Below, piece by piece: positions 1 through 64,000 of a DNA stretch of 64,000 nt. Location of the stretch: positions 1 through 64,000 of the forward strand of contig NZ_JASDDG010000029.1 in assembly GCF_030407495.1 (NCBI RefSeq), read 5' to 3'. This DNA is from Arthrobacter sp. APC 3897. Lineage in GTDB: Bacteria > Actinomycetota > Actinomycetes > Actinomycetales > Micrococcaceae. A model generated the notes under the pieces. It was not told the DNA's origin. It saw nothing but the letters and a program-made list of their open reading frames with translations, and ran no database searches. Numbering within the stretch: position 1 is the stretch's first letter; each line of letters opens with the position of its first letter. Both the position numbers and the translations under genes were made by a program.

Positions 1-717
1 GGCAATCTGGTCCGGTTCGCGTTCCGCGGCAGCACTGAACATGCGCCGGGCCACCGCCGCAGCCCCGCCGTACCAGCAGGCAGCCACCCCCATCCCGCCC
101 CAGGCAAAGCCCGGCCGCTCGAGATACCAGTTGTCTTCTCCCACCGGCCGGGCGGCTGCGCGGTCAAAATCCACCGGACCGCTGTCCACGTCCGCCAGTC
201 CGCGGCTGACCCACGTTCCCGGAACAGGTGTCACCGCAGGCTGGCCCAGGTCAACAGCGAAGGCCCGACGGCGGCCGTCGCCGGTGTGGGCAGTGACCAC
301 CGCGTAATCCAGACGCGCCGCCAGCGAGCACCAGGGCTTGCGCCCGGTCAGTTCCCACCCGCTGTCAACCGCTGTTGCCGTAACGGCCATTCCGGGGCCT
401 TCAGCGGCAAACACCCCCCAGGACCCGGGATCCGCCGGGACTCCCGCCTGGGCCAGAATGGCAAGGGCGTCCGTGTGCGGTTCAAGGGCCCGGGCCGCGG
501 TGAGATCGGCAGCGGCAACGGCGGCCAGAAGGGACCACAGTGTTTTGGTCCGGCCTGTACCGGGAAGCGGCGCCGCGCCGGCGAAGTCCCCTGCCAGTGA
601 CAGGGCTGCAGCGGCACTTCCGTGAACTGCTCCCGCTTTCCGCAGGAGGTCCTGAAAACCCGGTACCTGCTGCGCGCTGAAGGTCTGCCCGGCTGCGGGG
701 ATGGCTGAGGTCTCCAC
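1..717 (-). CDS. acyl-CoA dehydrogenase-like flavoprotein, C-terminus beyond window
   Basis: About 239 residues are visible from a GTG at 717 preceded by AAGGA six bases upstream; the frame stays open to base 1, so the C-terminus lies outside the window. The translation has the layout of an acyl-CoA dehydrogenase N-terminal and middle domain: an Ala-rich helical start, then a beta segment with GWELTGRKPWCSLAARLDYAVV, the usual place where substrate and FAD meet, and later a helix containing WGGMGVAACWYGGAA. Known members oxidise acyl-CoA thioesters with FAD, passing electrons to ETF. The N-terminal helical domain is short, so this may be a divergent member. The catalytic Glu would lie in the missing part, so activity and substrate cannot be judged. 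Confidence 0.65.
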   Translation of the reverse strand, partial: METSAIPAAGQTFSAQQVPGFQDLLRKAGAVHGSAAAALSLAGDFAGAAPLPGTGRTKTLWSLLAAVAAADLTAARALEPHTDALAILAQAGVPADPGSWGVFAAEGPGMAVTATAVDSGWELTGRKPWCSLAARLDYAVVTAHTGDGRRRAFAVDLGQPAVTPVPGTWVSRGLADVDSGPVDFDRAAARPVGEDNWYLERPGFAWGGMGVAACWYGGAAAVARRMFSAAAEREPDQIA

Positions 718-837
718 CGTGTCCTTACTCCAGGAACGGTTTCCGGCCTGTCCATGGTGCGTTGTAGAAGTTTCTCCCAGTCTGCCAGTTCCGGGGCGGG
801 GATTCTTCTTCTTCGCCCCGGGTGAACGTTCCCGCCG

Positions 838-1299
838 CTAGGCCGGGGAGGTGCGGCCCGGAACGGAGCGCGATCCGAACAGCAGGCCCAGTCCCACCAT
901 GGCAATGCCCAGGATCAGGTGAAGCCAGTTGTCGGCCGCGTTTACGGGAACAAAGTTCCCCGCGGAGTGATGCGGCACGATCAGTCCGTAGAGGAACAGC
1001 AGGAGGTAAACGATGCCGCCGGCAATGAGGTAGATCCGGGCGAGGGGGTTGGTTCTGGCCATGATCAGTCCGAGAAAGCCAAACAGCAGGTGGACGACGT
1101 TGTGCAGGACGGACACTTGGAAAATACCCAGAAGCAGCGCCTCGGACTCGGACCCCGCAAGATAAAGGACCTCGTAGTTCGAGGTGATTCCGGGAACGAA
1201 CCCCAGTGCACCGATCAGGATGAAGACCAAACCGAAATACCAGGAGGCCCGCTGCGCATTGGTGCGGCGGAGTGACCTGCCGCGGACGGGATAGGACAT
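838..1299 (-). CDS. DUF4383 family membrane protein
   Basis: A 153-residue protein with about four transmembrane helices, for example YFGLVFILIGALGFVPGI, a helix around HNVVHLLFGFLGL, one around IYLIAGGIVYLLLFLYG and a last one around WLHLILGIAMVGLGLLF. The HxxxHLLFG and WLHLILG motifs are typical of DUF4383, a family of small actinobacterial membrane proteins without a known function. The start ATG at 1299 has an excellent AAGGAGTT ribosome site; the reading frame continues upstream to 1404 but without a better start. It is divergent from the short-chain dehydrogenase and lies upstream of the acyl-CoA dehydrogenase on the same strand, with 120 bases between. Confidence 0.85.
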   Translation of the reverse strand: MSYPVRGRSLRRTNAQRASWYFGLVFILIGALGFVPGITSNYEVLYLAGSESEALLLGIFQVSVLHNVVHLLFGFLGLIMARTNPLARIYLIAGGIVYLLLFLYGLIVPHHSAGNFVPVNAADNWLHLILGIAMVGLGLLFGSRSVPGRTSPA

Positions 1300-1462
1300 T
1301 GTGAACTCCTTATGCCTTGGCGACGTGTACTGCCGGTCCGGCCGGCTGGTGCTCAACGCAAATCCCCCGGAGCGAATAATTCTCAACTGTTGCACAATCA
1401 CCAAATTATGGGAAGCATACTTAGCATCTGGAACTGAACGTCATCGAAAGGGCTCTCCCGCT

Positions 1463-2260
1463 ATGGTTTTCGCTCCCCGCACCGCAATCGTCACCGGCTC
1501 CGACTCCGGAATCGGCAGGGCCACCGCAGTAGCCCTCGCGGCAGCAGGAATGGATGTGGGCATCACCTGGCACACCGACGAGCAGGGGGCCAAGGAGACG
1601 TCGGAGGAAGTGCGCTCCCTTGGCCGAAAGTCAGTCACAGCCCGTCTGGACACCACAGACCTCCCGGGTTGCGGGCAGGTCATCGACCAGCTTGCCGCGG
1701 AGCTGGGATCACTGGATGTGTTCGTCAGCAATGCCGGCACCGGGGACGGCAAACCGTTCCTCGACCTGGATTTTCCCACCTGGATGGACACCCTCAACAC
1801 CAACCTCAACGGAGCGTTTGTCTGCCTCCAGCATGCTGCCCGGAAAATGGTGGCGTCAGGACGGGAAGGACGCCTGATTGCAGTCACCAGTGTTCACGAG
1901 ACCCAGCCGCGCGTGGGGTCGGCCGCCTACACGGCATCCAAGCACGGGCTCGGAGGCCTCATGAAGGTCATGGCCCTTGAACTTGGCCGGTACGGGATCA
2001 CCGTGAATTCGGTGGCTCCGGGCGAGATCGCCACCCCCATGACGGACCAGCATGATGATGATCCGCATCAGGCGGAGCGCCCCGGCATACCTCTGGGCCG
2101 GCCCGGCGATGCCCGCGAGATTGCCGCCGTCGTCGCCTTCCTCGCGTCTCCGGCCGCCAGTTACGTCACTGGCGCCTCCTGGCCCGTTGACGGCGGGATG
2201 CTGCAGATGGGGCCGCAGGGCGGCTCGCACATTGTGTCCACCGACTGGCTGGAGGCCTGA
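1463..2260 (+). CDS. SDR family NAD(P)-dependent oxidoreductase
   Basis: A 265-residue classical short-chain dehydrogenase/reductase. Visible signatures: nucleotide-binding TGSDSGIG at residues 11-18, NAG at 90-92, catalytic Ser143, Tyr156 and Lys160 (YTASK), and the C-terminal VDGG near 242-245. Substrate is not predictable; members reduce or oxidise carbonyl/hydroxyl groups with NAD(P)(H). I chose ATG 1463 because the domain begins right after it; the open frame reaches 1301 but the added residues look unrelated and AAAGGG lies upstream of 1463. It is followed after two bases by an FAD/Rieske oxidoreductase on the same strand, so the two are probably co-translated and may act together in redox or stress metabolism. 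Confidence 0.85.
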   Translation: MVFAPRTAIVTGSDSGIGRATAVALAAAGMDVGITWHTDEQGAKETSEEVRSLGRKSVTARLDTTDLPGCGQVIDQLAAELGSLDVFVSNAGTGDGKPFLDLDFPTWMDTLNTNLNGAFVCLQHAARKMVASGREGRLIAVTSVHETQPRVGSAAYTASKHGLGGLMKVMALELGRYGITVNSVAPGEIATPMTDQHDDDPHQAERPGIPLGRPGDAREIAAVVAFLASPAASYVTGASWPVDGGMLQMGPQGGSHIVSTDWLEA

Positions 2261-2262
2261 GG

Positions 2263-3747
2263 ATGGAAAGCCTGTGGCTGTCCACCGCCCCGCCCATTCC
2301 CTCGGATTCTTTTATTCCGTCGGAGGAATATGACGTTGTGGTGGCCGGTGCCGGCCTGACCGGGCTTGCGTCCGCGTTGTTTCTGGCCCGCCGCGGCCAG
2401 AAGGTTGCGGTACTGGAAGCCAGGCAGGTTGGAGCAGTGACCTCGGGAAACACGACGGCAAAAGTCTCACTGCTCCAAGGTCTCCAGCTCTCCGGCATCG
2501 CCTCCCATCATGGAGCCGACGCCGTCCGCGACTATGTGAACGCCAACCGCGCAGGCCAGGACTGGCTGCTCCGGTTCTGCCGTGATCACGGAGTGGACCA
2601 TGACATCCGGACTGCCTACACCTATGCTCTCAGCGAGAAGGGCAGGCAGAGCCTGGATTCTGAGTTTTCGGCGGCCACTGCGGCCGGTCTCTCACCGCAG
2701 ATGACACGGGAAACCGAACTTCCGTTTGAGGTCTCCGGCGCCCTTGAGCTGTCCGGCCAGGCGCAGATCCATCCCCTGCAGGCATTGGCAGCGCTGGCCG
2801 CGGAACTGCGGACGGCAGGCGGAACCCTGATCCAGGGAACCCGGGTCACGGGAGCAGGAAAGGCGGCGGACAACCGGGTACGCATCCTGACTCCTTCCGG
2901 TTCCGTGTCGGCACGCCATCTTATTCTGGCCACCGGCATACCAATTCTGGACCGCGGCGGTTACTTCGCCCGGCTTCTGCCGCTGCGTTCCTACGCAATG
3001 GCCCATCCCGTCCGCGGCGCGGTTCCGGAGGGGATGTATCTATCCGTTGACTCCCCCTCACGGTCCCTGCGCACCGCACGGGCCGGCGGAACGGATTACC
3101 TCATCTCCGGCGGGAACGGCCACACCGTCGGACGCCACGAGCATCCGCAGTCACTGGTGGATGACCTGTCCCGGTGGACCACGGACAATTTTGCGGTGGC
3201 GGACCCCACCTATGCGTGGTCCGCCCAGGACTACGCGCCCGCCTCCGGGGTGCCTTATGTGGGGCAGGTCCCCTTTGGCGACGGCAGCATCTTTGCCGCC
3301 ACCGGCTTCAATAAATGGGGCATGACCAACGCGGTTGCCGCCGCCCTGGCGATCAGCCAGGCAATTGCCCCGGCGGCAGAAAGCGACGCCGCGCAAAACT
3401 GGTACCAGCCGAAGCTTTCCTCCCGCGACGTTCTTACCGCTGTCCGGGACAACGCGGAAGTGGGACTTGAAATGCTGGCCGGCTGGGCCTCATCGCTGGC
3501 GGGAACAGACGAGTCCGCCCCGCCCGAGGGCCAGGGAAAGGTGGTGCGCAAAAACCTGAAACCTGTAGGCATCTGCACCGTGGACGGCAAAACTTCCAAA
3601 GTCTCTGCGGTTTGTCCGCATCTGGGCGGCGTCCTGTCCTGGAACGACGCCGAGGCATCCTGGGACTGCCCCCTGCACGGTTCACGGTTCACAGCGGACG
3701 GAATGCTGCTGGAGGGCCCGGCGGTCCGGGGGCTGGACCGCGGCTGA
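2263..3747 (+). CDS. FAD-dependent oxidoreductase with C-terminal Rieske [2Fe-2S] domain
   Basis: A 494-residue protein of the DAO-type FAD oxidoreductase family fused to a Rieske domain. The dinucleotide-binding loop GAGLTG lies at residues 29-34, followed by an acidic residue after the second strand (VLEAR). The Rieske ligands are Cys451, His453 (CPHLGG), Cys469 and His472 (CPLHGS). Such fusions are found in actinobacteria, often near stress genes; the natural substrate is unknown. The ATG is only two bases after the stop of the dehydrogenase gene, so translation is probably coupled. The C-terminal tail after the second ligand pair is short but includes the usual GPAVRGL closing strand, so the domain looks complete. 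Confidence 0.88.
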   Translation: MESLWLSTAPPIPSDSFIPSEEYDVVVAGAGLTGLASALFLARRGQKVAVLEARQVGAVTSGNTTAKVSLLQGLQLSGIASHHGADAVRDYVNANRAGQDWLLRFCRDHGVDHDIRTAYTYALSEKGRQSLDSEFSAATAAGLSPQMTRETELPFEVSGALELSGQAQIHPLQALAALAAELRTAGGTLIQGTRVTGAGKAADNRVRILTPSGSVSARHLILATGIPILDRGGYFARLLPLRSYAMAHPVRGAVPEGMYLSVDSPSRSLRTARAGGTDYLISGGNGHTVGRHEHPQSLVDDLSRWTTDNFAVADPTYAWSAQDYAPASGVPYVGQVPFGDGSIFAATGFNKWGMTNAVAAALAISQAIAPAAESDAAQNWYQPKLSSRDVLTAVRDNAEVGLEMLAGWASSLAGTDESAPPEGQGKVVRKNLKPVGICTVDGKTSKVSAVCPHLGGVLSWNDAEASWDCPLHGSRFTADGMLLEGPAVRGLDRG

Positions 3748-3770
3748 TGCCTCAGCCCCCGGATACGGAG

Positions 3771-4334
3771 CTAGAACCCTGCCCGCGGGCCGCCTGATTC
3801 GGGATCATCCATGGCGGGATCCGCCTCCGGCGCCGCCGCCAGGGAGGAGGTTGACGTTGCGGGCTCATCGGGAGCCGCGGGCGGGGCGTCAACGTTTCCC
3901 CGCCAGGAACCCGTTGAAGCACCCTGCGCCTCGATGAACTCCTTGAAGGCCTTGAGATCGGATTTGACCTGCCGGTCATCTGCCCCGACTACGGAGCCCA
4001 CCTTTTCAATGAAGGTTTCCGGATCCCAGTCCAGCTGCACGGTAACCCGGGTTTCCGCATCACCCAGCCGGTGAAAGGTCACCACCCCGGCGTGGGTGGT
4101 TCCGTCCGTACTCTTCCAGGCAACCCGCTCGTCCGGATGCTGCTCAGTGATTTCAGTATCGAAAACCCGCTCCACTCCGCCAATCTTCGTAACCCAATGG
4201 TTCTCGGTCTCCGAAGTCTGCGTAATGGACTCAACTCCACCCATAAACTGGGGAAATGATTCAAACTGGGTCCACTGGTTGTAAGCCGTGGACACCGGAA
4301 CTGCTACGTCAATGGACTCTTCTACGGTGGTCAT
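3771..4334 (-). CDS. SRPBCC family protein with disordered tail
   Basis: A 187-residue protein. Residues 1 to about 140 form an SRPBCC (START/Bet v 1-like) domain: the opening strand TTVEESIDVAVPVSTAYNQW, the FPQFM motif and the closing helix DLKAFKEFIEAQG are characteristic of the polyketide-cyclase-like subgroup that binds hydrophobic ligands. The last 45 residues are rich in Ala, Pro, Glu and Asp and look disordered. The function is unknown. It is convergent with the upstream FAD/Rieske gene and divergent from dps, with about 200 bases of shared upstream DNA. The C-terminal tail PESGGPRAGF is unremarkable. Confidence 0.8.
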   Translation of the reverse strand: MTTVEESIDVAVPVSTAYNQWTQFESFPQFMGGVESITQTSETENHWVTKIGGVERVFDTEITEQHPDERVAWKSTDGTTHAGVVTFHRLGDAETRVTVQLDWDPETFIEKVGSVVGADDRQVKSDLKAFKEFIEAQGASTGSWRGNVDAPPAAPDEPATSTSSLAAAPEADPAMDDPESGGPRAGF

Positions 4335-4429
4335 GCGGGTCCCTTCGATAGGCGGTTTGTTCCGGCTGGAAGCGATAATTCCACTCCGGGCCCTTCACGC
4401 TACCGAACGGACCCACCGACTTCAAGGAG

Positions 4430-4446
4430 AAGGTAAGCTTACTTAG
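4430..4446. promoter_or_regulatory. palindrome upstream of dps, possible metal-regulator operator
   Basis: The centre GTAAGCTTAC is a perfect 10-bp palindrome, extended to AAGGTAAGCTTACTT with one imperfect pair. The flanks resemble the AGGTAAG arms of DtxR/IdeR iron boxes, but the spacing between arms is one base shorter than the usual 19-bp box. It lies about 90 bases upstream of dps and could serve either divergent gene. This is an inference from sequence likeness. Confidence 0.3.
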
Positions 4447-4534
4447 GTTGGCGGCTGCGGCAAGGGTCCCACACCGGAAACCCGGCGCATGCAGCTGTCC
4501 TTCGTCACCAGATTTCGTCAACATTGGAGGAAAC

Positions 4535-5032
4535 GTGAAGGCATCCAAAGAACTGACCACCAATCTGCAGGCCGTCCTCGTAGACCTCATTGAGCTGCAC
4601 CTGCAGGGCAAGCAGGCACACTGGAACGTTGTGGGCAAGAACTTCCGCGACCTCCACCTGCAGCTCGATGAAATCATCGAGGATGCCCGCCTCTTCGCGG
4701 ACGAACTCGCCGAGCGCATGCGCGCACTGGGCGCCATCCCCGACGGCCGAAGTGTTGCCGTGGCCGAGGGCACCTCGCTGGCTCCGTTCCCCTCCGGCCT
4801 CGTGGACACCAAGGACACGGTCACCCTGACGGTTGCCATGCTCAACGCAGCCGTGGGCACCATGCGGGAAGTGCATGACCAGGTGGATGAGGAAGATCCC
4901 ACCACCGCTGACATCCTGCACGGCTTCATCGGCAAGCTTGAGCAGTACGCCTGGATGGTTGATGCCGAAAATATCCTGCCCACCGCCACGGTGGTTACCC
5001 CCGAAGACGCAAATACGGAGCCGACCGTCTAA
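4535..5032 (+). CDS. dps: Dps family ferroxidase/DNA-protection protein
   Basis: A 165-residue ferritin-like Dps protein. The inter-subunit ferroxidase ligands are all present with the usual spacing: His29 (KQAHWN), His41, Asp45, Asp56 and Glu60 (ADELAER). Dps dodecamers oxidise Fe2+ with hydrogen peroxide and store it as ferric mineral, protecting DNA. I chose GTG at 4535 because TTGGAGG lies just upstream and the family begins here; an in-frame ATG at 4448 would add 29 unrelated residues. A strong terminator follows. A palindrome upstream may be a metal-responsive operator. The N-terminus is short, without the Lys-rich tail that E. coli Dps uses to bind DNA, so DNA binding is uncertain. Confidence 0.92.
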   Translation: MKASKELTTNLQAVLVDLIELHLQGKQAHWNVVGKNFRDLHLQLDEIIEDARLFADELAERMRALGAIPDGRSVAVAEGTSLAPFPSGLVDTKDTVTLTVAMLNAAVGTMREVHDQVDEEDPTTADILHGFIGKLEQYAWMVDAENILPTATVVTPEDANTEPTV

Positions 5033-5045
5033 CCAGGCCTCTCCC

Positions 5046-5080
5046 GCGGCCGGTTCCTCCCTCGCGGAGGAGCCGGCCGC
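5046..5080 (+). terminator. Rho-independent terminator after dps
   Basis: A 15-bp stem with one G-T wobble (GCGGCCGGTTCCTCC with GGAGGAGCCGGCCGC), a five-base loop and a downstream TGCTGTTTT tract, 14 bases after the dps stop. Confidence 0.8.
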
Positions 5081-5129
5081 TGCTGTTTTCCGGAGCCCCT
5101 CCTGCGCATGAAGGCCGGGGCCGGCAGGC

Positions 5130-5837
5130 TCAGGCCACTGCCGTCCGGACTTCTTCCAGCAGCGCCGCCATCTGCCTCATCGCCTCATCCGCGTCGCCGC
5201 CGGCCACCGCCCCGGCTACGAGCTCGTGGCCCCGCAGAGCCACCTCCCGCGGATGATCGGGCATGCGGCCCTGGTGCGTGCGCCCGGTCAGGACTTCCGC
5301 CACCACCTCATCAAGCGAAGCAAACATTTCGTTGCCGCTGGCGCGCAGCAGCAGGGTGTGGAAGGCAATGTCTGCGGCGAGAAACTCTTCCAGCTCGCCT
5401 GCTTCTCCGAGCACCCGCATGCGTGCCGCCAGTTCCACCAGCGTTGAACGCTGCGTGTTTCCGGCATGCCGGGCGGCACCGGCAGCCGCCATGGGCTCCA
5501 CCGCCACGCGCAGTTCAGTCAGTGTCCGGAACTGGCCGTCCCTGCCGGGGCCGCTCAGACGCCAGCGGATAATGCGCGAATCGAAAACATTCCAGTGGGA
5601 GGGGTCCTGGACAACAATGCCAATACGGCGTTTGGAATACACCAGGTTCATGGATTCGAGGATCCGCATGCAATCCCGCACCACGGTCCGCGAGACACCA
5701 AACTGCTCCTGCAGCCCTTCCAGCGTCAGCCGGTCTCCGGGTCGAAGCTCGCCGGCCACGATCTCCGCTCCGATGGCGTCGATAATTGCCCCGTTCAGAA
5801 CCGCTGCCGCCGCCCGCGGAGCCTCCCTGGTGTCCAC
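5130..5837 (-). CDS. FCD-domain GntR family regulator, probable gluconate repressor
   Basis: A 235-residue regulator. Residues 15-78 form the GntR winged helix-turn-helix (LTLEGLQEQFGVSRTVVRDC), and about 95-225 an FCD effector domain with the metal-binding-type DIAFHTLLLRASGN motif. Relatives repress sugar-acid catabolic operons and release DNA when the acid or its phosphate binds. I set the start at GTG 5837, behind AGGGGAA; the frame is open much further upstream but runs antisense through the gluconokinase gene and is not credible. It is divergent from gntK-gntP, which fits a local repressor, and a 17-bp palindrome lies between them. Confidence 0.85.
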   Translation of the reverse strand: MDTREAPRAAAAVLNGAIIDAIGAEIVAGELRPGDRLTLEGLQEQFGVSRTVVRDCMRILESMNLVYSKRRIGIVVQDPSHWNVFDSRIIRWRLSGPGRDGQFRTLTELRVAVEPMAAAGAARHAGNTQRSTLVELAARMRVLGEAGELEEFLAADIAFHTLLLRASGNEMFASLDEVVAEVLTGRTHQGRMPDHPREVALRGHELVAGAVAGGDADEAMRQMAALLEEVRTAVA

Positions 5838-5976
5838 GCTGTTCCCCTGACTATCAAAACGTGCAATGTTGATTCGGATTTCGAAACGGGTGCCTCGACT
5901 CAGCCAGAGCGAGGCCCGGCAACGGCGGTGACCGAAATCAGCGCTGAACCAGCCTAGCGCGGCATTGGTGTCATCA

Positions 5977-5993
5977 ATCACTTGTATGGTGAT
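5977..5993. promoter_or_regulatory. candidate GntR operator
   Basis: An inverted repeat ATCAC-N7-GTGAT with centre TTGTATG lies between the divergent GntR regulator and gntK. Operators of FCD-type GntR proteins are commonly short palindromes around TTGTATAC-like cores, so this is the best operator candidate; binding is inferred. Confidence 0.5.
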
Positions 5994-6063
5994 ACCTTTG
6001 TCCTGCAGATCACTTCGGAGGGGCCAGCCCGCCTCCGGCGACAAAGACGTCCAAAGGAGAAAC

Positions 6064-6582
6064 ATGAGCCCCGCCCCGCAGCACCTGGTCATTATGGGTG
6101 TGTCCGGTTCAGGCAAGACCACCATCTCCACTCTTCTTTCAGAGCATTTGGGCTGGATTGCGGCTGAAGCGGACGAGTTCCATTCCGAGGCCAATATTGC
6201 CAAGATGGCGTCCGGCGTCCCGCTGACCGACGAGGACCGCTGGCCCTGGCTGGAGTCCATCCGGGGCTGGATGGATACGCAGGCAGACAACGGACGGTCC
6301 ACCATCGTCACCTGTTCCGCGCTGAAGCGTGTGTACCGGGATGTCCTGGCCTCCGCTTCCGGACAACTGCACTTTATCCATCTCAACGGTGACGCCGAAG
6401 TGCTGCGTGAGCGCATGAAGACGCGCAGCGGCCATTTCATGCCCGCGTCGCTGCTGCCCTCCCAGATCAACACCCTGGAACCGCTGGCTGAGGATGAACC
6501 CGGGATCGTCATCGACATCCTCCGCTCCCCCGCAGAAATTGCCGCAGACATCGTCAACCGCCTCGATCTGCCCGCGAACTGA
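6064..6582 (+). CDS. gntK: gluconokinase
   Basis: A 172-residue P-loop kinase of the gluconokinase (GntK/IdnK) family. The Walker A loop GVSGSGKTT is at residues 12-20, followed by the family motifs EADEFHS, which contacts gluconate, and ALKRVYRD. It phosphorylates D-gluconate to 6-phosphogluconate with ATP in the cytoplasm; the product can enter the pentose phosphate pathway, and a gnd gene lies at 36.7 kb in this window. ATG 6064 is preceded by AAAGGAG. The gene sits 68 bases upstream of gntP and is divergent from the GntR regulator, forming a standard uptake-and-phosphorylation unit. Confidence 0.93.
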   Translation: MSPAPQHLVIMGVSGSGKTTISTLLSEHLGWIAAEADEFHSEANIAKMASGVPLTDEDRWPWLESIRGWMDTQADNGRSTIVTCSALKRVYRDVLASASGQLHFIHLNGDAEVLRERMKTRSGHFMPASLLPSQINTLEPLAEDEPGIVIDILRSPAEIAADIVNRLDLPAN

Positions 6583-6650
6583 TCCCCGCTTCGGCGCCTT
6601 GCGCCGCAGCCACGTCCACCAGTCACTCATTTAGTAACGGAGCTAAACCC

Positions 6651-8051
6651 ATGACAATTGAAGGCTGGTCCCAAACCCTCGGTGCGGGCCCCCTCCTCCT
6701 GATCGCCGCCGGAGCCATTGCGCTGCTGCTGTTCCTGATTCTGAAGCTGCGCCTGCACGCTTTCGTATCCCTGATCCTGGTCAGCCTGCTGACTGCTTTT
6801 GCCACCGGCATTCCCACCGGGAGCGTAGTCACCGTCCTGACCGGCAGCTTCGGTTCAACGCTGGCAACGGTTGCCCTGCTGGTGGGGCTGGGGGCCATGC
6901 TCGGCCGCGTGGTGGAAACCAGCGGCGGCGCCAAGGTCCTGGCCGAAACACTCATTCGGGTCTTCGGTGAAAAGCGCGCACCTTTCGCGCTCGGCATCGC
7001 CTCCCTGATCTTCGGATTCCCCATCTTCTTCGACGCCGGCCTGGTGGTCATGCTGCCGGTGATCTTCTCCGTGGCCCGCCGGTTGGGCGGAGGCGTGCTA
7101 CGTTACGGCCTGCCGGCCGCCGGCGCTTTCTCGGTCATGCACATCTTCGTGCCGCCGCATCCGGGTCCGGTCACCGCCTCCGGCTTCTTCGAAGCCAACA
7201 TCGGCGTCGTGCTTATCCTTGGCCTCATCATTGCGCTGCCCACCTGGTACCTCACGTCCTACCTCTTTGGCCTCTGGGCCGGAAAGAAGTTTGTGCTGCC
7301 GGTTCCCGCCATCCTGGGCGAGATCAATGAAGATGACGTGAAGAACCCGCCCAAGTTCGGCACCGTGGTTGCCGTCCTGCTGCTCCCGCTGATCCTGATC
7401 TTCCTGAACACGGGGCTGAACACCCTCTCCTCCGCCGGCATTGTGTCCGAGCAGGCATCCGAGCAGCCCTGGTACGCCCTGCTGCGCACCCTCGGTGAAA
7501 CACCGGTGGCGCTGCTGATCTCACTGCTCGTTGCCTCCGTGGTCCTGGGCACCCGCCGCGGCGAATCCAAGAGTGCCATCGAAAAGGTGCTGGAATCCTC
7601 CCTGGGCCCGGTCTGCTCGGTCATCCTGATCACCGGCGCCGGCGGCATGTTCGGCGGTGTCCTGCGCACCTCGGGCATCGGCGACGCCCTGGGATCGACC
7701 CTTAGCGATCTGGGCGTACCGCTGATCCTGGCCGGCTTCCTGATCGCCGCCATCCTGCGCATCGCCCAGGGCTCAGCCACTGTGGCCCTGACCACCGCGG
7801 CCGCGCTGGTCTCTCCCGGAGTCCTCGACGCCGGCTACAACAGCGTCCAGATTGCCGCCATGGTGCTGGCCGTTGCCGCGGGTTCAGTGGTGGTCAGCCA
7901 CGTCAATGACTCCGGCTTCTGGCTGGTGGGCCGCTTCATGGGCATGGACGTGAAAACGACGCTGAAAACCTGGACCGTACTGGAAACACTGATCGGCGTC
8001 ATGGGGTTTGCCCTCGCAGCGCTGGCCTTCGGTCTGGCTTCCCTGGTCTAA
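6651..8051 (+). CDS. gntP: GntP family gluconate:H+ symporter
   Basis: A 466-residue permease with about 12-14 hydrophobic helices. Family signatures include FPIFFDAGLVVMLPVIF, the HIFVPPHPGPVTAS segment and SHVNDSGFWLVG near the C-terminus, all typical of GntP transporters that import gluconate with protons. Length matches the family (about 450). It follows gntK on the same strand and is closed by a long hairpin terminator, so gntK-gntP forms one operon. Confidence 0.92.
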   Translation: MTIEGWSQTLGAGPLLLIAAGAIALLLFLILKLRLHAFVSLILVSLLTAFATGIPTGSVVTVLTGSFGSTLATVALLVGLGAMLGRVVETSGGAKVLAETLIRVFGEKRAPFALGIASLIFGFPIFFDAGLVVMLPVIFSVARRLGGGVLRYGLPAAGAFSVMHIFVPPHPGPVTASGFFEANIGVVLILGLIIALPTWYLTSYLFGLWAGKKFVLPVPAILGEINEDDVKNPPKFGTVVAVLLLPLILIFLNTGLNTLSSAGIVSEQASEQPWYALLRTLGETPVALLISLLVASVVLGTRRGESKSAIEKVLESSLGPVCSVILITGAGGMFGGVLRTSGIGDALGSTLSDLGVPLILAGFLIAAILRIAQGSATVALTTAAALVSPGVLDAGYNSVQIAAMVLAVAAGSVVVSHVNDSGFWLVGRFMGMDVKTTLKTWTVLETLIGVMGFALAALAFGLASLV

Positions 8052-8059
8052 ACCACCGC

Positions 8060-8103
8060 ACGACGACGGCGGGGCACCTTCGCGGGTGCCCCGCCGTCGT
8101 CGT
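8060..8103 (+). terminator. Rho-independent terminator after gntP
   Basis: A perfect 19-bp GC-rich stem (ACGACGACGGCGGGGCACC and its complement) with a six-base loop TTCGCG, nine bases after the gntP stop. There is no strong T tract. Confidence 0.75.
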
Positions 8104-8190
8104 GTCCGCAGTGTCAGTAGCACGTGAAAACATGAGAAGTTACGAATTTTTCGGTGCTCACCACCGCCCTAGGGAAGGACCCCACGCACC

Positions 8191-8964
8191 ATGATGGGTG
8201 GTCATCACGCAGCATCAGGCGCCGCAGCCTGGATTGCCGTCGCTTCAACCGCACCCCATGCCCTCGGCTGGTATCCAGTCACGCCGCTGGGCGTGGTCAC
8301 CGGCGCCCTGCTTACCGCCGGGGCTGCCCTGCTTCCGGACCTGGACCATCACAGCGGCACCATTGCCCATTCCCTGCCTCCGGTTACGAAGATCCTGGCC
8401 CGGATCACCGAGCAGATCAGCGGCGGGCACCGGCGGGGCACACACTCCCTGCTGGGCCTGGCCGTGTTCGTGGCCCTGTCCTCCGCGCTCGGCAAGATCA
8501 CCACCGAAGTACCCCTGTTAGGCTCGGTGGCTGTAGGCGCGGGCCTGCTGTCGGTGCTGTTGATGGGGTTTGCCCTGAAAGCGCTGAAAATTGCGGGCGG
8601 GCCCGCCCGCAGCTGGCTGCTCGCCTTGTCACTGTCAGCATTCATTGCCGTCTATGCGCCGGAAAACAATGACTGGCTCCCCGTCGCCGTCGGCCTGGGG
8701 GTAGCCGTGCATATCCTCGGGGACCTGCTAACGCACCAGGGCGTCATGATTCTGTGGCCGCTGCGGATCAAACGCCCGCGCTCCCTGGCCGGCATGCCCG
8801 TGCTGAACAAGCTGTGGCGAAGCAGCGGCTGCCTGTCACTGCCCCTGATCGGTGCCGCCGGATCATGGCGTGAATGGGCGCTGATGGTTCCGGTGACGGT
8901 TTATGCCCTCTACGGAGTAGTCCATGCCGCCTTCTTTACCCTCTCCCAGTGGGCATCTGCCTGA
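8191..8964 (+). CDS. YdjM-like membrane-bound metal-dependent hydrolase
   Basis: A 257-residue membrane protein with about six to eight hydrophobic helices. It shows the signature acid/His clusters of the YdjM (LexA-regulated membrane-bound metal-dependent hydrolase) family: DLDHHS at residues 50-55, GGHRRGTHS at 78-86 and HILGDLLTHQG around 177-187. The function of the family is poorly known; E. coli ydjM is SOS-induced. Two adjacent ATG codons open the gene, with AAGGA about 12 bases upstream. It is monocistronic, between the gluconate operon and the antiporter. Confidence 0.82.
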   Translation: MMGGHHAASGAAAWIAVASTAPHALGWYPVTPLGVVTGALLTAGAALLPDLDHHSGTIAHSLPPVTKILARITEQISGGHRRGTHSLLGLAVFVALSSALGKITTEVPLLGSVAVGAGLLSVLLMGFALKALKIAGGPARSWLLALSLSAFIAVYAPENNDWLPVAVGLGVAVHILGDLLTHQGVMILWPLRIKRPRSLAGMPVLNKLWRSSGCLSLPLIGAAGSWREWALMVPVTVYALYGVVHAAFFTLSQWASA

Positions 8965-9000
8965 ACCACCGGAGCGGGCTCCCGGCGTCCGGCTAGAATA

Positions 9001-9016
9001 GTTCACCTCTGTGAAC
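9001..9016. promoter_or_regulatory. GTTCAC inverted repeat just upstream of antiporter gene
   Basis: A perfect GTTCAC-CTCT-GTGAAC repeat lies between a TAGAAT hexamer (8994-8999, a possible -10 element) and the ATG at 9021, so it overlaps the expected transcription start or the ribosome-binding region, which otherwise lacks a clear Shine-Dalgarno motif. It may be an operator or a small RNA hairpin. Confidence 0.4.
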
Positions 9017-9020
9017 GATA

Positions 9021-10760
9021 ATGGCAGTTGTGGAACTAGCCGTCTTAGCTGTCATCGGCGTGGCTCTCATAGTCACCGTCGCCGCATTCTCCAAGCGCCT
9101 CGGCATTGCCGCTCCGCTGATTCTGGTGGTGGTTGGGCTGGGGCTGTCCTATCTGCCCGGGCTGCCAACGTTTACGGTGCCCCATGACGTCATCCTTATG
9201 GGTGTGCTGCCGCCGCTGCTCTATGCCGCAGCGGTCAACGTCCCGGTGGTGGACTTTCGCCGCAACTTTGGGGCCATTTCCAGCCTGTCGGTGTTTCTGG
9301 TCCTGTTCTCCGCCTTCGCGACCGGCCTGCTGCTGTACATCCTGCTGCCGGATCTCAACTTTGCGGCCGCCGTTGCACTGGGCGCCGTAGTCAGTCCGCC
9401 GGATGCCGTAGCCGCAACATCAATCGGCAAGAAACTGGGCCTGCCGCCGCGGCTGGTGACGGTGCTGGAGGGCGAAGGCCTGGTCAATGACGCCACCGCG
9501 CTGGTTCTGCTGCGCTCGGCCATCGCTGCCGGGGCCGGCGGTTTGGCCAGCATCTGGGACGGCGTCGCGGACTTCGGCTTTGCCGTCGTGGCCGCCGTCG
9601 CCGTGGGACTGCTGGTGGGAGTTCTCACGGTGTTTGTCCGTTCCAAGCTTCATGATCCCGTGCTGGACACTGCCATTTCCTTTGTGGTTCCGTTCCTGGC
9701 CTTCATTCCGGCGGAGGAGCTCGGGGCTTCCGGCGTCCTTGCCGTGGTGGTGGCGGGGCTGTACACCGGCCACCGAGCGGGTGCAGCGTTCAGCGCACAG
9801 GCCCGGATCAATGACAGCGTCAACTGGCACACCGTCCAGTTCCTGCTGGAAAACGGCGTCTTCCTGCTGATGGGGCTCGAGATCCGCTACCTCGTTGAAA
9901 ATGTTGATCCGGCCCTGCTGACCGTCCGCGAAGCCGTGCTGATCGGCCTGGCCGTCACTGCACTGCTCATCGTGATCCGGTTCGCCTGGATGGGTCCCCT
10001 CACCCTGTTCCTGCGGGCCAAGGTTGGATATCAGGAGCGCCGCACCAACCGCTTCCGAACAATCCTGGACAGCATGCTGGCCGTAGGACTGCCCGATGCC
10101 CGCACCCGGCGCCGGCATACGCGCGGTGAAGAACTGTACCGAAGGCGTCAGGCGGACATTGCCCAACTCCGCGGTGAAGGGCTTGGTTGGCGCGGCGGCG
10201 TCGTTATCGGCTGGTCAGGAATGCGCGGCGTCGTAACCCTGGCTGCCGCGCAGTCACTGCCGGAAGCCACCCCCTATCGGGAACAGCTTGTCCTCATCGC
10301 GTTCACGGTGGCCGTGGTGAGCCTGCTGCTGCAGGGCGGAACCCTGCCCTGGGTCATCCGGCTGCTGGGTGTCCGCGGCCGCAACGCTGCGGAGGACCAG
10401 CGGAAGCTGGCCACACTGCTGGACCAGATCAGCGACGCGGGCCTCAAGGTTCTGGAAGACCCGGCCAAATGCCTGGACCAGGACACTCAGGTGGACCCGG
10501 ACGTGGTGGAGCGGGTGCGCCAGGACACGTTCCTGCGCAGCGCACTCGCGTGGGAACGCGTCAAAGCGCTGGGCATCGGCACGACGGCCACCCCGCAGCT
10601 CCAGTACCGTGCACTGCGCCGTGCCGTGGTGGATGCGGAGCGGAACGCCCTGCTGCAGGCCCGCCGGGAGGGACACTTCCCCTCGCGTGCCCTCACGGAT
10701 GCCCAGCGGCTGCTGGATCTGGAGGAATCCCGGCTTAAAGCGCGGCTGGGTGAGCACTAA
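9021..10760 (+). CDS. CPA1 family Na+/H+ antiporter
   Basis: A 579-residue protein with about 12 membrane helices followed by a soluble C-terminal region of about 200 residues. Conserved CPA1/NhaP motifs are visible: SPPDAVAAT (Asp128) and EGEGLVNDATA (Asn156-Asp157), the residues used for ion exchange. It would expel Na+ (or K+) in exchange for H+ at the cytoplasmic membrane. The C-terminus after about residue 440 is charged and cytoplasmic. There is no strong Shine-Dalgarno motif before ATG 9021; an inverted repeat occupies this position instead. The gene is convergent with a VOC gene. Confidence 0.9.
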   Translation: MAVVELAVLAVIGVALIVTVAAFSKRLGIAAPLILVVVGLGLSYLPGLPTFTVPHDVILMGVLPPLLYAAAVNVPVVDFRRNFGAISSLSVFLVLFSAFATGLLLYILLPDLNFAAAVALGAVVSPPDAVAATSIGKKLGLPPRLVTVLEGEGLVNDATALVLLRSAIAAGAGGLASIWDGVADFGFAVVAAVAVGLLVGVLTVFVRSKLHDPVLDTAISFVVPFLAFIPAEELGASGVLAVVVAGLYTGHRAGAAFSAQARINDSVNWHTVQFLLENGVFLLMGLEIRYLVENVDPALLTVREAVLIGLAVTALLIVIRFAWMGPLTLFLRAKVGYQERRTNRFRTILDSMLAVGLPDARTRRRHTRGEELYRRRQADIAQLRGEGLGWRGGVVIGWSGMRGVVTLAAAQSLPEATPYREQLVLIAFTVAVVSLLLQGGTLPWVIRLLGVRGRNAAEDQRKLATLLDQISDAGLKVLEDPAKCLDQDTQVDPDVVERVRQDTFLRSALAWERVKALGIGTTATPQLQYRALRRAVVDAERNALLQARREGHFPSRALTDAQRLLDLEESRLKARLGEH

Positions 10761-10810
10761 CGGCTGTGGAGCCGGGACGCCGGCCACGGCACCGCCTGCG
10801 CCGGTCCGAA

Positions 10811-11188
10811 TTAGTCCTGATGCAGCTGAACATAGTTTCCGCAGCCGTCGTCAAACACGGCCTGGGTTCCCATGGCATCCGTGGACGGAGGCCCGGTGAA
10901 CCGGACTCCCAATCCGCTGAGGCGCTCCACTTCGGCCTGGACATCATCCACGCCCAGCACCACCGCGGGCAGTCCCAGGTCATACACGCCGGTCCGGTAG
11001 GCCTGCGCAACGGGATTGTCGCTGGGTTCCAGCAGCAGTCCGGGTCCGTCAGGAACGTTCGGCGCCTGAACTATGTACAGGTTGTACTCCGGCAGCACCA
11101 TCAGCGGCTCGAAGCCCAGGGTGCCGGTGTAGAAGTCAAAAGCGGCGGCCGGATCAATCACATGGATGCTGCTCATCTTTATGCGCAT
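10811..11188 (-). CDS. VOC (glyoxalase/bleomycin-resistance fold) protein
   Basis: A 125-residue single vicinal-oxygen-chelate domain with two beta-alpha-beta-beta-beta halves: MSSIHVIDPAAAFDFYTGTLGF opens the first and the second ends with DGCGNYVQLHQD, the usual metal-ligand and C-terminal strand. Members range from lyases and dioxygenases to resistance proteins, so no specific reaction is assigned. An alternative start is the internal ATG five codons in (MSSIHV). It is convergent with the antiporter gene. Confidence 0.8.
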   Translation of the reverse strand: MRIKMSSIHVIDPAAAFDFYTGTLGFEPLMVLPEYNLYIVQAPNVPDGPGLLLEPSDNPVAQAYRTGVYDLGLPAVVLGVDDVQAEVERLSGLGVRFTGPPSTDAMGTQAVFDDGCGNYVQLHQD

Positions 11189-11263
11189 GGGCGATAGATT
11201 ACTCCCGGCATTGCGGGCAGAACACTGCAGACAACACCGGAATCCGGAATCAGGTACCGATCC

Positions 11264-12052
11264 CTAGCGGCTCCGGCGAGTTTTGCCGCCTTTGCCGCCC
11301 GCACCCTTCTTCGCAGTGCCGCCCTTGGTTCCTGCTCCGCCCCTGGCCCCTGCCCGTCCGGACTTTGCCGCCGGTTTTCCGCCGGACCCCGGCTTCTCAC
11401 CGCTGCGGCTCTGCCGCTCCTTGGTGCGCTGGCGGGCGGTGGTTTTCTGTTCTTCCTGAACGGAGGGCTGGCGTGAGCTGTTCGCTGTGCGTCCGCGGAC
11501 AATCCCCACAAACTCCTCGATCCCCGGGTCCCGGGCATCTTCAAGCCAGGCAACAGCAATCCTGGTAGCCGGTGAACCGCTGAGCGGCCGCGCCACAACG
11601 TCACGGCGCGAATAGAGCTTGGCCACAGACATCGGCAGGATCAGGAGGCCTGCACCCGAGGCAACCACTTCCATTCCGACGTCGGCGCTTCCCATCTCCC
11701 GCAGGTCCAGCAGATTCTCGCCGGCCAGGTCAGCCAGTTCCAGCTCGTCGAACGCCGCAACGGCAGAATCCTTCGCCGCAGCCACCACGGGCCGCTCCTC
11801 GTAGAGGGCAATCACGCTCAGGTCTGCGGGCCGCACAAACCCCTGCTCCGGCACCCGCACAAACACCACGTCCGCCCGTCCTGCCCGCAGTTCATCGAAA
11901 ACCGTCTCTTCACCGCACTGGTAGGCAGCAAGTTCCCGATTCTGCCGTTCGGTCCACCGGCCAATCCATTTTCCCGGTGTTACACCGGGCACGTAGGCCA
12001 CGGTCAGTGGCGGAGCCGGGCGGGTCTGGCGGGGGGAAGGGTCTACAGGCAC
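11264..12052 (-). CDS. LysR substrate-binding-domain protein without HTH, basic C-terminal tail
   Basis: A 262-residue protein. Residues about 15-195 match a LysR-type effector-binding domain (LTVAYVPGVTPGKW at the start, GAGLLILPMSVAKLY near the end of the second lobe), but the N-terminal winged helix-turn-helix is missing. Instead the last 60 residues are rich in Lys, Arg, Gly and Ala (AGTKGGTAKKGAGGKGGKTR) and may bind nucleic acid. It is divergent from a DUF5997 gene with about 110 bases between. What it senses and whether it regulates transcription is unknown. The start at ATG 12052 gives a short Pro-rich lead before the first strand. Confidence 0.75.
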   Translation of the reverse strand: MPVDPSPRQTRPAPPLTVAYVPGVTPGKWIGRWTERQNRELAAYQCGEETVFDELRAGRADVVFVRVPEQGFVRPADLSVIALYEERPVVAAAKDSAVAAFDELELADLAGENLLDLREMGSADVGMEVVASGAGLLILPMSVAKLYSRRDVVARPLSGSPATRIAVAWLEDARDPGIEEFVGIVRGRTANSSRQPSVQEEQKTTARQRTKERQSRSGEKPGSGGKPAAKSGRAGARGGAGTKGGTAKKGAGGKGGKTRRSR

Positions 12053-12163
12053 CTTTTCAGGTTAACCCAGCGCGCTCCGTATTCTTTCCGCTTCGAGGCT
12101 GCACGCTCTCCCGTATCCTCCCCGTGAACCCGGGGCCCGCCCTGCGGCGGATATCCTTGGAAG

Positions 12164-12583
12164 ATGACTTCCGAGAAATCCCAATCCATGAAACCTGCCA
12201 CGGCAGCCAAGAAACTGGGCATCTATCTGCCCGCAGCGCCGCAGGAGTTCCAGGACGGGCCCATCTCCCGCGCCCAGTTCGACGAGCTCCAGGCCAATCC
12301 GCCGCAGTGGCTCGTTGATCTTCGCCGCAACGGCCCCCACCCCCGCCCCGTGGTGGCCCAGAAACTCAACATCTCCATCAGCGGCCTCACCCGGTCAGGC
12401 ATCACCGAGGCCCTGACCACAGCCGAGATCACCGCACTGCTGGCCGCACCGCCGGCATGGCTGGTTCAGGAACGGGCCAGCTTCGCCGCAGTCCGCGAAG
12501 AAGCCAAGCGCGTGAAGGAAGCAGAAGCCAAAAAGGCCAGGAAGGCAGAGCAGGCCGCGCAGCAGGCCGGCAAACAGGCCTAA
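12164..12583 (+). CDS. DUF5997 family protein
   Basis: A 139-residue soluble protein resembling the actinobacterial DUF5997 family: MKPATAAKKLGIYLPAAPQEFQ opens the conserved part, then PPQWLVDLRRNGPHPRPVVA and a probable DNA-binding-like segment LNISISGLTRSGIT. The last 30 residues are a Lys/Ala/Glu-rich helix. ATG 12164 follows TTGGAAG. Function unknown; the divergent arrangement with the LysR-domain gene suggests shared control or a shared function. A terminator follows. Confidence 0.75.
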   Translation: MTSEKSQSMKPATAAKKLGIYLPAAPQEFQDGPISRAQFDELQANPPQWLVDLRRNGPHPRPVVAQKLNISISGLTRSGITEALTTAEITALLAAPPAWLVQERASFAAVREEAKRVKEAEAKKARKAEQAAQQAGKQA

Positions 12584-12648
12584 CTGACAGTCCCGTCGGT
12601 GTGCTGCTCCCCCTTACGGGGACCGGCACACTGATCGGGACATAAAAA

Positions 12649-12679
12649 AATCACCCCGGCTGGTTCAGCCGGGGTGATT
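12649..12679. terminator. bidirectional terminator for the DUF5997 gene and tRNA-Leu
   Basis: A perfect 14-bp stem (AATCACCCCGGCTG) with loop GTT. Read on the minus strand, directly after the tRNA-Leu 3' end, it runs into seven T residues; on the plus strand it follows the DUF5997 gene. Confidence 0.85.
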
Positions 12680-12686
12680 CTGTTTG

Positions 12687-12769
12687 TGCGCGAGGGGGGA
12701 TTTGAACCCCCACGCCCTTTCGGACACTGGCACCTGAAGCCAGCGCGTCTGCCGTTCCGCCACTCGCGC
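12687..12769 (-). tRNA. tRNA-Leu(CAG)
   Basis: An 83-nt cloverleaf with acceptor GCGCGAG/CTCGCGC, anticodon stem CTGGC/GCCAG around loop TTCAGGT (anticodon CAG), a long class II variable arm (TGTCCGAAAGGGCGT) and T-arm GGGGGTTCAAATCCCCC. The 3' CCA is not encoded. It decodes CUG, the most used Leu codon in a high-GC genome. Confidence 0.95.
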
Positions 12770-13135
12770 AAAATGGTTTCCCTTGGCCGATGTGCATTCA
12801 GTCTCACGACCTTCTGCGTCTCGATTCCTCGGGAACAGCAGAATCAAGCATACCCACATTTTCCCCAAACACCTAAACGGCTCTTTGGGCCGGGCAAGAT
12901 CCGCGTTCTGACGCGGATTTTGCTGCTTTTGCAGCTACAGATCCGGGCGTGCAGAAGCTCACCCATACAAAGATCGCCGCCGTTTCGCCGCAGGGGAACC
13001 GTCGCCCAGCCGTTACGTTGTTTGTTGGGAGAGGTGAGTAGTATCGAAGAGGAGCTTTGTATCCAGGGCCTGCCCTGGAGACACTCCGGATTCAACCGGA
13101 CAGTCCGGACCGAAGATAGAGGGAAGGAGGCGAAC
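12770..13135. other. intergenic region between tRNA-Leu and fhaA
   Basis: This 366-bp gap should hold the promoters of tRNA-Leu (leftward) and of the fhaA operon (rightward). A hairpin ATCCGCGT-TCTG-ACGCGGAT at 12899-12918 is followed by TTTGCTGCTTTT, terminator-like on the plus strand, and a second small hairpin GCTGC-TTTT-GCAGC follows it. A possible fhaA promoter is TTGTTT (13018-13023) with TAGTAT (13039-13044), spacing 15 bases. No gene is visible. Confidence 0.45.
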
Positions 13136-13864
13136 ATGGGCTTACTCGATAACGTTGAACGCGGCATTGAAAAAGTTGTACGAGGTGCCTTCTCCACAAA
13201 GTCTTCCGGCCGGGTGGAACCTCTCGAGCTGGCCATCGCCATGCGGCGCGAACTCGACGAGCGCTCCTTCACCGTGGGACAGGGACGCACCCTGGCCCCC
13301 AACGTCTTCACTGCCCGGCTGTCCGACGCAGATTTCCAGCGCGCCCAGGAATGGGGAGCCCCGCTGGCCGAGGAGCTGTGCGACGTCGTCATTAAGCACG
13401 CACGGAGCCAGTCGTATACTCTCCAGGGCCCGGTACGGGTGTCCTTCACCCGCGATTCATCGCTGAAGGCGGGAGTGCTGGAGGTTGACTCCGCTACAGA
13501 AAAAGCGGGCACTCCTGCCCAGCGCCAGCCGGCTCCGCCCGCCCCGCGCCAGACGCCCACCCGCATGCAGCCGGTCCTGGATATCGACGGACAAAGGTAT
13601 TCACTCAATGCCCCGTCCGTAGTGCTGGGGCGTTCCTCCGAAGCCGATATCCTCGTTGATGACACCGGCGTATCCCGCCGGCATCTTGAAATCAGCACCG
13701 AAAACGGTGTCAGCCGCGCCATCGATCTTGGCTCCACCAACGGAAGCTTCGTCAACGGCCAAAGAGTACAAGGGGAAGCAGATCTCACGGATGGTTCGAC
13801 GATCGCGATGGGCCGTACCCGCATCACCTTCCGCCTCCTTCCTGTTCGGACCGGAGGACGTTAG
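13136..13864 (+). CDS. fhaA: FhaA-type protein, DUF3662 plus FHA domain
   Basis: A 242-residue cytoplasmic protein: DUF3662 domain at about 1-125 (starting MGLLDNVERGIEKVVRGAF), a Pro-rich linker at about 125-145, and a C-terminal FHA domain with phosphothreonine-binding residues in VLGRSSEAD, SRRHLE and STNGSF. In mycobacteria FhaA binds phosphorylated envelope proteins such as the pseudokinase part of MviN/MurJ. ATG 13136 follows GGAAGGAGG; the open frame upstream crosses the tRNA region and is rejected. First gene of the seven-gene kinase/wall operon; its stop overlaps the next start by one base. Confidence 0.93.
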   Translation: MGLLDNVERGIEKVVRGAFSTKSSGRVEPLELAIAMRRELDERSFTVGQGRTLAPNVFTARLSDADFQRAQEWGAPLAEELCDVVIKHARSQSYTLQGPVRVSFTRDSSLKAGVLEVDSATEKAGTPAQRQPAPPAPRQTPTRMQPVLDIDGQRYSLNAPSVVLGRSSEADILVDDTGVSRRHLEISTENGVSRAIDLGSTNGSFVNGQRVQGEADLTDGSTIAMGRTRITFRLLPVRTGGR

Positions 13865-14349
13865 TGGACGGTAGTTTGGTTTTGACCCTGCTCCGGTACG
13901 GGTTCCTGCTTCTTCTGTGGCTCATGGTCATCAGTGTTGTCGGTGCCATCCGGCGCGATCTTGTGGTGGGAAGCCGGAACCGCACCGGAACACCCACCGC
14001 CCGGCAGATCCGCAAGAACCCCGAATTGGAGAAGCAGGCCCCCGCACCGGCGAAACTGCCGGCACGCCAGGTTTGCGTGACGGAAGGTCCCCTGCGCGGC
14101 ACCACCCTGGAGCTGGCTTCCAGCCCCATCCTTCTCGGCCGGGCCCAGGAAGCAACGCTCGTACTCGAGGATGACTATGCCTCAGGCCGGCATGCGCGCC
14201 TGTTCCCCCAGGGAAGCCGCTGGTTTATCGAAGACCTGGGCTCCACCAACGGCACCTTCCTCGGCGGCAGCCAGCTCACGCGTGCCCTGCCGGTGGAACC
14301 CGGGGTTCCTATCCGCATCGGTAAGACGGTCCTTGAGTTGAGGCCCTAA
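13864..14349 (+). CDS. fhaB: FhaB/FipA-type membrane-anchored FHA protein
   Basis: A 161-residue protein with one N-terminal membrane helix (residues 7-29), a short basic linker and a C-terminal FHA domain at about 75-155 with LGRAQEA, SGRHARL and LGSTNGTF. The FHA domain reads phosphothreonine made by the operon's kinases; the mycobacterial counterpart links PknA/B signalling to septum formation. GTG start overlaps the fhaA stop (TAGTG). It is followed after two bases by pstP. Confidence 0.92.
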   Translation: MDGSLVLTLLRYGFLLLLWLMVISVVGAIRRDLVVGSRNRTGTPTARQIRKNPELEKQAPAPAKLPARQVCVTEGPLRGTTLELASSPILLGRAQEATLVLEDDYASGRHARLFPQGSRWFIEDLGSTNGTFLGGSQLTRALPVEPGVPIRIGKTVLELRP

Positions 14350-14351
14350 CC

Positions 14352-15863
14352 GTGGCTCTGGTCCTCAAATATGCAGCACGGTCCGACGTGGGCATGGTTC
14401 GTCTGAAGAATGACGACTCTGCCTATGTTGGCCGCTATCTTGCCGTCGTTGCCGACGGCATGGGCGGACATGCCGGCGGCAACGTCGCTTCGGCCTCCAC
14501 CGTCCTGGATCTGGTGCATCTGGACCGCGGAGCGCAGGACGACGAGCCACTGACGGTGCTCGCGGATGAGATCCAAGCGGCGAACTCTCTTCTCTCGGAA
14601 CTCGTGACCACCAGCCCGCAGCTGTCCGGCATGGGAACAACGGTGACGGCGCTCCTGCTGCACGGGAACCGGCTCGCCTTCGCGCACATCGGCGATTCAC
14701 GTGCCTACCGCCTCAAGAACGGTGTTTTTGAGCAGATCAGCATCGATCACACCTTTGTGCAGCGGCTGATCGACGAGGGCCGGCTCCGGCCCGAAGAAGC
14801 CGAAATCCACCCTCACAAGAATGTCCTGATGCGCGTTCTGGGCGATGTGGATGCCAGCCCCGAACTTGATCTGGCCAGCTTTGAAGTGGAACCCGGCGAA
14901 AAATGGCTCCTGTGCTCCGACGGCCTCACCGCCGTCCTCAGGGACTCGGACATAGAGAACATCCTGCGCGGCACCAGCGACCTCCAGCGCTGCGTCGACA
15001 CGCTGGTTGAACTTACCCTCTCCGGAGGATCACCGGACAACGTGACGGTTGCCGTCCTGGAAATCGAAGAAGTTCCGGACGATTCCCCGACAGCGGGTAT
15101 ACCTGTCTCTCCGCCGGCTGACGCTACAGGCGACGATCCGGCCGCTGCCCCGTTGACGGGACAGGATCCGGGGAACCCGGAAGCAGACGACGACGAACCC
15201 GCCCGGGCCGAGCTGATCCGCCAGGACCTTTCCTCACGTCCCCACATCCTGGTGGGTGCGGCGTCCCTGGCCACCGAGACCGGGCAAATCCCCATAGTTA
15301 CCAAGCGCTCCGCCGAGCGCCGTGCTGCCCGCCTGCTGACGCACAAAGCGCCTCCTGAAGCAGCGTCCGCAGGCTCCGAACTCTCCGGTACGCCGCCGCG
15401 GCGGCGCTGGGTTGTCCCGGCGTTCCTGGCCCTGCTGGCGGTCCTGCTGGCGGCAGTTCTCTGGGTTGGCTATACCTGGACCCAAACCCGGTACTACGTC
15501 GGTTCCAGTGACAGCAACGTTGCTATCTACAACGGTGTTTCGCAGTCCCTGGGCCCCATCACACTCTCCTCCGTCACGGAACTGACCGACATACCGCTGG
15601 ACAGCTTGCCGGAATATCAGCGCAACCGGGTGGAGGGCACCATTCCTGCCAAGGACCTGCTGCATGCCGAACAGATTGTTGAAGACCTTCGAGGCGCGGC
15701 GCGGATCACCGGCTGCGGTCCGTCCGCTCCGGCTGCGCCGGTGAAGGCCAGCGCCACTCCTGCGCCCACCGCCACTCCGGCTCCCTCCCCCACGGCGTCC
15801 GCAGGATCCGCTGCGTCCGCCCGGCCCGGTGCTGCTCCGGACGAGTGCGGAGGACAGAACTGA
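14352..15863 (+). CDS. pstP: PstP-type PP2C Ser/Thr phosphatase
   Basis: A 503-residue membrane-bound phosphatase. The catalytic PP2C domain covers residues 1-240 with metal ligands in VADGMGGHAGG (Asp35), CSDGLT (Asp190) and GSPDNVT (Asp229). A linker rich in Asp, Pro and Ala precedes one membrane helix (353-374) and an extracytoplasmic domain ending in an Ala/Pro/Thr-rich tail. It removes phosphate from Ser/Thr targets of the two downstream kinases. Start GTG at 14352 two bases after fhaB; its stop overlaps the rodA start by one base. Confidence 0.94.
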   Translation: MALVLKYAARSDVGMVRLKNDDSAYVGRYLAVVADGMGGHAGGNVASASTVLDLVHLDRGAQDDEPLTVLADEIQAANSLLSELVTTSPQLSGMGTTVTALLLHGNRLAFAHIGDSRAYRLKNGVFEQISIDHTFVQRLIDEGRLRPEEAEIHPHKNVLMRVLGDVDASPELDLASFEVEPGEKWLLCSDGLTAVLRDSDIENILRGTSDLQRCVDTLVELTLSGGSPDNVTVAVLEIEEVPDDSPTAGIPVSPPADATGDDPAAAPLTGQDPGNPEADDDEPARAELIRQDLSSRPHILVGAASLATETGQIPIVTKRSAERRAARLLTHKAPPEAASAGSELSGTPPRRRWVVPAFLALLAVLLAAVLWVGYTWTQTRYYVGSSDSNVAIYNGVSQSLGPITLSSVTELTDIPLDSLPEYQRNRVEGTIPAKDLLHAEQIVEDLRGAARITGCGPSAPAAPVKASATPAPTATPAPSPTASAGSAASARPGAAPDECGGQN

Positions 15864-17281
15864 TGTCGGATGTACTGACAGTTCCCAAATCACGGCGCAA
15901 CATGGAGGCCGTGCTGCTGCTGCTTGCCCTGCTGGTTGGCGTCGGCGCCAACATGGTGATCGGTCTTGACCAGGACCGGGCCTTCGACGCGGATTTCTGG
16001 ACCCAGGGAGCCACTCTCGTGGGACTGGTTCTTATCTTCCACATAGTCCTCCGCATCCGCGCAAAATATGCCGATCCGGTAATACTTCCGATTGTCACTG
16101 CACTTAACGGAATCGGCCTCGCCATGATCCACCGCCTGGACATAGCGAACAACGACACCGCCGCGGATCGGCAGCTGCTCTGGAGCGCCGTGGCCGTCGC
16201 CGCGGCCATTGCCGTGCTCTTTGTGATCAAGGACCACCGGATTCTTCGCCGGTACACCTACATTTCGCTGATCGTCAGTGCCATCCTTCTACTCCTGCCC
16301 CTGACGCCCATCGGGCTGGAACTCAACGGCGCCCGCATTTGGATCCAGGTTGGCTCCGGCACTTTCCAGCCCGGTGAGATCGCCAAGATCACCCTCGCTA
16401 TATTCTTTGCGGGGTATCTATCTACCAACCGTGATCTCATCCTGCTGGCAGGCCGCAAGGTCGGTCCGCTGCAGCTGCCCCGGTTCAAGGATCTCGGCCC
16501 CATGGTGGCGGCCTGGCTCGTCAGCATCGGCGTGCTGGTACTGCAGCGTGATCTGGGATCCTCTATCTTGTTCTTTGGCCTCTTCATGGCCATGATCTAT
16601 GTGGCCACAAGCCGGGTCAGCTGGGTTTTGATCGGGGTTGCCCTGCTGACCGCCGGCGGCCTGGCAGCCATGCAGCTGTTCAGCCACGTCTCCCTGCGGA
16701 TCGACGGCTGGATCAACGCCTTCGATCCAGAAGTCATCAACCGGCCCGGCGGCAGCTGGCAGGTGGTCCAGGGCCTGTTTGGGCTGGCCAGCGGCGGACT
16801 CGCCGGCACCGGCCTCGGACAGGGCCGCCCGGATCTGGTCATCTACGCCAACTCGGACATGATCATCGCCGCCCTGGGCGAGGAGCTCGGCCTCATCGGG
16901 ATCTTTGCCATCGTGCTGATGTACGTGCTTCTGGTATCCCGCGGATTCCGTGCAGCACTGGGTACCCGTGACGGTTTCGGCAAGCTGCTCGCCTGCGGCT
17001 TGTCCTTCACGATCGCGCTGCAGTGCTTCGTGGTGATCGGCGGTGTGACCCGCCTGATTCCGCTGACCGGCCTGACCACTCCGTTCATGTCCGCCGGCGG
17101 CTCTTCCCTGCTGGCCAACTGGATCATTGTTGCCCTGCTGCTGCTGATCTCGGAAGCCGCCCGGCGCCCCGCGGCGGTTGGTCCCATGGGCGGCCCCATG
17201 GTGCCTGCCATGCAGGATGCCGGAGCAAAGCCGGCCGCGCGCAAACGCTCACTGAGGAAAAAGGAGGCAAGCGGCTCATGA
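15863..17281 (+). CDS. rodA: RodA/FtsW SEDS peptidoglycan glycosyltransferase
   Basis: A 472-residue integral membrane protein with about 12 helices of the SEDS family. Recognisable motifs include GARIWIQVGSGTFQPGEIAK, QRDLGSSILFF and GEELGLIG. SEDS proteins polymerise lipid II into glycan strands together with a class B PBP, here the next gene. ATG 15863 overlaps the pstP stop (TGATG). The C-terminal cytoplasmic tail is basic (KPAARKRSLRKKE). Its stop overlaps the pbpA start as ATGA. Confidence 0.94.
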   Translation: MSDVLTVPKSRRNMEAVLLLLALLVGVGANMVIGLDQDRAFDADFWTQGATLVGLVLIFHIVLRIRAKYADPVILPIVTALNGIGLAMIHRLDIANNDTAADRQLLWSAVAVAAAIAVLFVIKDHRILRRYTYISLIVSAILLLLPLTPIGLELNGARIWIQVGSGTFQPGEIAKITLAIFFAGYLSTNRDLILLAGRKVGPLQLPRFKDLGPMVAAWLVSIGVLVLQRDLGSSILFFGLFMAMIYVATSRVSWVLIGVALLTAGGLAAMQLFSHVSLRIDGWINAFDPEVINRPGGSWQVVQGLFGLASGGLAGTGLGQGRPDLVIYANSDMIIAALGEELGLIGIFAIVLMYVLLVSRGFRAALGTRDGFGKLLACGLSFTIALQCFVVIGGVTRLIPLTGLTTPFMSAGGSSLLANWIIVALLLLISEAARRPAAVGPMGGPMVPAMQDAGAKPAARKRSLRKKEASGS

Positions 17282-18732
17282 ATCAAGCCATCCGAAACAG
17301 CTGGATCGTAGCCCTGTCCATGTTTGTCCTCATTCTCGGTTCACTGACCTATGTCCAGTTCTTTGCAGCCGAAGAACTCAATGCGAACCCGAACAACAAC
17401 CGCACTATCTACAAGAACTTCGGTCAGAACCGCGGCTCCATCCTGGTGGACGGGGCTCCGATCGCTGAATCAGTGCCGTCGGGCGACCAGTTCAATTTCC
17501 AGCGCGTGTACTACCAGCCGGAGCTGTATTCGCAGCTCACCGGGTATTTCTCTCTGGTCAGCGGCGTCACCCAGCTGGAACGGGTGATGGACAAAGAACT
17601 CACAGGCACCAGTGACCAGCAGTTCTACGACCGCCTCGTGCAGCTCGTTTCCGGTAACCAGCCGCAGGGTGCCTCCGTTGAGCTGACCATCGATTCCGAG
17701 CTGCAGCGCCTGGCCTATGACCTCATTCCTGAAGGGCAGAAGGGCTCCATCGTCATGATGGATCCGAAGACCGGGAACATCCTGGCCATGGTTTCCAAAC
17801 CGAGCTATGACACCAACCTCCTGGCCGGCCATGACACCAAGGTCGTGGAGCAGAACATGCAGGAGCTGCTCACAGTGGAGGGGCTGTCCCCCTACACCAA
17901 TGCCGCCACCGAATCGCTGCTGGCCCCCGGGTCCGTTTTCAAGCTGGTGGATGCGGCCGCAGCACTGGAGTCCGGTGACTTCAACGCGGAATCGCAGATC
18001 GACAACCCCTCTGCCCTACCCCTTCCGGGCACAAACATCTCCCTGCCGAACTACACCAACGGAAACTGCGGAACCCGCTCCGAGGCCACCATCGGCTTTG
18101 CCCTGGAACAGTCCTGCAACACCGTTTTTGCCCAGATCGCATGGGACCTCGGCGAAGAGGAAATCGTTTCCCAGGCAGAGAAGTTCGGTTGGAACACCGC
18201 CCTGCATCTCCCCGAACGCGGTATTGACCGGGTGGTTGCCAGCGGCTTCCCCACGGAACTGGACCAGGCACAGTTGGCGCAGGCCTCGATCGGGCAGTAC
18301 AGCGTCACGGCCACTCCGCTTCAGATCGCGATGATGTCCGCCGCCATTGCCAACAACGGCGTGCAGATGACCCCCAACCTCATCCGCAACGTCCGGGCCG
18401 CCGATCTGTCGATCATCGACGAGCCGGAACCCGAGGTCCTGAACACTTCGGTAAGCCCGGAAACGGCGCGTCAGCTCACCGACTGGATGGTAGGCGTCGT
18501 GGACAACGGCACCGCTTCCGCAGCACAGATTCCCGGCGTGAAGGTGGCCGGCAAAACCGGCACGGCGGAAGTGGAGGGCCGTGGCGACAATGCCTGGTTC
18601 ACCGGATTCGCACCCGCTGACAACCCCGAAGTGGTCATTTCCATCGTCATGGAAGACGTTGATCTGACCACCGGGGCCCAATTGACCACTCCAAGCGCGC
18701 AGAAACTCCTAGAGGCGGTGTTGAATAAGTGA
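17278..18732 (+). CDS. pbpA: class B penicillin-binding protein PbpA
   Basis: A 484-residue transpeptidase with an N-terminal membrane anchor (residues 9-29), a dimerisation/pedestal region and a C-terminal transpeptidase domain. Active-site motifs are complete: Ser219-x-x-Lys222 (APGSVFK), Ser279-Cys280-Asn281 and Lys426-Thr427-Gly428 (GKTGTAE). It cross-links the glycan made by the preceding SEDS protein. The start overlaps rodA by four bases and its own stop overlaps the next start by four (GTGA), so the operon is translationally coupled. Residue lengths match the mycobacterial PbpA. Confidence 0.94.
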
Positions 18733-20570
18733 GGCCTACATCGGGAATCACGTTAGGCGGCAGATTCCAGCTCACCGACCGTATTGCCATTGGCGGTATG
18801 GGTGAAGTCTGGAAGGCACGGGACCTGGTCCTGGGCCGCATTGTTGCCATAAAGATCCTCAAGGAGGAGTACACGGGCGACCCCGGTTTCCTCAACCGGT
18901 TCCGGGCCGAGGCACGCCACACTGCACTCCTGAACCATGAGGGCATCGCCAATGTCTTTGACTACGGTGAAGAGGAGGGTTCGGCATACCTGGTCATGGA
19001 ACTGGTGCCCGGCCTGCCGCTTTCCTCCATCATCGAACGCGACAAGAGCCTCCCTCCGGACCGTACGCTCTCCATCATTGGGCAGACTGCCACCGCGCTG
19101 GCTGCAGCCCACAAACAGGGACTGGTCCACCGCGACGTCAAGCCCGGCAACCTGCTGATCCTGCCCGACGGCCGGGTCAAGATCACCGACTTCGGTATTG
19201 CCCGCCTTGCCGACCAGGTTCCGCTGACCGCCACTGGCCAGGTCATGGGCACGGCCCAGTACCTGGCACCCGAGCAGGCCACCGGACAGCAGGCCACCGG
19301 TTCCAGTGACATCTACGCGCTTGGTGTCATCGGATATGAGCTGCTGGCCGGAACCCGTCCCTTCTCCGGCGAATCCCAGATCGCCATTGCACTCGCCCAG
19401 GTCAACGACACGCCGCCTCCGCTGCCCGAGAGCATCCCGCTGCCGGTCCGAGCGCTGATCATGTCCATGCTCGCCAAGGATCCGGCGGACCGGCCGTCCG
19501 ACGCCGAGGCCCTGGCCCGCGCCGTCGCCGCCATCCGCCGCGGAGACATCACTGCTGCTGAAGCTGCGGTGCCCGGAATGTTGCTCTTCGGCGGCGGAGC
19601 GAGCGCAGTTGACGACGCCGTGACCGCCCCGGTCCCGACAGCCGGCACTTCCGCTACCCGCGTGGTGAACACCACGCCTTCCACATCAGCCCTTCCCACC
19701 GTTGCAGGGGCAGCAGCGGGCGCAGAGGACCCTTCCGGTGAAGTGGCGGCCTCACGTGACTGGACTGATGAGGAAGTCGACGACGCCGACGGCGCCGGCG
19801 ATGACGGCGGAACAGGAGATGATGCACCGGCGAAGCGCCGCAGTCCGTGGACCATCCCCCTGATCGCTCTCCTGGTGCTGCTGATCGGCGGAGGCATTGC
19901 TGCTTTCCTGATCTCCGGCAATGACGGGGACGAACCAAAACCGGCCCCGGCCACCAGTTCACAGGCTCCGAGCCCCAGCGTCACCCGGTCTGCTTCTCCG
20001 GTTCCCACGAGGACCCAGTCATCAGAGCCGGTCGAGACACCGTCAGAGACACCGTCCGAGGATACCGATGAGATCACGATCGACGCCGCCGATTATGAAG
20101 GCCGTTCCTTTGACGATGTCAGGGCTGCACTGACCGCCCTGGGCCTTGCGGTCAGCGGGAATGAAGTAGAGTCCTCCGACTACCCGGCAGGTATTGTCAT
20201 CAGCGTGGACCCCTCTGGTGTGCTGTCCCGCGGCGACAACGTCACCGTCACCTACTCCGCCGGGGCTCCCACCCCGGAAACCTCCACTGTTCCCAGCGGC
20301 CTGACCGGGCTCTCGGCAGGCGCAGCCGAACAGCAGATACGCAATGCCGGCCTGGTTCCGGTGAACGGCGGAACCCAAGCCTCGAGCCAGCCTGCCGGAA
20401 CCGTAGTCCAAGTCAATCCTTCCGAGGGGGCACCCCTGCCGCAGGGTTCGACTGTTACGTACTTCGTGTCCGAAGGCCCTGCGGCACCGTCCACGAGTGC
20501 GCCTGAGCCCACAGCGACCTCCGCGGAGTCCGTGCCGGCGCAGCCCAACACAGCGCCTTCGGCCGGGTAA
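18729..20570 (+). CDS. pknA: PknA-position Ser/Thr kinase with two PASTA domains
   Basis: A 613-residue receptor kinase. Kinase domain residues about 12-272: glycine loop IAIGGMGEV, Lys42, HRD at 134-136, DFG at 154-156, APE at 180-182. An acidic, low-complexity juxtamembrane stretch leads to a membrane helix at 375-396, then Ser/Pro/Thr linker and two PASTA repeats (about 448-512 and 520-583). PASTA domains bind muropeptides or lipid II outside the cell. By gene order it is the PknA equivalent; mycobacterial PknA has no PASTA domains, so the naming is positional. GTG start overlaps pbpA. Confidence 0.9.
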
Positions 20571-20576
20571 GCGGAC

Positions 20577-22529
20577 ATGAGCGCAGAATTCCTTAAGGGA
20601 CACCCCACCCTGAACACGGAACGGGTACTTAACGGCCGCTACGAGATCGGCGAGCTCATTGGGCGCGGCGGCATGGCGGACGTCTACCTGGGCCGTGACA
20701 TCAGGTTGGGCCGTTCCGTTGCCATTAAGGTTCTGCGCCCCGATCTTGCCCGTGATCCGCTGTTCCAGTCCAGGTTCCGGCGGGAGGCACAGGCCGTCGC
20801 CGGACTGAACCACCCCGCCGTCGTCAGTGTTTATGACACGGGTGACCAGGAGTCCCCCGGGGCGTCCCCCGAGGATGTTCGCCTGCCCTTCATCGTGATG
20901 GAGTATGTCCCGGGGCGCACCCTCAGGGAGCTGGTCAAGAGCGGCGAAATCACCATCGACACAGCAGTCGATTACGCCCTGGGCGTCCTATCCGCACTGG
21001 AATACAGCCACCGTTCAGGCATCGTGCACCGGGACATCAAGCCCGCCAATGTCATGGTGACCGCAGAGGGCAGCGTCAAGGTCATGGACTTCGGCATCGC
21101 CCGGGCCATGGCGGACTCCGCTGCCACCATGACACAGACACAGGCGGTTATCGGCACGGCCCAGTACCTGTCGCCGGAACAGGCCCGCGGCGAAACCGTG
21201 GATGCCCGCAGCGACCTGTACTCCGCAGCCTGCCTGCTCTTTGAGATGCTCGCGGGCCGGCCGCCCTTCATCGGGGACAGCCCGGTGTCCGTGGCGTACC
21301 AGCATGTCCGGGAGGTACCGCCGGCGGCCAGCAGCTTCAACCCGGAAATCCCGCCTGCCCTTGATGCCGTGCTAAAGCGAGGCCTGGCCAAGGACCGGGC
21401 GGAGCGCTACCAGGATGCCCACGAGTTCCGCGAGGCACTCCTCCGGGCCCGGAGCGGAGCTGCCGCTGATCCTTTCCCTGAGACCCTTCCGACCGAGGCG
21501 CTGACGGTGTCCCCCGTCAAACGTCCCGCTGTGGATGTCAGTCCGATCGAGGATGAACCCCGGACCCGGGCTATGGCCCGGGTTCAGTCCCGCGGAGCGT
21601 TCACCACTGATCCGACGGAGGATGACCACCACGACGGCGATGTTCCGGCGGCACTGGCCATCGGCAACACCGGCGACCGGGATCCGGAGCAAAAAGCCCG
21701 GCGGCGGGCGTGGATTACCACGCTCATCGTCGTTCTCCTGCTCCTGCTCGGTGCCGGCTCCGTCCTGGCGTACAACATGCTTAATCCCAAGGAAACCGCA
21801 CCGGTCACTGCTCTCATGCCCAGCGTTCAGTCCAAGACGCAGACAGATGCCCTGAACATCATCATGGGTGCCGGCTTTGAGCCGCCCACCATCGAGCAGC
21901 GGTACAGCGACACGGTCAAATCGGGCCTGGCCATCGGAACGGAACCTGAGGGCGGCACCACTGTTCCGTTGGACCGCAAGGTCACTCTGCTCATCTCGCA
22001 GGGGCCGTCAACTGTCGTGATTCCGGAGCTTTCCGGGAAGACGGAACCGGAAGCCCGGGATACCCTCCGCCAACTCGGCCTTCAGGGCGGAACCACCAAC
22101 GTAGCCAACAGTGCCTCTGTGCCTGCCGGCAGGGTCCTGTCCACCACTCCCGCCATCGGGGCCTCAGTACCCCCGGGAACCACAGTGGACCTGGTGCTGT
22201 CCACCGGCAACGTGACCGTTCCCGATCTGGTGGGCGCCCCGCTGGAGAATGCACAGATAATGCTGGCGGATCCAACAGTGCAGCTGACCTTCACCGTCAA
22301 CGAAGTCGAAAACGCTTCAGTGGAACCGGGCATCGTGACGGGGCAAAGCGTTCCCGCCGGCATGGATGTTGAGCAGGGCGCCACCATTTCCCTGACTGTG
22401 GCCAAGGCGCCCGTTGAACCCGCTGAGGAGCCCTCGCCGAGCACCACGGCTCCCGCAGATCCCGCTGATCCCGAGGATCCCGAGGATCCTTCACCGACCG
22501 AACCGGCTAAAAAGAAGAAGGACGATTAG
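20577..22529 (+). CDS. pknB: PknB Ser/Thr kinase with three PASTA domains
   Basis: A 650-residue receptor kinase. Kinase domain at about 22-290: glycine loop IGRGGMADV, Lys51, HRD at 151-153, DFG at 171-173, SPE at 199-201, with Thr residues in the activation loop (TMTQTQ). Membrane helix 379-399; three PASTA repeats about 410-476, 478-545 and 546-610; a Pro/Glu/Asp-rich tail ending in Lys-Lys-Lys-Lys-Asp-Asp. PknB senses wall precursors and phosphorylates wall-synthesis proteins such as CwlM. Six bases separate it from pknA. Last gene of the operon; convergent with the amidotransferase gene, whose stop is eight bases away. Confidence 0.95.
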   Translation: MSAEFLKGHPTLNTERVLNGRYEIGELIGRGGMADVYLGRDIRLGRSVAIKVLRPDLARDPLFQSRFRREAQAVAGLNHPAVVSVYDTGDQESPGASPEDVRLPFIVMEYVPGRTLRELVKSGEITIDTAVDYALGVLSALEYSHRSGIVHRDIKPANVMVTAEGSVKVMDFGIARAMADSAATMTQTQAVIGTAQYLSPEQARGETVDARSDLYSAACLLFEMLAGRPPFIGDSPVSVAYQHVREVPPAASSFNPEIPPALDAVLKRGLAKDRAERYQDAHEFREALLRARSGAAADPFPETLPTEALTVSPVKRPAVDVSPIEDEPRTRAMARVQSRGAFTTDPTEDDHHDGDVPAALAIGNTGDRDPEQKARRRAWITTLIVVLLLLLGAGSVLAYNMLNPKETAPVTALMPSVQSKTQTDALNIIMGAGFEPPTIEQRYSDTVKSGLAIGTEPEGGTTVPLDRKVTLLISQGPSTVVIPELSGKTEPEARDTLRQLGLQGGTTNVANSASVPAGRVLSTTPAIGASVPPGTTVDLVLSTGNVTVPDLVGAPLENAQIMLADPTVQLTFTVNEVENASVEPGIVTGQSVPAGMDVEQGATISLTVAKAPVEPAEEPSPSTTAPADPADPEDPEDPSPTEPAKKKKDD

Positions 22530-22537
22530 GCGCAGCC

Positions 22538-23200
22538 TCAGTGCGCAGTCTCTGCCCGACTGGTGGACATCAAAGGGCTGAGGGCGGCTGCGTGTTCTGC
22601 GGCTCCGACCAGGCCCAGGCCTTCCAGCCAGTTGCCCAGCATCTGGTATCCGCCCTCGGTCAGGACGGATTCGGGATGGAACTGCACGCCGGACAGCGGA
22701 GCCGACACATGCTTCAGGCCCATGATGATGCCGCTTTCCGTCCGTGCCGTGACCTCAAGTTCCGCGGGAATGGTGTCAGAGACTGCGGCCAGTGAGTGGT
22801 AGCGCGTAGCCGTCACCGGGCTGGTCAGTCCGCGGAACACGTCAGTGCCCCCGTGCCGGACCGAGGACGTTTTGCCGTGCATCAGTTCCGGAGCATGGGT
22901 AACCGTTCCGCCATAGGCCTCGGCAAGAGCCTGATGTCCCAGGCAGATGCCCAGCATCGGCTTGCTGTTTTCTCCGCACCAGCGGATCAAATCGATGCAC
23001 ACCCCTGCTTCGGCAGGCGCGCCGGGTCCCGGTGATACCAGGACTCCGTCACGGACGGAGGCCAGTTCGATCGCCTCCGCCAGACTTACGTCGTCGTTTC
23101 GCACCACTGTGGTTTCGGCTCCAAGCTGCTGCAGATATCCCACCAGCGTGTAGACGAAGCTGTCATAGTTGTCGACGACCAGAATACGGATGGTGCTCAT
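22538..23200 (-). CDS. anthranilate/aminodeoxychorismate synthase glutamine amidotransferase
   Basis: A 220-residue class I glutamine amidotransferase (TrpG/PabA type). The oxyanion strand SPGPGAP is at about 56-62, nucleophile Cys86 in GICLGHQ, and the His-Glu pair in VQFHPES. It supplies ammonia to a chorismate-using partner, not present here, so TrpG and PabA cannot be told apart. I used ATG 23200 (MSTIRIL) rather than the in-frame ATG at 23218, because AAGG falls between them. In many actinobacteria this gene lies between pknB and the sortase, as here. The C-terminal tail beyond about 205 is variable. Confidence 0.9.
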   Translation of the reverse strand: MSTIRILVVDNYDSFVYTLVGYLQQLGAETTVVRNDDVSLAEAIELASVRDGVLVSPGPGAPAEAGVCIDLIRWCGENSKPMLGICLGHQALAEAYGGTVTHAPELMHGKTSSVRHGGTDVFRGLTSPVTATRYHSLAAVSDTIPAELEVTARTESGIIMGLKHVSAPLSGVQFHPESVLTEGGYQMLGNWLEGLGLVGAAEHAAALSPLMSTSRAETAH

Positions 23201-23204
23201 ATGG

Positions 23205-23375
23205 TTAGGAACCTTCAATCGTGGAATCAGTGAGGGGGCTGAGGAAGCTGAATTCGGAGAACCACGGGAATACCCAGGTCATGAGCAGGAGCACCACACC
23301 GGCAATCAGCACGAGGGCGGTGAGGATCCGGACCCAGAGGGGACCCGGCAGGCTCCGAAATATCCAACCGTACAT
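23205..23375 (-). CDS. 56-residue single-pass membrane protein
   Basis: A short gene beginning ATG 23375 immediately after the sortase stop codon and ending five bases before the amidotransferase start, so all three are read as one unit. The product has a short N-terminus, one hydrophobic helix (about residues 17-36, LTALVLIAGVVLLLMTWVF) and a C-terminus ending FSFLSPLTDSTIEGS. I do not recognise a named family, but the position and clean coding pattern argue that it is real. A role with the sortase or in the envelope is an inference from context only. Confidence 0.75.
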   Translation of the reverse strand: MYGWIFRSLPGPLWVRILTALVLIAGVVLLLMTWVFPWFSEFSFLSPLTDSTIEGS

Positions 23376-24176
23376 TTAGCCTGCTCCTTCGGCATTGTTG
23401 GCAACCTGGGGTGCTATCTCCGCAGGCGGACCGGCAGACAGCGGCTGCCAGGAGTCCATGACGGCGTACGCGATGATACGTTCCTCGGCACCGAACCGGG
23501 GATTGCAGCTGGTCATGGTGAGGAACCGTTCGGTAGGCACCGCCGCCGGCTGCGTTGGCACCGGAGCGATCACGTCCACCCGGTCCGGCAGGACTATTTG
23601 GTTGTTGCGGTAGACATAGGTGTAGTAGCCGTCCTTGGTCTGAACATAGATTTTATCGCCGGGAACCAGGGTATGGATGGCATCAAGCACCTGCCCATGG
23701 GTTTGCCGGTGGCCAGCCACCGCAAAGTTGCCGACTTCCCCCGGCATTGCCGTGGAGGGATAGTGACCCAGCCCGAGCGAGTCCAGCACTGCTGTGCCCA
23801 CTCCGCTTGTCACCGGCCGTGAGTAGGTGTCTCCGAAACGTGGAATATAGACCACGGCGAAGGTGCGGCCTTCTTCTTCTATGGCGGGCAGGACTGCCGG
23901 GTCCCCGTAGTCAGGTCCGTCGGCCGCCGGTTCCGGCGCGGGTGCCACCGGGCCGTCGAATTCTGCGAACAGGTTGCCCACCGCTTGGTCCTGCTTGCGG
24001 TTGGCATCGATGTTGGTCCACCAGAGCTCCCACGCTACGTACAGGACCAGGAGCAGCCCCAGGGTGATGAGCAGCTCCCCGAAAATCTGGATTATCCATT
24101 GGCCCGGGCTGCGCCCCTGCCGGCGGTTGCGGGCGCCGTGCGACCCCACGGGAGCGTGAGCTTCCCTGCGAGACAT
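23376..24176 (-). CDS. class E sortase
   Basis: A 266-residue sortase: basic N-terminus, membrane helix 28-52, Pro-rich stem and a catalytic domain with His156 (AVAGHRQTHG), Cys224 in the TMTSC motif and an Arg in NPRF (227). The TxTxC pattern and actinobacterial setting fit class E. It anchors secreted proteins to the wall or assembles surface structures; no LPxTG/LAxTG substrate gene is seen in the window. The start could also be GTG 24182, two codons upstream, which is better spaced from AAAGGGG. The frame upstream to 24242 is not needed. Confidence 0.9.
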   Translation of the reverse strand: MSRREAHAPVGSHGARNRRQGRSPGQWIIQIFGELLITLGLLLVLYVAWELWWTNIDANRKQDQAVGNLFAEFDGPVAPAPEPAADGPDYGDPAVLPAIEEEGRTFAVVYIPRFGDTYSRPVTSGVGTAVLDSLGLGHYPSTAMPGEVGNFAVAGHRQTHGQVLDAIHTLVPGDKIYVQTKDGYYTYVYRNNQIVLPDRVDVIAPVPTQPAAVPTERFLTMTSCNPRFGAEERIIAYAVMDSWQPLSAGPPAEIAPQVANNAEGAG

Positions 24177-24397
24177 GGCCACGGTTCCCCTTTCCGGAAA
24201 TAGATACCGACCTGCGCAGACGGCGCGCAGACGCCGCGCCATTCGCTACGATGATTACACGGGAAACAGCCAGGTGCGGCCGCGGCCCCCAGTCAGGATA
24301 CAGCCGGGCAACAGCCCGGTGCGGCAGCACTGCACCCACGGCCCCGCCATGACCGTACCGACCGGCATCCAGTGAGCCGGTTCCGCTAGGAGGATCC

Positions 24398-24649
24398 GTG
24401 CCCGAGTCCAAGTCCCGCAAGAAGCCCGCAGCTGCGCCGCCCGCACCCAAGGCGTCGTCAACTCCGAAGCCGAATCCGGTCTGGTACAAGCCGGTCATGT
24501 TTGGCCTGATGATTATTGGCCTCCTGTGGATTATCGTCTTCTACATTTCCCAGGGCGCGTTTCCGGTGCCGGCGCTCGGCGGCGGCAACATCCTGGTGGG
24601 ATTCGGCATTGCCATTGTCGGCTTCCTGATGACCACACGCTGGCGCTGA
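24398..24649 (+). CDS. crgA: cell division protein CrgA
   Basis: An 83-residue protein: a Lys/Pro/Ala-rich cytoplasmic N-terminus and two membrane helices (about 33-52 and 61-78), ending MTTRWR, the standard CrgA pattern. CrgA is an actinobacterial septation factor that interacts with FtsZ, FtsQ and PBPs. GTG 24398 has a strong AGGAGG site. Divergent from the sortase gene. A cluster of DnaA boxes starts about 65 bases after its stop. Confidence 0.92.
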   Translation: MPESKSRKKPAAAPPAPKASSTPKPNPVWYKPVMFGLMIIGLLWIIVFYISQGAFPVPALGGGNILVGFGIAIVGFLMTTRWR

Positions 24650-24714
24650 CCAGCTGCTCCCGTCCCCTTCCGCCTCCGCTGCCTTCTGCAGCGGGGGCGT
24701 TTTCTTTGGCTGCC

Positions 24715-25117
24715 TGTGGAGAAACCTTGTACACACTCTGTGCACAGAGTTATCCACAGGTGTGTGTAACTTTTGCCTGGCTGGCAGGAAAATCCGGGCA
24801 GTACCGGGGCTGAGACTTATCCACAACTGTGGAATTACATGTGTGTAACTTGTTTTAGCCTCTGGATAACCTGTTCATAGCCCGCCATTCAGGCTGTGGA
24901 TAACTTAGGGGCCGCCGTGGATAGCTCGCCGGGCAGGACGGACTGCTCCGGAGTGGAAGCACCGCAGCTCCGCCGGGATTCAGTGCCTCGGTGGCCTTAA
25001 ACGACGCAGGTTTCCCGTGGTGCAGTCCCGGGACGGAGCTTCCACCGCCTCCGGATTCCGCTGAGTTATTAACACTGTGGGTATCCCTGTGGATAACACC
25101 GGGCAGGCTGTGGATGG
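24715..25117. other. DnaA-box cluster between crgA and the rhomboid gene
   Basis: The 490-bp gap after crgA contains four perfect 9-mer DnaA boxes: TTATCCACA at 24750-24758 and 24817-24825 on the plus strand, and TGTGGATAA at 24895-24903 and 25088-25096. One-mismatch copies lie at 24715-24723 (TGTGGAGAA) and 24861-24869 (TCTGGATAA), with weaker ones at 24916 and 25109. A TGTGTGTAAC motif occurs twice (24760 and 24839). No gene is visible. It is too far from oriC (about 14 kb) to be part of it, so a DnaA-titrating or regulatory role is inferred. Confidence 0.8.
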
Positions 25118-25139
25118 CCGGAACGGCCGCCCGGGTGTG

Positions 25140-25991
25140 TCAGACCAGTCCCTTAGCTGCGGCCAGTACTGCTGAAATGATGCACAGGAACACTACAACT
25201 GCGGCCAACCCGCCAAACTGCACGAGGTTCCGGCTTTTCCCCCGGGGCGCGTAGACCAGCACCGCAGCACAGGCCACTCCGGTCAGCAATCCGCCCAGGT
25301 GGGCCTGCCACGCGATGTTCGGCACGAAGAACCCCAGTGCAAAATTGACGGCCAGCAGGATCAGCACTGACCGAACGCTGGCCCGGCGCTGGAGCAGAAC
25401 CACCAGCAGGGCACCGAAGAGGCCAAAGATCGCTCCCGATGCCCCTACAACGGGCTGGTTGATGGGGCTGAGCAGCAGTACGCCCACTGATCCGCCCAGT
25501 GCGGACACCAGATAAAGCAGAGCGAAGCGTAATCTGCCCAGCTGCGGCTCCAGCCCCTGCCCCAGGAACCAGAGGGCATAGAGGTTGAACGCAATGTGAA
25601 GTATTCCTGACGGGGAATGCAGGAACGCTGAGGACAGCATCCGCCAGGGCTCGATCCCGGTATACAGCGGTGCATACCAGAGCTCGTAGGTAAACGGAGG
25701 GTAGAAGAACTGAACGGCAAAGAAGATCCCGCAAATCACCATCAGGGTGATCGTGACCACCGGCTTCCCGTTGGACACTTTTCCGCCGTAGGGAGTGCGG
25801 TAGGCAGGCGACTGGCGGCGGCTTTCCGCAAAGCAGTCCGCACACTGGATTCCCACCGGCGCGGTGTGCTGGCACTCCGGACAGGCCGGACGGCCGCAGC
25901 GCTGGCAGCGGATGTAGCTGACCCGGTCCGGATGACGCGGACAGACCGGCACCTGTGAGGCAGGTGTTTCAGCGGGAACTCCATACGACAT
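25140..25991 (-). CDS. rhomboid intramembrane serine protease with zinc-ribbon N-terminus
   Basis: A 283-residue protein. The cytoplasmic N-terminus (to about 60) has seven cysteines (17, 29, 32, 37, 40, 50, 53) with His residues, forming a zinc-binding B-box-like module. The rhomboid domain follows with the family's HSPSGILHIAFNLYALW motif, the nucleophile Ser185 in GASGAIFG and the dyad His231 (WQAHLGG). It would cleave membrane proteins within the lipid bilayer; substrates unknown. ATG 25991 follows GGGAG; the open frame continues upstream to 26063 through the cyclophilin gene's end region. Confidence 0.92.
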   Translation of the reverse strand: MSYGVPAETPASQVPVCPRHPDRVSYIRCQRCGRPACPECQHTAPVGIQCADCFAESRRQSPAYRTPYGGKVSNGKPVVTITLMVICGIFFAVQFFYPPFTYELWYAPLYTGIEPWRMLSSAFLHSPSGILHIAFNLYALWFLGQGLEPQLGRLRFALLYLVSALGGSVGVLLLSPINQPVVGASGAIFGLFGALLVVLLQRRASVRSVLILLAVNFALGFFVPNIAWQAHLGGLLTGVACAAVLVYAPRGKSRNLVQFGGLAAVVVFLCIISAVLAAAKGLV

Positions 25992-26074
25992 TGCGTTACT
26001 CCCAGAGAGAAAAATGAGGCCAGATGGACGAAAGGCCCCGGCCGGAGGTTCCGACCGGGGCATCCGTGAACTGG

Positions 26075-26617
26075 CTAGAGCTGTTCCACAGTGATGCTGT
26101 TGATGACAACGTCTTCGGCCGGCTTGTCGCGCATATCGGTGGCGACGGCGTTGAGCTGGTCGACCAGGGCGCGCGACTCTTCATCGGCAACTTCGCCGAA
26201 GATGGTGTGCTTGCCCTGCAGCCAGGTGGTGGGAACCGAGGTGATGAAGAACTGGGAACCGTTCGTTCCGCGGCCCATCTGGATGCCGGCGTTGGCCATG
26301 GCCAGCTTGTACGGGGTGGAGAAGTCCAGGTCCGGGTTGATTTCGTCGTCGAACTGGTAGCCCGGTCCGCCGGTTCCGCGGCCCAGGGGATCGCCGCCCT
26401 GAATCATGAAGTCCTTGATGATGCGGTGGAAGATGGTGCCGTCATACAGCGGGCGGCTGGTCTTCTCTCCCGTTGCCGGGTCGGTCCACTCGATTTCGCC
26501 GGTGGCCAGGCCAACAAAGTTCTTGACCGTCTTGGGCGCGTGGTTGCCGAAGAGGTTCACCTTGATGTCGCCCATGGACGTGTGGATGGTCGCAATTGCG
26601 GTAGGAATAGCAGTCAT
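26075..26617 (-). CDS. ppiA: peptidyl-prolyl cis-trans isomerase, cyclophilin type
   Basis: A 180-residue cyclophilin with the catalytic and substrate-binding segments FHRIIKDFMIQGGDP, MANAGIQMGRGTNGSQFFIT and HTIFGEV. It has no signal peptide and should act in the cytoplasm on Xaa-Pro bonds. I set the start at ATG 26617 (MTAIPTAIATIHTS) with GGAAG ten bases upstream; ATG 26626, three codons upstream, is possible. Gene order (rhomboid after cyclophilin near gyrA) matches other actinobacteria. Confidence 0.93.
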   Translation of the reverse strand: MTAIPTAIATIHTSMGDIKVNLFGNHAPKTVKNFVGLATGEIEWTDPATGEKTSRPLYDGTIFHRIIKDFMIQGGDPLGRGTGGPGYQFDDEINPDLDFSTPYKLAMANAGIQMGRGTNGSQFFITSVPTTWLQGKHTIFGEVADEESRALVDQLNAVATDMRDKPAEDVVINSITVEQL

Positions 26618-26771
26618 AGGCAACATTCTTCCATGGCCGGGCACCAGACGGGCAGAAATCCGCCGGTTCAGCGCACAGTGAAAAGTCCGCCTCGCCCAGC
26701 CCGTCAATAGCTCACAGTTGCCAAGGCAACGTAGGGTAAGGAATGAACCGTCACTATCCCGGGAGGTAGTT

Positions 26772-27752
26772 TTGAAGAAGAAGGACCGCATGGCCCGTGA
26801 CCTTGAAGCCAATGTCACTGCAGGCGTAGAAACAGCACGTGATTGGGCCGCCCCCAAGGTTGAGGCCGCTCGTGACTGGGCAATGCCGCGCATCGAAAAG
26901 GGTATCGAGACCGCTTCGCCCAAAATCCAGGAAGGCATCAAGCGCGCCGGCGACGGCGTTGCCGCCGGGGTAGCAACGGTCACGCCGCGTATCCAGGACG
27001 GTCTGCAGAAGGTGGGGCCGAGGATCAGCCACGCAGTGGATGAAGCCACTCCCCGCATTCAGCACACCCTGGACCGTGCCACTCCGGTCATCACCGGCGC
27101 CCGCGACAAGGTGGTGGATGATTACATCCCCACCCTCTCCACCCGCATTGGGGATGCCTCGGCAACCGTAACGCGTTCCCTCACCACCGCCTCCGTACCG
27201 GTGCAGACCGCCGTCGCGAAGGCCACCGGTAACAAGAAGGCACTGAAGAAGGCCCAGAAGGCTGCGGCCCAGGCTGCCAAGGAAGCCCGAAAGAACCAGA
27301 AGGGCGGCGGCAAGGGCTGGCTGATTTTCGGCATCATTGCGGCAGCCGTTGTTGCCGGTGTTGCAGCATGGCGCGCATCCCGTCCGGTGGAGGACCCCTG
27401 GAAGACACCGGCCCCCGCAAAGCCGGAAACCATCAAGGTGCCCGAGGCCAAGCAGGCTTCCTCCGAGCCTGCAGCGCCGAAGCCTGCTGCAGCCGCCACG
27501 GCGCCTGCACCGGCTGCCGCCAAGACGCAGGAAACTGCTTCCAAGGCTGCGGACAACGCCAAGGAATCCGTAAAGGAAACCAAGGAAACCGTTGCAAGCA
27601 TCAAGGAAGCGGCCGAACGCGCTGCTGCCCGCAGCGGCGAGAAGGTTGCCGAAGCAGGCAAGCACAGCAAGGAAGCGGCAGCCAAGGCATCCGACGCTGT
27701 GAAGACCTCCGGTGCCCACTCTGACAAGCCGGCTGAAAAGACCGCCGAGTAA
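26772..27752 (+). CDS. membrane protein with 11-residue helical repeats (LEA/apolipoprotein-like)
   Basis: A 326-residue protein of unrecognised family. Residues 17-115 are nine consecutive 11-residue units, most beginning Pro-Arg/Lys-Ile/Val, for example PRIEKGIETAS, PRIQDGLQKVG and PRISHAVDEAT. After a basic stretch comes one membrane helix (about 182-200, WLIFGIIAAAVVAGVAAW) and a C-terminal Ala/Lys/Glu-rich region with KESVKETKETVASIKEA-type repeats, again amphipathic. TTG 26772 is preceded by GGGAGG; ATG 26790 is the alternative. A tandem-repeat array and a hairpin follow. It may coat membranes or protect them under stress (inference). Confidence 0.75.
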   Translation: MKKKDRMARDLEANVTAGVETARDWAAPKVEAARDWAMPRIEKGIETASPKIQEGIKRAGDGVAAGVATVTPRIQDGLQKVGPRISHAVDEATPRIQHTLDRATPVITGARDKVVDDYIPTLSTRIGDASATVTRSLTTASVPVQTAVAKATGNKKALKKAQKAAAQAAKEARKNQKGGGKGWLIFGIIAAAVVAGVAAWRASRPVEDPWKTPAPAKPETIKVPEAKQASSEPAAPKPAAAATAPAPAAAKTQETASKAADNAKESVKETKETVASIKEAAERAAARSGEKVAEAGKHSKEAAAKASDAVKTSGAHSDKPAEKTAE

Positions 27753-27764
27753 GCAGGCGGTTAT

Positions 27765-27836
27765 ACCGCAGCACCAAGTTTTACCGCAGTACCAGGATGC
27801 ACCGCAGTACCAAGATGCACCGCAGTACCAAGATGC
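27765..27836. repeat. four tandem 18-bp repeats
   Basis: Units of ACCGCAGTACCAAGATGC: two identical copies (27801-27818, 27819-27836), one with one change (27783-27800) and one diverged (27765-27782). They lie between the 11-residue-repeat gene and its terminator and are outside any supported gene. Confidence 0.9.
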
Positions 27837-27874
27837 ACAGGAGGGCCCCCGCACAGCGGGGGCCCTCCTGTGCA
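27834..27874. terminator. bidirectional hairpin terminator
   Basis: A perfect 19-bp stem (TGCACAGGAGGGCCCCCGC) with loop ACA between convergent genes (the repeat protein and the EamA transporter). No T tract on either side. Confidence 0.75.
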
Positions 27875-27902
27875 TACACCCCGGTTAGGGGATCCCGCGG
27901 AC

Positions 27903-28817
27903 TTACTTCTCGATCTCTCCGCCCAGGGCAGGCGGCGCCGGCGGCAGGGCTCCCGTACGTGCGGCTCTGCGCCCCTGCCCGGTGACCACCACCGCCAGGC
28001 CCGCAAGGATCAGTGCGAGGCCCCCGTAGGTCCCGGCCGGAAGCTGTTCTCCGAGGAACACGGCGGCAAGAATGGCCGCCCCGGGGATTTCCAGCAGAAT
28101 GATCATGGAAACCACCAGCGGCGAAATGACGGCCAGCAGGTGGTTGAAGACGCTGTGCCCCAGAATCTGCGCTACCACGGTCACCGCCAGGATTCCCAGC
28201 CAGGCTTCCGGCGGGAAAGAAACCAGGGGCTGGCCAAAAATGACACACAGGAGCAGCAGAATCACCGAGCACAGGCCGTAGCAGAGGGAGGTGTAGGTTC
28301 CGGTGCTCATGGTGGCCCGGGCCTTGCCTCCGGCTATGGTGTACAGGCCCGCCAGGGCTCCTCCGGCGACGGCGAGGAGATCTCCCAGTGCGGCTTCCCG
28401 GGAGAGCGTCAGGTCGAATCCGGTGATGACGACGACGCCGGCCAGCGCAGCGCCCAGCCCGGCGAGGACCCGGGGAGCAACGTGGATGCCCCGAAACAGG
28501 CTGAAGATGGCGATCCACCCTGCCTGAAGGCAGACCAGCGCTGTTGCTGCTGCAACAGAGGTCAGTTTGAGGGAGGTAATGAAGCAGGCGAAGTGCAGGG
28601 CGAGGGCCAGCGAGGCGATGAGGGTCCATTTGGTTTCGGCCCGGGAGAGCCGGGTAAATCCGCCGGGATTGCGCACTGCCGTGGGAACTCCCATGATCAC
28701 CGCCCCCAGGGCGTTCCGCCAGAAGGCAATAGCCAGTGCCGGCGCAGCTGTTGCCGCCATGATGGGGCCGGAGGCTGATACTCCCAGGACGCCGATCACG
28801 GCGAGGAAAATGATCAC
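27903..28817 (-). CDS. EamA/DMT family transporter
   Basis: About 304 residues with ten hydrophobic helices arranged as two EamA halves, the second ending in EIPGAAILAAVFLGEQLPAGTYGG, the family signature. Drug/metabolite transporters export small metabolites; the substrate is unknown. The start is uncertain: the frame is open back to 28979 across a tRNA terminator and part of tRNA-Ala, which cannot be coding. GTG 28817 opens the first helix but has no clear ribosome site, so a start a few codons further upstream is possible. The C-terminal tail is Arg/Pro/Ala-rich. Confidence 0.82.
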   Translation of the reverse strand: MIIFLAVIGVLGVSASGPIMAATAAPALAIAFWRNALGAVIMGVPTAVRNPGGFTRLSRAETKWTLIASLALALHFACFITSLKLTSVAAATALVCLQAGWIAIFSLFRGIHVAPRVLAGLGAALAGVVVITGFDLTLSREAALGDLLAVAGGALAGLYTIAGGKARATMSTGTYTSLCYGLCSVILLLLCVIFGQPLVSFPPEAWLGILAVTVVAQILGHSVFNHLLAVISPLVVSMIILLEIPGAAILAAVFLGEQLPAGTYGGLALILAGLAVVVTGQGRRAARTGALPPAPPALGGEIEK

Positions 28818-28902
28818 CAGAGCAACAATAGAGGACGCAGGCGCTGCGTGATGAAGCGGGGTTTTAGAGAAGCTGGTTTCAAAGAAGCGGAGCGTTAAAG
28901 CA

Positions 28903-28932
28903 GAAAGTCCCGGCCAGTCGGCCGGGACTTTC
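28903..28932 (-). terminator. terminator of the tRNA-Ala gene
   Basis: A perfect 13-bp stem (GAAAGTCCCGGCC and its complement) with a four-base loop, just downstream of tRNA-Ala on the minus strand and upstream of the EamA gene. Confidence 0.8.
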
Positions 28933-28938
28933 TTTCGG

Positions 28939-29011
28939 TGGAGGCACGGGGACTCGAACCCCGAACCCCCTGCTTGCAAAGCAGGTGCGCTACCAATTGC
29001 GCCATGCCCCC
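28939..29011 (-). tRNA. tRNA-Ala(TGC)
   Basis: A 73-nt cloverleaf: acceptor GGGGGCA/TGCCTCC with one G-T pair, anticodon stem CCTGC/GCAGG around TTTGCAA (anticodon TGC), T-arm GGGGTTCGAGTCCCC. CCA is not encoded. Confidence 0.96.
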
Positions 29012-29080
29012 GAATGTGAACTCATCTAGTATATCCCACCCTGGCCTGCAGCGGAACCGGAATCATTCTTTTGCGGAATT

Positions 29081-29200
29081 TCAGTCAACCTTATCGGTTG
29101 ATGCCTTCCAAACGGATTTCTCCGCAGCAGATTCCTGCCATTTTTTTGCGGCAAAGATTCCTGCGGCCGCTGCTGCAACTACTGCCAGCAACTTTTTCAC
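29081..29200 (-). CDS. DLW-39 family microprotein
   Basis: A 39-residue protein starting GTG 29200 behind a perfect AAGGAGG site. It has a short hydrophobic N-terminus (KKLLAVVAAAAAGIFAAKKW) and a hydrophilic C-terminus with KSVWKASTDKV, resembling the actinobacterial DLW-39 family, whose members are about 39 residues long and of unknown function. The helix could be a small membrane anchor. It lies between tRNA-Ile and tRNA-Ala, so all three may be transcribed together. Confidence 0.88.
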   Translation of the reverse strand: MKKLLAVVAAAAAGIFAAKKWQESAAEKSVWKASTDKVD

Positions 29201-29245
29201 AGTGCCTCCTTGCCTTGTGGTACACCACCTTGCGGCGATATTCCG

Positions 29246-29319
29246 TGGGCGCACCAGGACTTGAACCTGGGACCTCTTCGTTATCAGCGAAGCGCTCTAA
29301 CCGCCTGAGCTATGCGCCC
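29246..29319 (-). tRNA. tRNA-Ile(GAT)
   Basis: A 74-nt cloverleaf with acceptor GGGCGCA/TGCGCCC, anticodon stem CTTCG/CGAAG around CTGATAA (anticodon GAT), and T-arm CCAGGTTCAAGTCCTGG. CCA is not encoded. It is upstream of the DLW-39 gene and tRNA-Ala in the same direction. Confidence 0.96.
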
Positions 29320-29451
29320 CGATACCTTCTCGGGCCGAGATAAAACTTTACCCCACCTCTGCCCGGAACCCAAATCCGGGTCCGGGTTCCTGCCGCCCCG
29401 GAGTTATTTTCGCTCTTGAGGCGGCAGGAAAACAGGAAATACTGCGGATTT

Positions 29452-29964
29452 TTAGTCGTCGGTCAGGGTGACGCCGATGCCGCCCACCAGGGTGGAGGCA
29501 ATGTTGTACAGCACTGAAGCGAGCATGGACAGCGCAGTCAGCAGCAGGACGTTGACGACGGCGATGATGGTCGCAAAGGAGACCACCTGTCCCAGGGAGG
29601 CAAACTCACGCAGGTCGAAACCGCCGGATTCGCTTCCGGCGATCTCCCCGAGCAGCGAGTTGACCCGGTCAAAGATGCCGGTCAGGTCCAGGACGGTCCA
29701 GATCACGATCGCCGCCACCACGGTGACAACGCCGAGAGCCACTGACAGCAGGAAGGCCATCTTTAGAACCGACCACGGGTCAATCTTGCTGACGAGCAGA
29801 CGGGCCTTGCGGGCTTTGGCCTTGGGAGCCGGCTTTACCAGCGGCTGCCGGTTCGACGGTGCGCTCTGACCACCACCTCCCGGGCGCTGGGCGGGACGCG
29901 CGGGTGTCTTGACCCGGGGTCCTGTGCCCGAGGGCGACCTGGGATTTGAGTTGGTCGAGCTCAC
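29452..29964 (-). CDS. DUF3566 membrane protein
   Basis: A 170-residue protein: a Pro/Ala/Lys-rich disordered N-terminus (1-58), then the DUF3566 domain starting [20 protein letters not shown] with two membrane helices (about 66-90 and 125-155) separated by a soluble loop. The family is conserved just after gyrA in actinobacteria and its function is not established. GTG 29964 overlaps the gyrA stop as GTGA and is preceded by GGAGG within gyrA, so it is translationally coupled. Confidence 0.9.
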
Positions 29965-32585
29965 TCGTTACCTCCATCTTCTGCTGACTGTGCATCCTGC
30001 TCAGCCGTTTTCTCTGTAGCCAACGGTACTTCATCCGCAGCGGTGCCTACAGACTCTGCGGCAGCCCCGGGGGTGCCGTCTGCAGCATCAGGAGCGCTGT
30101 CCGCGGCGTCGTCGTCCAGCTCTTCAATTCCCAGCTCACGCTCGGAGTTGCGGGCCACGGCGATGATGCGGTCATTCTTGTCCGGCTTGGCGAAAATGAC
30201 GCCCATGGTGTCGCGGCCCTTCGCCGGAACCCCGGCAACGGAGGAACGGACAACCTTGCCGCCCTGCATGACCACCAGGACTTCGTCTTCCTCCTGCACG
30301 ATCATGGCGCCCACCAGATGCCCGCGGTCCTCAGCGTATTTGGCCACCTTGATGCCCAGCCCGCCGCGGCCCTGTACCCGGTACTCCTCCACCGCGGTGC
30401 GCTTGGCGTATCCGCCCTCAGTCACGACGAACACATAGGAGTCCTCGGTCACGACGTCGGCTGCCAGCAATTCGTCATCTTCGCGGAACTTCATACCCGT
30501 GACGCCTGACGTGGCCCGGCCCATGGGACGCAGGGCGTCATCGGTGGCCGTGAAGCGCAGCGACTGGCCCTTGCGGGACACCAGCATCAGGTCATCGGTT
30601 TCGGAGACCAGCTGGGCGGAGACCAGTTCGTCGCCGTCGCGCAGATTGATGGCGATGACGCCGGCGGAACGGTTCGTGTCGTAATCCTCCAGCCGGGTCT
30701 TCTTCACCAGTCCGCGCTTGGTGGCGAGGACCAGGTACGGAGCCGCGTCATAGCCGGGCAGGTCCAGGACCTGGGCAATGTGCTCGTCCGGCTGGAAAGC
30801 CAGCAGGTTCGCCACGTGCTGGCCCTTGGCGTCACGGCCGGCTTCAGCCAGTTCATAGGCCTTGGCCCGGTAAACCCGGCCCAGGTTGGTGAAGAACAGC
30901 AGCCAGTGGTGGGTGGTGGTGACGAAGAAGTGCTCGACGACGTCGTCGCCGCGCAGCTGCGCCCCCTTAATGCCCTTGCCGCCGCGGGCCTGCTGGCGGT
31001 AGTTGTCGCTGCGGGTGCGCTTGACGTACCCGCCGCGGGTAATCGTGACGACCATTTCCTCTTCGGGGATCAGGTCTTCCATGCTCATGTCACCGTCATA
31101 ACCCATCGCGATGTGGGTGCGGCGGTCATCGCCGTACTTCTCCGCGATCTCATGCAGTTCTTCGCTGACAATCTGCCGCTGCCGTGCTTCCGACGCCAGG
31201 ATGGCGTTGTATTCGGCGATCTCGAGCTGCAGTTTGGCGTGCTGGTCCTGGATTTTCTGGCGTTCCAGGGCGGCCAGACGGCGCAGCTGCATGTCCAGGA
31301 TCGCCTGCGCCTGGAGTTCATCGATGTCCAGCAGTCCCATCAGGCCGTTCCGGGCCTCCTCAACCGTGGTGGAACGGCGGATCAGGGCAATGACATCATC
31401 CAGGGCATCCAGGGCCTTGAGCAGGCCGATGAGGATGTGGGCCACTTCTTCGGCCTTGCGCAGCCGGTAGCGGGTGCGGCGGACGATAACTTCCAGCTGG
31501 TGGGTCACCCAGTGGCGGATGAACGCGTCCAGGCTCAGGGTGCGGGGCACCCCGTCCACAATTGCCAGCATGTTCGCGCCGAAGTTTTCCTGCAGCTGCG
31601 TGTGCTTGTACAGGTTGTTGAGGACCACCTTGGCGACGGCGTCGCGCTTGAGCACGATCACCAGTCGCTGGCCGGTGCGGCCGGAGGTTTCATCGCGCAT
31701 GTCGGCGATGCCGGAAACCTTGCCGTCCTTGACCAGCTCCGCGATCTTGATCGCCAGGTTGTCCGGGTTGGCCTGGTAGGGGAGCTCGGTGACCACCAGG
31801 CAGGTGCGGCCCTGGAGTTCCTCGACGTTGACAACGGCGCGCATGGTGATGGATCCGCGGCCGGTCCGGTAGGCGTCTTCAATGCCCTTGTGGCCCAGGA
31901 TTTGAGCGCCGGTGGGGAAATCCGGGCCCTTGATCCGGCGGATCAGTTCCTCAAGCAGGACCTCGTTGGGTGCGTCCGGGTTTTCCAGGTACCACTGGAC
32001 GCCGTCGGCCACTTCTCGCAGGTTATGCGGGGGAATGTTGGTGGCCATACCCACTGCGATACCGGAGGACCCGTTGACCAGAAGGTTCGGGAACCGTGCC
32101 GGCAGGATGGTGGGCTCCTGGTTGCGGCCGTCGTAGTTGTCCATGAAATCGACGGTTTCCTCGTCGATGTCGCGGACCATTTCCATGGCCAGGGGTGCCA
32201 TCTTGGTTTCGGTGTACCGCGGGGCGGCGGCGCCGTCGTTGCCGGGGGACCCGAAGTTGCCCTGTCCCAGAGCCAGCGGGTAGCGCATGGTCCAGTCCTG
32301 GATCAGGCGGACCAGGGCATCGTAGATGGCCGAGTCGCCGTGCGGGTGGTACTGGCCCATGACTTCGCCGACCACACGGGCGCACTTGTTAAACGACCGC
32401 TCGGGGCGGTAACCGCCGTCGAACATCGCGTACAGCACGCGGCGGTGCACGGGCTTCAGGCCGTCGCGCACATCCGGGAGGGCACGCCCGACGATAACCG
32501 CCATGGCGTAGTCCAGGTAGGACCGCTGCATTTCCGTCTGCAGATCGATCTGTTCAACCCGGTCTGAGAGGGTCTCTTCACTCAT
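29961..32585 (-). CDS. gyrA: DNA gyrase subunit A
   Basis: An 874-residue gyrase A. Catalytic Tyr124 in APRYTETKM; the quinolone-resistance region reads [13 protein letters not shown] with Ser85 and Asp89 as in susceptible enzymes. The C-terminal beta-pinwheel includes the [11 protein letters not shown] GyrA box. An acidic Ala/Asp/Glu-rich tail follows from about residue 810. With GyrB it introduces negative supercoils. It lies 57 bases after gyrB on the same strand. Confidence 0.98.
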
Positions 32586-32642
32586 TGGTTGTTCCGTTCT
32601 TCAAAAACTCTGTAAATCCGCGGGCGCAGGGGAAACTCGTTC

Positions 32643-34742
<2,100 letters not shown>

Positions 34743-34965
34743 TTAGAACGCCTCCCCCGGGGCAGGCGTCTCAACTACCAATTCTACCGTGCCGCGGGGG
34801 TCAATACCGGCCAAAACACCGCCTAAGCGGCCACCAAAGCATGTTTTGAGACGATTCCAGCCCCATCTCCAAGTCCGGATATGACTGCAGGGGTTCCCGA
34901 GCCGCTGAACGGCGTCAGGCCACGTCGGGGAGACCGGCCGCCTTACCGGGGGCGCAGGGCTCCGG

Positions 34966-35514
34966 TTACCCGTAGGTGTCGCGCGGGCCGCGGCCCTTGA
35001 CGCTGCGCAGGCCTTTGCGCCAGTTCGGGGCGGCCGGGCCGATGACTTCGATTTTTGTCACCACGCCGGTGCCGAGTTCGGCGTCGAACCGGCTGATCAG
35101 CGAGCTGCGCAGCAGGCGCAGCTGGGTGGCCCAGGCGGTGGAGTCACACCGGACCTGCACCGTGGTGTCGGAGAAGGACTCCGGTGTGCAGTGTGCACTG
35201 ACTTCGGGACCCACGAGTTCCTCCCAGCGGGAAATCACCGACCCCACCGCGACGGGCGAATTCCAGCCCCGTTCGCTGACAAAACGGTTGAAGACCTTGC
35301 CCACGCCCTGCGGGTCCCGGCCGGTGTACTCACCGGGCACGAACGGCAGGGGGGACCGCTTCTGGCCTGCTTTGCGCCGGCTTGGAGAAATCCGCTGGTT
35401 GCCGCGGGACTGGGCGGCCTGTCGCATCCGGTTCAGCTGTGCCTGCGCGGCATCCTGGCGGACTTCAGGCTCTCCGCCTTCGCGGTTCTCTCCGGTTTCA
35501 GAGGGCGGGAACAC
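34966..35514 (-). CDS. dciA: DciA/DUF721 helicase-associated protein
   Basis: A 182-residue protein: disordered basic N-terminus (to about 75) and a C-terminal DUF721/DciA domain (VGSVISRWEELVGPEVSAHC, VRCDSTAWATQLRLL). DciA is the ancestral loader or partner of the replicative helicase DnaB; in actinobacteria it is encoded next to recF. GTG 35514 lies inside the recF end and overlaps it by 17 bases, with GGGGG upstream. About 256 bases separate it from gyrB, enough for a separate gyrB promoter. Confidence 0.88.
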   Translation of the reverse strand: MFPPSETGENREGGEPEVRQDAAQAQLNRMRQAAQSRGNQRISPSRRKAGQKRSPLPFVPGEYTGRDPQGVGKVFNRFVSERGWNSPVAVGSVISRWEELVGPEVSAHCTPESFSDTTVQVRCDSTAWATQLRLLRSSLISRFDAELGTGVVTKIEVIGPAAPNWRKGLRSVKGRGPRDTYG

Positions 35515-36682
35515 TGATACCCCCGGGAACTACGGTGATCTGTTCCCCGGCCAGTGCCTCGGGAATGTCTCCGGCCACCGCAGCGGTGACCAGGACCTGT
35601 TCCGCACCGGCAACGATCCCGGCCAGACGGCGGCGGCGCTGGACATCGAGTTCCGCAAACACATCATCAAGGATCAGGATCGGGCCCGCTCCCGGCGTCT
35701 CGTCATCGCTGAGGAGCAAATAGTACGTTCCCAGCCGCAGTGCCAGGGCAAAAGACCACGTCTCCCCGTGCGAGGCATACCCCTTGGCCGGTGCCTGGCC
35801 TAGGACCAGCTCCAGGTCGTCGCGGTGGGGTCCCACCAGGGAGATGCCGCGTTCCAGTTCCCGGCGCCGGTTGGCGGCAAACGCGGTCAGGAACCGCTCC
35901 GCCAGTTCCTGCTCGCTGAGCCCGAAGAGCTCCTCCGGGTTTGCATCGCCGACGACGGCGCCGTCGTCGTTCACTGTTCCCTGAAGCGTGGAGCGGTACA
36001 CGGCGCGGGCAGCTTTACTGCCGTCGGTCAGATCACGGTAGGCACTTTGCAGATGGGGCTGCAGCCGTTCCAGGGCAGAGAGCCGGGCTGCCAGCAGGGC
36101 GGCTCCGGCCACCGCCATGTGCTGGTCCCAGACTTCCAGGGTTGCTTCGTGGGACGAGGTGAACCGTCCGGCGGCACGGGCGGATTTGAGCAGCGCGTTG
36201 CGTTGTTTCAGGACACGCTCATAGTCGCTTCGGGTGGCTGCATGGCGGGGCACCAGGGACACTATCAGCTCGTCGATGAACCGGCGCCGGATGGACGGGT
36301 CGCCCTTGACCAGAGCCAGATCATCGGGAGCAAACAGTACCGTCCGGCACATGCCCAGGATGTCTCGGGCACGCACGGGGTTGGCGCGGTTGATCCTGGC
36401 CCGGTTGGAACGTCCCGGATTCAGTTCCAGCTCAACGCTGGTGCGCTGGCTGCCCCGCACGAGCCGGGCGCGGACGAGAGCCTGGGCGGCGTCAAAAGAC
36501 ACCAGCGGGGCGTCGCTGCTGACGCGGTGGGAGGAGAGCGACGCGAGATAACCGATCGCTTCGACGATGTTGGTTTTGCCGGTGCCGTTGGGGCCGACAA
36601 AAACGGTGACCCCGGGCTTGAGCTCCAGATCAAGCTGTGCGTAGCTGCGAAAACCGGTCAGGGAGAGGTAATCAATGTACAA
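35498..36682 (-). CDS. recF: DNA replication/repair protein RecF
   Basis: A 394-residue SMC-like ATPase with Walker A GPNGTGKT at 30-37 and the C-terminal signature and Walker B region (ILILDDVFAELD). It loads RecA at single-strand gaps. The start is TTG 36682 (MYIDYLSLTGFRSY), the only one possible because a TGA lies two codons upstream; AAGGTGA provides the ribosome site. It overlaps dciA by 17 bases. Confidence 0.95.
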   Translation of the reverse strand: MYIDYLSLTGFRSYAQLDLELKPGVTVFVGPNGTGKTNIVEAIGYLASLSSHRVSSDAPLVSFDAAQALVRARLVRGSQRTSVELELNPGRSNRARINRANPVRARDILGMCRTVLFAPDDLALVKGDPSIRRRFIDELIVSLVPRHAATRSDYERVLKQRNALLKSARAAGRFTSSHEATLEVWDQHMAVAGAALLAARLSALERLQPHLQSAYRDLTDGSKAARAVYRSTLQGTVNDDGAVVGDANPEELFGLSEQELAERFLTAFAANRRRELERGISLVGPHRDDLELVLGQAPAKGYASHGETWSFALALRLGTYYLLLSDDETPGAGPILILDDVFAELDVQRRRRLAGIVAGAEQVLVTAAVAGDIPEALAGEQITVVPGGISVPAL

Positions 36683-36748
36683 ACCCGTTCACCTTTTCCT
36701 GCCTTCCGCCTGCAACTAGTCCTGTACATCCCACCCTACTGCCGCAGA

Positions 36749-37729
36749 TTACTCCGGACTTCCAGTCTCATCGACTGCGGCCCGCGGCACGTCGCCGGGT
36801 TCCTGCCGGGCGGCCGCTTCCGGAGGCGTTTCGGGCGGCGCACCGTCCTTCGCTGACCTAACGCTGTGACCCCCGAACTGGTTCCGCAGCGCAGCCACCA
36901 TTTTCATGGCCGGTGAATCTTCCTGCCGGGACACAAACCTGGCATACAGGGCCGCCGTAATGACCGGCGCCGGAATGCCGCTGGCCACGGCTTCCTGGAC
37001 CGTCCACCGGCCTTCGCCGGAGTCCTCCGCATAACCGGCCACGCGGCTGAGCAACGGATCCTCATCCAGGGCGTTGACCATCAGATCCAGCAGCCAGGAC
37101 CGAATGACAGTGCCTTCCTGCCAGGCCCGCATAACCCCGGGAACATCCGTAATGATGTCTTTGCCTTCGAGTAATTCGTAACCCTCGGCGTAGGCCTGCA
37201 TCAGGCCGTACTCAATGCCGTTATGGATCATCTTCGCGTAATGGCCGGCGCCAACGGCACCGGCGTGCACAAAGCTGCGTGCGCGCTCCCCCTCCGGCCG
37301 CAGAGCGTCCATCACGGGCATGGCCAGAGCAATGTCCTCCGCGGCTCCGCCGGCCATCAGGCCGTAGCCGTTCTCCCTGCCCCAGACCCCTCCCGAAACG
37401 CCGCAGTCCATAAAGCGGATGCCCTCCGCGGCGAGTTTCTCCGCGTTGCGGATATCGGCGTCGTACCGGGAGTTGCCCCCGTCGATCACCAGATCACCCG
37501 TTGAGAGCAATTCCGCCAGGTCGCGGATAACGGCATCGGTCACCTCACCTGCCGGGACCATCAGCCATACCACCCGCGGTGACGGGAGCACTGCGACCAG
37601 TTCGGTCACTGACATCACGTCGCTGACCACGGGATCCCGGTCAAACCCCGAGACGTCGATGCCGTTGCGGCGCAGCCGTTCGCGCATGTTGAAACCCATT
37701 TTGCCGAGTCCGATGAGGCCTATGTGCAT
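36749..37729 (-). CDS. gnd: 6-phosphogluconate dehydrogenase, decarboxylating (short form)
   Basis: A 326-residue enzyme of the short, YqeC/GndA-like class. NAD(P)-binding GLGKMG near residue 7-12, then VIDGGNSRY, the substrate motif CGVSGGVWGRENGYGLMAGG and the catalytic Lys region YAKMIHNGIEYG. It converts 6-phosphogluconate to ribulose 5-phosphate with CO2 release. The C-terminal tail is Pro/Glu-rich and variable. Its place between dnaN and recF is common in actinobacteria. It could use the product of gntK, though that is a metabolic, not a genetic, link. Confidence 0.94.
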   Translation of the reverse strand: MHIGLIGLGKMGFNMRERLRRNGIDVSGFDRDPVVSDVMSVTELVAVLPSPRVVWLMVPAGEVTDAVIRDLAELLSTGDLVIDGGNSRYDADIRNAEKLAAEGIRFMDCGVSGGVWGRENGYGLMAGGAAEDIALAMPVMDALRPEGERARSFVHAGAVGAGHYAKMIHNGIEYGLMQAYAEGYELLEGKDIITDVPGVMRAWQEGTVIRSWLLDLMVNALDEDPLLSRVAGYAEDSGEGRWTVQEAVASGIPAPVITAALYARFVSRQEDSPAMKMVAALRNQFGGHSVRSAKDGAPPETPPEAAARQEPGDVPRAAVDETGSPE

Positions 37730-37777
37730 GGCAGGTTCCTCTTCTTTGCGGCCGCGGACGGCTTCCGCGGTGCTGGC

Positions 37778-38902
37778 TTACTGGTTGGGCAGCCGCACCG
37801 GCATCAACAGGTACCGGTAGTCTTCCCTGTCGTCGCCCGTGAGCTCTTCCTGGGCCGAAATAACGGCAGGCTTCGGCGGCGTGGTGAAGGAGAAACGAAC
37901 GTACTTGCTCGGGAAGGCGCCGAGGCCCTCGCTGAGATAGTGCGGATTGAAAGCGACCGTGATGTCGTCGCCGATCAGGGATGCTTCCAGTGCCTCGGAA
38001 GCCTGGGCATCCTCGCCGGTTCCGGCGTCCAGGGTTACCTGGCCGTCCGTGAAGGCAAGCCTGACCGGGGTGTTCCGCTCTGCCACCAGGGAGACACGGC
38101 GCACTGCTTCGACCAGGGCACTGGTTTCCACCGTGGCATGGATGGGGGTGTTGTCCGGGAAGAGGGACCGGATCTTGGGGTAGTCACCGTCAACGAGCAG
38201 CGACGTGGTGCGGCGGCCCCCGCTTTCGAAGCCGATCAGTTCGCTGTCATCCGAGAAGGCAATGTTCAGGTCACCGGCACCGCCGAGCGTTTTTGCCACT
38301 TCGTTGAGGGTCTTGGCTTTGACCAGTGCGCTGGTGGAGATGCCCGGTGTGGACGGCTTCCAGGACAGTTCGCGCAGGGCCAGCCGGTAGCGGTCCGTCG
38401 CGAGGAACGTGATGAGATCGTCTTCGATTTCCATCCGTACGCCGGTAAGGATGGGAAGAGTGTCATCCCGGCTGGCGGCAATGATGACCTGGGAGACAGC
38501 CTGTGCGAAGGCATCGCCGTCAACAACACCGCTGACCTCGGGAAGGGCCGGAAGTTCGGGATATTCTGCCACGGGCATAGTGGCAAGGTTGAATCGGCTG
38601 TTGCGGCAGGTGAGAGTCACCTTCGACCCGTCAGTTTCGACCTCGACGGGTGCTGACGGCAGGCTGCGGCAGATCTCGGCAAGCAGCCGGCCCGAGACAA
38701 GGATGGTACCTTCTTCTGCTATCTCGGCGGCGATCTGAAGCCTGGCCGAAATCTCGTAATCGAAGCTTGCGATGCTCAGTGATCCGCTCTCCGCTTTGAT
38801 CAGCAGGCCCGACAGAACCGGAACCGGCGGACGCGGCGAGAGGGAACGCGCTGTCCATGTAACCGCCTCGGCCAGGACATCCCGCTCAACTCTGAACTTC
38901 AC
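37778..38902 (-). CDS. dnaN: DNA polymerase III beta sliding clamp
   Basis: A 374-residue beta clamp with three repeats; typical segments include FDYEISARLQI, VDGDYPKIRSLFP and the C-terminal YLLMPVRLPNQ. It forms the ring that holds the polymerase on DNA. GTG 38902 (MKFRVERDVLAEAV) is the standard family start. Upstream lies the origin region; downstream is gnd. Confidence 0.97.
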   Translation of the reverse strand: MKFRVERDVLAEAVTWTARSLSPRPPVPVLSGLLIKAESGSLSIASFDYEISARLQIAAEIAEEGTILVSGRLLAEICRSLPSAPVEVETDGSKVTLTCRNSRFNLATMPVAEYPELPALPEVSGVVDGDAFAQAVSQVIIAASRDDTLPILTGVRMEIEDDLITFLATDRYRLALRELSWKPSTPGISTSALVKAKTLNEVAKTLGGAGDLNIAFSDDSELIGFESGGRRTTSLLVDGDYPKIRSLFPDNTPIHATVETSALVEAVRRVSLVAERNTPVRLAFTDGQVTLDAGTGEDAQASEALEASLIGDDITVAFNPHYLSEGLGAFPSKYVRFSFTTPPKPAVISAQEELTGDDREDYRYLLMPVRLPNQ

Positions 38903-39466
38903 TGCAGGGTGCCGCCTTTCACAACGTACTTCTCAGTACAACTGGATCTTCATGACAAGTGAGGGAGCATCGCCGCGCGCTGCGGCGCCGCAGTTGCACC
39001 GCGTTCGAGACACCATCTCAGGATGGGCTGCGAATGACAACAATACTCTGTGCCAGCTTAGCGGCAGACCTGCCGCCTGTGCACGGCCCCTGAGGCACCC
39101 TGGGGACCCATCCATGTGATTTGTGAAGACATCCGATGTTCGTTTCGGTCAGGGTGCGCAGGGAGTCCGGAAAGGTCAGATGTTATTTGGTGGAACCGAA
39201 TTTCTTAAGGTTCGTAGTGTTAATAACTCCTGTGGATACTGTGGATAACCTAGCCGATCGGGGCGTCAGGGCTTTTGTTGCCTGTGGATAACTTGTGGGT
39301 ACTGCATGCAGCGTCCGATCCGGGCTGTGGGGAACTTTTTTGTAATTCCGCGTATCCACAGGGAAGTGCAGCTGGTTGGGAGTTATCCACCGGGTTATCC
39401 ACACCCTTGTCCACAAATGTTAATTTCGAGCCCCTGCGGGGCTCTGCATCCCCGGAATTCCGGGGA
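38903..39466. other. oriC, dnaN-dnaA intergenic region
   Basis: The 564-bp gap between dnaA and dnaN holds a DnaA-box cluster at 39231-39415: perfect boxes at 39240-39248, 39283-39291 and 39395-39403, and one-mismatch boxes at 39231-39239, 39352-39360, 39383-39391 and 39407-39415, in both orientations. An AT-rich stretch at about 39181-39230 (TTTCTTAAGG, GTTAATAACT) next to the boxes is the likely unwinding element. The dnaN-proximal part (38903-39180) probably holds the dnaN promoter. This is the standard actinobacterial oriC position. Confidence 0.92.
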
Positions 39467-40885
39467 TTATGCCTCCCGCTGCTGCTGCTTGATCCGGTTG
39501 GTCAGCTCGGTCACCTGGTTGTAGATAGCCCGCCGCTCAGCCATGAGTTCCCTGATCTTGCGGTCCGCGTGGATCACGGTGGTGTGATCCCGTCCACCGA
39601 GTTCCTGGCCGATCTTGGGCAGCGACATATCGGTAAGTTCGCGGCACAGGTACATGGCGATCTGGCGGGCCGTGACCAGTGTCCGGGTCCGGGACTTGGA
39701 GCACAGTTCTTCCAGCGAGATCTGGAAGTAGGCCGCCGTCTGCCCGAGAATTGACGCCGCGGTGATTTCCTGGGCGCCGTCGTCGGTAATCAGGTCCTTC
39801 AGCACTATCTCGGCCAACCCCACGTCAACCTGCTGCCGGTTCAGGCTGGCGAAGGCAGTCACCCGGATCAGGGCCCCCTCCAGCTCACGGATATTGGTGG
39901 AGATTTTGGAGGCGATGTATTCAAGGACATCGTCAGGGGCACTCAGGCTGTCGCCGATGGCTTTCTTGCGCAGGATCGCAATACGGGTTTCCAGCTCCGG
40001 CGGCTGTACGTCGGTGAGAAGGCCCCACTCAAAGCGGGACCTCATCCGCTCTTCAAAGCCAGACAGCTGCTTGGGCGGCAGGTCGGAGGTGATGACTACC
40101 TGTTTGTTGTGGTTGTGCAGAGCGTTGAACGTATGGAAGAACTCTTCCTGCGTAGCGTCCTTGTTGGCGAGGAACTGAATGTCGTCAATGAGCAGGATGT
40201 CCACGTTGCGGTAGAGCTGCTTGAAGCTGGCACCCTCGTCATAGCGGATGGAGTTGATGAAGTCATTGGTGAACTCTTCGGAATTTACGTACCGCACGCG
40301 GATGCCGGTATAGAGGTGCCGGGCGTAGTGTCCGATGGCGTGCAGCAGGTGGGTTTTGCCGAGCCCCGAATCCCCGTAGATGAACAGGGGGTTATAGGCC
40401 TTGGCCGGAGCTTCCGCCACCGCCACTGCCGCCGCGTGGGCAAACCGGTTAGATGAACCGATCACGAAAGTCTCGAAGACGTACTTGGGGTTGAGCCGGC
40501 CAAATTCCTGGGATGTGCTCGGCGGTGTGGGAGAAGGAGCGCTTTCTCCGCTGGGGACCGGGTTGGGAGCGGGCTGTTCGGGCTCCGGCTTCGGATCAGC
40601 TTTCACCGCAGGCAGCATGTCCGCGTCGATCACGAAAGCACACTGGATATCCGCTTGGAAGACTCCCCGCAGGACCTCATCCAGAATGTGTTTGAGCTGG
40701 GTCTGGAGAACCTCACGGGTGAGCTCGTTGGGCACCGCAACCAGCAGAGTGGTTCCGATGAGCCCCTGTGCCTGGGCCAGAACCACGAAACCCCGCTGCC
40801 GGGGCGAGACCCGGTCGTCCGTTTCCAGCGTTCGAATGACCTTGCGCCAGGAACTGCCGACGTCGTTGATTTCGTCCGTGCCCAC
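39467..40885 (-). CDS. dnaA: chromosomal replication initiator DnaA
   Basis: A 472-residue initiator: domain I (1-90), a Pro/Ser-rich linker domain II (95-128), AAA+ domain III with Walker [10 protein letters not shown] at 171-179 and Walker [11 protein letters not shown], and DNA-binding domain IV with the signature [10 protein letters not shown]. It binds TTATCCACA boxes at the origin. GTG 40885 follows GAGAGG. The long region upstream to rpmH carries further DnaA boxes, which would allow autoregulation. Confidence 0.98.
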
Positions 40886-41362
40886 AAAAACCTCTCGTGA
40901 TCGCCCTCAGCGGTCTCAGAAAACATGGAAGCCCGTGCGGGTTTCCGGCGTTTCATCCACAGAGTTATACACAGTTAGTGGATAAACCGCCCGACGCCTA
41001 GCCTAAGGGATGATTTCCCCCTGTGGTAGCTGGATTCCGGCTGTGGACAGGCTCTGGGACAGGGCTCACACTGCCCCGCGGGCGGGTATGCTGGGGAGAG
41101 TTGTCCACAGGTGTGGATCAAACTGTATGAACAGGCTGTCGGTCCGGGCACCCCATTCCCGGTTTGACTGGGGGCGGTCCTGCCCCTAACGTGGAGTAGT
41201 CCTTTGTGTCTGCTATCTGCACTCATACATGCCCATCAGGGTTCTGGGAATCAGGGTCCAGGTCCGGGTTGAGAGCAGTCAGTCACATGAAATAAGCGCC
41301 GCTTGTTCTTCCCCCTTGTCGTAGCAAGCCAGCGCAACTCAGATTGTCTTGGAGTAACTACC
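40886..41362. other. dnaA-rpmH divergent promoter region with DnaA-box-like sites
   Basis: This 477-bp gap contains several one-mismatch DnaA boxes: TCATCCACA 40953-40961, TTATACACA 40965-40973, AGTGGATAA 40977-40985, TTGTCCACA 41101-41109 and TGTGGATCA 41112-41120. None is perfect, in contrast with the dnaN side. Divergent promoters of dnaA and rpmH must lie here; DnaA binding could regulate dnaA. No gene is visible. Confidence 0.75.
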
Positions 41363-41500
41363 GTGAGCAAGCGGACTTTTCAGCCGAATAACCGCCGTCG
41401 TGCCAAGAAGCACGGCTTCCGCCTTCGCATGCGTACCCGTGCCGGCCGTGGAATCCTTTCCGCACGCCGTGCCAAGGGCCGTACCGAACTGTCGGCATAA
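41363..41500 (+). CDS. rpmH: 50S ribosomal protein L34
   Basis: A 45-residue basic protein with the invariant L34 pattern [19 protein letters not shown] and [15 protein letters not shown]. It is part of the large ribosomal subunit. GTG 41363 follows TTGGAGT. It heads the rpmH-rnpA-yidD-yidC-jag-rsmG series, divergent from dnaA. Confidence 0.98.
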
Positions 41501-41562
41501 ACAGCTTTAAGTTTGTCGATGCTGCTTACCTGCAGCCCCGCAACCGATTCCGGACGGCCTGA

Positions 41563-41931
41563 ATGCTGGCCCTAGGAAACCGGGTGCGGACGTCGACGGA
41601 TTTTTCTCATACTGTACGTTCCGGTGCCCGAAGTGGGCGCCGGAACGTAGTCTTATATGCGGTGAGAACCGGGCCGGGCCCAACCCGCGTAGGCTTCATC
41701 GTCGCCAAAAGCGTCGGGAACGCAGTGACACGCAACCTCGTTAAGAGAAGACTGAGGGAAGCAGCTGCGGAAAGTCTGCGTGAGTATCCCACCGGATACG
41801 ACGTGGTGGTCCGTGCGTTGCCGCCGGCGGCAACGGCGTCGTGGCAGGAACTCCGTACGGACTTCATGGGAGCGCTTCGCACCTGTGCAGGCAAACTCGA
41901 CCGTGTTCCATCGTTAGACCAGAAGAGGTGA
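41563..41931 (+). CDS. rnpA: ribonuclease P protein component
   Basis: A 122-residue basic protein with the RNase P signature [19 protein letters not shown]. It assists the catalytic RNA in removing 5' leaders from tRNA precursors. ATG 41563 (MLALGNRV) is the family start; the ribosome site is weak. It is followed seven bases later by yidD. Confidence 0.96.
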
Positions 41932-41938
41932 TCTGCTG

Positions 41939-42310
41939 ATGAGCCGCTCCGGTACCAATCCGGGAAGGGCTGTTCAGAGGGTTGCCTCTTTTGTGTGGAA
42001 TCTGCCGCGCTACATGCTGATCGGCCTGCTGGTTGCCTATCGAAAAACCATTTCGCCCCTGTACGGGCCGGTCTGCAGGTTCTTTCCCTCCTGCTCCGCT
42101 TATGCTCTTGAAGCCGTGACTGTTCACGGTGCAGTACGCGGTACGTGGCTGGCTGCCCGGCGGCTGGTCCGCTGCCATCCCTGGAATGACGGCGGGGTGG
42201 ACCATGTCCCGCACGGAGACAGGAATTGGGATCCGAACAGGGTTCCGAGAATTATTGTGCTGAATCACCCCGTGATTCCAGCCGACGAAGACAGCCGCGA
42301 AGCGGCCTGA
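41939..42310 (+). CDS. yidD: membrane protein insertion efficiency factor YidD
   Basis: A 123-residue protein with the YidD core [20 protein letters not shown], then [14 protein letters not shown] and [17 protein letters not shown], including the three conserved Cys residues. It helps insertion of membrane proteins with YidC. It has N- and C-terminal extensions compared with the roughly 85-residue E. coli protein. It follows rnpA by seven bases and yidC follows after nine. Confidence 0.94.
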
Positions 42311-42319
42311 GGAGTATAA

Positions 42320-43282
42320 ATGGGTTTCTTCGAGACGATACTGTTCCCCTTTAAGTGGGTAGTGTCCTGGATCATGTGGATCTTCCACGAGGGTTTCGTT
42401 TTCCTTGGGATGGATGCCGCATCCGGCTGGACATGGACGCTGTCCATCATTGGCCTGGTGATCGTGATTCGGGCCGCCCTGATCCCGGTCTTCGTGAAAC
42501 AGATCAAGGCCCAGCGCGGCATGCAGTCGCTGCAGCCGGACTTGAAGAAACTCCAGCAGAAGTACAAGGGCAAGACCGATCAGCTCTCCCGTCAGGCTAT
42601 GACGCAGGAGCAGATGGCGCTGTACAAGAAGCACGGCACCAACCCGTTCGCCGCGTGCCTGCCCATGCTGATCCAGATGCCGTTCTTCTTTGCCCTGTTC
42701 CAGGTGCTGAACGGTGTGTCCAAGGCCAGTGACAACGGCGAGCACATCGGCGCCCTGTCGTCAGAAGCCATCCAGCAGTTTGATGCGGCCACCATTCTCG
42801 GCGCTCCGCTCTCTTCCTCGCTGCTGCACGGCGGCGGCGGCGACGGCCAGGTTGCCGTCGTCATCCTCTCCATCGTGATGATCCTTGCCATGACCGCTTC
42901 GCAGTTCATCACCCAGAAGCAGATCATGTCCAAGAACATGTCCGAAGAGGCGCTGGCCAGCCCCTTCATGAAGCAGCAGAAGATGATGCTCTACATCCTG
43001 CCGCTCGTATTCGGTATCGGTGGTATCAACTTCCCCATCGGTGTGCTCATCTACTGGACCACCACCAACCTGTGGACCATGGGCCAGCAGTTCTTTGTTA
43101 TCCGCCGGATGCCCACTCCGGGCTCCCCTGCAGCCAAGGCAATGGCCGAGCGCCGGGCGAAGAAGGGACTCCCCATGGTCCCGCTGCTCGGTGAGAAGAA
43201 AGCCGACGCCGACGAGCCGGCTCCGGTGGCCGTGAAGACCCAGCGTGTCCAGCCCCAGCGGAAGAACAGGAAAAAGCGATGA
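42320..43282 (+). CDS. yidC: membrane protein insertase YidC/Oxa1
   Basis: A 320-residue insertase of the Gram-positive type (no large periplasmic domain) with five membrane helices. Core motifs: IIGLVIVIRAALIPVFVKQI, the cytoplasmic hairpin with LQPDLKKLQQKYKGK, and NPFAACLPMLIQMPFFFALF. The C-terminal tail is strongly basic (RVQPQRKNRKKR). ATG 42320 follows GAGGAG. Its stop overlaps the jag start (ATGA). Confidence 0.96.
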   Translation: MGFFETILFPFKWVVSWIMWIFHEGFVFLGMDAASGWTWTLSIIGLVIVIRAALIPVFVKQIKAQRGMQSLQPDLKKLQQKYKGKTDQLSRQAMTQEQMALYKKHGTNPFAACLPMLIQMPFFFALFQVLNGVSKASDNGEHIGALSSEAIQQFDAATILGAPLSSSLLHGGGGDGQVAVVILSIVMILAMTASQFITQKQIMSKNMSEEALASPFMKQQKMMLYILPLVFGIGGINFPIGVLIYWTTTNLWTMGQQFFVIRRMPTPGSPAAKAMAERRAKKGLPMVPLLGEKKADADEPAPVAVKTQRVQPQRKNRKKR

Positions 43283-43848
43283 CCACAGAGCCCGCAGCGG
43301 AGACGCCGGAATCCGGTTCAGAGACTGCAGGGATTGACCCTGCCGCTGACCCGCAGGCAGGCGTTGCCCGCCCCGGCCGCCTCGAAGAAGAGGGCGACGT
43401 CGCTGCGGACTACCTCGAGGAACTGCTGGACATCGCCGACATCGACGGCGACATCGACATTGAGGTCCGCAACGGCAGGACTTACATCTCGATCGTGGCT
43501 GAGGAAGGCGACGCCGGCGGCCTCCAGCACCTTGTCGGCAAGGATGGAGAAGTCCTGGAAGCCCTGCAGGAGTTGGCTCGGCTCTCAGTGCTCACTGCCA
43601 CCGACAGCCGCTCCCGGCTTGTACTGGACATCACCGGCTACCGCCAGGGGCGCAGCGCGGAGTTGCAGGTCATTGCCGAGAAGGCCGTTGCCCAGGTTCG
43701 GGAGAGCGGCCAGGAAATTGCACTTGGCCCGATGAGTGCCTACGAGCGAAAGATCGTGCACGACGCCGTGGCCGATCTTGGCCTCTTCAGCGAGTCCGAA
43801 GGCGAAGGGGCCGCGCGCCACATTGTGGTGTCGCACTCCGAAGCCTAG
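43279..43848 (+). CDS. Jag/KhpB-like KH-R3H RNA-binding protein
   Basis: A 189-residue protein: acidic N-terminus (to about 45), a Jag-type KH domain (about 50-120) with the GKDGEVLEALQELA loop, and a C-terminal R3H domain (MSAYERKIVHDAVAD). It binds RNA; in other Gram-positive bacteria the equivalent affects cell-division and wall gene expression. It overlaps yidC by four bases, so translation is coupled. Confidence 0.93.
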   Translation: MTTEPAAETPESGSETAGIDPAADPQAGVARPGRLEEEGDVAADYLEELLDIADIDGDIDIEVRNGRTYISIVAEEGDAGGLQHLVGKDGEVLEALQELARLSVLTATDSRSRLVLDITGYRQGRSAELQVIAEKAVAQVRESGQEIALGPMSAYERKIVHDAVADLGLFSESEGEGAARHIVVSHSEA

Positions 43849-43901
43849 GCCGGGCCATTCACTACTGGAAACCTGCACAGCAGACAAAGGACACACACCT
43901 C

Positions 43902-44534
43902 GTGGTTGAAACATCGCCCGCTGAACGCACGGCGGCGGAAAAAATCTTCGGTTCCCGACTGGATCTGGCTGAACGCTATGTCGAACACCTGGCTACGTCG
44001 GGAATGGAACGGGGACTCCTGGGCCCCCGGGAGGTGCCGCGGCTGTGGAGCCGGCATGTGCTGAACTGTGCGGTCGTCGCCGATCTCATCGATGAAAATC
44101 TGCGCGTTGCGGATGTCGGAAGCGGCGCCGGGCTTCCGGGACTGTGCCTGGCGATAGCCCGCCCTGATCTCCACCTCACTCTCATCGAACCCCTGGAACG
44201 CCGGGTCACCTGGCTGAACGAAGTGGTTCAGGATCTCGGTCTTGAGAACGTGACAGTCCTGCGGGGTCGGGCAGAACAGGTCGTCGAGGAGGTAGAGGCC
44301 GACGTCGTGACAGCCCGGGCAGTGTCGGCACTGTCCACGTTGGCCGGCCTGACCATTCCCCTCCTGAAGGGAAAGGGAGAAGTCCTGGCGATCAAGGGAC
44401 GCAGCGCCGAGGAAGAAATTGCCAAGGCTGCCAAGGCAATCCGTAAGCTGGGGGGCCGTGAAACGTCCGTCGTGACGGTTGGCGAGGATCTTCTCGAAGA
44501 CCATACAACGGTTGTTCGCATCCTAGTGGGATAG
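43902..44534 (+). CDS. rsmG: 16S rRNA (guanine-527-N7) methyltransferase RsmG
   Basis: A 210-residue SAM-dependent methyltransferase with the GidB signature VADVGSGAGLPGLCLAIARP and NEVVQDLGL. It methylates N7 of G527 in 16S rRNA. GTG 43902 has AAAGGA about ten bases upstream. It is located directly upstream of parA, as in most bacteria with this order. Confidence 0.95.
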   Translation: MVETSPAERTAAEKIFGSRLDLAERYVEHLATSGMERGLLGPREVPRLWSRHVLNCAVVADLIDENLRVADVGSGAGLPGLCLAIARPDLHLTLIEPLERRVTWLNEVVQDLGLENVTVLRGRAEQVVEEVEADVVTARAVSALSTLAGLTIPLLKGKGEVLAIKGRSAEEEIAKAAKAIRKLGGRETSVVTVGEDLLEDHTTVVRILVG

Positions 44535-44644
44535 TGGTTCGCAGCACTATCTTGTGCACACACCGGCCTCGATCCGGGATATTTGCCGGGCAGCGGATAG
44601 GCTGGATGGACTAATGCCTATGTTTGGAAAGAGAGCATGTCCAG

Positions 44645-45916
44645 GTGAGTGCGCGCCGCGATTCCGGAGCAAAACGAATTCCCCCTTTTGCTGCTTTGGG
44701 TTCTGCCCTTTCCGCACAGTTTTCCCGGATTCAACCCCAAACGTTTGAAGCTGGCCAAAATCCCGCACAGAGTTCGCCGGGTGTAGCTGAGATTGGTGAA
44801 CCGGCAGCGCATGGGGAAGAGAAACAGACCTCAGTGGCGCCGCCGGCGGAACCCGGTGCTTCCGAACCGGCCAGCACGTCGCCCGCAGCCGGTATCGAAC
44901 TTGTTTCACGTGAAACGACACAAAGTGCTGTTCCCCTGCAAACCGCGGTCGAGCCGTCCGTGGGCCCCGAGGCTATCGAAGGTGGTGTATCTGACGCGGC
45001 GGTCATACCGTCGACGTCGGTGGACGTTATGGATTTGATGGACGAAAGCACCCCGCTTGCCAGGGAACTGGCTCACGAAAATCGACGACGTGAGAAACTG
45101 CGCGGCCGCGACCTTCCCCGCCCCACGGAAACGCGCATCATGACGGTCAGCAATCAAAAGGGCGGTGTCGGTAAAACCACCACCACCGTGAATCTGGCTG
45201 CGGCACTTGCTACAGCGGGCTTGAATGTCCTGGTGATAGACATAGACCCGCAGGGAAATGCTTCGACAGCCCTCGGCATCGATCACCGCGCCGAAGTCGA
45301 GAGCATCTATGACGTGCTCATCGATGACCTGCCGCTGGCGAATGTTGTCGCGGAATGCCCCGATATCTCCAACCTGATCTGCGCGCCGGCCACAATCCAT
45401 CTGGCTGGTGCTGAGATCGAGCTGGTCTCGCTGGTAGCCCGTGAACAGCGGCTCCGCCGGGCCATCGACGTTTATGCCGCAGAGCGTGAGCGGAATGGCC
45501 AGGAGCGTCTGGACTACATTTTTATTGATTGCCCGCCGAGCCTGGGACTGTTGACGGTCAATGCTTTCGTCGCGGCGCGGGAAGTCCTGATTCCCATTCA
45601 GTGCGAGTACTACGCATTGGAAGGCCTCAGCCAGCTGTTGAAGAACATTGAAATGATTCAGAAGCACCTGAATGCTGATCTGGTTGTCTCCACCATTCTG
45701 CTAACTATGTATGACGGGCGCACGAATCTGGCAGCGCAGGTGGCAGCTGAGGTACGGGAACATTTCCCGGATCAGGTGCTGGGCGCAGTGGTCCCGCGCT
45801 CCGTGCGTATCTCCGAAGCTCCGAGTTATCAGCAGACGGTTATGACATATGATCCGTCCTCCAGCGGCGCTCTGTCTTACCTGGAGGCTGCGGCAGAGAT
45901 CGCCCAGCGCGGTTAG
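44645..45916 (+). CDS. parA: chromosome-partitioning ATPase ParA
   Basis: A 423-residue ParA with an unusually long, disordered N-terminal extension (about 163 residues) before the deviant Walker A KGGVGKTT at 172-179. The rest is the standard ATPase ([20 protein letters not shown]). It drives segregation of ParB-parS complexes. The extension includes VSRET at 87-91, encoded by a parS site. The start is uncertain: GTG 44645 has only AAAGAGAG far upstream; TTG 44624 is the alternative in the same frame. Confidence 0.92.
44902..44917. other. parS site 1 (inside parA)
   Basis: TGTTTCACGTGAAACG, exact at the 14-bp core, read as VSRET (residues 87-91) of ParA. Confidence 0.95.
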
Positions 45917-46013
45917 ACACCCCCTGGTCCTTGCGCCGTTCCGGACGTATGGACTCGTAAAATACAGTCACAAACAAACCATGCCGCTTGTGTGCATAAG
46001 GGAAGGACATACC

Positions 46014-47300
46014 ATGACCGAAAAGCGTCGTGGCTTGGGAAGAGGCCTGGGGGCACTAATCCCCAGCAGTGCAGAACCCGAGGAACCTGCGTCCTCAACT
46101 TCGGTGCCCACGCGTGGCGGGCGTCCCGTGGATTTGTTCTTCCCTGCCGCCGGTGACCCCGTAACGCCCTCGCGGCCTGCGGCTCAAGGCGCCAGGAAGG
46201 GCAGCGGAATCAATAAGGATGCTCTCCGCGGCCCCGCTTCCAAGGCAGCAGCGTCCTCCCCGGCCCGCCATCACAGCCGTACTGCCAAGGGTCTGGAGGG
46301 CACTGAAGGGGACTCCGGAGATACCAGCTCCAGCTCATTACCCGGCAGCGCCGCTGTAAGCGCCGTGGAGACACCTTCGGGCAGCTCCGGAAGCACAGGT
46401 GGTCCGCAGGGTCATGAAGCAGCTCAGGGCACTGCAGGGGCCGCTGAGGCTAGCCGCGTTTCACGTGAAACATTGGTAGAGGTGCCCGGCGCGACCTTCG
46501 CAGAGCTTCCAATTGAATCAATCCACCCGAACAGAAAACAGCCCCGTTCCGTCTTCGATGAAGAGGACATGGCGGAGCTGGTTCACTCAATCCGCGAGAT
46601 CGGAGTGCTTCAGCCCATCGTGGTTCGGCCCTCCGCCGAGAACGATCCTGACCACCCCTATGAACTCGTTATGGGTGAACGCAGGTGGCGGGCCAGCCGT
46701 GAGGCCGGCCTGGAAGCTGTCCCGGCTATTATTCGCTCAACGCAGGATACCGACCTGCTTCGTGACGCTCTGCTCGAGAACCTTCACCGCAGTCAGCTCA
46801 ACCCACTGGAAGAAGCCGCTGCGTACCAGCAGCTTTTGGATGACTTTGAGTGCTCGCACGAGGAACTTGCCGACAGGATTGGCCGATCACGGCCACAGGT
46901 CACCAACACGCTGCGGTTGATGAAGCTTCCCCCGCTGGTTCAGCGTCGTCTTGCTGCCGGCATTTTGTCCGCAGGGCATTCACGGGCATTGCTGGGACTG
47001 GCCGACGCTGCGGAGATGGAAAAGGTGGCTCAGCGAATTGTCGCAGAAGGCCTATCTGTTCGGGCGACTGAGGAGATTGTTGCCCTGAGTGACGGGCTTC
47101 GCCGGCCCGCCAAAGCAGCGAAACCGAAGACCGGTGCACGGCATGAGCGCCTCGACTACCTTGCCACTTCCCTTTCCGACCGCCTGGACACCAATGTCAA
47201 AATCACCCTGGGTGCACGAAAAGGTAAGGTCAGTATCGAATTCGCCAGTGTTGATGACCTGAACCGCATCATGGGAGTCCTGGCCCCGCCGGCGAGTTAG
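46014..47300 (+). CDS. parB: centromere-binding CTPase ParB
   Basis: A 428-residue ParB. The N-terminus has the ParA-interacting segment [15 protein letters not shown], followed by a disordered linker of about 130 residues, the CTP-binding domain ([41 protein letters not shown]), the parS-binding helix-turn-helix ([14 protein letters not shown]) and a C-terminal dimerisation domain. ATG 46014 follows GGAAGGA; the open frame to 45849 overlaps parA and is rejected. A TAAAAT hexamer at 45958-45963 may be a promoter element. VSRET at 149-153 is encoded by a parS site. Confidence 0.96.
46457..46472. other. parS site 2 (inside parB)
   Basis: CGTTTCACGTGAAACA, exact at the 14-bp core, read as VSRET (residues 149-153) of ParB. 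Confidence 0.95.
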
Positions 47301-47307
47301 GGTCGGT

Positions 47308-47337
47308 GCAGGGGTGTTTCACGTGAAACACCCCTGC
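47308..47337. terminator. 30-bp perfect palindrome: parB terminator containing parS
   Basis: Eight bases after the parB stop, GCAGGGGTGTTTCAC is followed directly by its exact complement. The central 16 bases (47315-47330) are a full parS. As RNA it could form a long stem that ends parB transcription, though there is no loop spacer and no T tract. Confidence 0.6.
47315..47330. other. parS site 3 (after parB)
   Basis: TGTTTCACGTGAAACA, perfect 16-bp consensus palindrome. Confidence 0.97.
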
Positions 47338-47674
47338 CAATGCAGATGTATGTCGTGATGCTTTGCCATCGTCTGGAATCAATTGCGGCTCCGGGCGGGT
47401 GCCAGCTGGTGCGCGACGGTCCGTTCCCCGCCGGAGTTTGGGTGACTTTGGCTGTCTTGATGACCGGGGCCTTCATTCATCGGTACCACGAGTTGCGGCG
47501 GAAATAGCCTCGTTTGGGTGGATCCCCAGCACCAGCGCTAATCCATGAGGAATGTTCGTATATGGATTGGTCTTCAGGTCGCGTGTCTTTTGCTGCCCTT
47601 AGAGATCTGTTGCCGTGCATACCTGGCCACACCGCACATATGTTAGGCGCTAGCGAACTCCGTGGTGGCGGTGC

Positions 47675-47690
47675 TGTTTCACGTGGAACA
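47675..47690. other. parS-like site 4
   Basis: TGTTTCACGTGGAACA, one mismatch from the 16-bp consensus. It may be a weaker ParB site. Confidence 0.75.
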
Positions 47691-48005
47691 GTGCGCTGGC
47701 AGGGCCGGGCCGTATGTCCTGGTCAACCGCGAGTGCATGCTAGGCGCTGAGCCACATACTTCGCCTATAGCGCACGGGTACAACTGTTGCGCTTCGGATT
47801 TGCGGTAGCATTCTCAACGGAGAAGAGTGCTGAACTACGACGGAAACCCCACAGTTAGGCTGTCTGGAAGCAGGGACCCGGCGTATGTCGTATCCCTCGT
47901 ACCATGCCTCAGACGGCGGTGGAAATGGGCACCTCGTGTGAAAAACTCGGGGCAAGACGGTCGGGCATGAGGTCAAGACGGCCGGGAGCAGGGGTACTGT
48001 GGGCG

Positions 48006-48021
48006 CGTTTCACGTGAAACG
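48006..48021. other. parS site 5
   Basis: CGTTTCACGTGAAACG, exact at the 14-bp core, flanked by one more complementary G-C pair. Confidence 0.95.
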
Positions 48022-48293
48022 CCCGCGAGGCCGTTACCGTAAGGCGTCTTGGGAACCCTCACTAGGCGAGCGGGCTTCGGGAAACGCACGGAGAGTATCT
48101 GTCTGTTGTGGGTCGGTCGTACGATCGTGGGCCAGATCGTACCTTGGTCGGCGATGAGCTGATTGGGTCCCGTGAAGACTGCACCTAGCGACGAGCTAAC
48201 TACAGGTTCATGCAGTAGCCCACTACCGTGCAGCTGCGGGGATGTCATCGAATGCAGGGAGCGCTCGGAGAGTTCTGGCTGGGCGGCCGCCCT

Positions 48294-48333
48294 CCAGGCT
48301 GGATGGATACTTCCCAGGCTGGATGGCTACTCC
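48294..48333. repeat. two tandem 20-bp repeats
   Basis: CCAGGCTGGATGGATACTTC followed by CCAGGCTGGATGGCTACTCC, two differences, in the gene-poor region 47 bases before parS site 6. Confidence 0.8.
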
Positions 48334-48379
48334 CGGCAGGACTCTAAGCGGGCGGGCCAAGGGTCCTACTAGCCCTGCT

Positions 48380-48395
48380 TGTTTCACGTGAAACT
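48380..48395. other. parS site 6
   Basis: TGTTTCACGTGAAACT, exact at the 14-bp core. Confidence 0.95.
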
Positions 48396-48906
48396 ACACT
48401 GTCGCGGCTTCGTGCTTGGCCGTAGATTGTGGCCGGGCTCCTGGCCGGCCACAACTGAGGTGACGGGCATGAGGCAACATCGCGACGATTCCCCTGAGTG
48501 TGTTTCGGCAATCCTGTGTACGGCCGATTTCTATCCACGGCGGATTCTTGAGGGGACGACCTGCGCCTTTGGAGCCTGAGCCCGGACATGCAAGTCAGGC
48601 CGGCGCCCAAGCGTCGCGAGCCATGCTGTCTGTCGGGTCACGTGCTACCTACTCTTCGATCGTAAGTATTCCTTTCCAGGCACTGGGCGACCATTGGCTC
48701 ACCCGTTCCATCTGCCTGTTCCAGCCTTAAATCAACTCAAATCAGCATGACCCCGGGGTTCTATCTCCGCGCGCGATATGACTGGACCCCGACTGCTGGT
48801 GCAGCACTAAAGATGGCGAGTGCTGCGCTGACCGGTACGAGGATGGTGCGTGCCATCAGCTAAACCAAGCTCACCACTGCGACCGGTAGGCCCGCGTACG
48901 GATGCT

Positions 48907-48922
48907 AGTTTCACGTGAAACA
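48907..48922. other. parS site 7
   Basis: AGTTTCACGTGAAACA, exact at the 14-bp core. Confidence 0.95.
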
Positions 48923-49103
48923 GGCATGAGCCGCAACTCATAGCTCCATCCCCAAGCACTCATTGGTTGGCTACGGGATTGCCCGAGGCAGCGTCGCCAC
49001 CTACCTAACGCCAGTATGGATGGTTAGACCCAGCGGTGATTCGAGTCGGAAACAAGTTTGGCTGGAGCGGTCAACTCACTCGGTGGCGCGCAGGACGTGT
49101 CCT

Positions 49104-49119
49104 TGTTTCACGTGAAACG
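49104..49119. other. parS site 8
   Basis: TGTTTCACGTGAAACG, exact at the 14-bp core; the last site found in the window, 4.2 kb from the first. Confidence 0.95.
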
Positions 49120-49552
49120 CCCAGTCCCCGTTACACAGTTCTCATCGTCGGCAGATCAGTGCACCGATGATCATGACACGATGCTCCATCCATAGAGTAA
49201 TGACCGGGTTCAAGAGTCGTGGGTGACGGGGCAACATTTCTCGTCATGGGGCTCCCTAACGGCAACCGACACCATGAACATCCGCCGTCGAACATCGGTC
49301 CTGATCACCTCATCCGCCCGTAGCATTCGCGGGGACGCCCCTGGTGATGGTGACCCATCGGTCCTCATGTAGCTGCGGAACCTGTAGTTCCACTGCGGGT
49401 ATACGCCGCAGCCCCTCCCGCGAAATGTCCTTAGTCCTCGTTAATCGCATGAGACTTGTGCCGTGTTCAAACATGAAATCTGGGTTATCAGGATGTTTAC
49501 AGGAGGAACGGGGTGAGGGGTCATGCTGCCTTTTGGGTGATTCGTCGGTGAG

Positions 49553-49572
49553 CCCCTTGGGGTCCCAAGGGG
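49553..49572. repeat. inverted repeat CCCCTTGGG-GT-CCCAAGGGG
   Basis: Nine-base arms with two central bases in the gene-poor region; may form a hairpin. No associated gene. Confidence 0.7.
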
Positions 49573-50754
49573 ATACCGCAGACTCCCAGGACGCAAGGGA
49601 TGTATCAGCTGAGGTTTGGACAGCACGACAAAAACGATGGCAGCTCAGCACCTCTTCATTCAGTAACAACTGTAGTGAGGTGACCCGGACTAGGGATCCG
49701 CACTAGGGATATGGCCACAGCTGGCTCAAAGAGCAGGCCTCCCTCCCGGCCGTAACTCAGTGCGTTTGTCCCGGAGACGGATACTGAGCCGGGATGAGTC
49801 GGCAGCGCAGAAAGGTTTCGGCGGCTTACGGAGCCAGGGTGGGCCGCTGGGACAGCATCCGCTCAGCTCATGGGCACGCCAGAGTTTCGCATTCCCGGTT
49901 TTCATGAGTTCATGCAGTGGCCTCCGCGTCCGGCCTCCCTCCGGACCCGTTACTGTGGTCGGCACTGCAGCGGTGCTGTCATAGTGTCATAGCCAGTCAG
50001 TACCCGTCGCAACGGATTTTCGACCACACCCGGTCCTCTTAGTCGGCGCGGGACTCATGGGCCCTTTAGTGCTGGACCCCATAGCCGAACGTCAAGCCCG
50101 CTCACGTGCGACCGGGAACGATTGGCAGCCATCAGACGGAGCATGCGAAGGGGCAGTCATTGCTGCCGAAGCGGCATGTTTCGCGGCCGTGGCTCGAACT
50201 TCGGCTTTGGCAGCTTCCAGTTCTTGCTTCGGGCCGCTGTCATTGCCTATCTGCAATGGTGTTGTTCGGGCCGGGAGGAAGAGTGGAAGCCGAGCTGATG
50301 TGCGCATAAAAATAGGTTGACAGCGGACCTGGTTGGCCGTTGGAGCAGTGGATCGGTTGGTGACGCTCTCACGATACGGCTCAGCAACCCCCATCATTGC
50401 CTGTTGAGGAGAGGAGTACACAGATCCGGACCTCCCGGCGTGGTCCCGCTTTTCCCAGTGACACCGCGTGCATCCCCCCGCTCGAGACCTCACCGAACGA
50501 GCGCTAAGAGGGACAGACACCCGCGCCGACATGCACACCTGCACTGAATACCCAGGAGCAGAGCCACCAGTAGAGTGCAGGGGCTGCCTCCAGGCCGGTC
50601 CGCCAGAGCGTGGAACCGCGCCGCCCCGCGGCGTTACGCCCACAATCTCTCCTCCACCAGCACATGCGGCTCGGCCCAGACACGTGCCACAGAAGGACCA
50701 GCGAGGCCAGCCGGGGGCAGGACCGCCCCCGAATCTGCATCGCCACGGCATGAC

Positions 50755-50786
50755 CCAGCACCCCAACCTGCCAGCACCCCAACCTG
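50755..50786. repeat. two tandem 16-bp repeats
   Basis: CCAGCACCCCAACCTG twice without change, followed by a partial third copy (CCA). Confidence 0.85.
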
Positions 50787-50853
50787 CCATGTGAATGAAG
50801 AGGTGCGTGAGCCCGCCACGCGCCGCCCGGTGAACAATAGAAGGCAAAAGGAG

Positions 50854-50877
50854 CTTGCCAGAAAAAGATCTGGCAAG
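50854..50877. repeat. inverted repeat CTTGCCAGA-N6-TCTGGCAAG
   Basis: Perfect nine-base arms around AAAAGA, about 150 bases upstream of the small membrane-protein gene. Without a following T tract it is only a weak terminator candidate. Confidence 0.6.
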
Positions 50878-51031
50878 GGGCCAGCCCCCAAGAGAGCAGC
50901 GGCATTGAGGAAGTAGAATCCCAAAAAAGGCATCTCAAACACCAGCACTGGCTCTTTGGGAGCCACGGAAATCTCCGGATAAGCGCAACGTACCCCGAAT
51001 CATCAAGTCAGCACGGCTGTCAGGAGGAAGC

Positions 51032-51259
51032 GTGATCAAGCGGCGGAAACGGCGTTCCACCTGGCTGCTTGCTGCCTTCGCGGCGGGTATTGCGGGCGCC
51101 GCGGCAATTTTTCGTAGGGCGGGAACCTGCACTGACTTTGTGGGCGCAGCGGGTCAATGCAGCACCGGACCGTCGTTATCCACCGTCATTGTGGCGGCAC
51201 TATTCTGCGGCCTGGCCGTCTTGCTTTTCAATCTTTGGTGGAACGGCCGCCGAACATGA
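51032..51259 (+). CDS. small two-helix membrane protein
   Basis: A 75-residue protein not recognised. It begins at GTG 51032 behind a perfect AGGAGGAAGC ribosome site. Basic N-terminus KRRKRRS, a helix at about 11-26 (WLLAAFAAGIAGAAAIF), a short loop with two Cys residues (CTDFVGAAGQC) and a second helix at about 50-69 (STVIVAALFCGLAVLLFNLW), ending in NGRRT. The pattern fits a short two-pass membrane protein with a possible extracytoplasmic disulfide. It is isolated at the edge of the parS-rich region. Confidence 0.65.
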   Translation: MIKRRKRRSTWLLAAFAAGIAGAAAIFRRAGTCTDFVGAAGQCSTGPSLSTVIVAALFCGLAVLLFNLWWNGRRT

Positions 51260-51696
51260 CAGCCGGACCTCAGCCGCTGAAAGCCGGCCGCTTCAGCCGA
51301 ATTCACAAAAGCAGCAACCCAGGAAAGCAGCCCGGGACAGCATGAGAGAGCGGTAAAAGTTACAGGACCGGTGATGTTTCCGGAGCGGCGGGTTTGAATC
51401 CCTGTGATTCGCGCGAAGTGGTTGTTTGGCACGCACACCGACTGTCCTCATAACCTGGGACGCAGATGAGGCGAAGGCATGGGCTGAGCCGAAGGTGCGT
51501 AATCACCCGGAATGGATTGTTTCTGCGGCTTCAACCGCGAGACTCCACGTGTACCCATCAGCAGATGCTTGGCTGCGACGTCCTTCTGCGATGAAGACCG
51601 TAACTCATGTCCCTAACGTCCGCCGTCAAGACGCCTAAATACCGACGGCGGCATCCCCGGTAGAGGATGCCGCCGTCGTACGGTGCTGGATGCCTG
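51260..51696. other. intergenic region between the small membrane protein and cwlM
   Basis: A 437-bp gap. A 70-codon plus-strand frame at 51426-51638 (TTG start) has no recognisable domain and no ribosome site, so I do not call it. A segment near 51388-51415 resembles a tRNA T-arm (GGGTTTGAATCCC) but no cloverleaf can be built. A strong hairpin closes the gap next to cwlM. Confidence 0.5.
51643..51678 (-). terminator. terminator after cwlM
   Basis: A perfect 14-bp stem (CGACGGCGGCATCC) with an eight-base loop, 19 bases past the cwlM stop on the minus strand. It can also act on plus-strand transcripts. Confidence 0.75.
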
Positions 51697-52893
51697 TCAG
51701 AGTCCGGCTACGCGCCGATCCTCAGGTACTTCCACCGGATTGAAACGGAACACGTCGTCCAGGGCCAGGGTGCCTGTGGGCTGGTCCTCTTCTTCAAGCA
51801 GGTAGAGGCGCTGGATGCCGATCACGATGGAGTCAGCCACCGTTTGCCGGAACACCGGATCCGCCAGCCGCTCCGCGTCACCGCGGTTACTGAGGTACCC
51901 AAGGTCCAGGCCCACGGAGGGGATGCCGGAGAGCTTGAGGGTGTCCCATGTGCGGCCGTGGACGCCGAGGCTGTCCATCCCTGTCCGCGCCGTGAGTTCC
52001 TTCATCAGCAGGATGGCGGCCCGGTGCCCGATGGGTGAGCGTGCTTCACCGGTTCCGGGCAGGCCCCAGTAAAAGGCGGCAATTCCGGAAGCCGCCTGCT
52101 GGTCCAGCCAGTCGCAGTGGAGATCAATGCTGAGGCTGGGGACACTTTCACCGTCGCCGTCCACACCGGCGAAGGCTGATGCGCGGGAAACAACGCCTGC
52201 GCCGAACTCACGCAGAATGCGCTCCACACGCTGTCCGATGTCGGCGGCCACCATGGCCTCGGTCAGCGGCCGGGACGTCAGCCGGTCGACGGCGTGGGGC
52301 GAGGCCAGCTCCGAGCTTCCGGTGCTGAGGGCGATCAGCCGTCCGCGCAGTGCGGCGGTGGAATGGTCCAACCGCTCGTAGTCACGCAGGGCAAAAGCCT
52401 GGCTAGGGGTAATGGCGCGGTTAACCCGGGCCATGGACCGAATAGTGTCCTGGTCGCAGACTCCGGTGCCGGGAATGCCGAGGTTGTTCTGCAGCTCGGC
52501 GACAGCGTAACGGGTACGGACGTTGAATTCGCCGTCGATGTGGCCGTAGTAGAAACCCAAATGCGAGAGATGCCGCTGGAGTTCTGCAACGTCATCGCCC
52601 CGTATGGGCTGCTGGCCTTCGACCAGCGCCAAAACACGGTCCCCGAAACGGAATTGTGCCTCAGTCAGGGCACGCAGAGTATCGGGGCCGGCCACGCCGT
52701 CCACGATGAGCCCGCGGCTTTGCTGGAAGGAACGGACGGCGGCGTCCACATGATCGTCGAAAAGGTCGGGGTTATTGACGGAATCCGGAGCCAGGTAAGA
52801 CATGGAGATGCCGGCGTGCAGCAGCGCTTCTCGAAGCGCCCTGACACGCCGGCTGGCGTCCATCCTCCGCAGGGGTTCTCCTGCCGGGTGCAT
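51697..52893 (-). CDS. cwlM: CwlM-like peptidoglycan amidase homologue, probably regulatory
   Basis: A 398-residue protein: two peptidoglycan-binding (PG_binding_1) modules at about 15-80 and 95-155, then an amidase_3-like domain at about 183-365. The canonical zinc-ligand motif DPGHGG is not visible (IALSTGSSEL instead), and the closing catalytic Glu region reads VGLDLGYLSN, so hydrolase activity is doubtful. Mycobacterial CwlM, in the same gene context, is a PknB substrate that activates MurA. ATG 52893 lies 11 bases after trxA; an internal ATG at 52863 is possible. No signal peptide, fitting a cytoplasmic role. Confidence 0.88.
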   Translation of the reverse strand: MHPAGEPLRRMDASRRVRALREALLHAGISMSYLAPDSVNNPDLFDDHVDAAVRSFQQSRGLIVDGVAGPDTLRALTEAQFRFGDRVLALVEGQQPIRGDDVAELQRHLSHLGFYYGHIDGEFNVRTRYAVAELQNNLGIPGTGVCDQDTIRSMARVNRAITPSQAFALRDYERLDHSTAALRGRLIALSTGSSELASPHAVDRLTSRPLTEAMVAADIGQRVERILREFGAGVVSRASAFAGVDGDGESVPSLSIDLHCDWLDQQAASGIAAFYWGLPGTGEARSPIGHRAAILLMKELTARTGMDSLGVHGRTWDTLKLSGIPSVGLDLGYLSNRGDAERLADPVFRQTVADSIVIGIQRLYLLEEEDQPTGTLALDDVFRFNPVEVPEDRRVAGL

Positions 52894-52904
52894 GGTGGCT
52901 GAAC

Positions 52905-53231
52905 TTACTTCAGGAAGGCCGCGAATTCCTGCTCCAGGACCTGCTTGGGCTTGGCGCCGATGGACGTGGCAGCCACTTCACCGCCCTGGAAGACGTAGAC
53001 AGCAGGAATGGAGGTGATGCCGTACTTGGCGGCGATGGCGGGGTTGTCATCCACGTTCACCTTCACGACGTCCACCTTGTCCGCGTACTGCGCGGCAATG
53101 TCGTCGAGGATGGGGGACAGCATGCGGCACGGGCCGCACCACTCTGCCCAGAAATCAACGATGACAGGCTTGTCTGCGGTGAGGACATCGGCTCCGAATG
53201 AAGCGTCGGTGACATCTTTTGCGTTGCTCAT
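52905..53231 (-). CDS. trxA: thioredoxin
   Basis: A 108-residue thioredoxin with active site WCGPC (Cys32, Cys35), the cis-Pro segment TSIPAV and the usual C-terminal helix. It reduces protein disulfides and is itself recycled by the thioredoxin reductase encoded just upstream on the same strand (27 bases between). ATG 53231 has TAGGAGCAAC upstream. Confidence 0.97.
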   Translation of the reverse strand: MSNAKDVTDASFGADVLTADKPVIVDFWAEWCGPCRMLSPILDDIAAQYADKVDVVKVNVDDNPAIAAKYGITSIPAVYVFQGGEVAATSIGAKPKQVLEQEFAAFLK

Positions 53232-53258
53232 GGTGTTGCTCCTAACAGTTTTCTGAAC

Positions 53259-54284
53259 TTAGAGGGCGGCGTGTTCGGAGACGGCTTCGGCCGGCGGGGT
53301 GGGAACCTCGGCGGCGGTCTGCGCGGCATCTCCCAGATCGGCCAGGTAGTGTTCGACGTCGATGGCGGCAACGCAGCCCGAACCCGAGGCGGTGATCGCC
53401 TGGCGGTACGTGGGATCGATAACGTCGCCGGCGGCGAACACGCCGGGGAGGGAGGTCTTAGAGGTGCGGCCGGCGACGGCGATCGTGCCTTCGCTGGTCA
53501 GCTCCAGCTGGTCCTTCACCAGGTCTGTGCGCGGATCGTTGCCGATCGCGACGAAGACGCCGGTCACGGCCAGGTCGGACTCCGAACCGTCTACCGTACT
53601 GCGCAGACGGAGCCCGGTGACCTTGTCTTCACCGTAAATGCCCGCCACTTCCGAATCCCAGACAAAGCGGATCTTCTCGTGGGACAGGGCGCGGTCCTGC
53701 ATGATCTTGGACGCTCGCAGGGTGGAGCGGCGGTGGACCACTGTCACGCTGGAGGCAAACTTCGTCAGGAAGAGAGCCTCTTCCAGGGCGGAATCGCCAC
53801 CGCCGATAACGGCAATGTCCTGGCCCTTGAAGAAGAAACCGTCACAGGTGGCACACCAGCTGACGCCGCGGCCGGACAGGCGCTTCTCGTCTTCGAGTCC
53901 CAGCTCGCGGTAGGCGGAACCGGTGGAGATGATGACAGCGCGTGCCAGGAAGGTTTCACCGGTACCGATGGTCACCTTCTTGATGTCTCCGTCGAGCTCC
54001 AGTGCGGTGACATCCTCGAAGAGGATCTCGGTGCCAAAGCGCGCGGCCTGCTTTTCGAACTGGGCCATCAGATCAGGGCCCATGACGCCTTCGGGGAAGC
54101 CGGGGAAATTCTCCACGTCGGTGGTGTTCATCAGCTCACCGCCGGCAGTGACCGAGCTGGCGATCAGCAGCGGCTTGAGGTTGGCGCGGGCCGTGTAAAC
54201 GGCGGCGGTGTAACCGGACGGACCGGAACCGACAATGATGACGTCGCGCACGCCGTCGGCGGCTGCGGGGGTTTCGATGCTCAC
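53259..54284 (-). CDS. trxB: thioredoxin-disulfide reductase
   Basis: A 341-residue flavoprotein: FAD-binding GSGPSG near 19-24, redox-active CATC (Cys144, Cys147) and NADPH-binding GGGDSALEEA. It transfers electrons from NADPH to thioredoxin. I chose GTG 54284 (MSIETPAAADG) with AGAGGA upstream; the frame is open to 54380, but the extra residues have no counterpart in the family. trxB-trxA-cwlM form one leftward run. Confidence 0.96.
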   Translation of the reverse strand: MSIETPAAADGVRDVIIVGSGPSGYTAAVYTARANLKPLLIASSVTAGGELMNTTDVENFPGFPEGVMGPDLMAQFEKQAARFGTEILFEDVTALELDGDIKKVTIGTGETFLARAVIISTGSAYRELGLEDEKRLSGRGVSWCATCDGFFFKGQDIAVIGGGDSALEEALFLTKFASSVTVVHRRSTLRASKIMQDRALSHEKIRFVWDSEVAGIYGEDKVTGLRLRSTVDGSESDLAVTGVFVAIGNDPRTDLVKDQLELTSEGTIAVAGRTSKTSLPGVFAAGDVIDPTYRQAITASGSGCVAAIDVEHYLADLGDAAQTAAEVPTPPAEAVSEHAAL

Positions 54285-54474
54285 GGCTAGGTGTTCCTCT
54301 TCCTGTTGAAAACTCAAGCGATCCTGCAGTAGTGCTGATGAAACATTTCCGTGTGCGTACTTCGGGATCACTGGGCACAACTGTTACAGGCTCCAGCTTA
54401 TTCCGGGGAGCGCACTGCGCACACTTCGGGAGGCCGGCGGTGGTTCCTCCCGGCCCGATCAGTGACCCGGCGGG

Positions 54475-56070
54475 TTAGGACACGTCAATTTCGGCGATCC
54501 GCAGGCCCCACGGATAGGCAGCCTGCCCGCTCAGCCGCGGCAGCTGCGTGAAGTTGACGATCACGTACTGGGCAGTGGCCGTTTCACCGTTTGTCTTGGG
54601 CACCTGGATGCTGGTGGTGGGGCCGGTGAAACCGGTCTCTGCCACTGTGACGGCGCCGTCCAGTGTCGGGGAATCGTTGAGCAGCACGGAGAAGCTTCCG
54701 CCGGTGCCGTTGAGCTGGGTGATGTCGATCTTGCTGATCGATGATTCCTCTTCCAGCTCGACGACGAGAGCCAGGTTCGGTGCGTAACCGCCAAAGGTGT
54801 CATTGGCGTATTCGTAGCTGGACCAGTAGGTGGCCGCATTGCCGTCCAGGATCTGCGGCAGCGCGCCGTCATTCTCAGCATCCAGAGCGGGATTTGCAGG
54901 TACCAGCCGGCTGACCCCTGCAGGGACCGGAGCCGGGGCCGCGGGTTCCTCCTCGGCGGGCGCTTCCGGTGCGGGTGCCGCTGCCTCGGCGGTGGATGAG
55001 GGCGCAGTGCCGGTGCCGGCTTCAGACCGATCGTCGTTCCCGAGGTCGCCGAGGGTTGTCACGGATAGGATGACGGCGACAAGGAGCACCAGGGTCAGGA
55101 TGGAGCCCACCAGAACCCGGCCCATGGTGCGGTTGCTGCGCGGCGAGGGTTCCTCATCCTCGTCATATCCGCCGTCCTCCGGGTAGTCCTCACCGAAACC
55201 GCTGCCGGCTCCTGCGGTTGAGGCCGCCACAGCGGACTTGGGGAAGCTGGAGGGCGGGCGGACGGAATCCTGCGCCGGCCTGTCACTCTCCGAGACACGG
55301 GCCGCGACGATGTCATCGTTGTCGGCGTCGTTATCGGTGTCCTGCGAATAATCAGTTTCCGTCCAGCGTGAAACCTTGGGAGTCTGGCCGGTGGCCGGCG
55401 CCGCACCGCGCTCCTCGACGAGGGGGCGCCTGGGCCGGGCGGAAGGCGGCGGCGGCAGGGTAGCTGCGCCGGTGGCTGCCTCCGCGGGAGCGTCCTCGGG
55501 TTCGCCGAACTCCAGGTCGCGTGCGGCGGCCTCTTCAGCGCCGGAGACCATGGCCCCGGTTCCCGCCGCCGCACCCCCGCCGCGCCCAAACTTGGGAAGC
55601 CTGGGCAGCGGGCGGCCGGACATCAGCGGCTTGCGCGGCGCCCGTTCCGCCGGTTCCTCCGCGTACCTCTCATCTTCTTCGTTCTCCGGTTCCCGCGAAC
55701 GGGGCATGCCGAAAATTTCGGACCCGAGGGTATCGGTGAAGAAGGGCTCCACATAGGGTGCGTCCCGCTCTATGACCAGATCCAGCAGGTCGGCCGCGTT
55801 TGCGTTGTTGGTCACCAGGTAGGTGCGGCCGTCGCTCACGCCCAGATCCAGGACCTGCACGTTGCTGGCACGTTCACCGGTGGCTATTTCGCGGGCACTG
55901 GCACTGACCTGGGAAGTGTTTTCGGGAGCAGCCAGGAGGATGCTTACCGCACGGTTCAGCACCTGGTCCACGCCGTCGAGGACCAGGTCATTCTCTGCTG
56001 AGGCCAGGACCCAGGCGGTCACTTTGTAGCGGCCCCCCAGCGTCGAGCCAACGTCTACCGGCTGTGGCAC
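54475..56070 (-). CDS. MurJ-associated pseudokinase-like membrane protein with discoidin-like domain
   Basis: A 531-residue protein. Residues 1-110 resemble a kinase N-lobe (LGGRYKVTAW) but lack the HRD and DFG motifs, so it cannot be an active kinase. A long low-complexity linker (about 120-315) leads to a membrane helix at 317-338, then an Ala/Pro/Glu stalk and a C-terminal beta-rich domain (385-531) like F5/8 type C/discoidin modules (ATYWSSYEYANDTFGG). In mycobacteria equivalent parts are fused to MviN/MurJ; here they are a separate gene about 170 bases downstream of murJ. It may recruit FhaA when phosphorylated. Confidence 0.8.
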   Translation of the reverse strand: MPQPVDVGSTLGGRYKVTAWVLASAENDLVLDGVDQVLNRAVSILLAAPENTSQVSASAREIATGERASNVQVLDLGVSDGRTYLVTNNANAADLLDLVIERDAPYVEPFFTDTLGSEIFGMPRSREPENEEDERYAEEPAERAPRKPLMSGRPLPRLPKFGRGGGAAAGTGAMVSGAEEAAARDLEFGEPEDAPAEAATGAATLPPPPSARPRRPLVEERGAAPATGQTPKVSRWTETDYSQDTDNDADNDDIVAARVSESDRPAQDSVRPPSSFPKSAVAASTAGAGSGFGEDYPEDGGYDEDEEPSPRSNRTMGRVLVGSILTLVLLVAVILSVTTLGDLGNDDRSEAGTGTAPSSTAEAAAPAPEAPAEEEPAAPAPVPAGVSRLVPANPALDAENDGALPQILDGNAATYWSSYEYANDTFGGYAPNLALVVELEEESSISKIDITQLNGTGGSFSVLLNDSPTLDGAVTVAETGFTGPTTSIQVPKTNGETATAQYVIVNFTQLPRLSGQAAYPWGLRIAEIDVS

Positions 56071-56237
56071 GTGTTCCTCCCATGGAAACGGCAGATTACT
56101 GCGTTCGTTCTTGCTGCGGACTGACCTGCTGAGTTAATCGTGACGAGACTGCATCGCATACTTTGTACCCATGCTACCCGCGGGCGGCGGGAAATCCTTT
56201 GGAAGGCAACGCCGGTTCCCGGGCACGGGATACCGGC

Positions 56238-57899
56238 CTAGCGGCGCACCTTGGCCAGCAGGGGTGCAAGGAAGGCATCGAGCTCTTTCACCTTCAGGAT
56301 GCGCAGCATGAAGAAGTAGGACGCGGCCATCAGTGTCCCGCAGACCAGCAGTGCCACCAGCGAACCGGTGAGGGAGGACCAGACAAAACCGTCCGCGGAA
56401 TAGCCGCCCAGCAGCCCCAGCGCCGCTGAGCCCAGGACCGCGCTTCCCAGGGCCGCGACTGTCAGCCGCACGTGGACATCAAAGATCTTCCCGGCCCCGT
56501 AATAGCCCAGTTTCCGGGTGAGGAAGATGTGGCTGATCACCACGCCGGCAATGTTGCCGAGTGAATACGCAATGGCCAGGCCGAAGACAATCCGGTTGGG
56601 TGGAAGAGCCGCGGCACCCAGCGCCAGCGCGATGCCGAAAACGGACAGGATGATCTGCATGATCATCGGTGTCTTGCCGTCCTCGTCGGCGTAGAAGGCA
56701 CGGTTCATGAGGAACGTTGCGCTGAGGAAAGGCGCACTGATGGCCAGCAGCACCAGTACCTGCGCCTGGACCACGGCGGAGGCATTGGAGCCGCCGCTGA
56801 ACCACATGCTCAGGGGACCGGCCAGCACCACCAGCACGGCGGAACAGAAGACGGTTGCCACGCCGATGGCGCGCAGGCCGGAGGACACGGTGTCCCGAAC
56901 GGCTTGCAGGTTCCTCTCGGTGAAGGCGTGGGACATCTGGTTGAACAGCACGGTGGCCAGCGAGAGGGTGATGACGGAGTGCGGGATCATGTAAAACATG
57001 GACGCCGTCTCAAGGTTCAGGTGTCCGGCAATAACCTCCGGCGGGTTCATCGCTGCGTAGGCCGGGCGTGCGGCCGTGGCGATGGTGGCGATGTTGGTGT
57101 AAACGAGGTACGCGCCGTTGCCCACCAGCATTGTGATGATGGTCCACTTGGCCACTTTCCCGGTCTGCCGCAGGCCGATGCCGCGCATCCGGAAGTTGGG
57201 GCGCAGGCCAAGGCCTAGTTTGCGCAGCGGAATCAGGAGGACGAGGGCCTGGACAATAATGCCGAGGGTGGTGCTGCCGGCCAGCAGGACGGTGGCTGGC
57301 GTGGTCCAGTTCTCCGGTGAGAAGGCGTTGGTTTCTTCCCGTCCGATCAGCGCAATGAACAGCACGATGCCGGCGATGGCCACCACGTTGTTGACGACCG
57401 GAGCCCACATATAGGCCCCGAAGCGGCCGTTGGCGTTGAGTGTCTGACCGATGACCGCATACGCGCCGTAGAAAAAGATTTGCGGAAAGAGCCAGTAGGC
57501 AAAGGTTGTCGCCAGCGGAAGCTGGGTTTCATCCAGCTGCGTCACCAGGGGCAGGATCCATGGTGCGGCAAGCGTTGCAAGTAGGGCCAGGGCGCCCAGC
57601 CCGAGCAGGCTCAGGGTCATGATCGACGAAACATACTCCCGGCCCCGGTCCGGCCGCTTGCTGGCCTTGATGATTTGCGGAACCAGCACGGCGTTGAAGA
57701 CGCCGCCGGCCAGCAGCAGGTAAATGAAGTTGGGCAGCACGTTGGCGGAGCTGAAGATGTCCGTTACCAGGCCCGTGTTGCCAATGGCCACGGCCAAAAG
57801 GGCGGTTCGGACGAGGCCGAGGACACGGGAGACGAGGGTTCCGGCTGCCATGACGGCGCTGGAACGCGCCGTGCTGGGAGCAATATTGTTTTCGGCCAT
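56238..57899 (-). CDS. murJ: lipid II flippase MurJ
   Basis: A 553-residue membrane protein with about 14 helices of the MOP/MviN family. Early motifs include AGTLVSRVLGLVRTALLA and NFIYLLLAGGVFNAVLVPQI. It flips lipid II across the membrane for peptidoglycan synthesis. It ends soon after the last helix and carries no pseudokinase extension; that part is encoded by the next gene. ATG 57899 (MAENNIAPSTARSS) is the likely start. It precedes the pseudokinase gene on the same strand. Confidence 0.94.
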   Translation of the reverse strand: MAENNIAPSTARSSAVMAAGTLVSRVLGLVRTALLAVAIGNTGLVTDIFSSANVLPNFIYLLLAGGVFNAVLVPQIIKASKRPDRGREYVSSIMTLSLLGLGALALLATLAAPWILPLVTQLDETQLPLATTFAYWLFPQIFFYGAYAVIGQTLNANGRFGAYMWAPVVNNVVAIAGIVLFIALIGREETNAFSPENWTTPATVLLAGSTTLGIIVQALVLLIPLRKLGLGLRPNFRMRGIGLRQTGKVAKWTIITMLVGNGAYLVYTNIATIATAARPAYAAMNPPEVIAGHLNLETASMFYMIPHSVITLSLATVLFNQMSHAFTERNLQAVRDTVSSGLRAIGVATVFCSAVLVVLAGPLSMWFSGGSNASAVVQAQVLVLLAISAPFLSATFLMNRAFYADEDGKTPMIMQIILSVFGIALALGAAALPPNRIVFGLAIAYSLGNIAGVVISHIFLTRKLGYYGAGKIFDVHVRLTVAALGSAVLGSAALGLLGGYSADGFVWSSLTGSLVALLVCGTLMAASYFFMLRILKVKELDAFLAPLLAKVRR

Positions 57900-57988
57900 G
57901 GTGTCCCTATGCTCTCACTTCAGTGCGGCAGCCGATAAAACGCAGTTCTGCGCCTGGGCTGGAACACAGCCGGAACGGACCGGTGCGG

Positions 57989-58519
57989 TCAGAGGTAGCG
58001 GGGCAGGATTTCCCGCGCCAGGTCAGCGATGCGCCGTTCGTTGGGAAAGGAGAGGCGCTTGCCCAGCTCAGCCAGCGGAACCCAGGCGACATCCACGGCT
58101 TCGTGATCCGGATCATTTTCGATGGTCAGGTGTCCGCCCGTGGCAGCCAGCAGGAAATGGTGCACGGTTTTATGCACGCGGTGCCCGCTGACCGTAAACC
58201 AGTAGTCGATGCTTCCCAGGGCCGTCAGGATCCGGCCGTCGATGCCGGTTTCCTCGGCAATCTCCCGAATGGCGGCTTCACGGCTGTCTTCGTCATTCTC
58301 CGGATGGCCTTTGGGGAGGCACCATTCCAGCCGCCCGCCGCGGTTCAGCCGGGCGATGATGGCCACGGGCAGGTCCGCTGAAGCGGCATCCACCACGATT
58401 CCGCCGGCGGAGACCTCTTCGACCGTTGGAAGGGAGGCATGCACCGGATGCGCGGCGGCGCCGCCCATTGACGCCGTCAATGGGGTTCGCTTGGGTGCGC
58501 TCGGTACGGGATGGGCCAT
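57989..58519 (-). CDS. NUDIX hydrolase
   Basis: A 176-residue NUDIX protein with the full box from Gly71: [20 protein letters not shown] then TG. The N-terminal 30 residues are disordered. NUDIX enzymes hydrolyse nucleoside diphosphates linked to other moieties; with its place upstream of murJ and opposite cca, this resembles the MutT-like protein often found beside actinobacterial mviN. Substrate unknown. Confidence 0.9.
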   Translation of the reverse strand: MAHPVPSAPKRTPLTASMGGAAAHPVHASLPTVEEVSAGGIVVDAASADLPVAIIARLNRGGRLEWCLPKGHPENDEDSREAAIREIAEETGIDGRILTALGSIDYWFTVSGHRVHKTVHHFLLAATGGHLTIENDPDHEAVDVAWVPLAELGKRLSFPNERRIADLAREILPRYL

Positions 58520-58663
58520 AGGACCACTCTAACGATCTTTGTCCGGGGATGATGACTGGGCAGCGGTACCCCGGAGAGGAAGCGGGAAAGCCCGGCGTGT
58601 CCGGTTTCCGGATGGCACCTGATGTGCACCCCCTGACCTTTTATCTGGCACGCTTAAAGCACT

Positions 58664-60226
58664 ATGGCGCACCTTTCTGACAGCTCGGCCCTGAAAACTC
58701 CTCTTCCCTCCGTTGTCGGCGACCTTGGGCAGTTGTTCCACGACGCCGGTTACGAGCTTTCCCTCGTGGGCGGTCCGGTGCGGGACCTCTTTCTGGGGCG
58801 CGTATCCCCGGACCTGGATTTCACCACCAACGCCCGCCCGGATGACATCATCAGCGTGATTCGCCGCTGGTGTGACACCTACTGGGAGATTGGGCGCGCG
58901 TTCGGAACTATCGGTATGCGCAAGGCCGGTTTCCAGATTGAAATCACCACGTACCGGGCGGACGCCTATGATCCTGATTCGCGCAAACCTGCCGTCGCGT
59001 TCGGGGACAAGCTTGAAGATGATCTGTTCCGGCGCGACTTCACCATGAACGCGATGGCCCTGCGGCTGCCGTCCATGGAACTGGTCGATCCCTTCGGTGG
59101 AGTAAAGGACCTGCACGCGGGCCTCGTGCGCACTCCGGGTGCCCCCTCGACGTCGTTCTCCGATGACCCGCTGCGGATGATGCGTGCCGCACGCTTCGCC
59201 TCCCAGCTGGAAGTGGACGTGGCGCCGGAGGTTTTCGAGGCCATGAAGGATATGGCCGGACGCATCACCATCATCTCCGCAGAGCGGGTCCGCGACGAAC
59301 TGGTCAAACTCATTAACGGCAAGGCGCCCTGGGCCGGCATTGACCTCCTGGTGGAAAGCGGGCTCGCCGGGCATGTCCTGCCGGAGGTATCCGCGCTGAA
59401 GCTGGAGATTGATGAGCACCACCGTCACAAGGATGTCTACCAGCACTCACTAACGGTGCTCCGGCAGGCCTGCGGCTTGGAGACGGACGACGACGGCGCG
59501 GTGCCGGGCCCTGATTTTGTCCTTCGTTTCGCTGCACTGATGCACGACGTCGGCAAACCCGCCACCCGCCGGTTCGAACCGAACGGCTCCGTCAGCTTCC
59601 TCCACCACGACGCCGTCGGGTCCAAGCTCACCGCCAAGCGGATGAAAGCGCTGCGCTTCGACAATGACACCATCAAAGCCGTCTCCCGGCTGGTGGAGCT
59701 GCACATGCGGTTCTACGGATACGGCGATGCGGGCTGGACCGATTCCGCCGTCCGCCGCTATGTGAACGATGCCGGTGAGCTGCTGCAGCGGCTGCACCGG
59801 TTGACCCGATCCGACGTCACCACCCGCAACCGGCGGAAGGCGGAGCGCCTGGCCTTCGCTTATGACGACCTGGAAACACGCATCGCGGCGCTCGCCGAAC
59901 AGGAGGAACTGGCTGCCATCCGCCCCGATCTGGACGGCCAGCAGATCATGGCCCTGCTGGGCATCCGTCCGGGCCCCGTGGTGGGCCGGGCCTACCGGTT
60001 CCTGTTGGAGGAACGGATGGAAAAGGGGCCGTCCAGTGAAGCTGAAGCGGCGGAACAGCTGCGGAGCTGGTGGGCCTCCCAGCCTGAGAATCCTGACAAT
60101 TCCGCTGCCTCCGCGGCCGGTGACTCCGATGCTGCCGCGGCGCCCGCAGAGCCTTCCGCTGACCGCGCCGGCAATGCCGCCGCCCGCGGCGGTGCCAAAA
60201 TGGAGCAGGACGGAAACCCGTCCTGA
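58664..60226 (+). CDS. cca: CCA tRNA nucleotidyltransferase
   Basis: A 520-residue class II CCA-adding enzyme/poly(A) polymerase family protein. Head-domain motifs: LVGGPVRDLFLG and DLDFTTNARPDD with the catalytic Asp pair; then RRDFTMNAMALR and the DPLRMMRAARFASQL motif. An HD domain follows (YQHSLTVLRQACG, LMHDVGKPATRRFE). It adds CCA to tRNA 3' ends; the three tRNA genes here lack encoded CCA, so it is needed. The C-terminal 50 residues are disordered Ala/Ser/Asp-rich. Divergent from the NUDIX gene. Confidence 0.95.
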   Translation: MAHLSDSSALKTPLPSVVGDLGQLFHDAGYELSLVGGPVRDLFLGRVSPDLDFTTNARPDDIISVIRRWCDTYWEIGRAFGTIGMRKAGFQIEITTYRADAYDPDSRKPAVAFGDKLEDDLFRRDFTMNAMALRLPSMELVDPFGGVKDLHAGLVRTPGAPSTSFSDDPLRMMRAARFASQLEVDVAPEVFEAMKDMAGRITIISAERVRDELVKLINGKAPWAGIDLLVESGLAGHVLPEVSALKLEIDEHHRHKDVYQHSLTVLRQACGLETDDDGAVPGPDFVLRFAALMHDVGKPATRRFEPNGSVSFLHHDAVGSKLTAKRMKALRFDNDTIKAVSRLVELHMRFYGYGDAGWTDSAVRRYVNDAGELLQRLHRLTRSDVTTRNRRKAERLAFAYDDLETRIAALAEQEELAAIRPDLDGQQIMALLGIRPGPVVGRAYRFLLEERMEKGPSSEAEAAEQLRSWWASQPENPDNSAASAAGDSDAAAAPAEPSADRAGNAAARGGAKMEQDGNPS

Positions 60227-60243
60227 CAAGCGGAAGGAAGTAA

Positions 60244-60900
60244 ATGAGTAACGCTGAGGACTTCGGTCCCGCGGTTCCGGATACGACACCGGCAGGCACC
60301 CGGCTCCCGCGCCTGTGGCTGCTGCGCCACGGTGAAACGGAGTGGTCCCGCGAGGGAAACTACACCGGTCTGACGGACATACCCCTGACGGAGGCGGGCG
60401 AAGCCCAAGCCGTTGCGGCCAAGGAGAAGATTGGCCATGTGGACTTCGATATGGTGCTGTCCTCTCCGTTGATCCGGGCCCGGCGCACCGCCGAGCTCGT
60501 GGGCTATCCCAATCCGCAGGTCCTTCCCCACGCCCATGAATGGGATTACGGAGACAATGAGGGCCGCAAGAGCACCCAGGTCCGTGCCGAGAACCCGGGA
60601 TATCTCATCTGGAATGACGGCGTGCCCAACGGTGAAACCCTGGACCAGGTGGCCGAGCGGGCAGACCGCATCATCTCGCTTGTCCAGGCCGGCTGCGGAA
60701 CGCCCATGGACCGTACCCCGGACGCGGTCCCGGTGGAAAAGGTCCTCCTGGTGGCGCACGGCCATTTCCTGCGCATCCTCGCTGCCCGCTGGCTGGGCCT
60801 TCCGGCGGAGCAGGGACGGCATTTTGTCCTCGGAACAGCTGCCGTCTGCACACTCGGCTGGGACAAGCACACGCCCGCCATAGTGCGCTGGAACTATTAG
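60244..60900 (+). CDS. histidine phosphatase family protein
   Basis: A 218-residue phosphoglycerate-mutase-like phosphatase. Catalytic motif LLRHGETEW with His29, second His in LLVAHGHFLRIL. Residues between (WDYGDNEGRKSTQ) give the acid region. Specific substrate unknown. It starts 17 bases after cca with AAGGAAGTAA as ribosome site, so co-transcription is likely. AT-rich DNA with an inverted repeat follows. Confidence 0.92.
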   Translation: MSNAEDFGPAVPDTTPAGTRLPRLWLLRHGETEWSREGNYTGLTDIPLTEAGEAQAVAAKEKIGHVDFDMVLSSPLIRARRTAELVGYPNPQVLPHAHEWDYGDNEGRKSTQVRAENPGYLIWNDGVPNGETLDQVAERADRIISLVQAGCGTPMDRTPDAVPVEKVLLVAHGHFLRILAARWLGLPAEQGRHFVLGTAAVCTLGWDKHTPAIVRWNY

Positions 60901-60921
60901 CCATAAAAAGAATATAAAAAA

Positions 60922-60954
60922 GTTTCCGTAAATACCTTGGCAGGGAACGGAAAC
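60922..60954. promoter_or_regulatory. inverted repeat GTTTCCGT-N17-ACGGAAAC
   Basis: Perfect eight-base arms 33 bases end to end in an AT-rich stretch just after the histidine phosphatase gene. It could be a weak terminator or a regulator site for the downstream small ORF. Confidence 0.4.
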
Positions 60955-61091
60955 CTGTTGTATGTTTTTCCTGCGGCCACCTTTCTTACGGGTGGATGCC
61001 GCACCAGCCAGTGAATACGTTGTATTCCGGTCCGCCCCTACTGACCGGTCCATCCGAAAGTCCATGCACTCATGAAAGGGAGGTGGGGTAT

Positions 61092-61268
61092 ATGAACATC
61101 CACAAATTCCTCACTGCCACGACGGTTGCCTGCCCGCAGGCCCGCACGTCCTTCCCTTCGACTGCAGGGCCGCTGATGCGGTCCGTTGGACGGCTGGTGG
61201 CCGGTACCGGCACGGCGGGTTTTGGAGTCTCCTGGCGACGGTCTCCGTTTGAAGGCGGCCGCGGGTAA
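61092..61268 (+). CDS. 58-residue hypothetical protein
   Basis: A short frame from ATG 61092 with a very good purine-rich site (GGGAGGTGGGG) seven bases upstream. The product is basic with many Arg, Gly, Ser and Thr residues (MNIHKFLTATTVACPQARTS at the start, GRLVAGTGTAGFGVSWRR near the end); no family recognised, no clear membrane helix. Preceded by an AT-rich region where a promoter could sit. It is called because of its translation signal only. Confidence 0.4.
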   Translation: MNIHKFLTATTVACPQARTSFPSTAGPLMRSVGRLVAGTGTAGFGVSWRRSPFEGGRG

Positions 61269-61728
61269 TCCCTGCCTGATCATCCCGGGGCGGTAGTCCC
61301 TGGTTGACGGCCGAACCGTTTCCAACTCCGGTTCTGCTTTTCCGGGCGAGTTTCCGCTTCCAGCCTGGCTTCTGGCTGGACGGCGTGCGGCACTGCTCTC
61401 TTCGGCGGTACTGCTCTCTTCGGCGGTACAGCTCCTTCCGGCGGCACTGATCCCTCCTGCGGCACCTCACTGAAGTTCCCTGGCACCGTTGCGCGATACG
61501 CCGCCTGCGGCCCGGGTGAAGTTTCAGTAAGGGCGCCCGCAGGTATGAGCCGCAGGGGCCGGACCGCTCCGGCAGGCAGCACCGGTTATCCCGGCGGGCT
61601 GACTCCGATTTCCCGCACCTTATTCTTCAGGGTAATTTTCTTATTTCCCTGCGGCCTTTCTGGGCCATTCTCTTACACATCTTTTACTTTTGTGCACCCA
61701 AAATGTACGCCTTTCTCCGGAGTTTACT
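61269..61728. other. intergenic region with tandem repeats between two small ORFs
   Basis: A 460-bp gap that holds an array of 18-bp repeats and then a T-rich stretch (about 61610-61710) that may contain the promoter of the next small ORF. A minus-strand frame across the repeats (61280-61582) encodes a Pro/Arg-rich low-complexity peptide with no ribosome site and is not called. Confidence 0.5.
61387..61458. repeat. four tandem 18-bp repeats
   Basis: Units of GCGGYACTGCTCTCTTCG: units 1 and 2 differ at one base, units 3 and 4 are diverged at several positions; a partial fifth unit (GCGGCAC) follows. This is the second 18-bp minisatellite in the window, with a sequence unrelated to the one at 27.8 kb. 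Confidence 0.85.
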
Positions 61729-61986
61729 GTGCCTAAAACCAGCCTGCCCTTTTCAGTGCCGATAAAACCCCTGGCATTTCCTGAAACATTTGATGCCGCC
61801 GACGTACGTGAAGCCCCCGAACCGCCCTCCGTCCCTCCGAAGTTCCGAAAGGAGGTGTCCGCCATGTTTTTCCGACTCCTCGCGTCCTTCACCCGGGACA
61901 ACGCCGTTCATCAGGCCCGATTGGACCAGTGCTGGAACAGTCCGCACCGCTACCTGATGGCCCACAACACCTGGTCGGTGAAGTAG
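61729..61986 (+). CDS. small hypothetical protein with conserved-looking C-terminus
   Basis: An 85-residue frame from GTG 61729 (GGAG six bases upstream). The first 45 residues are Pro-rich. An internal ATG at 61864 has an almost perfect AAAGGAGGT site, so a 40-residue product starting MFFRLLASFT and ending RYLMAHNTWSVK may be the real or a second protein. The family is not recognised. A hairpin terminator follows within 30 bases, supporting a genuine transcription unit. Upstream of mshA, same strand. Confidence 0.5.
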   Translation: MPKTSLPFSVPIKPLAFPETFDAADVREAPEPPSVPPKFRKEVSAMFFRLLASFTRDNAVHQARLDQCWNSPHRYLMAHNTWSVK

Positions 61987-62014
61987 CTCCCCGAACCGGC
62001 GGGAACAAAACCGG

Positions 62015-62047
62015 GGGAGTCCGCGCTGTACTTCAGTGCGGACTCCC
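62015..62047 (+). terminator. terminator after the small ORF
   Basis: A 14-bp stem with one G-T pair (GGGAGTCCGCGCTG/CAGTGCGGACTCCC) and a five-base loop, followed by TGCTTTGTG; separates the small ORF from mshA. Confidence 0.75.
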
Positions 62048-62151
62048 TGCTTTGTGTGTGGCGGCCTGTGCGGCCTGTGCGGAAACCATGCTCTGCGCAG
62101 TGTCGTTATAAAGTCAGTAGGGGACAAGAACAGCGGCCGGCCAGGAAGGGA

Positions 62152-63405
62152 GTGCTGTTGCTTCAGGTAAAGCGTGTCGCCATGCTCTCCCTGCACACGT
62201 CACCGTTGGAGCAGCCAGGCTCCGGTGATGCCGGCGGCATGAACGTTTACGTGCGGTCCATGGCCGTGCAGTTGGCTGCCACCGGCGTTGAGGTGGAGAT
62301 TTTTACGCGGGCAACCGACCGGCACCAACGGCCGGCAGTGGAACTTGTGCCCGGCGTTACTGTCCGCCACATTGAGGCCGGGCCGCGCCGGAAGATTGCC
62401 AAAGAACTTCTGCCCGGGCTGGAAGCGGACCTGGCGGCATCCGTGACAAGCAGCCATTCCTACCGCCCCAGGCCCCGCTTCGATGTGATCCATTCGCACT
62501 ACTGGATCTCCGGCACGGCCGGGCTGGCTGTTGCCCGCGCGTGGGACCTTCCCCTGGTGCACACCATGCACACCATGGCCCGGGTGAAAAACCTCCGGCT
62601 GCAGCCCGGAGAGAAACCTGAGCCCCGGGTGCGCATTGACGGGGAACAGGATATCGTGGGCGGCGCAACCCGCCTGATCGCCAATACCAGCACCGAAGCA
62701 GCCGAACTGGAATCGCTGTACGGAGCCAACCCCCGCGACGTAGACGTCGTCGCTCCGGGAGTGGACCTGGAGATCTTTTCCAGCCGGAACGCCGATGCGT
62801 CCCGTGCCCGGCTGGGTGTGCCCCGCGGCGTGTTCCACGTTGTGTTTGCCGGCCGTATCCAGCGGATGAAGGGCCCCCAGGTGCTGATCCGGGCTGCCGC
62901 GGAACTCCATGCCCGCCGTCCGGACATCCCGCTGCATATCACCGTGCTCGGTGCCGGCAGCGGCGCCGAAGTATTGGACCTGCAGCCGCTGGCGGATTCG
63001 CTGGGACTGCACGGACTTGTCACCCTCCATCCACCGGTGGACGCAGCCGCGCTGGCCGAATGGTTCCGGGCCGCCGACGTGGTGGCGGTTCCCTCCTTCA
63101 GTGAATCCTTCGGCCTGGTGGCCCTCGAAGCCCAGGCTTGCGGCACTCCGGTCCTCGCGGCCAATGTGGGCGGGCTGCCCAAGGCGGTGGAACACGGCCG
63201 CACCGGGCTCCTGGTGGATGGCCATGAAAGCGGGCGATGGTCTGCACAGCTGGAGCGGCTGTACGACGACGACGGGCTGCGGCGGGCGCTGGGCTACGGC
63301 GCAGCAGTCCATGCTTCCGCCTTTGGCTGGAAGCGCACTGCCACACTCACGGCGGACAGCTACCAACAGGCCGCTGAACAGTTCTCGGCTCACTCCGTGC
63401 GCTGA
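62152..63405 (+). CDS. mshA: D-inositol-3-phosphate glycosyltransferase MshA
   Basis: A 417-residue GT4-family glycosyltransferase. The N-terminal Rossmann half has SLHTSPLEQPGSGDAGGMNV, the MshA signature, and DVIHSHYWISG; the C-terminal half has FAGRIQRMKGPQ for UDP binding and FSESFGLVALEAQACGTPV with the two catalytic Glu. It joins GlcNAc to inositol 3-phosphate, the first step of mycothiol synthesis, the thiol buffer of actinobacteria. The start is uncertain among GTG 62152, TTG 62158 and ATG 62182; AGGAAGGGA favours 62152. Confidence 0.93.
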   Translation: MLLLQVKRVAMLSLHTSPLEQPGSGDAGGMNVYVRSMAVQLAATGVEVEIFTRATDRHQRPAVELVPGVTVRHIEAGPRRKIAKELLPGLEADLAASVTSSHSYRPRPRFDVIHSHYWISGTAGLAVARAWDLPLVHTMHTMARVKNLRLQPGEKPEPRVRIDGEQDIVGGATRLIANTSTEAAELESLYGANPRDVDVVAPGVDLEIFSSRNADASRARLGVPRGVFHVVFAGRIQRMKGPQVLIRAAAELHARRPDIPLHITVLGAGSGAEVLDLQPLADSLGLHGLVTLHPPVDAAALAEWFRAADVVAVPSFSESFGLVALEAQACGTPVLAANVGGLPKAVEHGRTGLLVDGHESGRWSAQLERLYDDDGLRRALGYGAAVHASAFGWKRTATLTADSYQQAAEQFSAHSVR

Positions 63406-63467
63406 TAGCTTGTTGATACGCCACCACCGCCGATGACCGTCGGCGGGAACCCGGAAGGACCGCAACG

Positions 63468-64000
63468 ATGCGCGCTGCCGCTGACATGTCCAGCGATTTG
63501 GAAATTTCCCGCCAAGCGGTGATGAAGCCTGTGACGGACATTGCCCGCGCGGCAGGCATTCCCGAAGACGCCCTGGAACTGTACGGACGGTACAAAGCGA
63601 AGGTTGACCCTGCGCTGGTGCCGGCGCGCAGCACACGCGGCAAGGTGGTGCTGGTCACCGCCATGAGTCCCACGCCTGCCGGTGAAGGAAAATCCACTGT
63701 CACCGTGGGCCTGGGCGATGCGCTGGCCAAAGCCGGTAAGAATACCGTCATAGCCCTGCGGGAACCTTCACTGGGGCCGGTGCTGGGCATGAAGGGCGGG
63801 GCCACGGGAGGCGGCTGGTCGCAGGTGGTGCCCATGGAGGACATCAACCTGCATTTCACCGGTGACTTCCACGCCATCACCACTGCCAACAATGCGCTGA
63901 CAGCCCTGCTGGACAACCACATCTACCAGGGCAACGAGCTGGGGATTGATCCGCGCCGGATTACCTTCCGCCGTGTCATGGACATGAATGACCGCTCGCT
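63468..64000 (+). CDS. fhs: formate-tetrahydrofolate ligase, C-terminus beyond window
   Basis: The first 177 codons of an Fhs enzyme. ATG 63468 follows GGAAGGA. The N-terminal pattern [18 protein letters not shown], the ATP loop [14 protein letters not shown] at about 69-82 and [19 protein letters not shown] are diagnostic, as is the [16 protein letters not shown] segment. It makes 10-formyl-THF from formate, THF and ATP. The remaining two thirds lie outside the window. Confidence 0.97.

Follow-up and report, generated by a model that had tools for sequence, protein, structure and literature searches.

The window analysed here, a 64,000-nucleotide stretch of the genome of Arthrobacter sp. APC 3897, contains crgA and a gene for a rhomboid-family membrane protease in convergent orientation. 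They are separated by an apparently non-coding gap of 490 bp (24650-25139) that lies about 14.2 kb from the dnaN-dnaA gap (oriC). The identities of dnaA and dnaN were confirmed by family models; the NCBIfam CrgA models also match the crgA product (E 2.6e-26), under the curated cut-offs of those models. A strong terminator follows crgA, and the DnaA boxes come after it (Table 1). Since the two genes converge and the boxes lie past the crgA terminator, the cluster is not an ordinary promoter of crgA or of the rhomboid gene.

Table 1. Features of the crgA-rhomboid gap and its flanks (positions in the window)
Feature	Position	Strand	Basis or remarks
crgA, left convergent neighbour	24398..24649	+	83 aa, GTG start; PF06781 above Pfam cut-off
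crgA intrinsic terminator	24671..24699	+	12 pairs, then T run; RNA fold -25.1 kcal/mol
DnaA box, 1 mismatch, TTCTCCACA	24715..24723	-	sequence scan
DnaA box 1, perfect	24750..24758	+	sequence scan
DnaA box 2, perfect, start of invariant core	24817..24825	+	sequence scan and genus comparison
Core TCCACANNTGTGGAATTACATGTGTGTAA, 29 bp	24820..24848	+	one copy in own genome
Predicted McdR operator AATTACATGTGTGTAACT	24833..24850	.	sequence; 1 mismatch to published AATnACAnnnnTGTnATT
DnaA box 3, 1 mismatch, TTATCCAGA, 44 bp after box 2	24861..24869	-	sequence scan
DnaA box, perfect	24895..24903	-	sequence scan
DnaA box, perfect	25088..25096	-	sequence scan
Rhomboid-family membrane protease gene, right convergent neighbour	25140..26063, 5' end provisional	-	PF01694 E 5.1e-34

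The original prediction was of four perfect and at least two one-mismatch DnaA boxes in a gene-free gap some 14 kb from oriC, at a density equal to or above that of the dnaN-dnaA gap. All six boxes were located within the 490 bp, and the perfect boxes number four here and three in the dnaN-dnaA gap (which has three perfect and four one-mismatch boxes, 39231-39415). Over the whole window there are 25 matches at up to one mismatch against 5.4 expected. How exceptional is such a group? The whole genome (3,785,652 bp in 60 contigs) contains 326 matches at up to one mismatch but only 22 perfect boxes, so that four perfect boxes in 347 bp are not due to chance: the Poisson expectation is 0.002 perfect boxes in a stretch of that length, and about 7.5e-9 windows with at least four per genome. 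In a genome-wide comparison resting on perfect boxes, at least two within 400 bp were found at three places only, namely the crgA gap (four), oriC (three) and the dnaB-rplI gap (two). Measured in perfect boxes, the density is far above the genome background outside oriC, as in DnaA-box clusters, and it is not repeated in many unrelated intergenic regions. The second DnaA-box group outside oriC in this genome (C36:6152-6400, equivalent to L019 1501-1750) consists of two perfect and three one-mismatch boxes. Both genes flanking the dnaB-rplI group are on the minus strand, and the group may overlap dnaB itself, the 5' end of which is provisional.

Is the cluster a secondary or relic replication origin? 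The number of boxes is close to that of oriC, but the crgA-rhomboid gap has an overall AT content of 0.41 versus 0.45 in the dnaA-dnaN gap, and its AT-richest 50 bp (0.64, versus 0.66 in the dnaA-dnaN gap) falls on the conserved core itself, leaving no separate unwinding region. The cluster moreover coexists with oriC in the same window. We regard an origin, secondary or relic, as exceedingly improbable.

A conserved core and box register

Box 2 marks the start of a 29-bp core that is nearly invariant in all 29 genomes of a genus sample (28 genomes plus Arthrobacter sp. APC 3897 itself). Every one of the 29 has at least three perfect DnaA boxes after crgA, confirming that the boxes are kept in close relatives, and every one has a plus-strand box 66-68 bp upstream of box 2, perfect in 28; the minus-strand box 44 bp downstream of box 2 is kept in 21 of the 29. 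Mean pairwise identity reaches 0.98 in the core but falls to 0.57 in the 58 bp that separate boxes 1 and 2. (The identity of the crgA coding sequence was discarded as a yardstick of conservation, being invalid through indels.)

This conserved, mixed-orientation register recalls the three-box core of DARS, one box of which opposes the others according to the published account. A DARS-like site would promote the release of ADP from DnaA and so stimulate initiation. Against such a role, the third box is found in only the 21 genomes noted above, the boxes, 67 and 44 bp apart, look too widely spaced for a DARS core, and the place beside oriC resembles the copy-number logic of datA. We therefore consider a DARS-like site unlikely.

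Searching the family at up to three mismatches detected the core in 88 of 295 genomes (10 of 32 genera), as a single copy in each and without mismatch in 74; an order search detected it in 7 of 297 genomes, all Micrococcaceae, and in none outside the family. Named genomes were also searched for exact copies of a 21-bp part of the core, which gave 64 stretches, mostly from Arthrobacter. At least three DnaA boxes lie within 300 bp in 63 of these, and crgA, the rhomboid gene or ppi is present in the fetched DNA of 60. The 21-bp part had no exact match in viral_contigs, on which ground viral spread of the core was rejected.

Records titled Sporosarcina beigongshangi (L096) and Vibrio cholerae 35D (L106) carry the same core in an Arthrobacter-like ppi/crgA region. 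Chance was rejected as the source of these matches because ppi or crgA neighbours are present; the assemblies are probably contaminated or wrongly labelled. In Sediminivirga luteola the DnaA box plus core occurs a second time (L114 7570-7605), upstream of a GntR-family gene, and the DNA fetched around this copy gave no match to crgA, the rhomboid gene or ppi.

In two genera of the family, g6 and g27, the core lies away from crgA. In g6, crgA is on one contig and the core on another, about 1.5 kb from ppi; in two g27 loci the core is 7 to 28 kb from crgA. Five family loci in which ppi was not found (g3, g7, g13, g14 and g16) lack a box in the first 1.2 kb past crgA; over the 20 kb fetched, no box group was detected in g3, g7, g13 and g16, and one lies 8 kb away in g14.

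A palindrome resembling the McdR operator

The most invariant part of the core is a palindrome, which was derived from sequence comparison before its match to a published motif was seen. That motif, AATnACAnnnnTGTnATT, is the one through which the essential MerR-type protein McdR (Rv1830) represses the division regulator whiB2 in mycobacteria; it is supported by DIP-seq, EMSA and operator mutants in the main text of the report (PMC9040748). The same text locates McdR operators at whiB2, MSMEG_0833 (a homolog of Rv0430) and MSMEG_5468, and describes filaments and a raised origin-proximal copy number in M. smegmatis overexpressing McdR (PMC9040748). The copy-number effect could be indirect, arising for instance from the division block or from induction of dnaN and dnaB. 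The main text of PMC9040748 names neither crgA nor DnaA; one of two DIP-seq peaks that it leaves without a name may be located at the post-crgA site.

The predicted Arthrobacter operator matches 11 of the 12 fixed positions of the McdR motif with a spacer of 4, the mismatch being C for T at arm position 17, where C or G recurs in Micrococcaceae. On the left, the operator starts 8 bp past the end of box 2; on the right, its arm shares bases with TTACACACA (minus strand, 24840-24848), which is DnaA-box-like with two mismatches. When the own genome was searched with TTACAYNNRTGTAA, two perfect places were found, the crgA-rhomboid gap and one beside a WhiB-family gene; at one mismatch there were six more, no excess over the reversed control with its five, which leaves just the two perfect places as distinctive. 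The TTACAC-NN-GTGTAA part recurs across families in the post-crgA gap. A class search with AATYACACNNGTGTRATT at up to one mismatch gave matches in 120 of 296 genomes, at one to three places each, and in three genomes for the reversed control. Among the 30 palindrome loci listed, 12 adjoin whiB2-like genes, 7 adjoin crgA and 11 adjoin neither, two of these 11 lying upstream of DUF3263 genes.

We take Rv0430 to be a DUF3263 protein. In 29 of 30 DUF3263 loci (the 30th is cut by a contig end) the best palindrome match precedes the gene and differs at 2-5 of 16 positions, versus 6-7 elsewhere; in 20 further DUF3263 loci the palindrome occurs at 0-1 mismatch in only 7. DUF3263 is present in 144 of 148 class genomes, and a literature search for its function found no paper. 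The own genome has a DUF3263 gene (C4, L358 2077-2412) that is preceded by an McdR-type palindrome with 0 mismatches and followed by a LytR_C gene. In f22, probably mycobacterial, an McdR-like palindrome is also flanked by an R3H-domain (jag-like) gene and rsmG/gidB (L278 19768 and L279 18473, reverse-complemented coordinates; the domains of the neighbours were checked for L279 only). As candidate binders of the palindrome, BldD and WhiA were considered on the basis of their motifs and dropped. The DUF3263 protein, as an autoregulated factor, was rejected in its turn because only those 7 of the 20 further loci have the palindrome at 0-1 mismatch and because McdR is identified as the binder in PMC9040748.

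Does Arthrobacter have McdR? The own genome contains an McdR-like MerR-type gene (L386 1874-2500, with a MerR_1 domain) whose neighbours are a BFN-nuclease gene, a second MerR gene and an FHA gene. Similarity to the f22 proteins, together with gene order, makes it a probable ortholog of McdR (Rv1830). In 19 of 20 fetched loci the McdR-like gene is found with FtsR-like and BFN genes; L391 (f19) has BFN only and no McdR-like gene, although f19 has the palindromes. The stretch of the McdR-like protein that reads DNA is nearly identical throughout, f37 and f35 included.

Might DnaA and McdR then form a transcriptional element here, acting on crgA, on the rhomboid gene or on a small RNA from the gap? 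In favour of this reading, DnaA is known to regulate transcription in other settings. The role of McdR as a repressor at whiB2, as given in the main text of PMC9040748, points the same way. On the other side stand the convergent genes and the terminator ahead of the boxes; in addition, a search of the crgA-rhomboid gap for sigma-70-type promoters found none, a search of the gap against Rfam gave no match, and in g6 and g27 the core is away from crgA. A transcriptional element is in our view very unlikely. Nor is there support for the idea in the original prediction that the DnaA boxes tie crgA expression to replication, since the boxes come after the crgA terminator and the core is elsewhere in g6 and g27. 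Septation may be linked to the cluster by another route, through the predicted McdR operator inside it.

Recurrence after crgA across the class

Eighty long loci were fetched, of which five without crgA were left out and 75 counted. The interval scored ran from crgA to ppi or, where ppi was not found, over 1.2 kb or to the contig end (190,520 bases in total, inserted genes included). An McdR-like site (up to two mismatches) lies in the interval in 53 of the 75 loci, versus 14 matches in 1,094,594 bases downstream; outside Micrococcaceae the figures are 26 of 40 loci versus 5 matches in 633,011 bases. DnaA boxes number 388 in the intervals versus 386 downstream (oriC included), which makes the intervals about sixfold denser. 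The site was found in the interval in 16 of 25 families (12 at up to one mismatch) and is missing in nine (f2, f7, f11, f14, f18, f35, f37, f44 and f53). DnaA boxes lie within 200 bp of the palindrome in 52 of the 53 palindrome-bearing loci, the exception being L261. All 27 family loci with both crgA and ppi have DnaA boxes and an McdR-like site (up to two mismatches) between them; the eight family loci lacking the site are all loci in which ppi was not found, and include the two g27 loci and one truncated at 648 bp.

A second set comprised 30 loci and shared 9 genomes with the first. An McdR-like site occurs within 700 bp after crgA (283 bp for L231) in 26, at up to one mismatch in 22, and all 12 fixed positions are matched in 6. 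In the 1.7-1.8 kb upstream the best match to the McdR motif is 3-6 off in all 30. At least one DnaA box is present in 29 of the 30 loci. The misses are f35, two f37 loci and one family locus whose cluster is further off.

Considering boxes alone, in the 40 order and class loci the densest group of at least three boxes in 20 kb is directly after crgA in 20 and the second-densest in one; in 19 there is no such group there. Boxes downstream of crgA are thus widespread in the class without being universal, and because box groups recur in this place the Arthrobacter core is a lineage-specific version of something wider.

Four f37 loci (Streptomyces-like, from three genomes) have boxes directly after crgA and no McdR-like site, and f35 loci likewise have DnaA boxes without the site. 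As f37 and f35 have both boxes and an McdR-like gene, boxes and operator can evidently separate, and the occurrence of boxes without operator in Streptomyces-like genomes makes the composite a variant, not a universal arrangement. These loci speak for a plain DnaA titration cluster, whose palindrome would have no replication role and would be, for instance, a local nucleoid or topological site. Further support comes from B. subtilis and S. coelicolor, in which DnaA-box clusters repress untimely initiation (PMC5742627). What tells against a palindrome foreign to the cluster is its nearness to the boxes in all palindrome-bearing loci except L261, and its standing as the most invariant part of the core. 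We consider plain titration possible, though doubtful.

Candidate function and comparison with known systems

The suggestion that the cluster acts as a DnaA sink or nucleotide-exchange site (datA, DARS or a DnaA-box cluster) holds in part. A non-promoter DnaA-binding locus near oriC fits, because of the convergent genes, the post-terminator place, the conserved spacing and the recurrence across the class. On balance we lean towards a datA-like DnaA-binding locus with an embedded predicted McdR operator, and infer that DnaA and McdR both bind there, interfere with each other and thereby affect initiation. Several high-affinity boxes in conserved register would load DnaA, and the loaded DnaA would be withheld from oriC by titration or by datA-like promotion of ATP hydrolysis. 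Being 14 kb from oriC, the locus would be duplicated right after initiation and would help to prevent re-initiation. The McdR operator would sit inside the cluster, overlapping or near DnaA sites; when McdR is high and division is held back the operator would be occupied, DnaA assembly would be disturbed and more initiation would follow. If McdR weakened DnaA loading it would raise initiation, in agreement with the copy-number effect of McdR overexpression.

A more far-reaching proposal, which we advance only tentatively, is an actinobacterial checkpoint node at which DnaA and McdR compete or cooperate on one composite element beside oriC, one regulator shutting down whiB2-driven division and simultaneously resetting replication initiation. 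If true, this would account directly for the increase in origin copy number under McdR overexpression. Replication timing in actinobacteria and its coupling to division are poorly understood. Our analysis suggests that the locus could couple replication to division. As a conserved element in which DnaA sites are joined by a predicted operator for an essential regulator of division, it offers one short DNA target, with an 18-bp operator, on which both can be tested. A literature search, with most subscription papers outside it, found no paper linking DnaA-box clusters with crgA, nor did it find in print the conserved register and an McdR-like operator within a DnaA-box cluster.

Like the McdR operators at whiB2, MSMEG_0833 and MSMEG_5468 described in the main text of PMC9040748, the Arthrobacter element is a palindrome of the AATnACAnnnnTGTnATT type with a 4-bp spacer; unlike them it is situated between convergent genes amid DnaA boxes and has one arm mismatch. 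The resemblance to E. coli datA is that of a non-coding DnaA-box cluster apart from oriC in the oriC-proximal part of the chromosome, and datA is proposed to hold initiation down. The distance from oriC differs (14 kb here, about 470 kb for datA as implied by published positions), as does the partner, a predicted McdR operator here and an IHF site in datA. With E. coli DARS1 and DARS2 the cluster shares boxes in conserved register with one opposed to the others. Unlike in DARS1 and DARS2, the Arthrobacter boxes are 67 and 44 bp apart, which looks wider than the DARS spacing, the third box is not always kept, and the partner proteins differ. As in S. coelicolor, this is a DnaA-box cluster in an actinobacterium; the S. 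coelicolor clusters H69, H24 and D78 were reportedly described by Smulczyk-Krawczyszyn et al. in 2006. Initiation-regulating DnaA-box clusters are thus already known in Streptomyces, perhaps even at the crgA-downstream place, which the cosmid name suggests may presumably be that of H69. The Arthrobacter cluster differs from the Streptomyces-like f37 loci in having an McdR-like site, of which there is none in the f37 loci examined.
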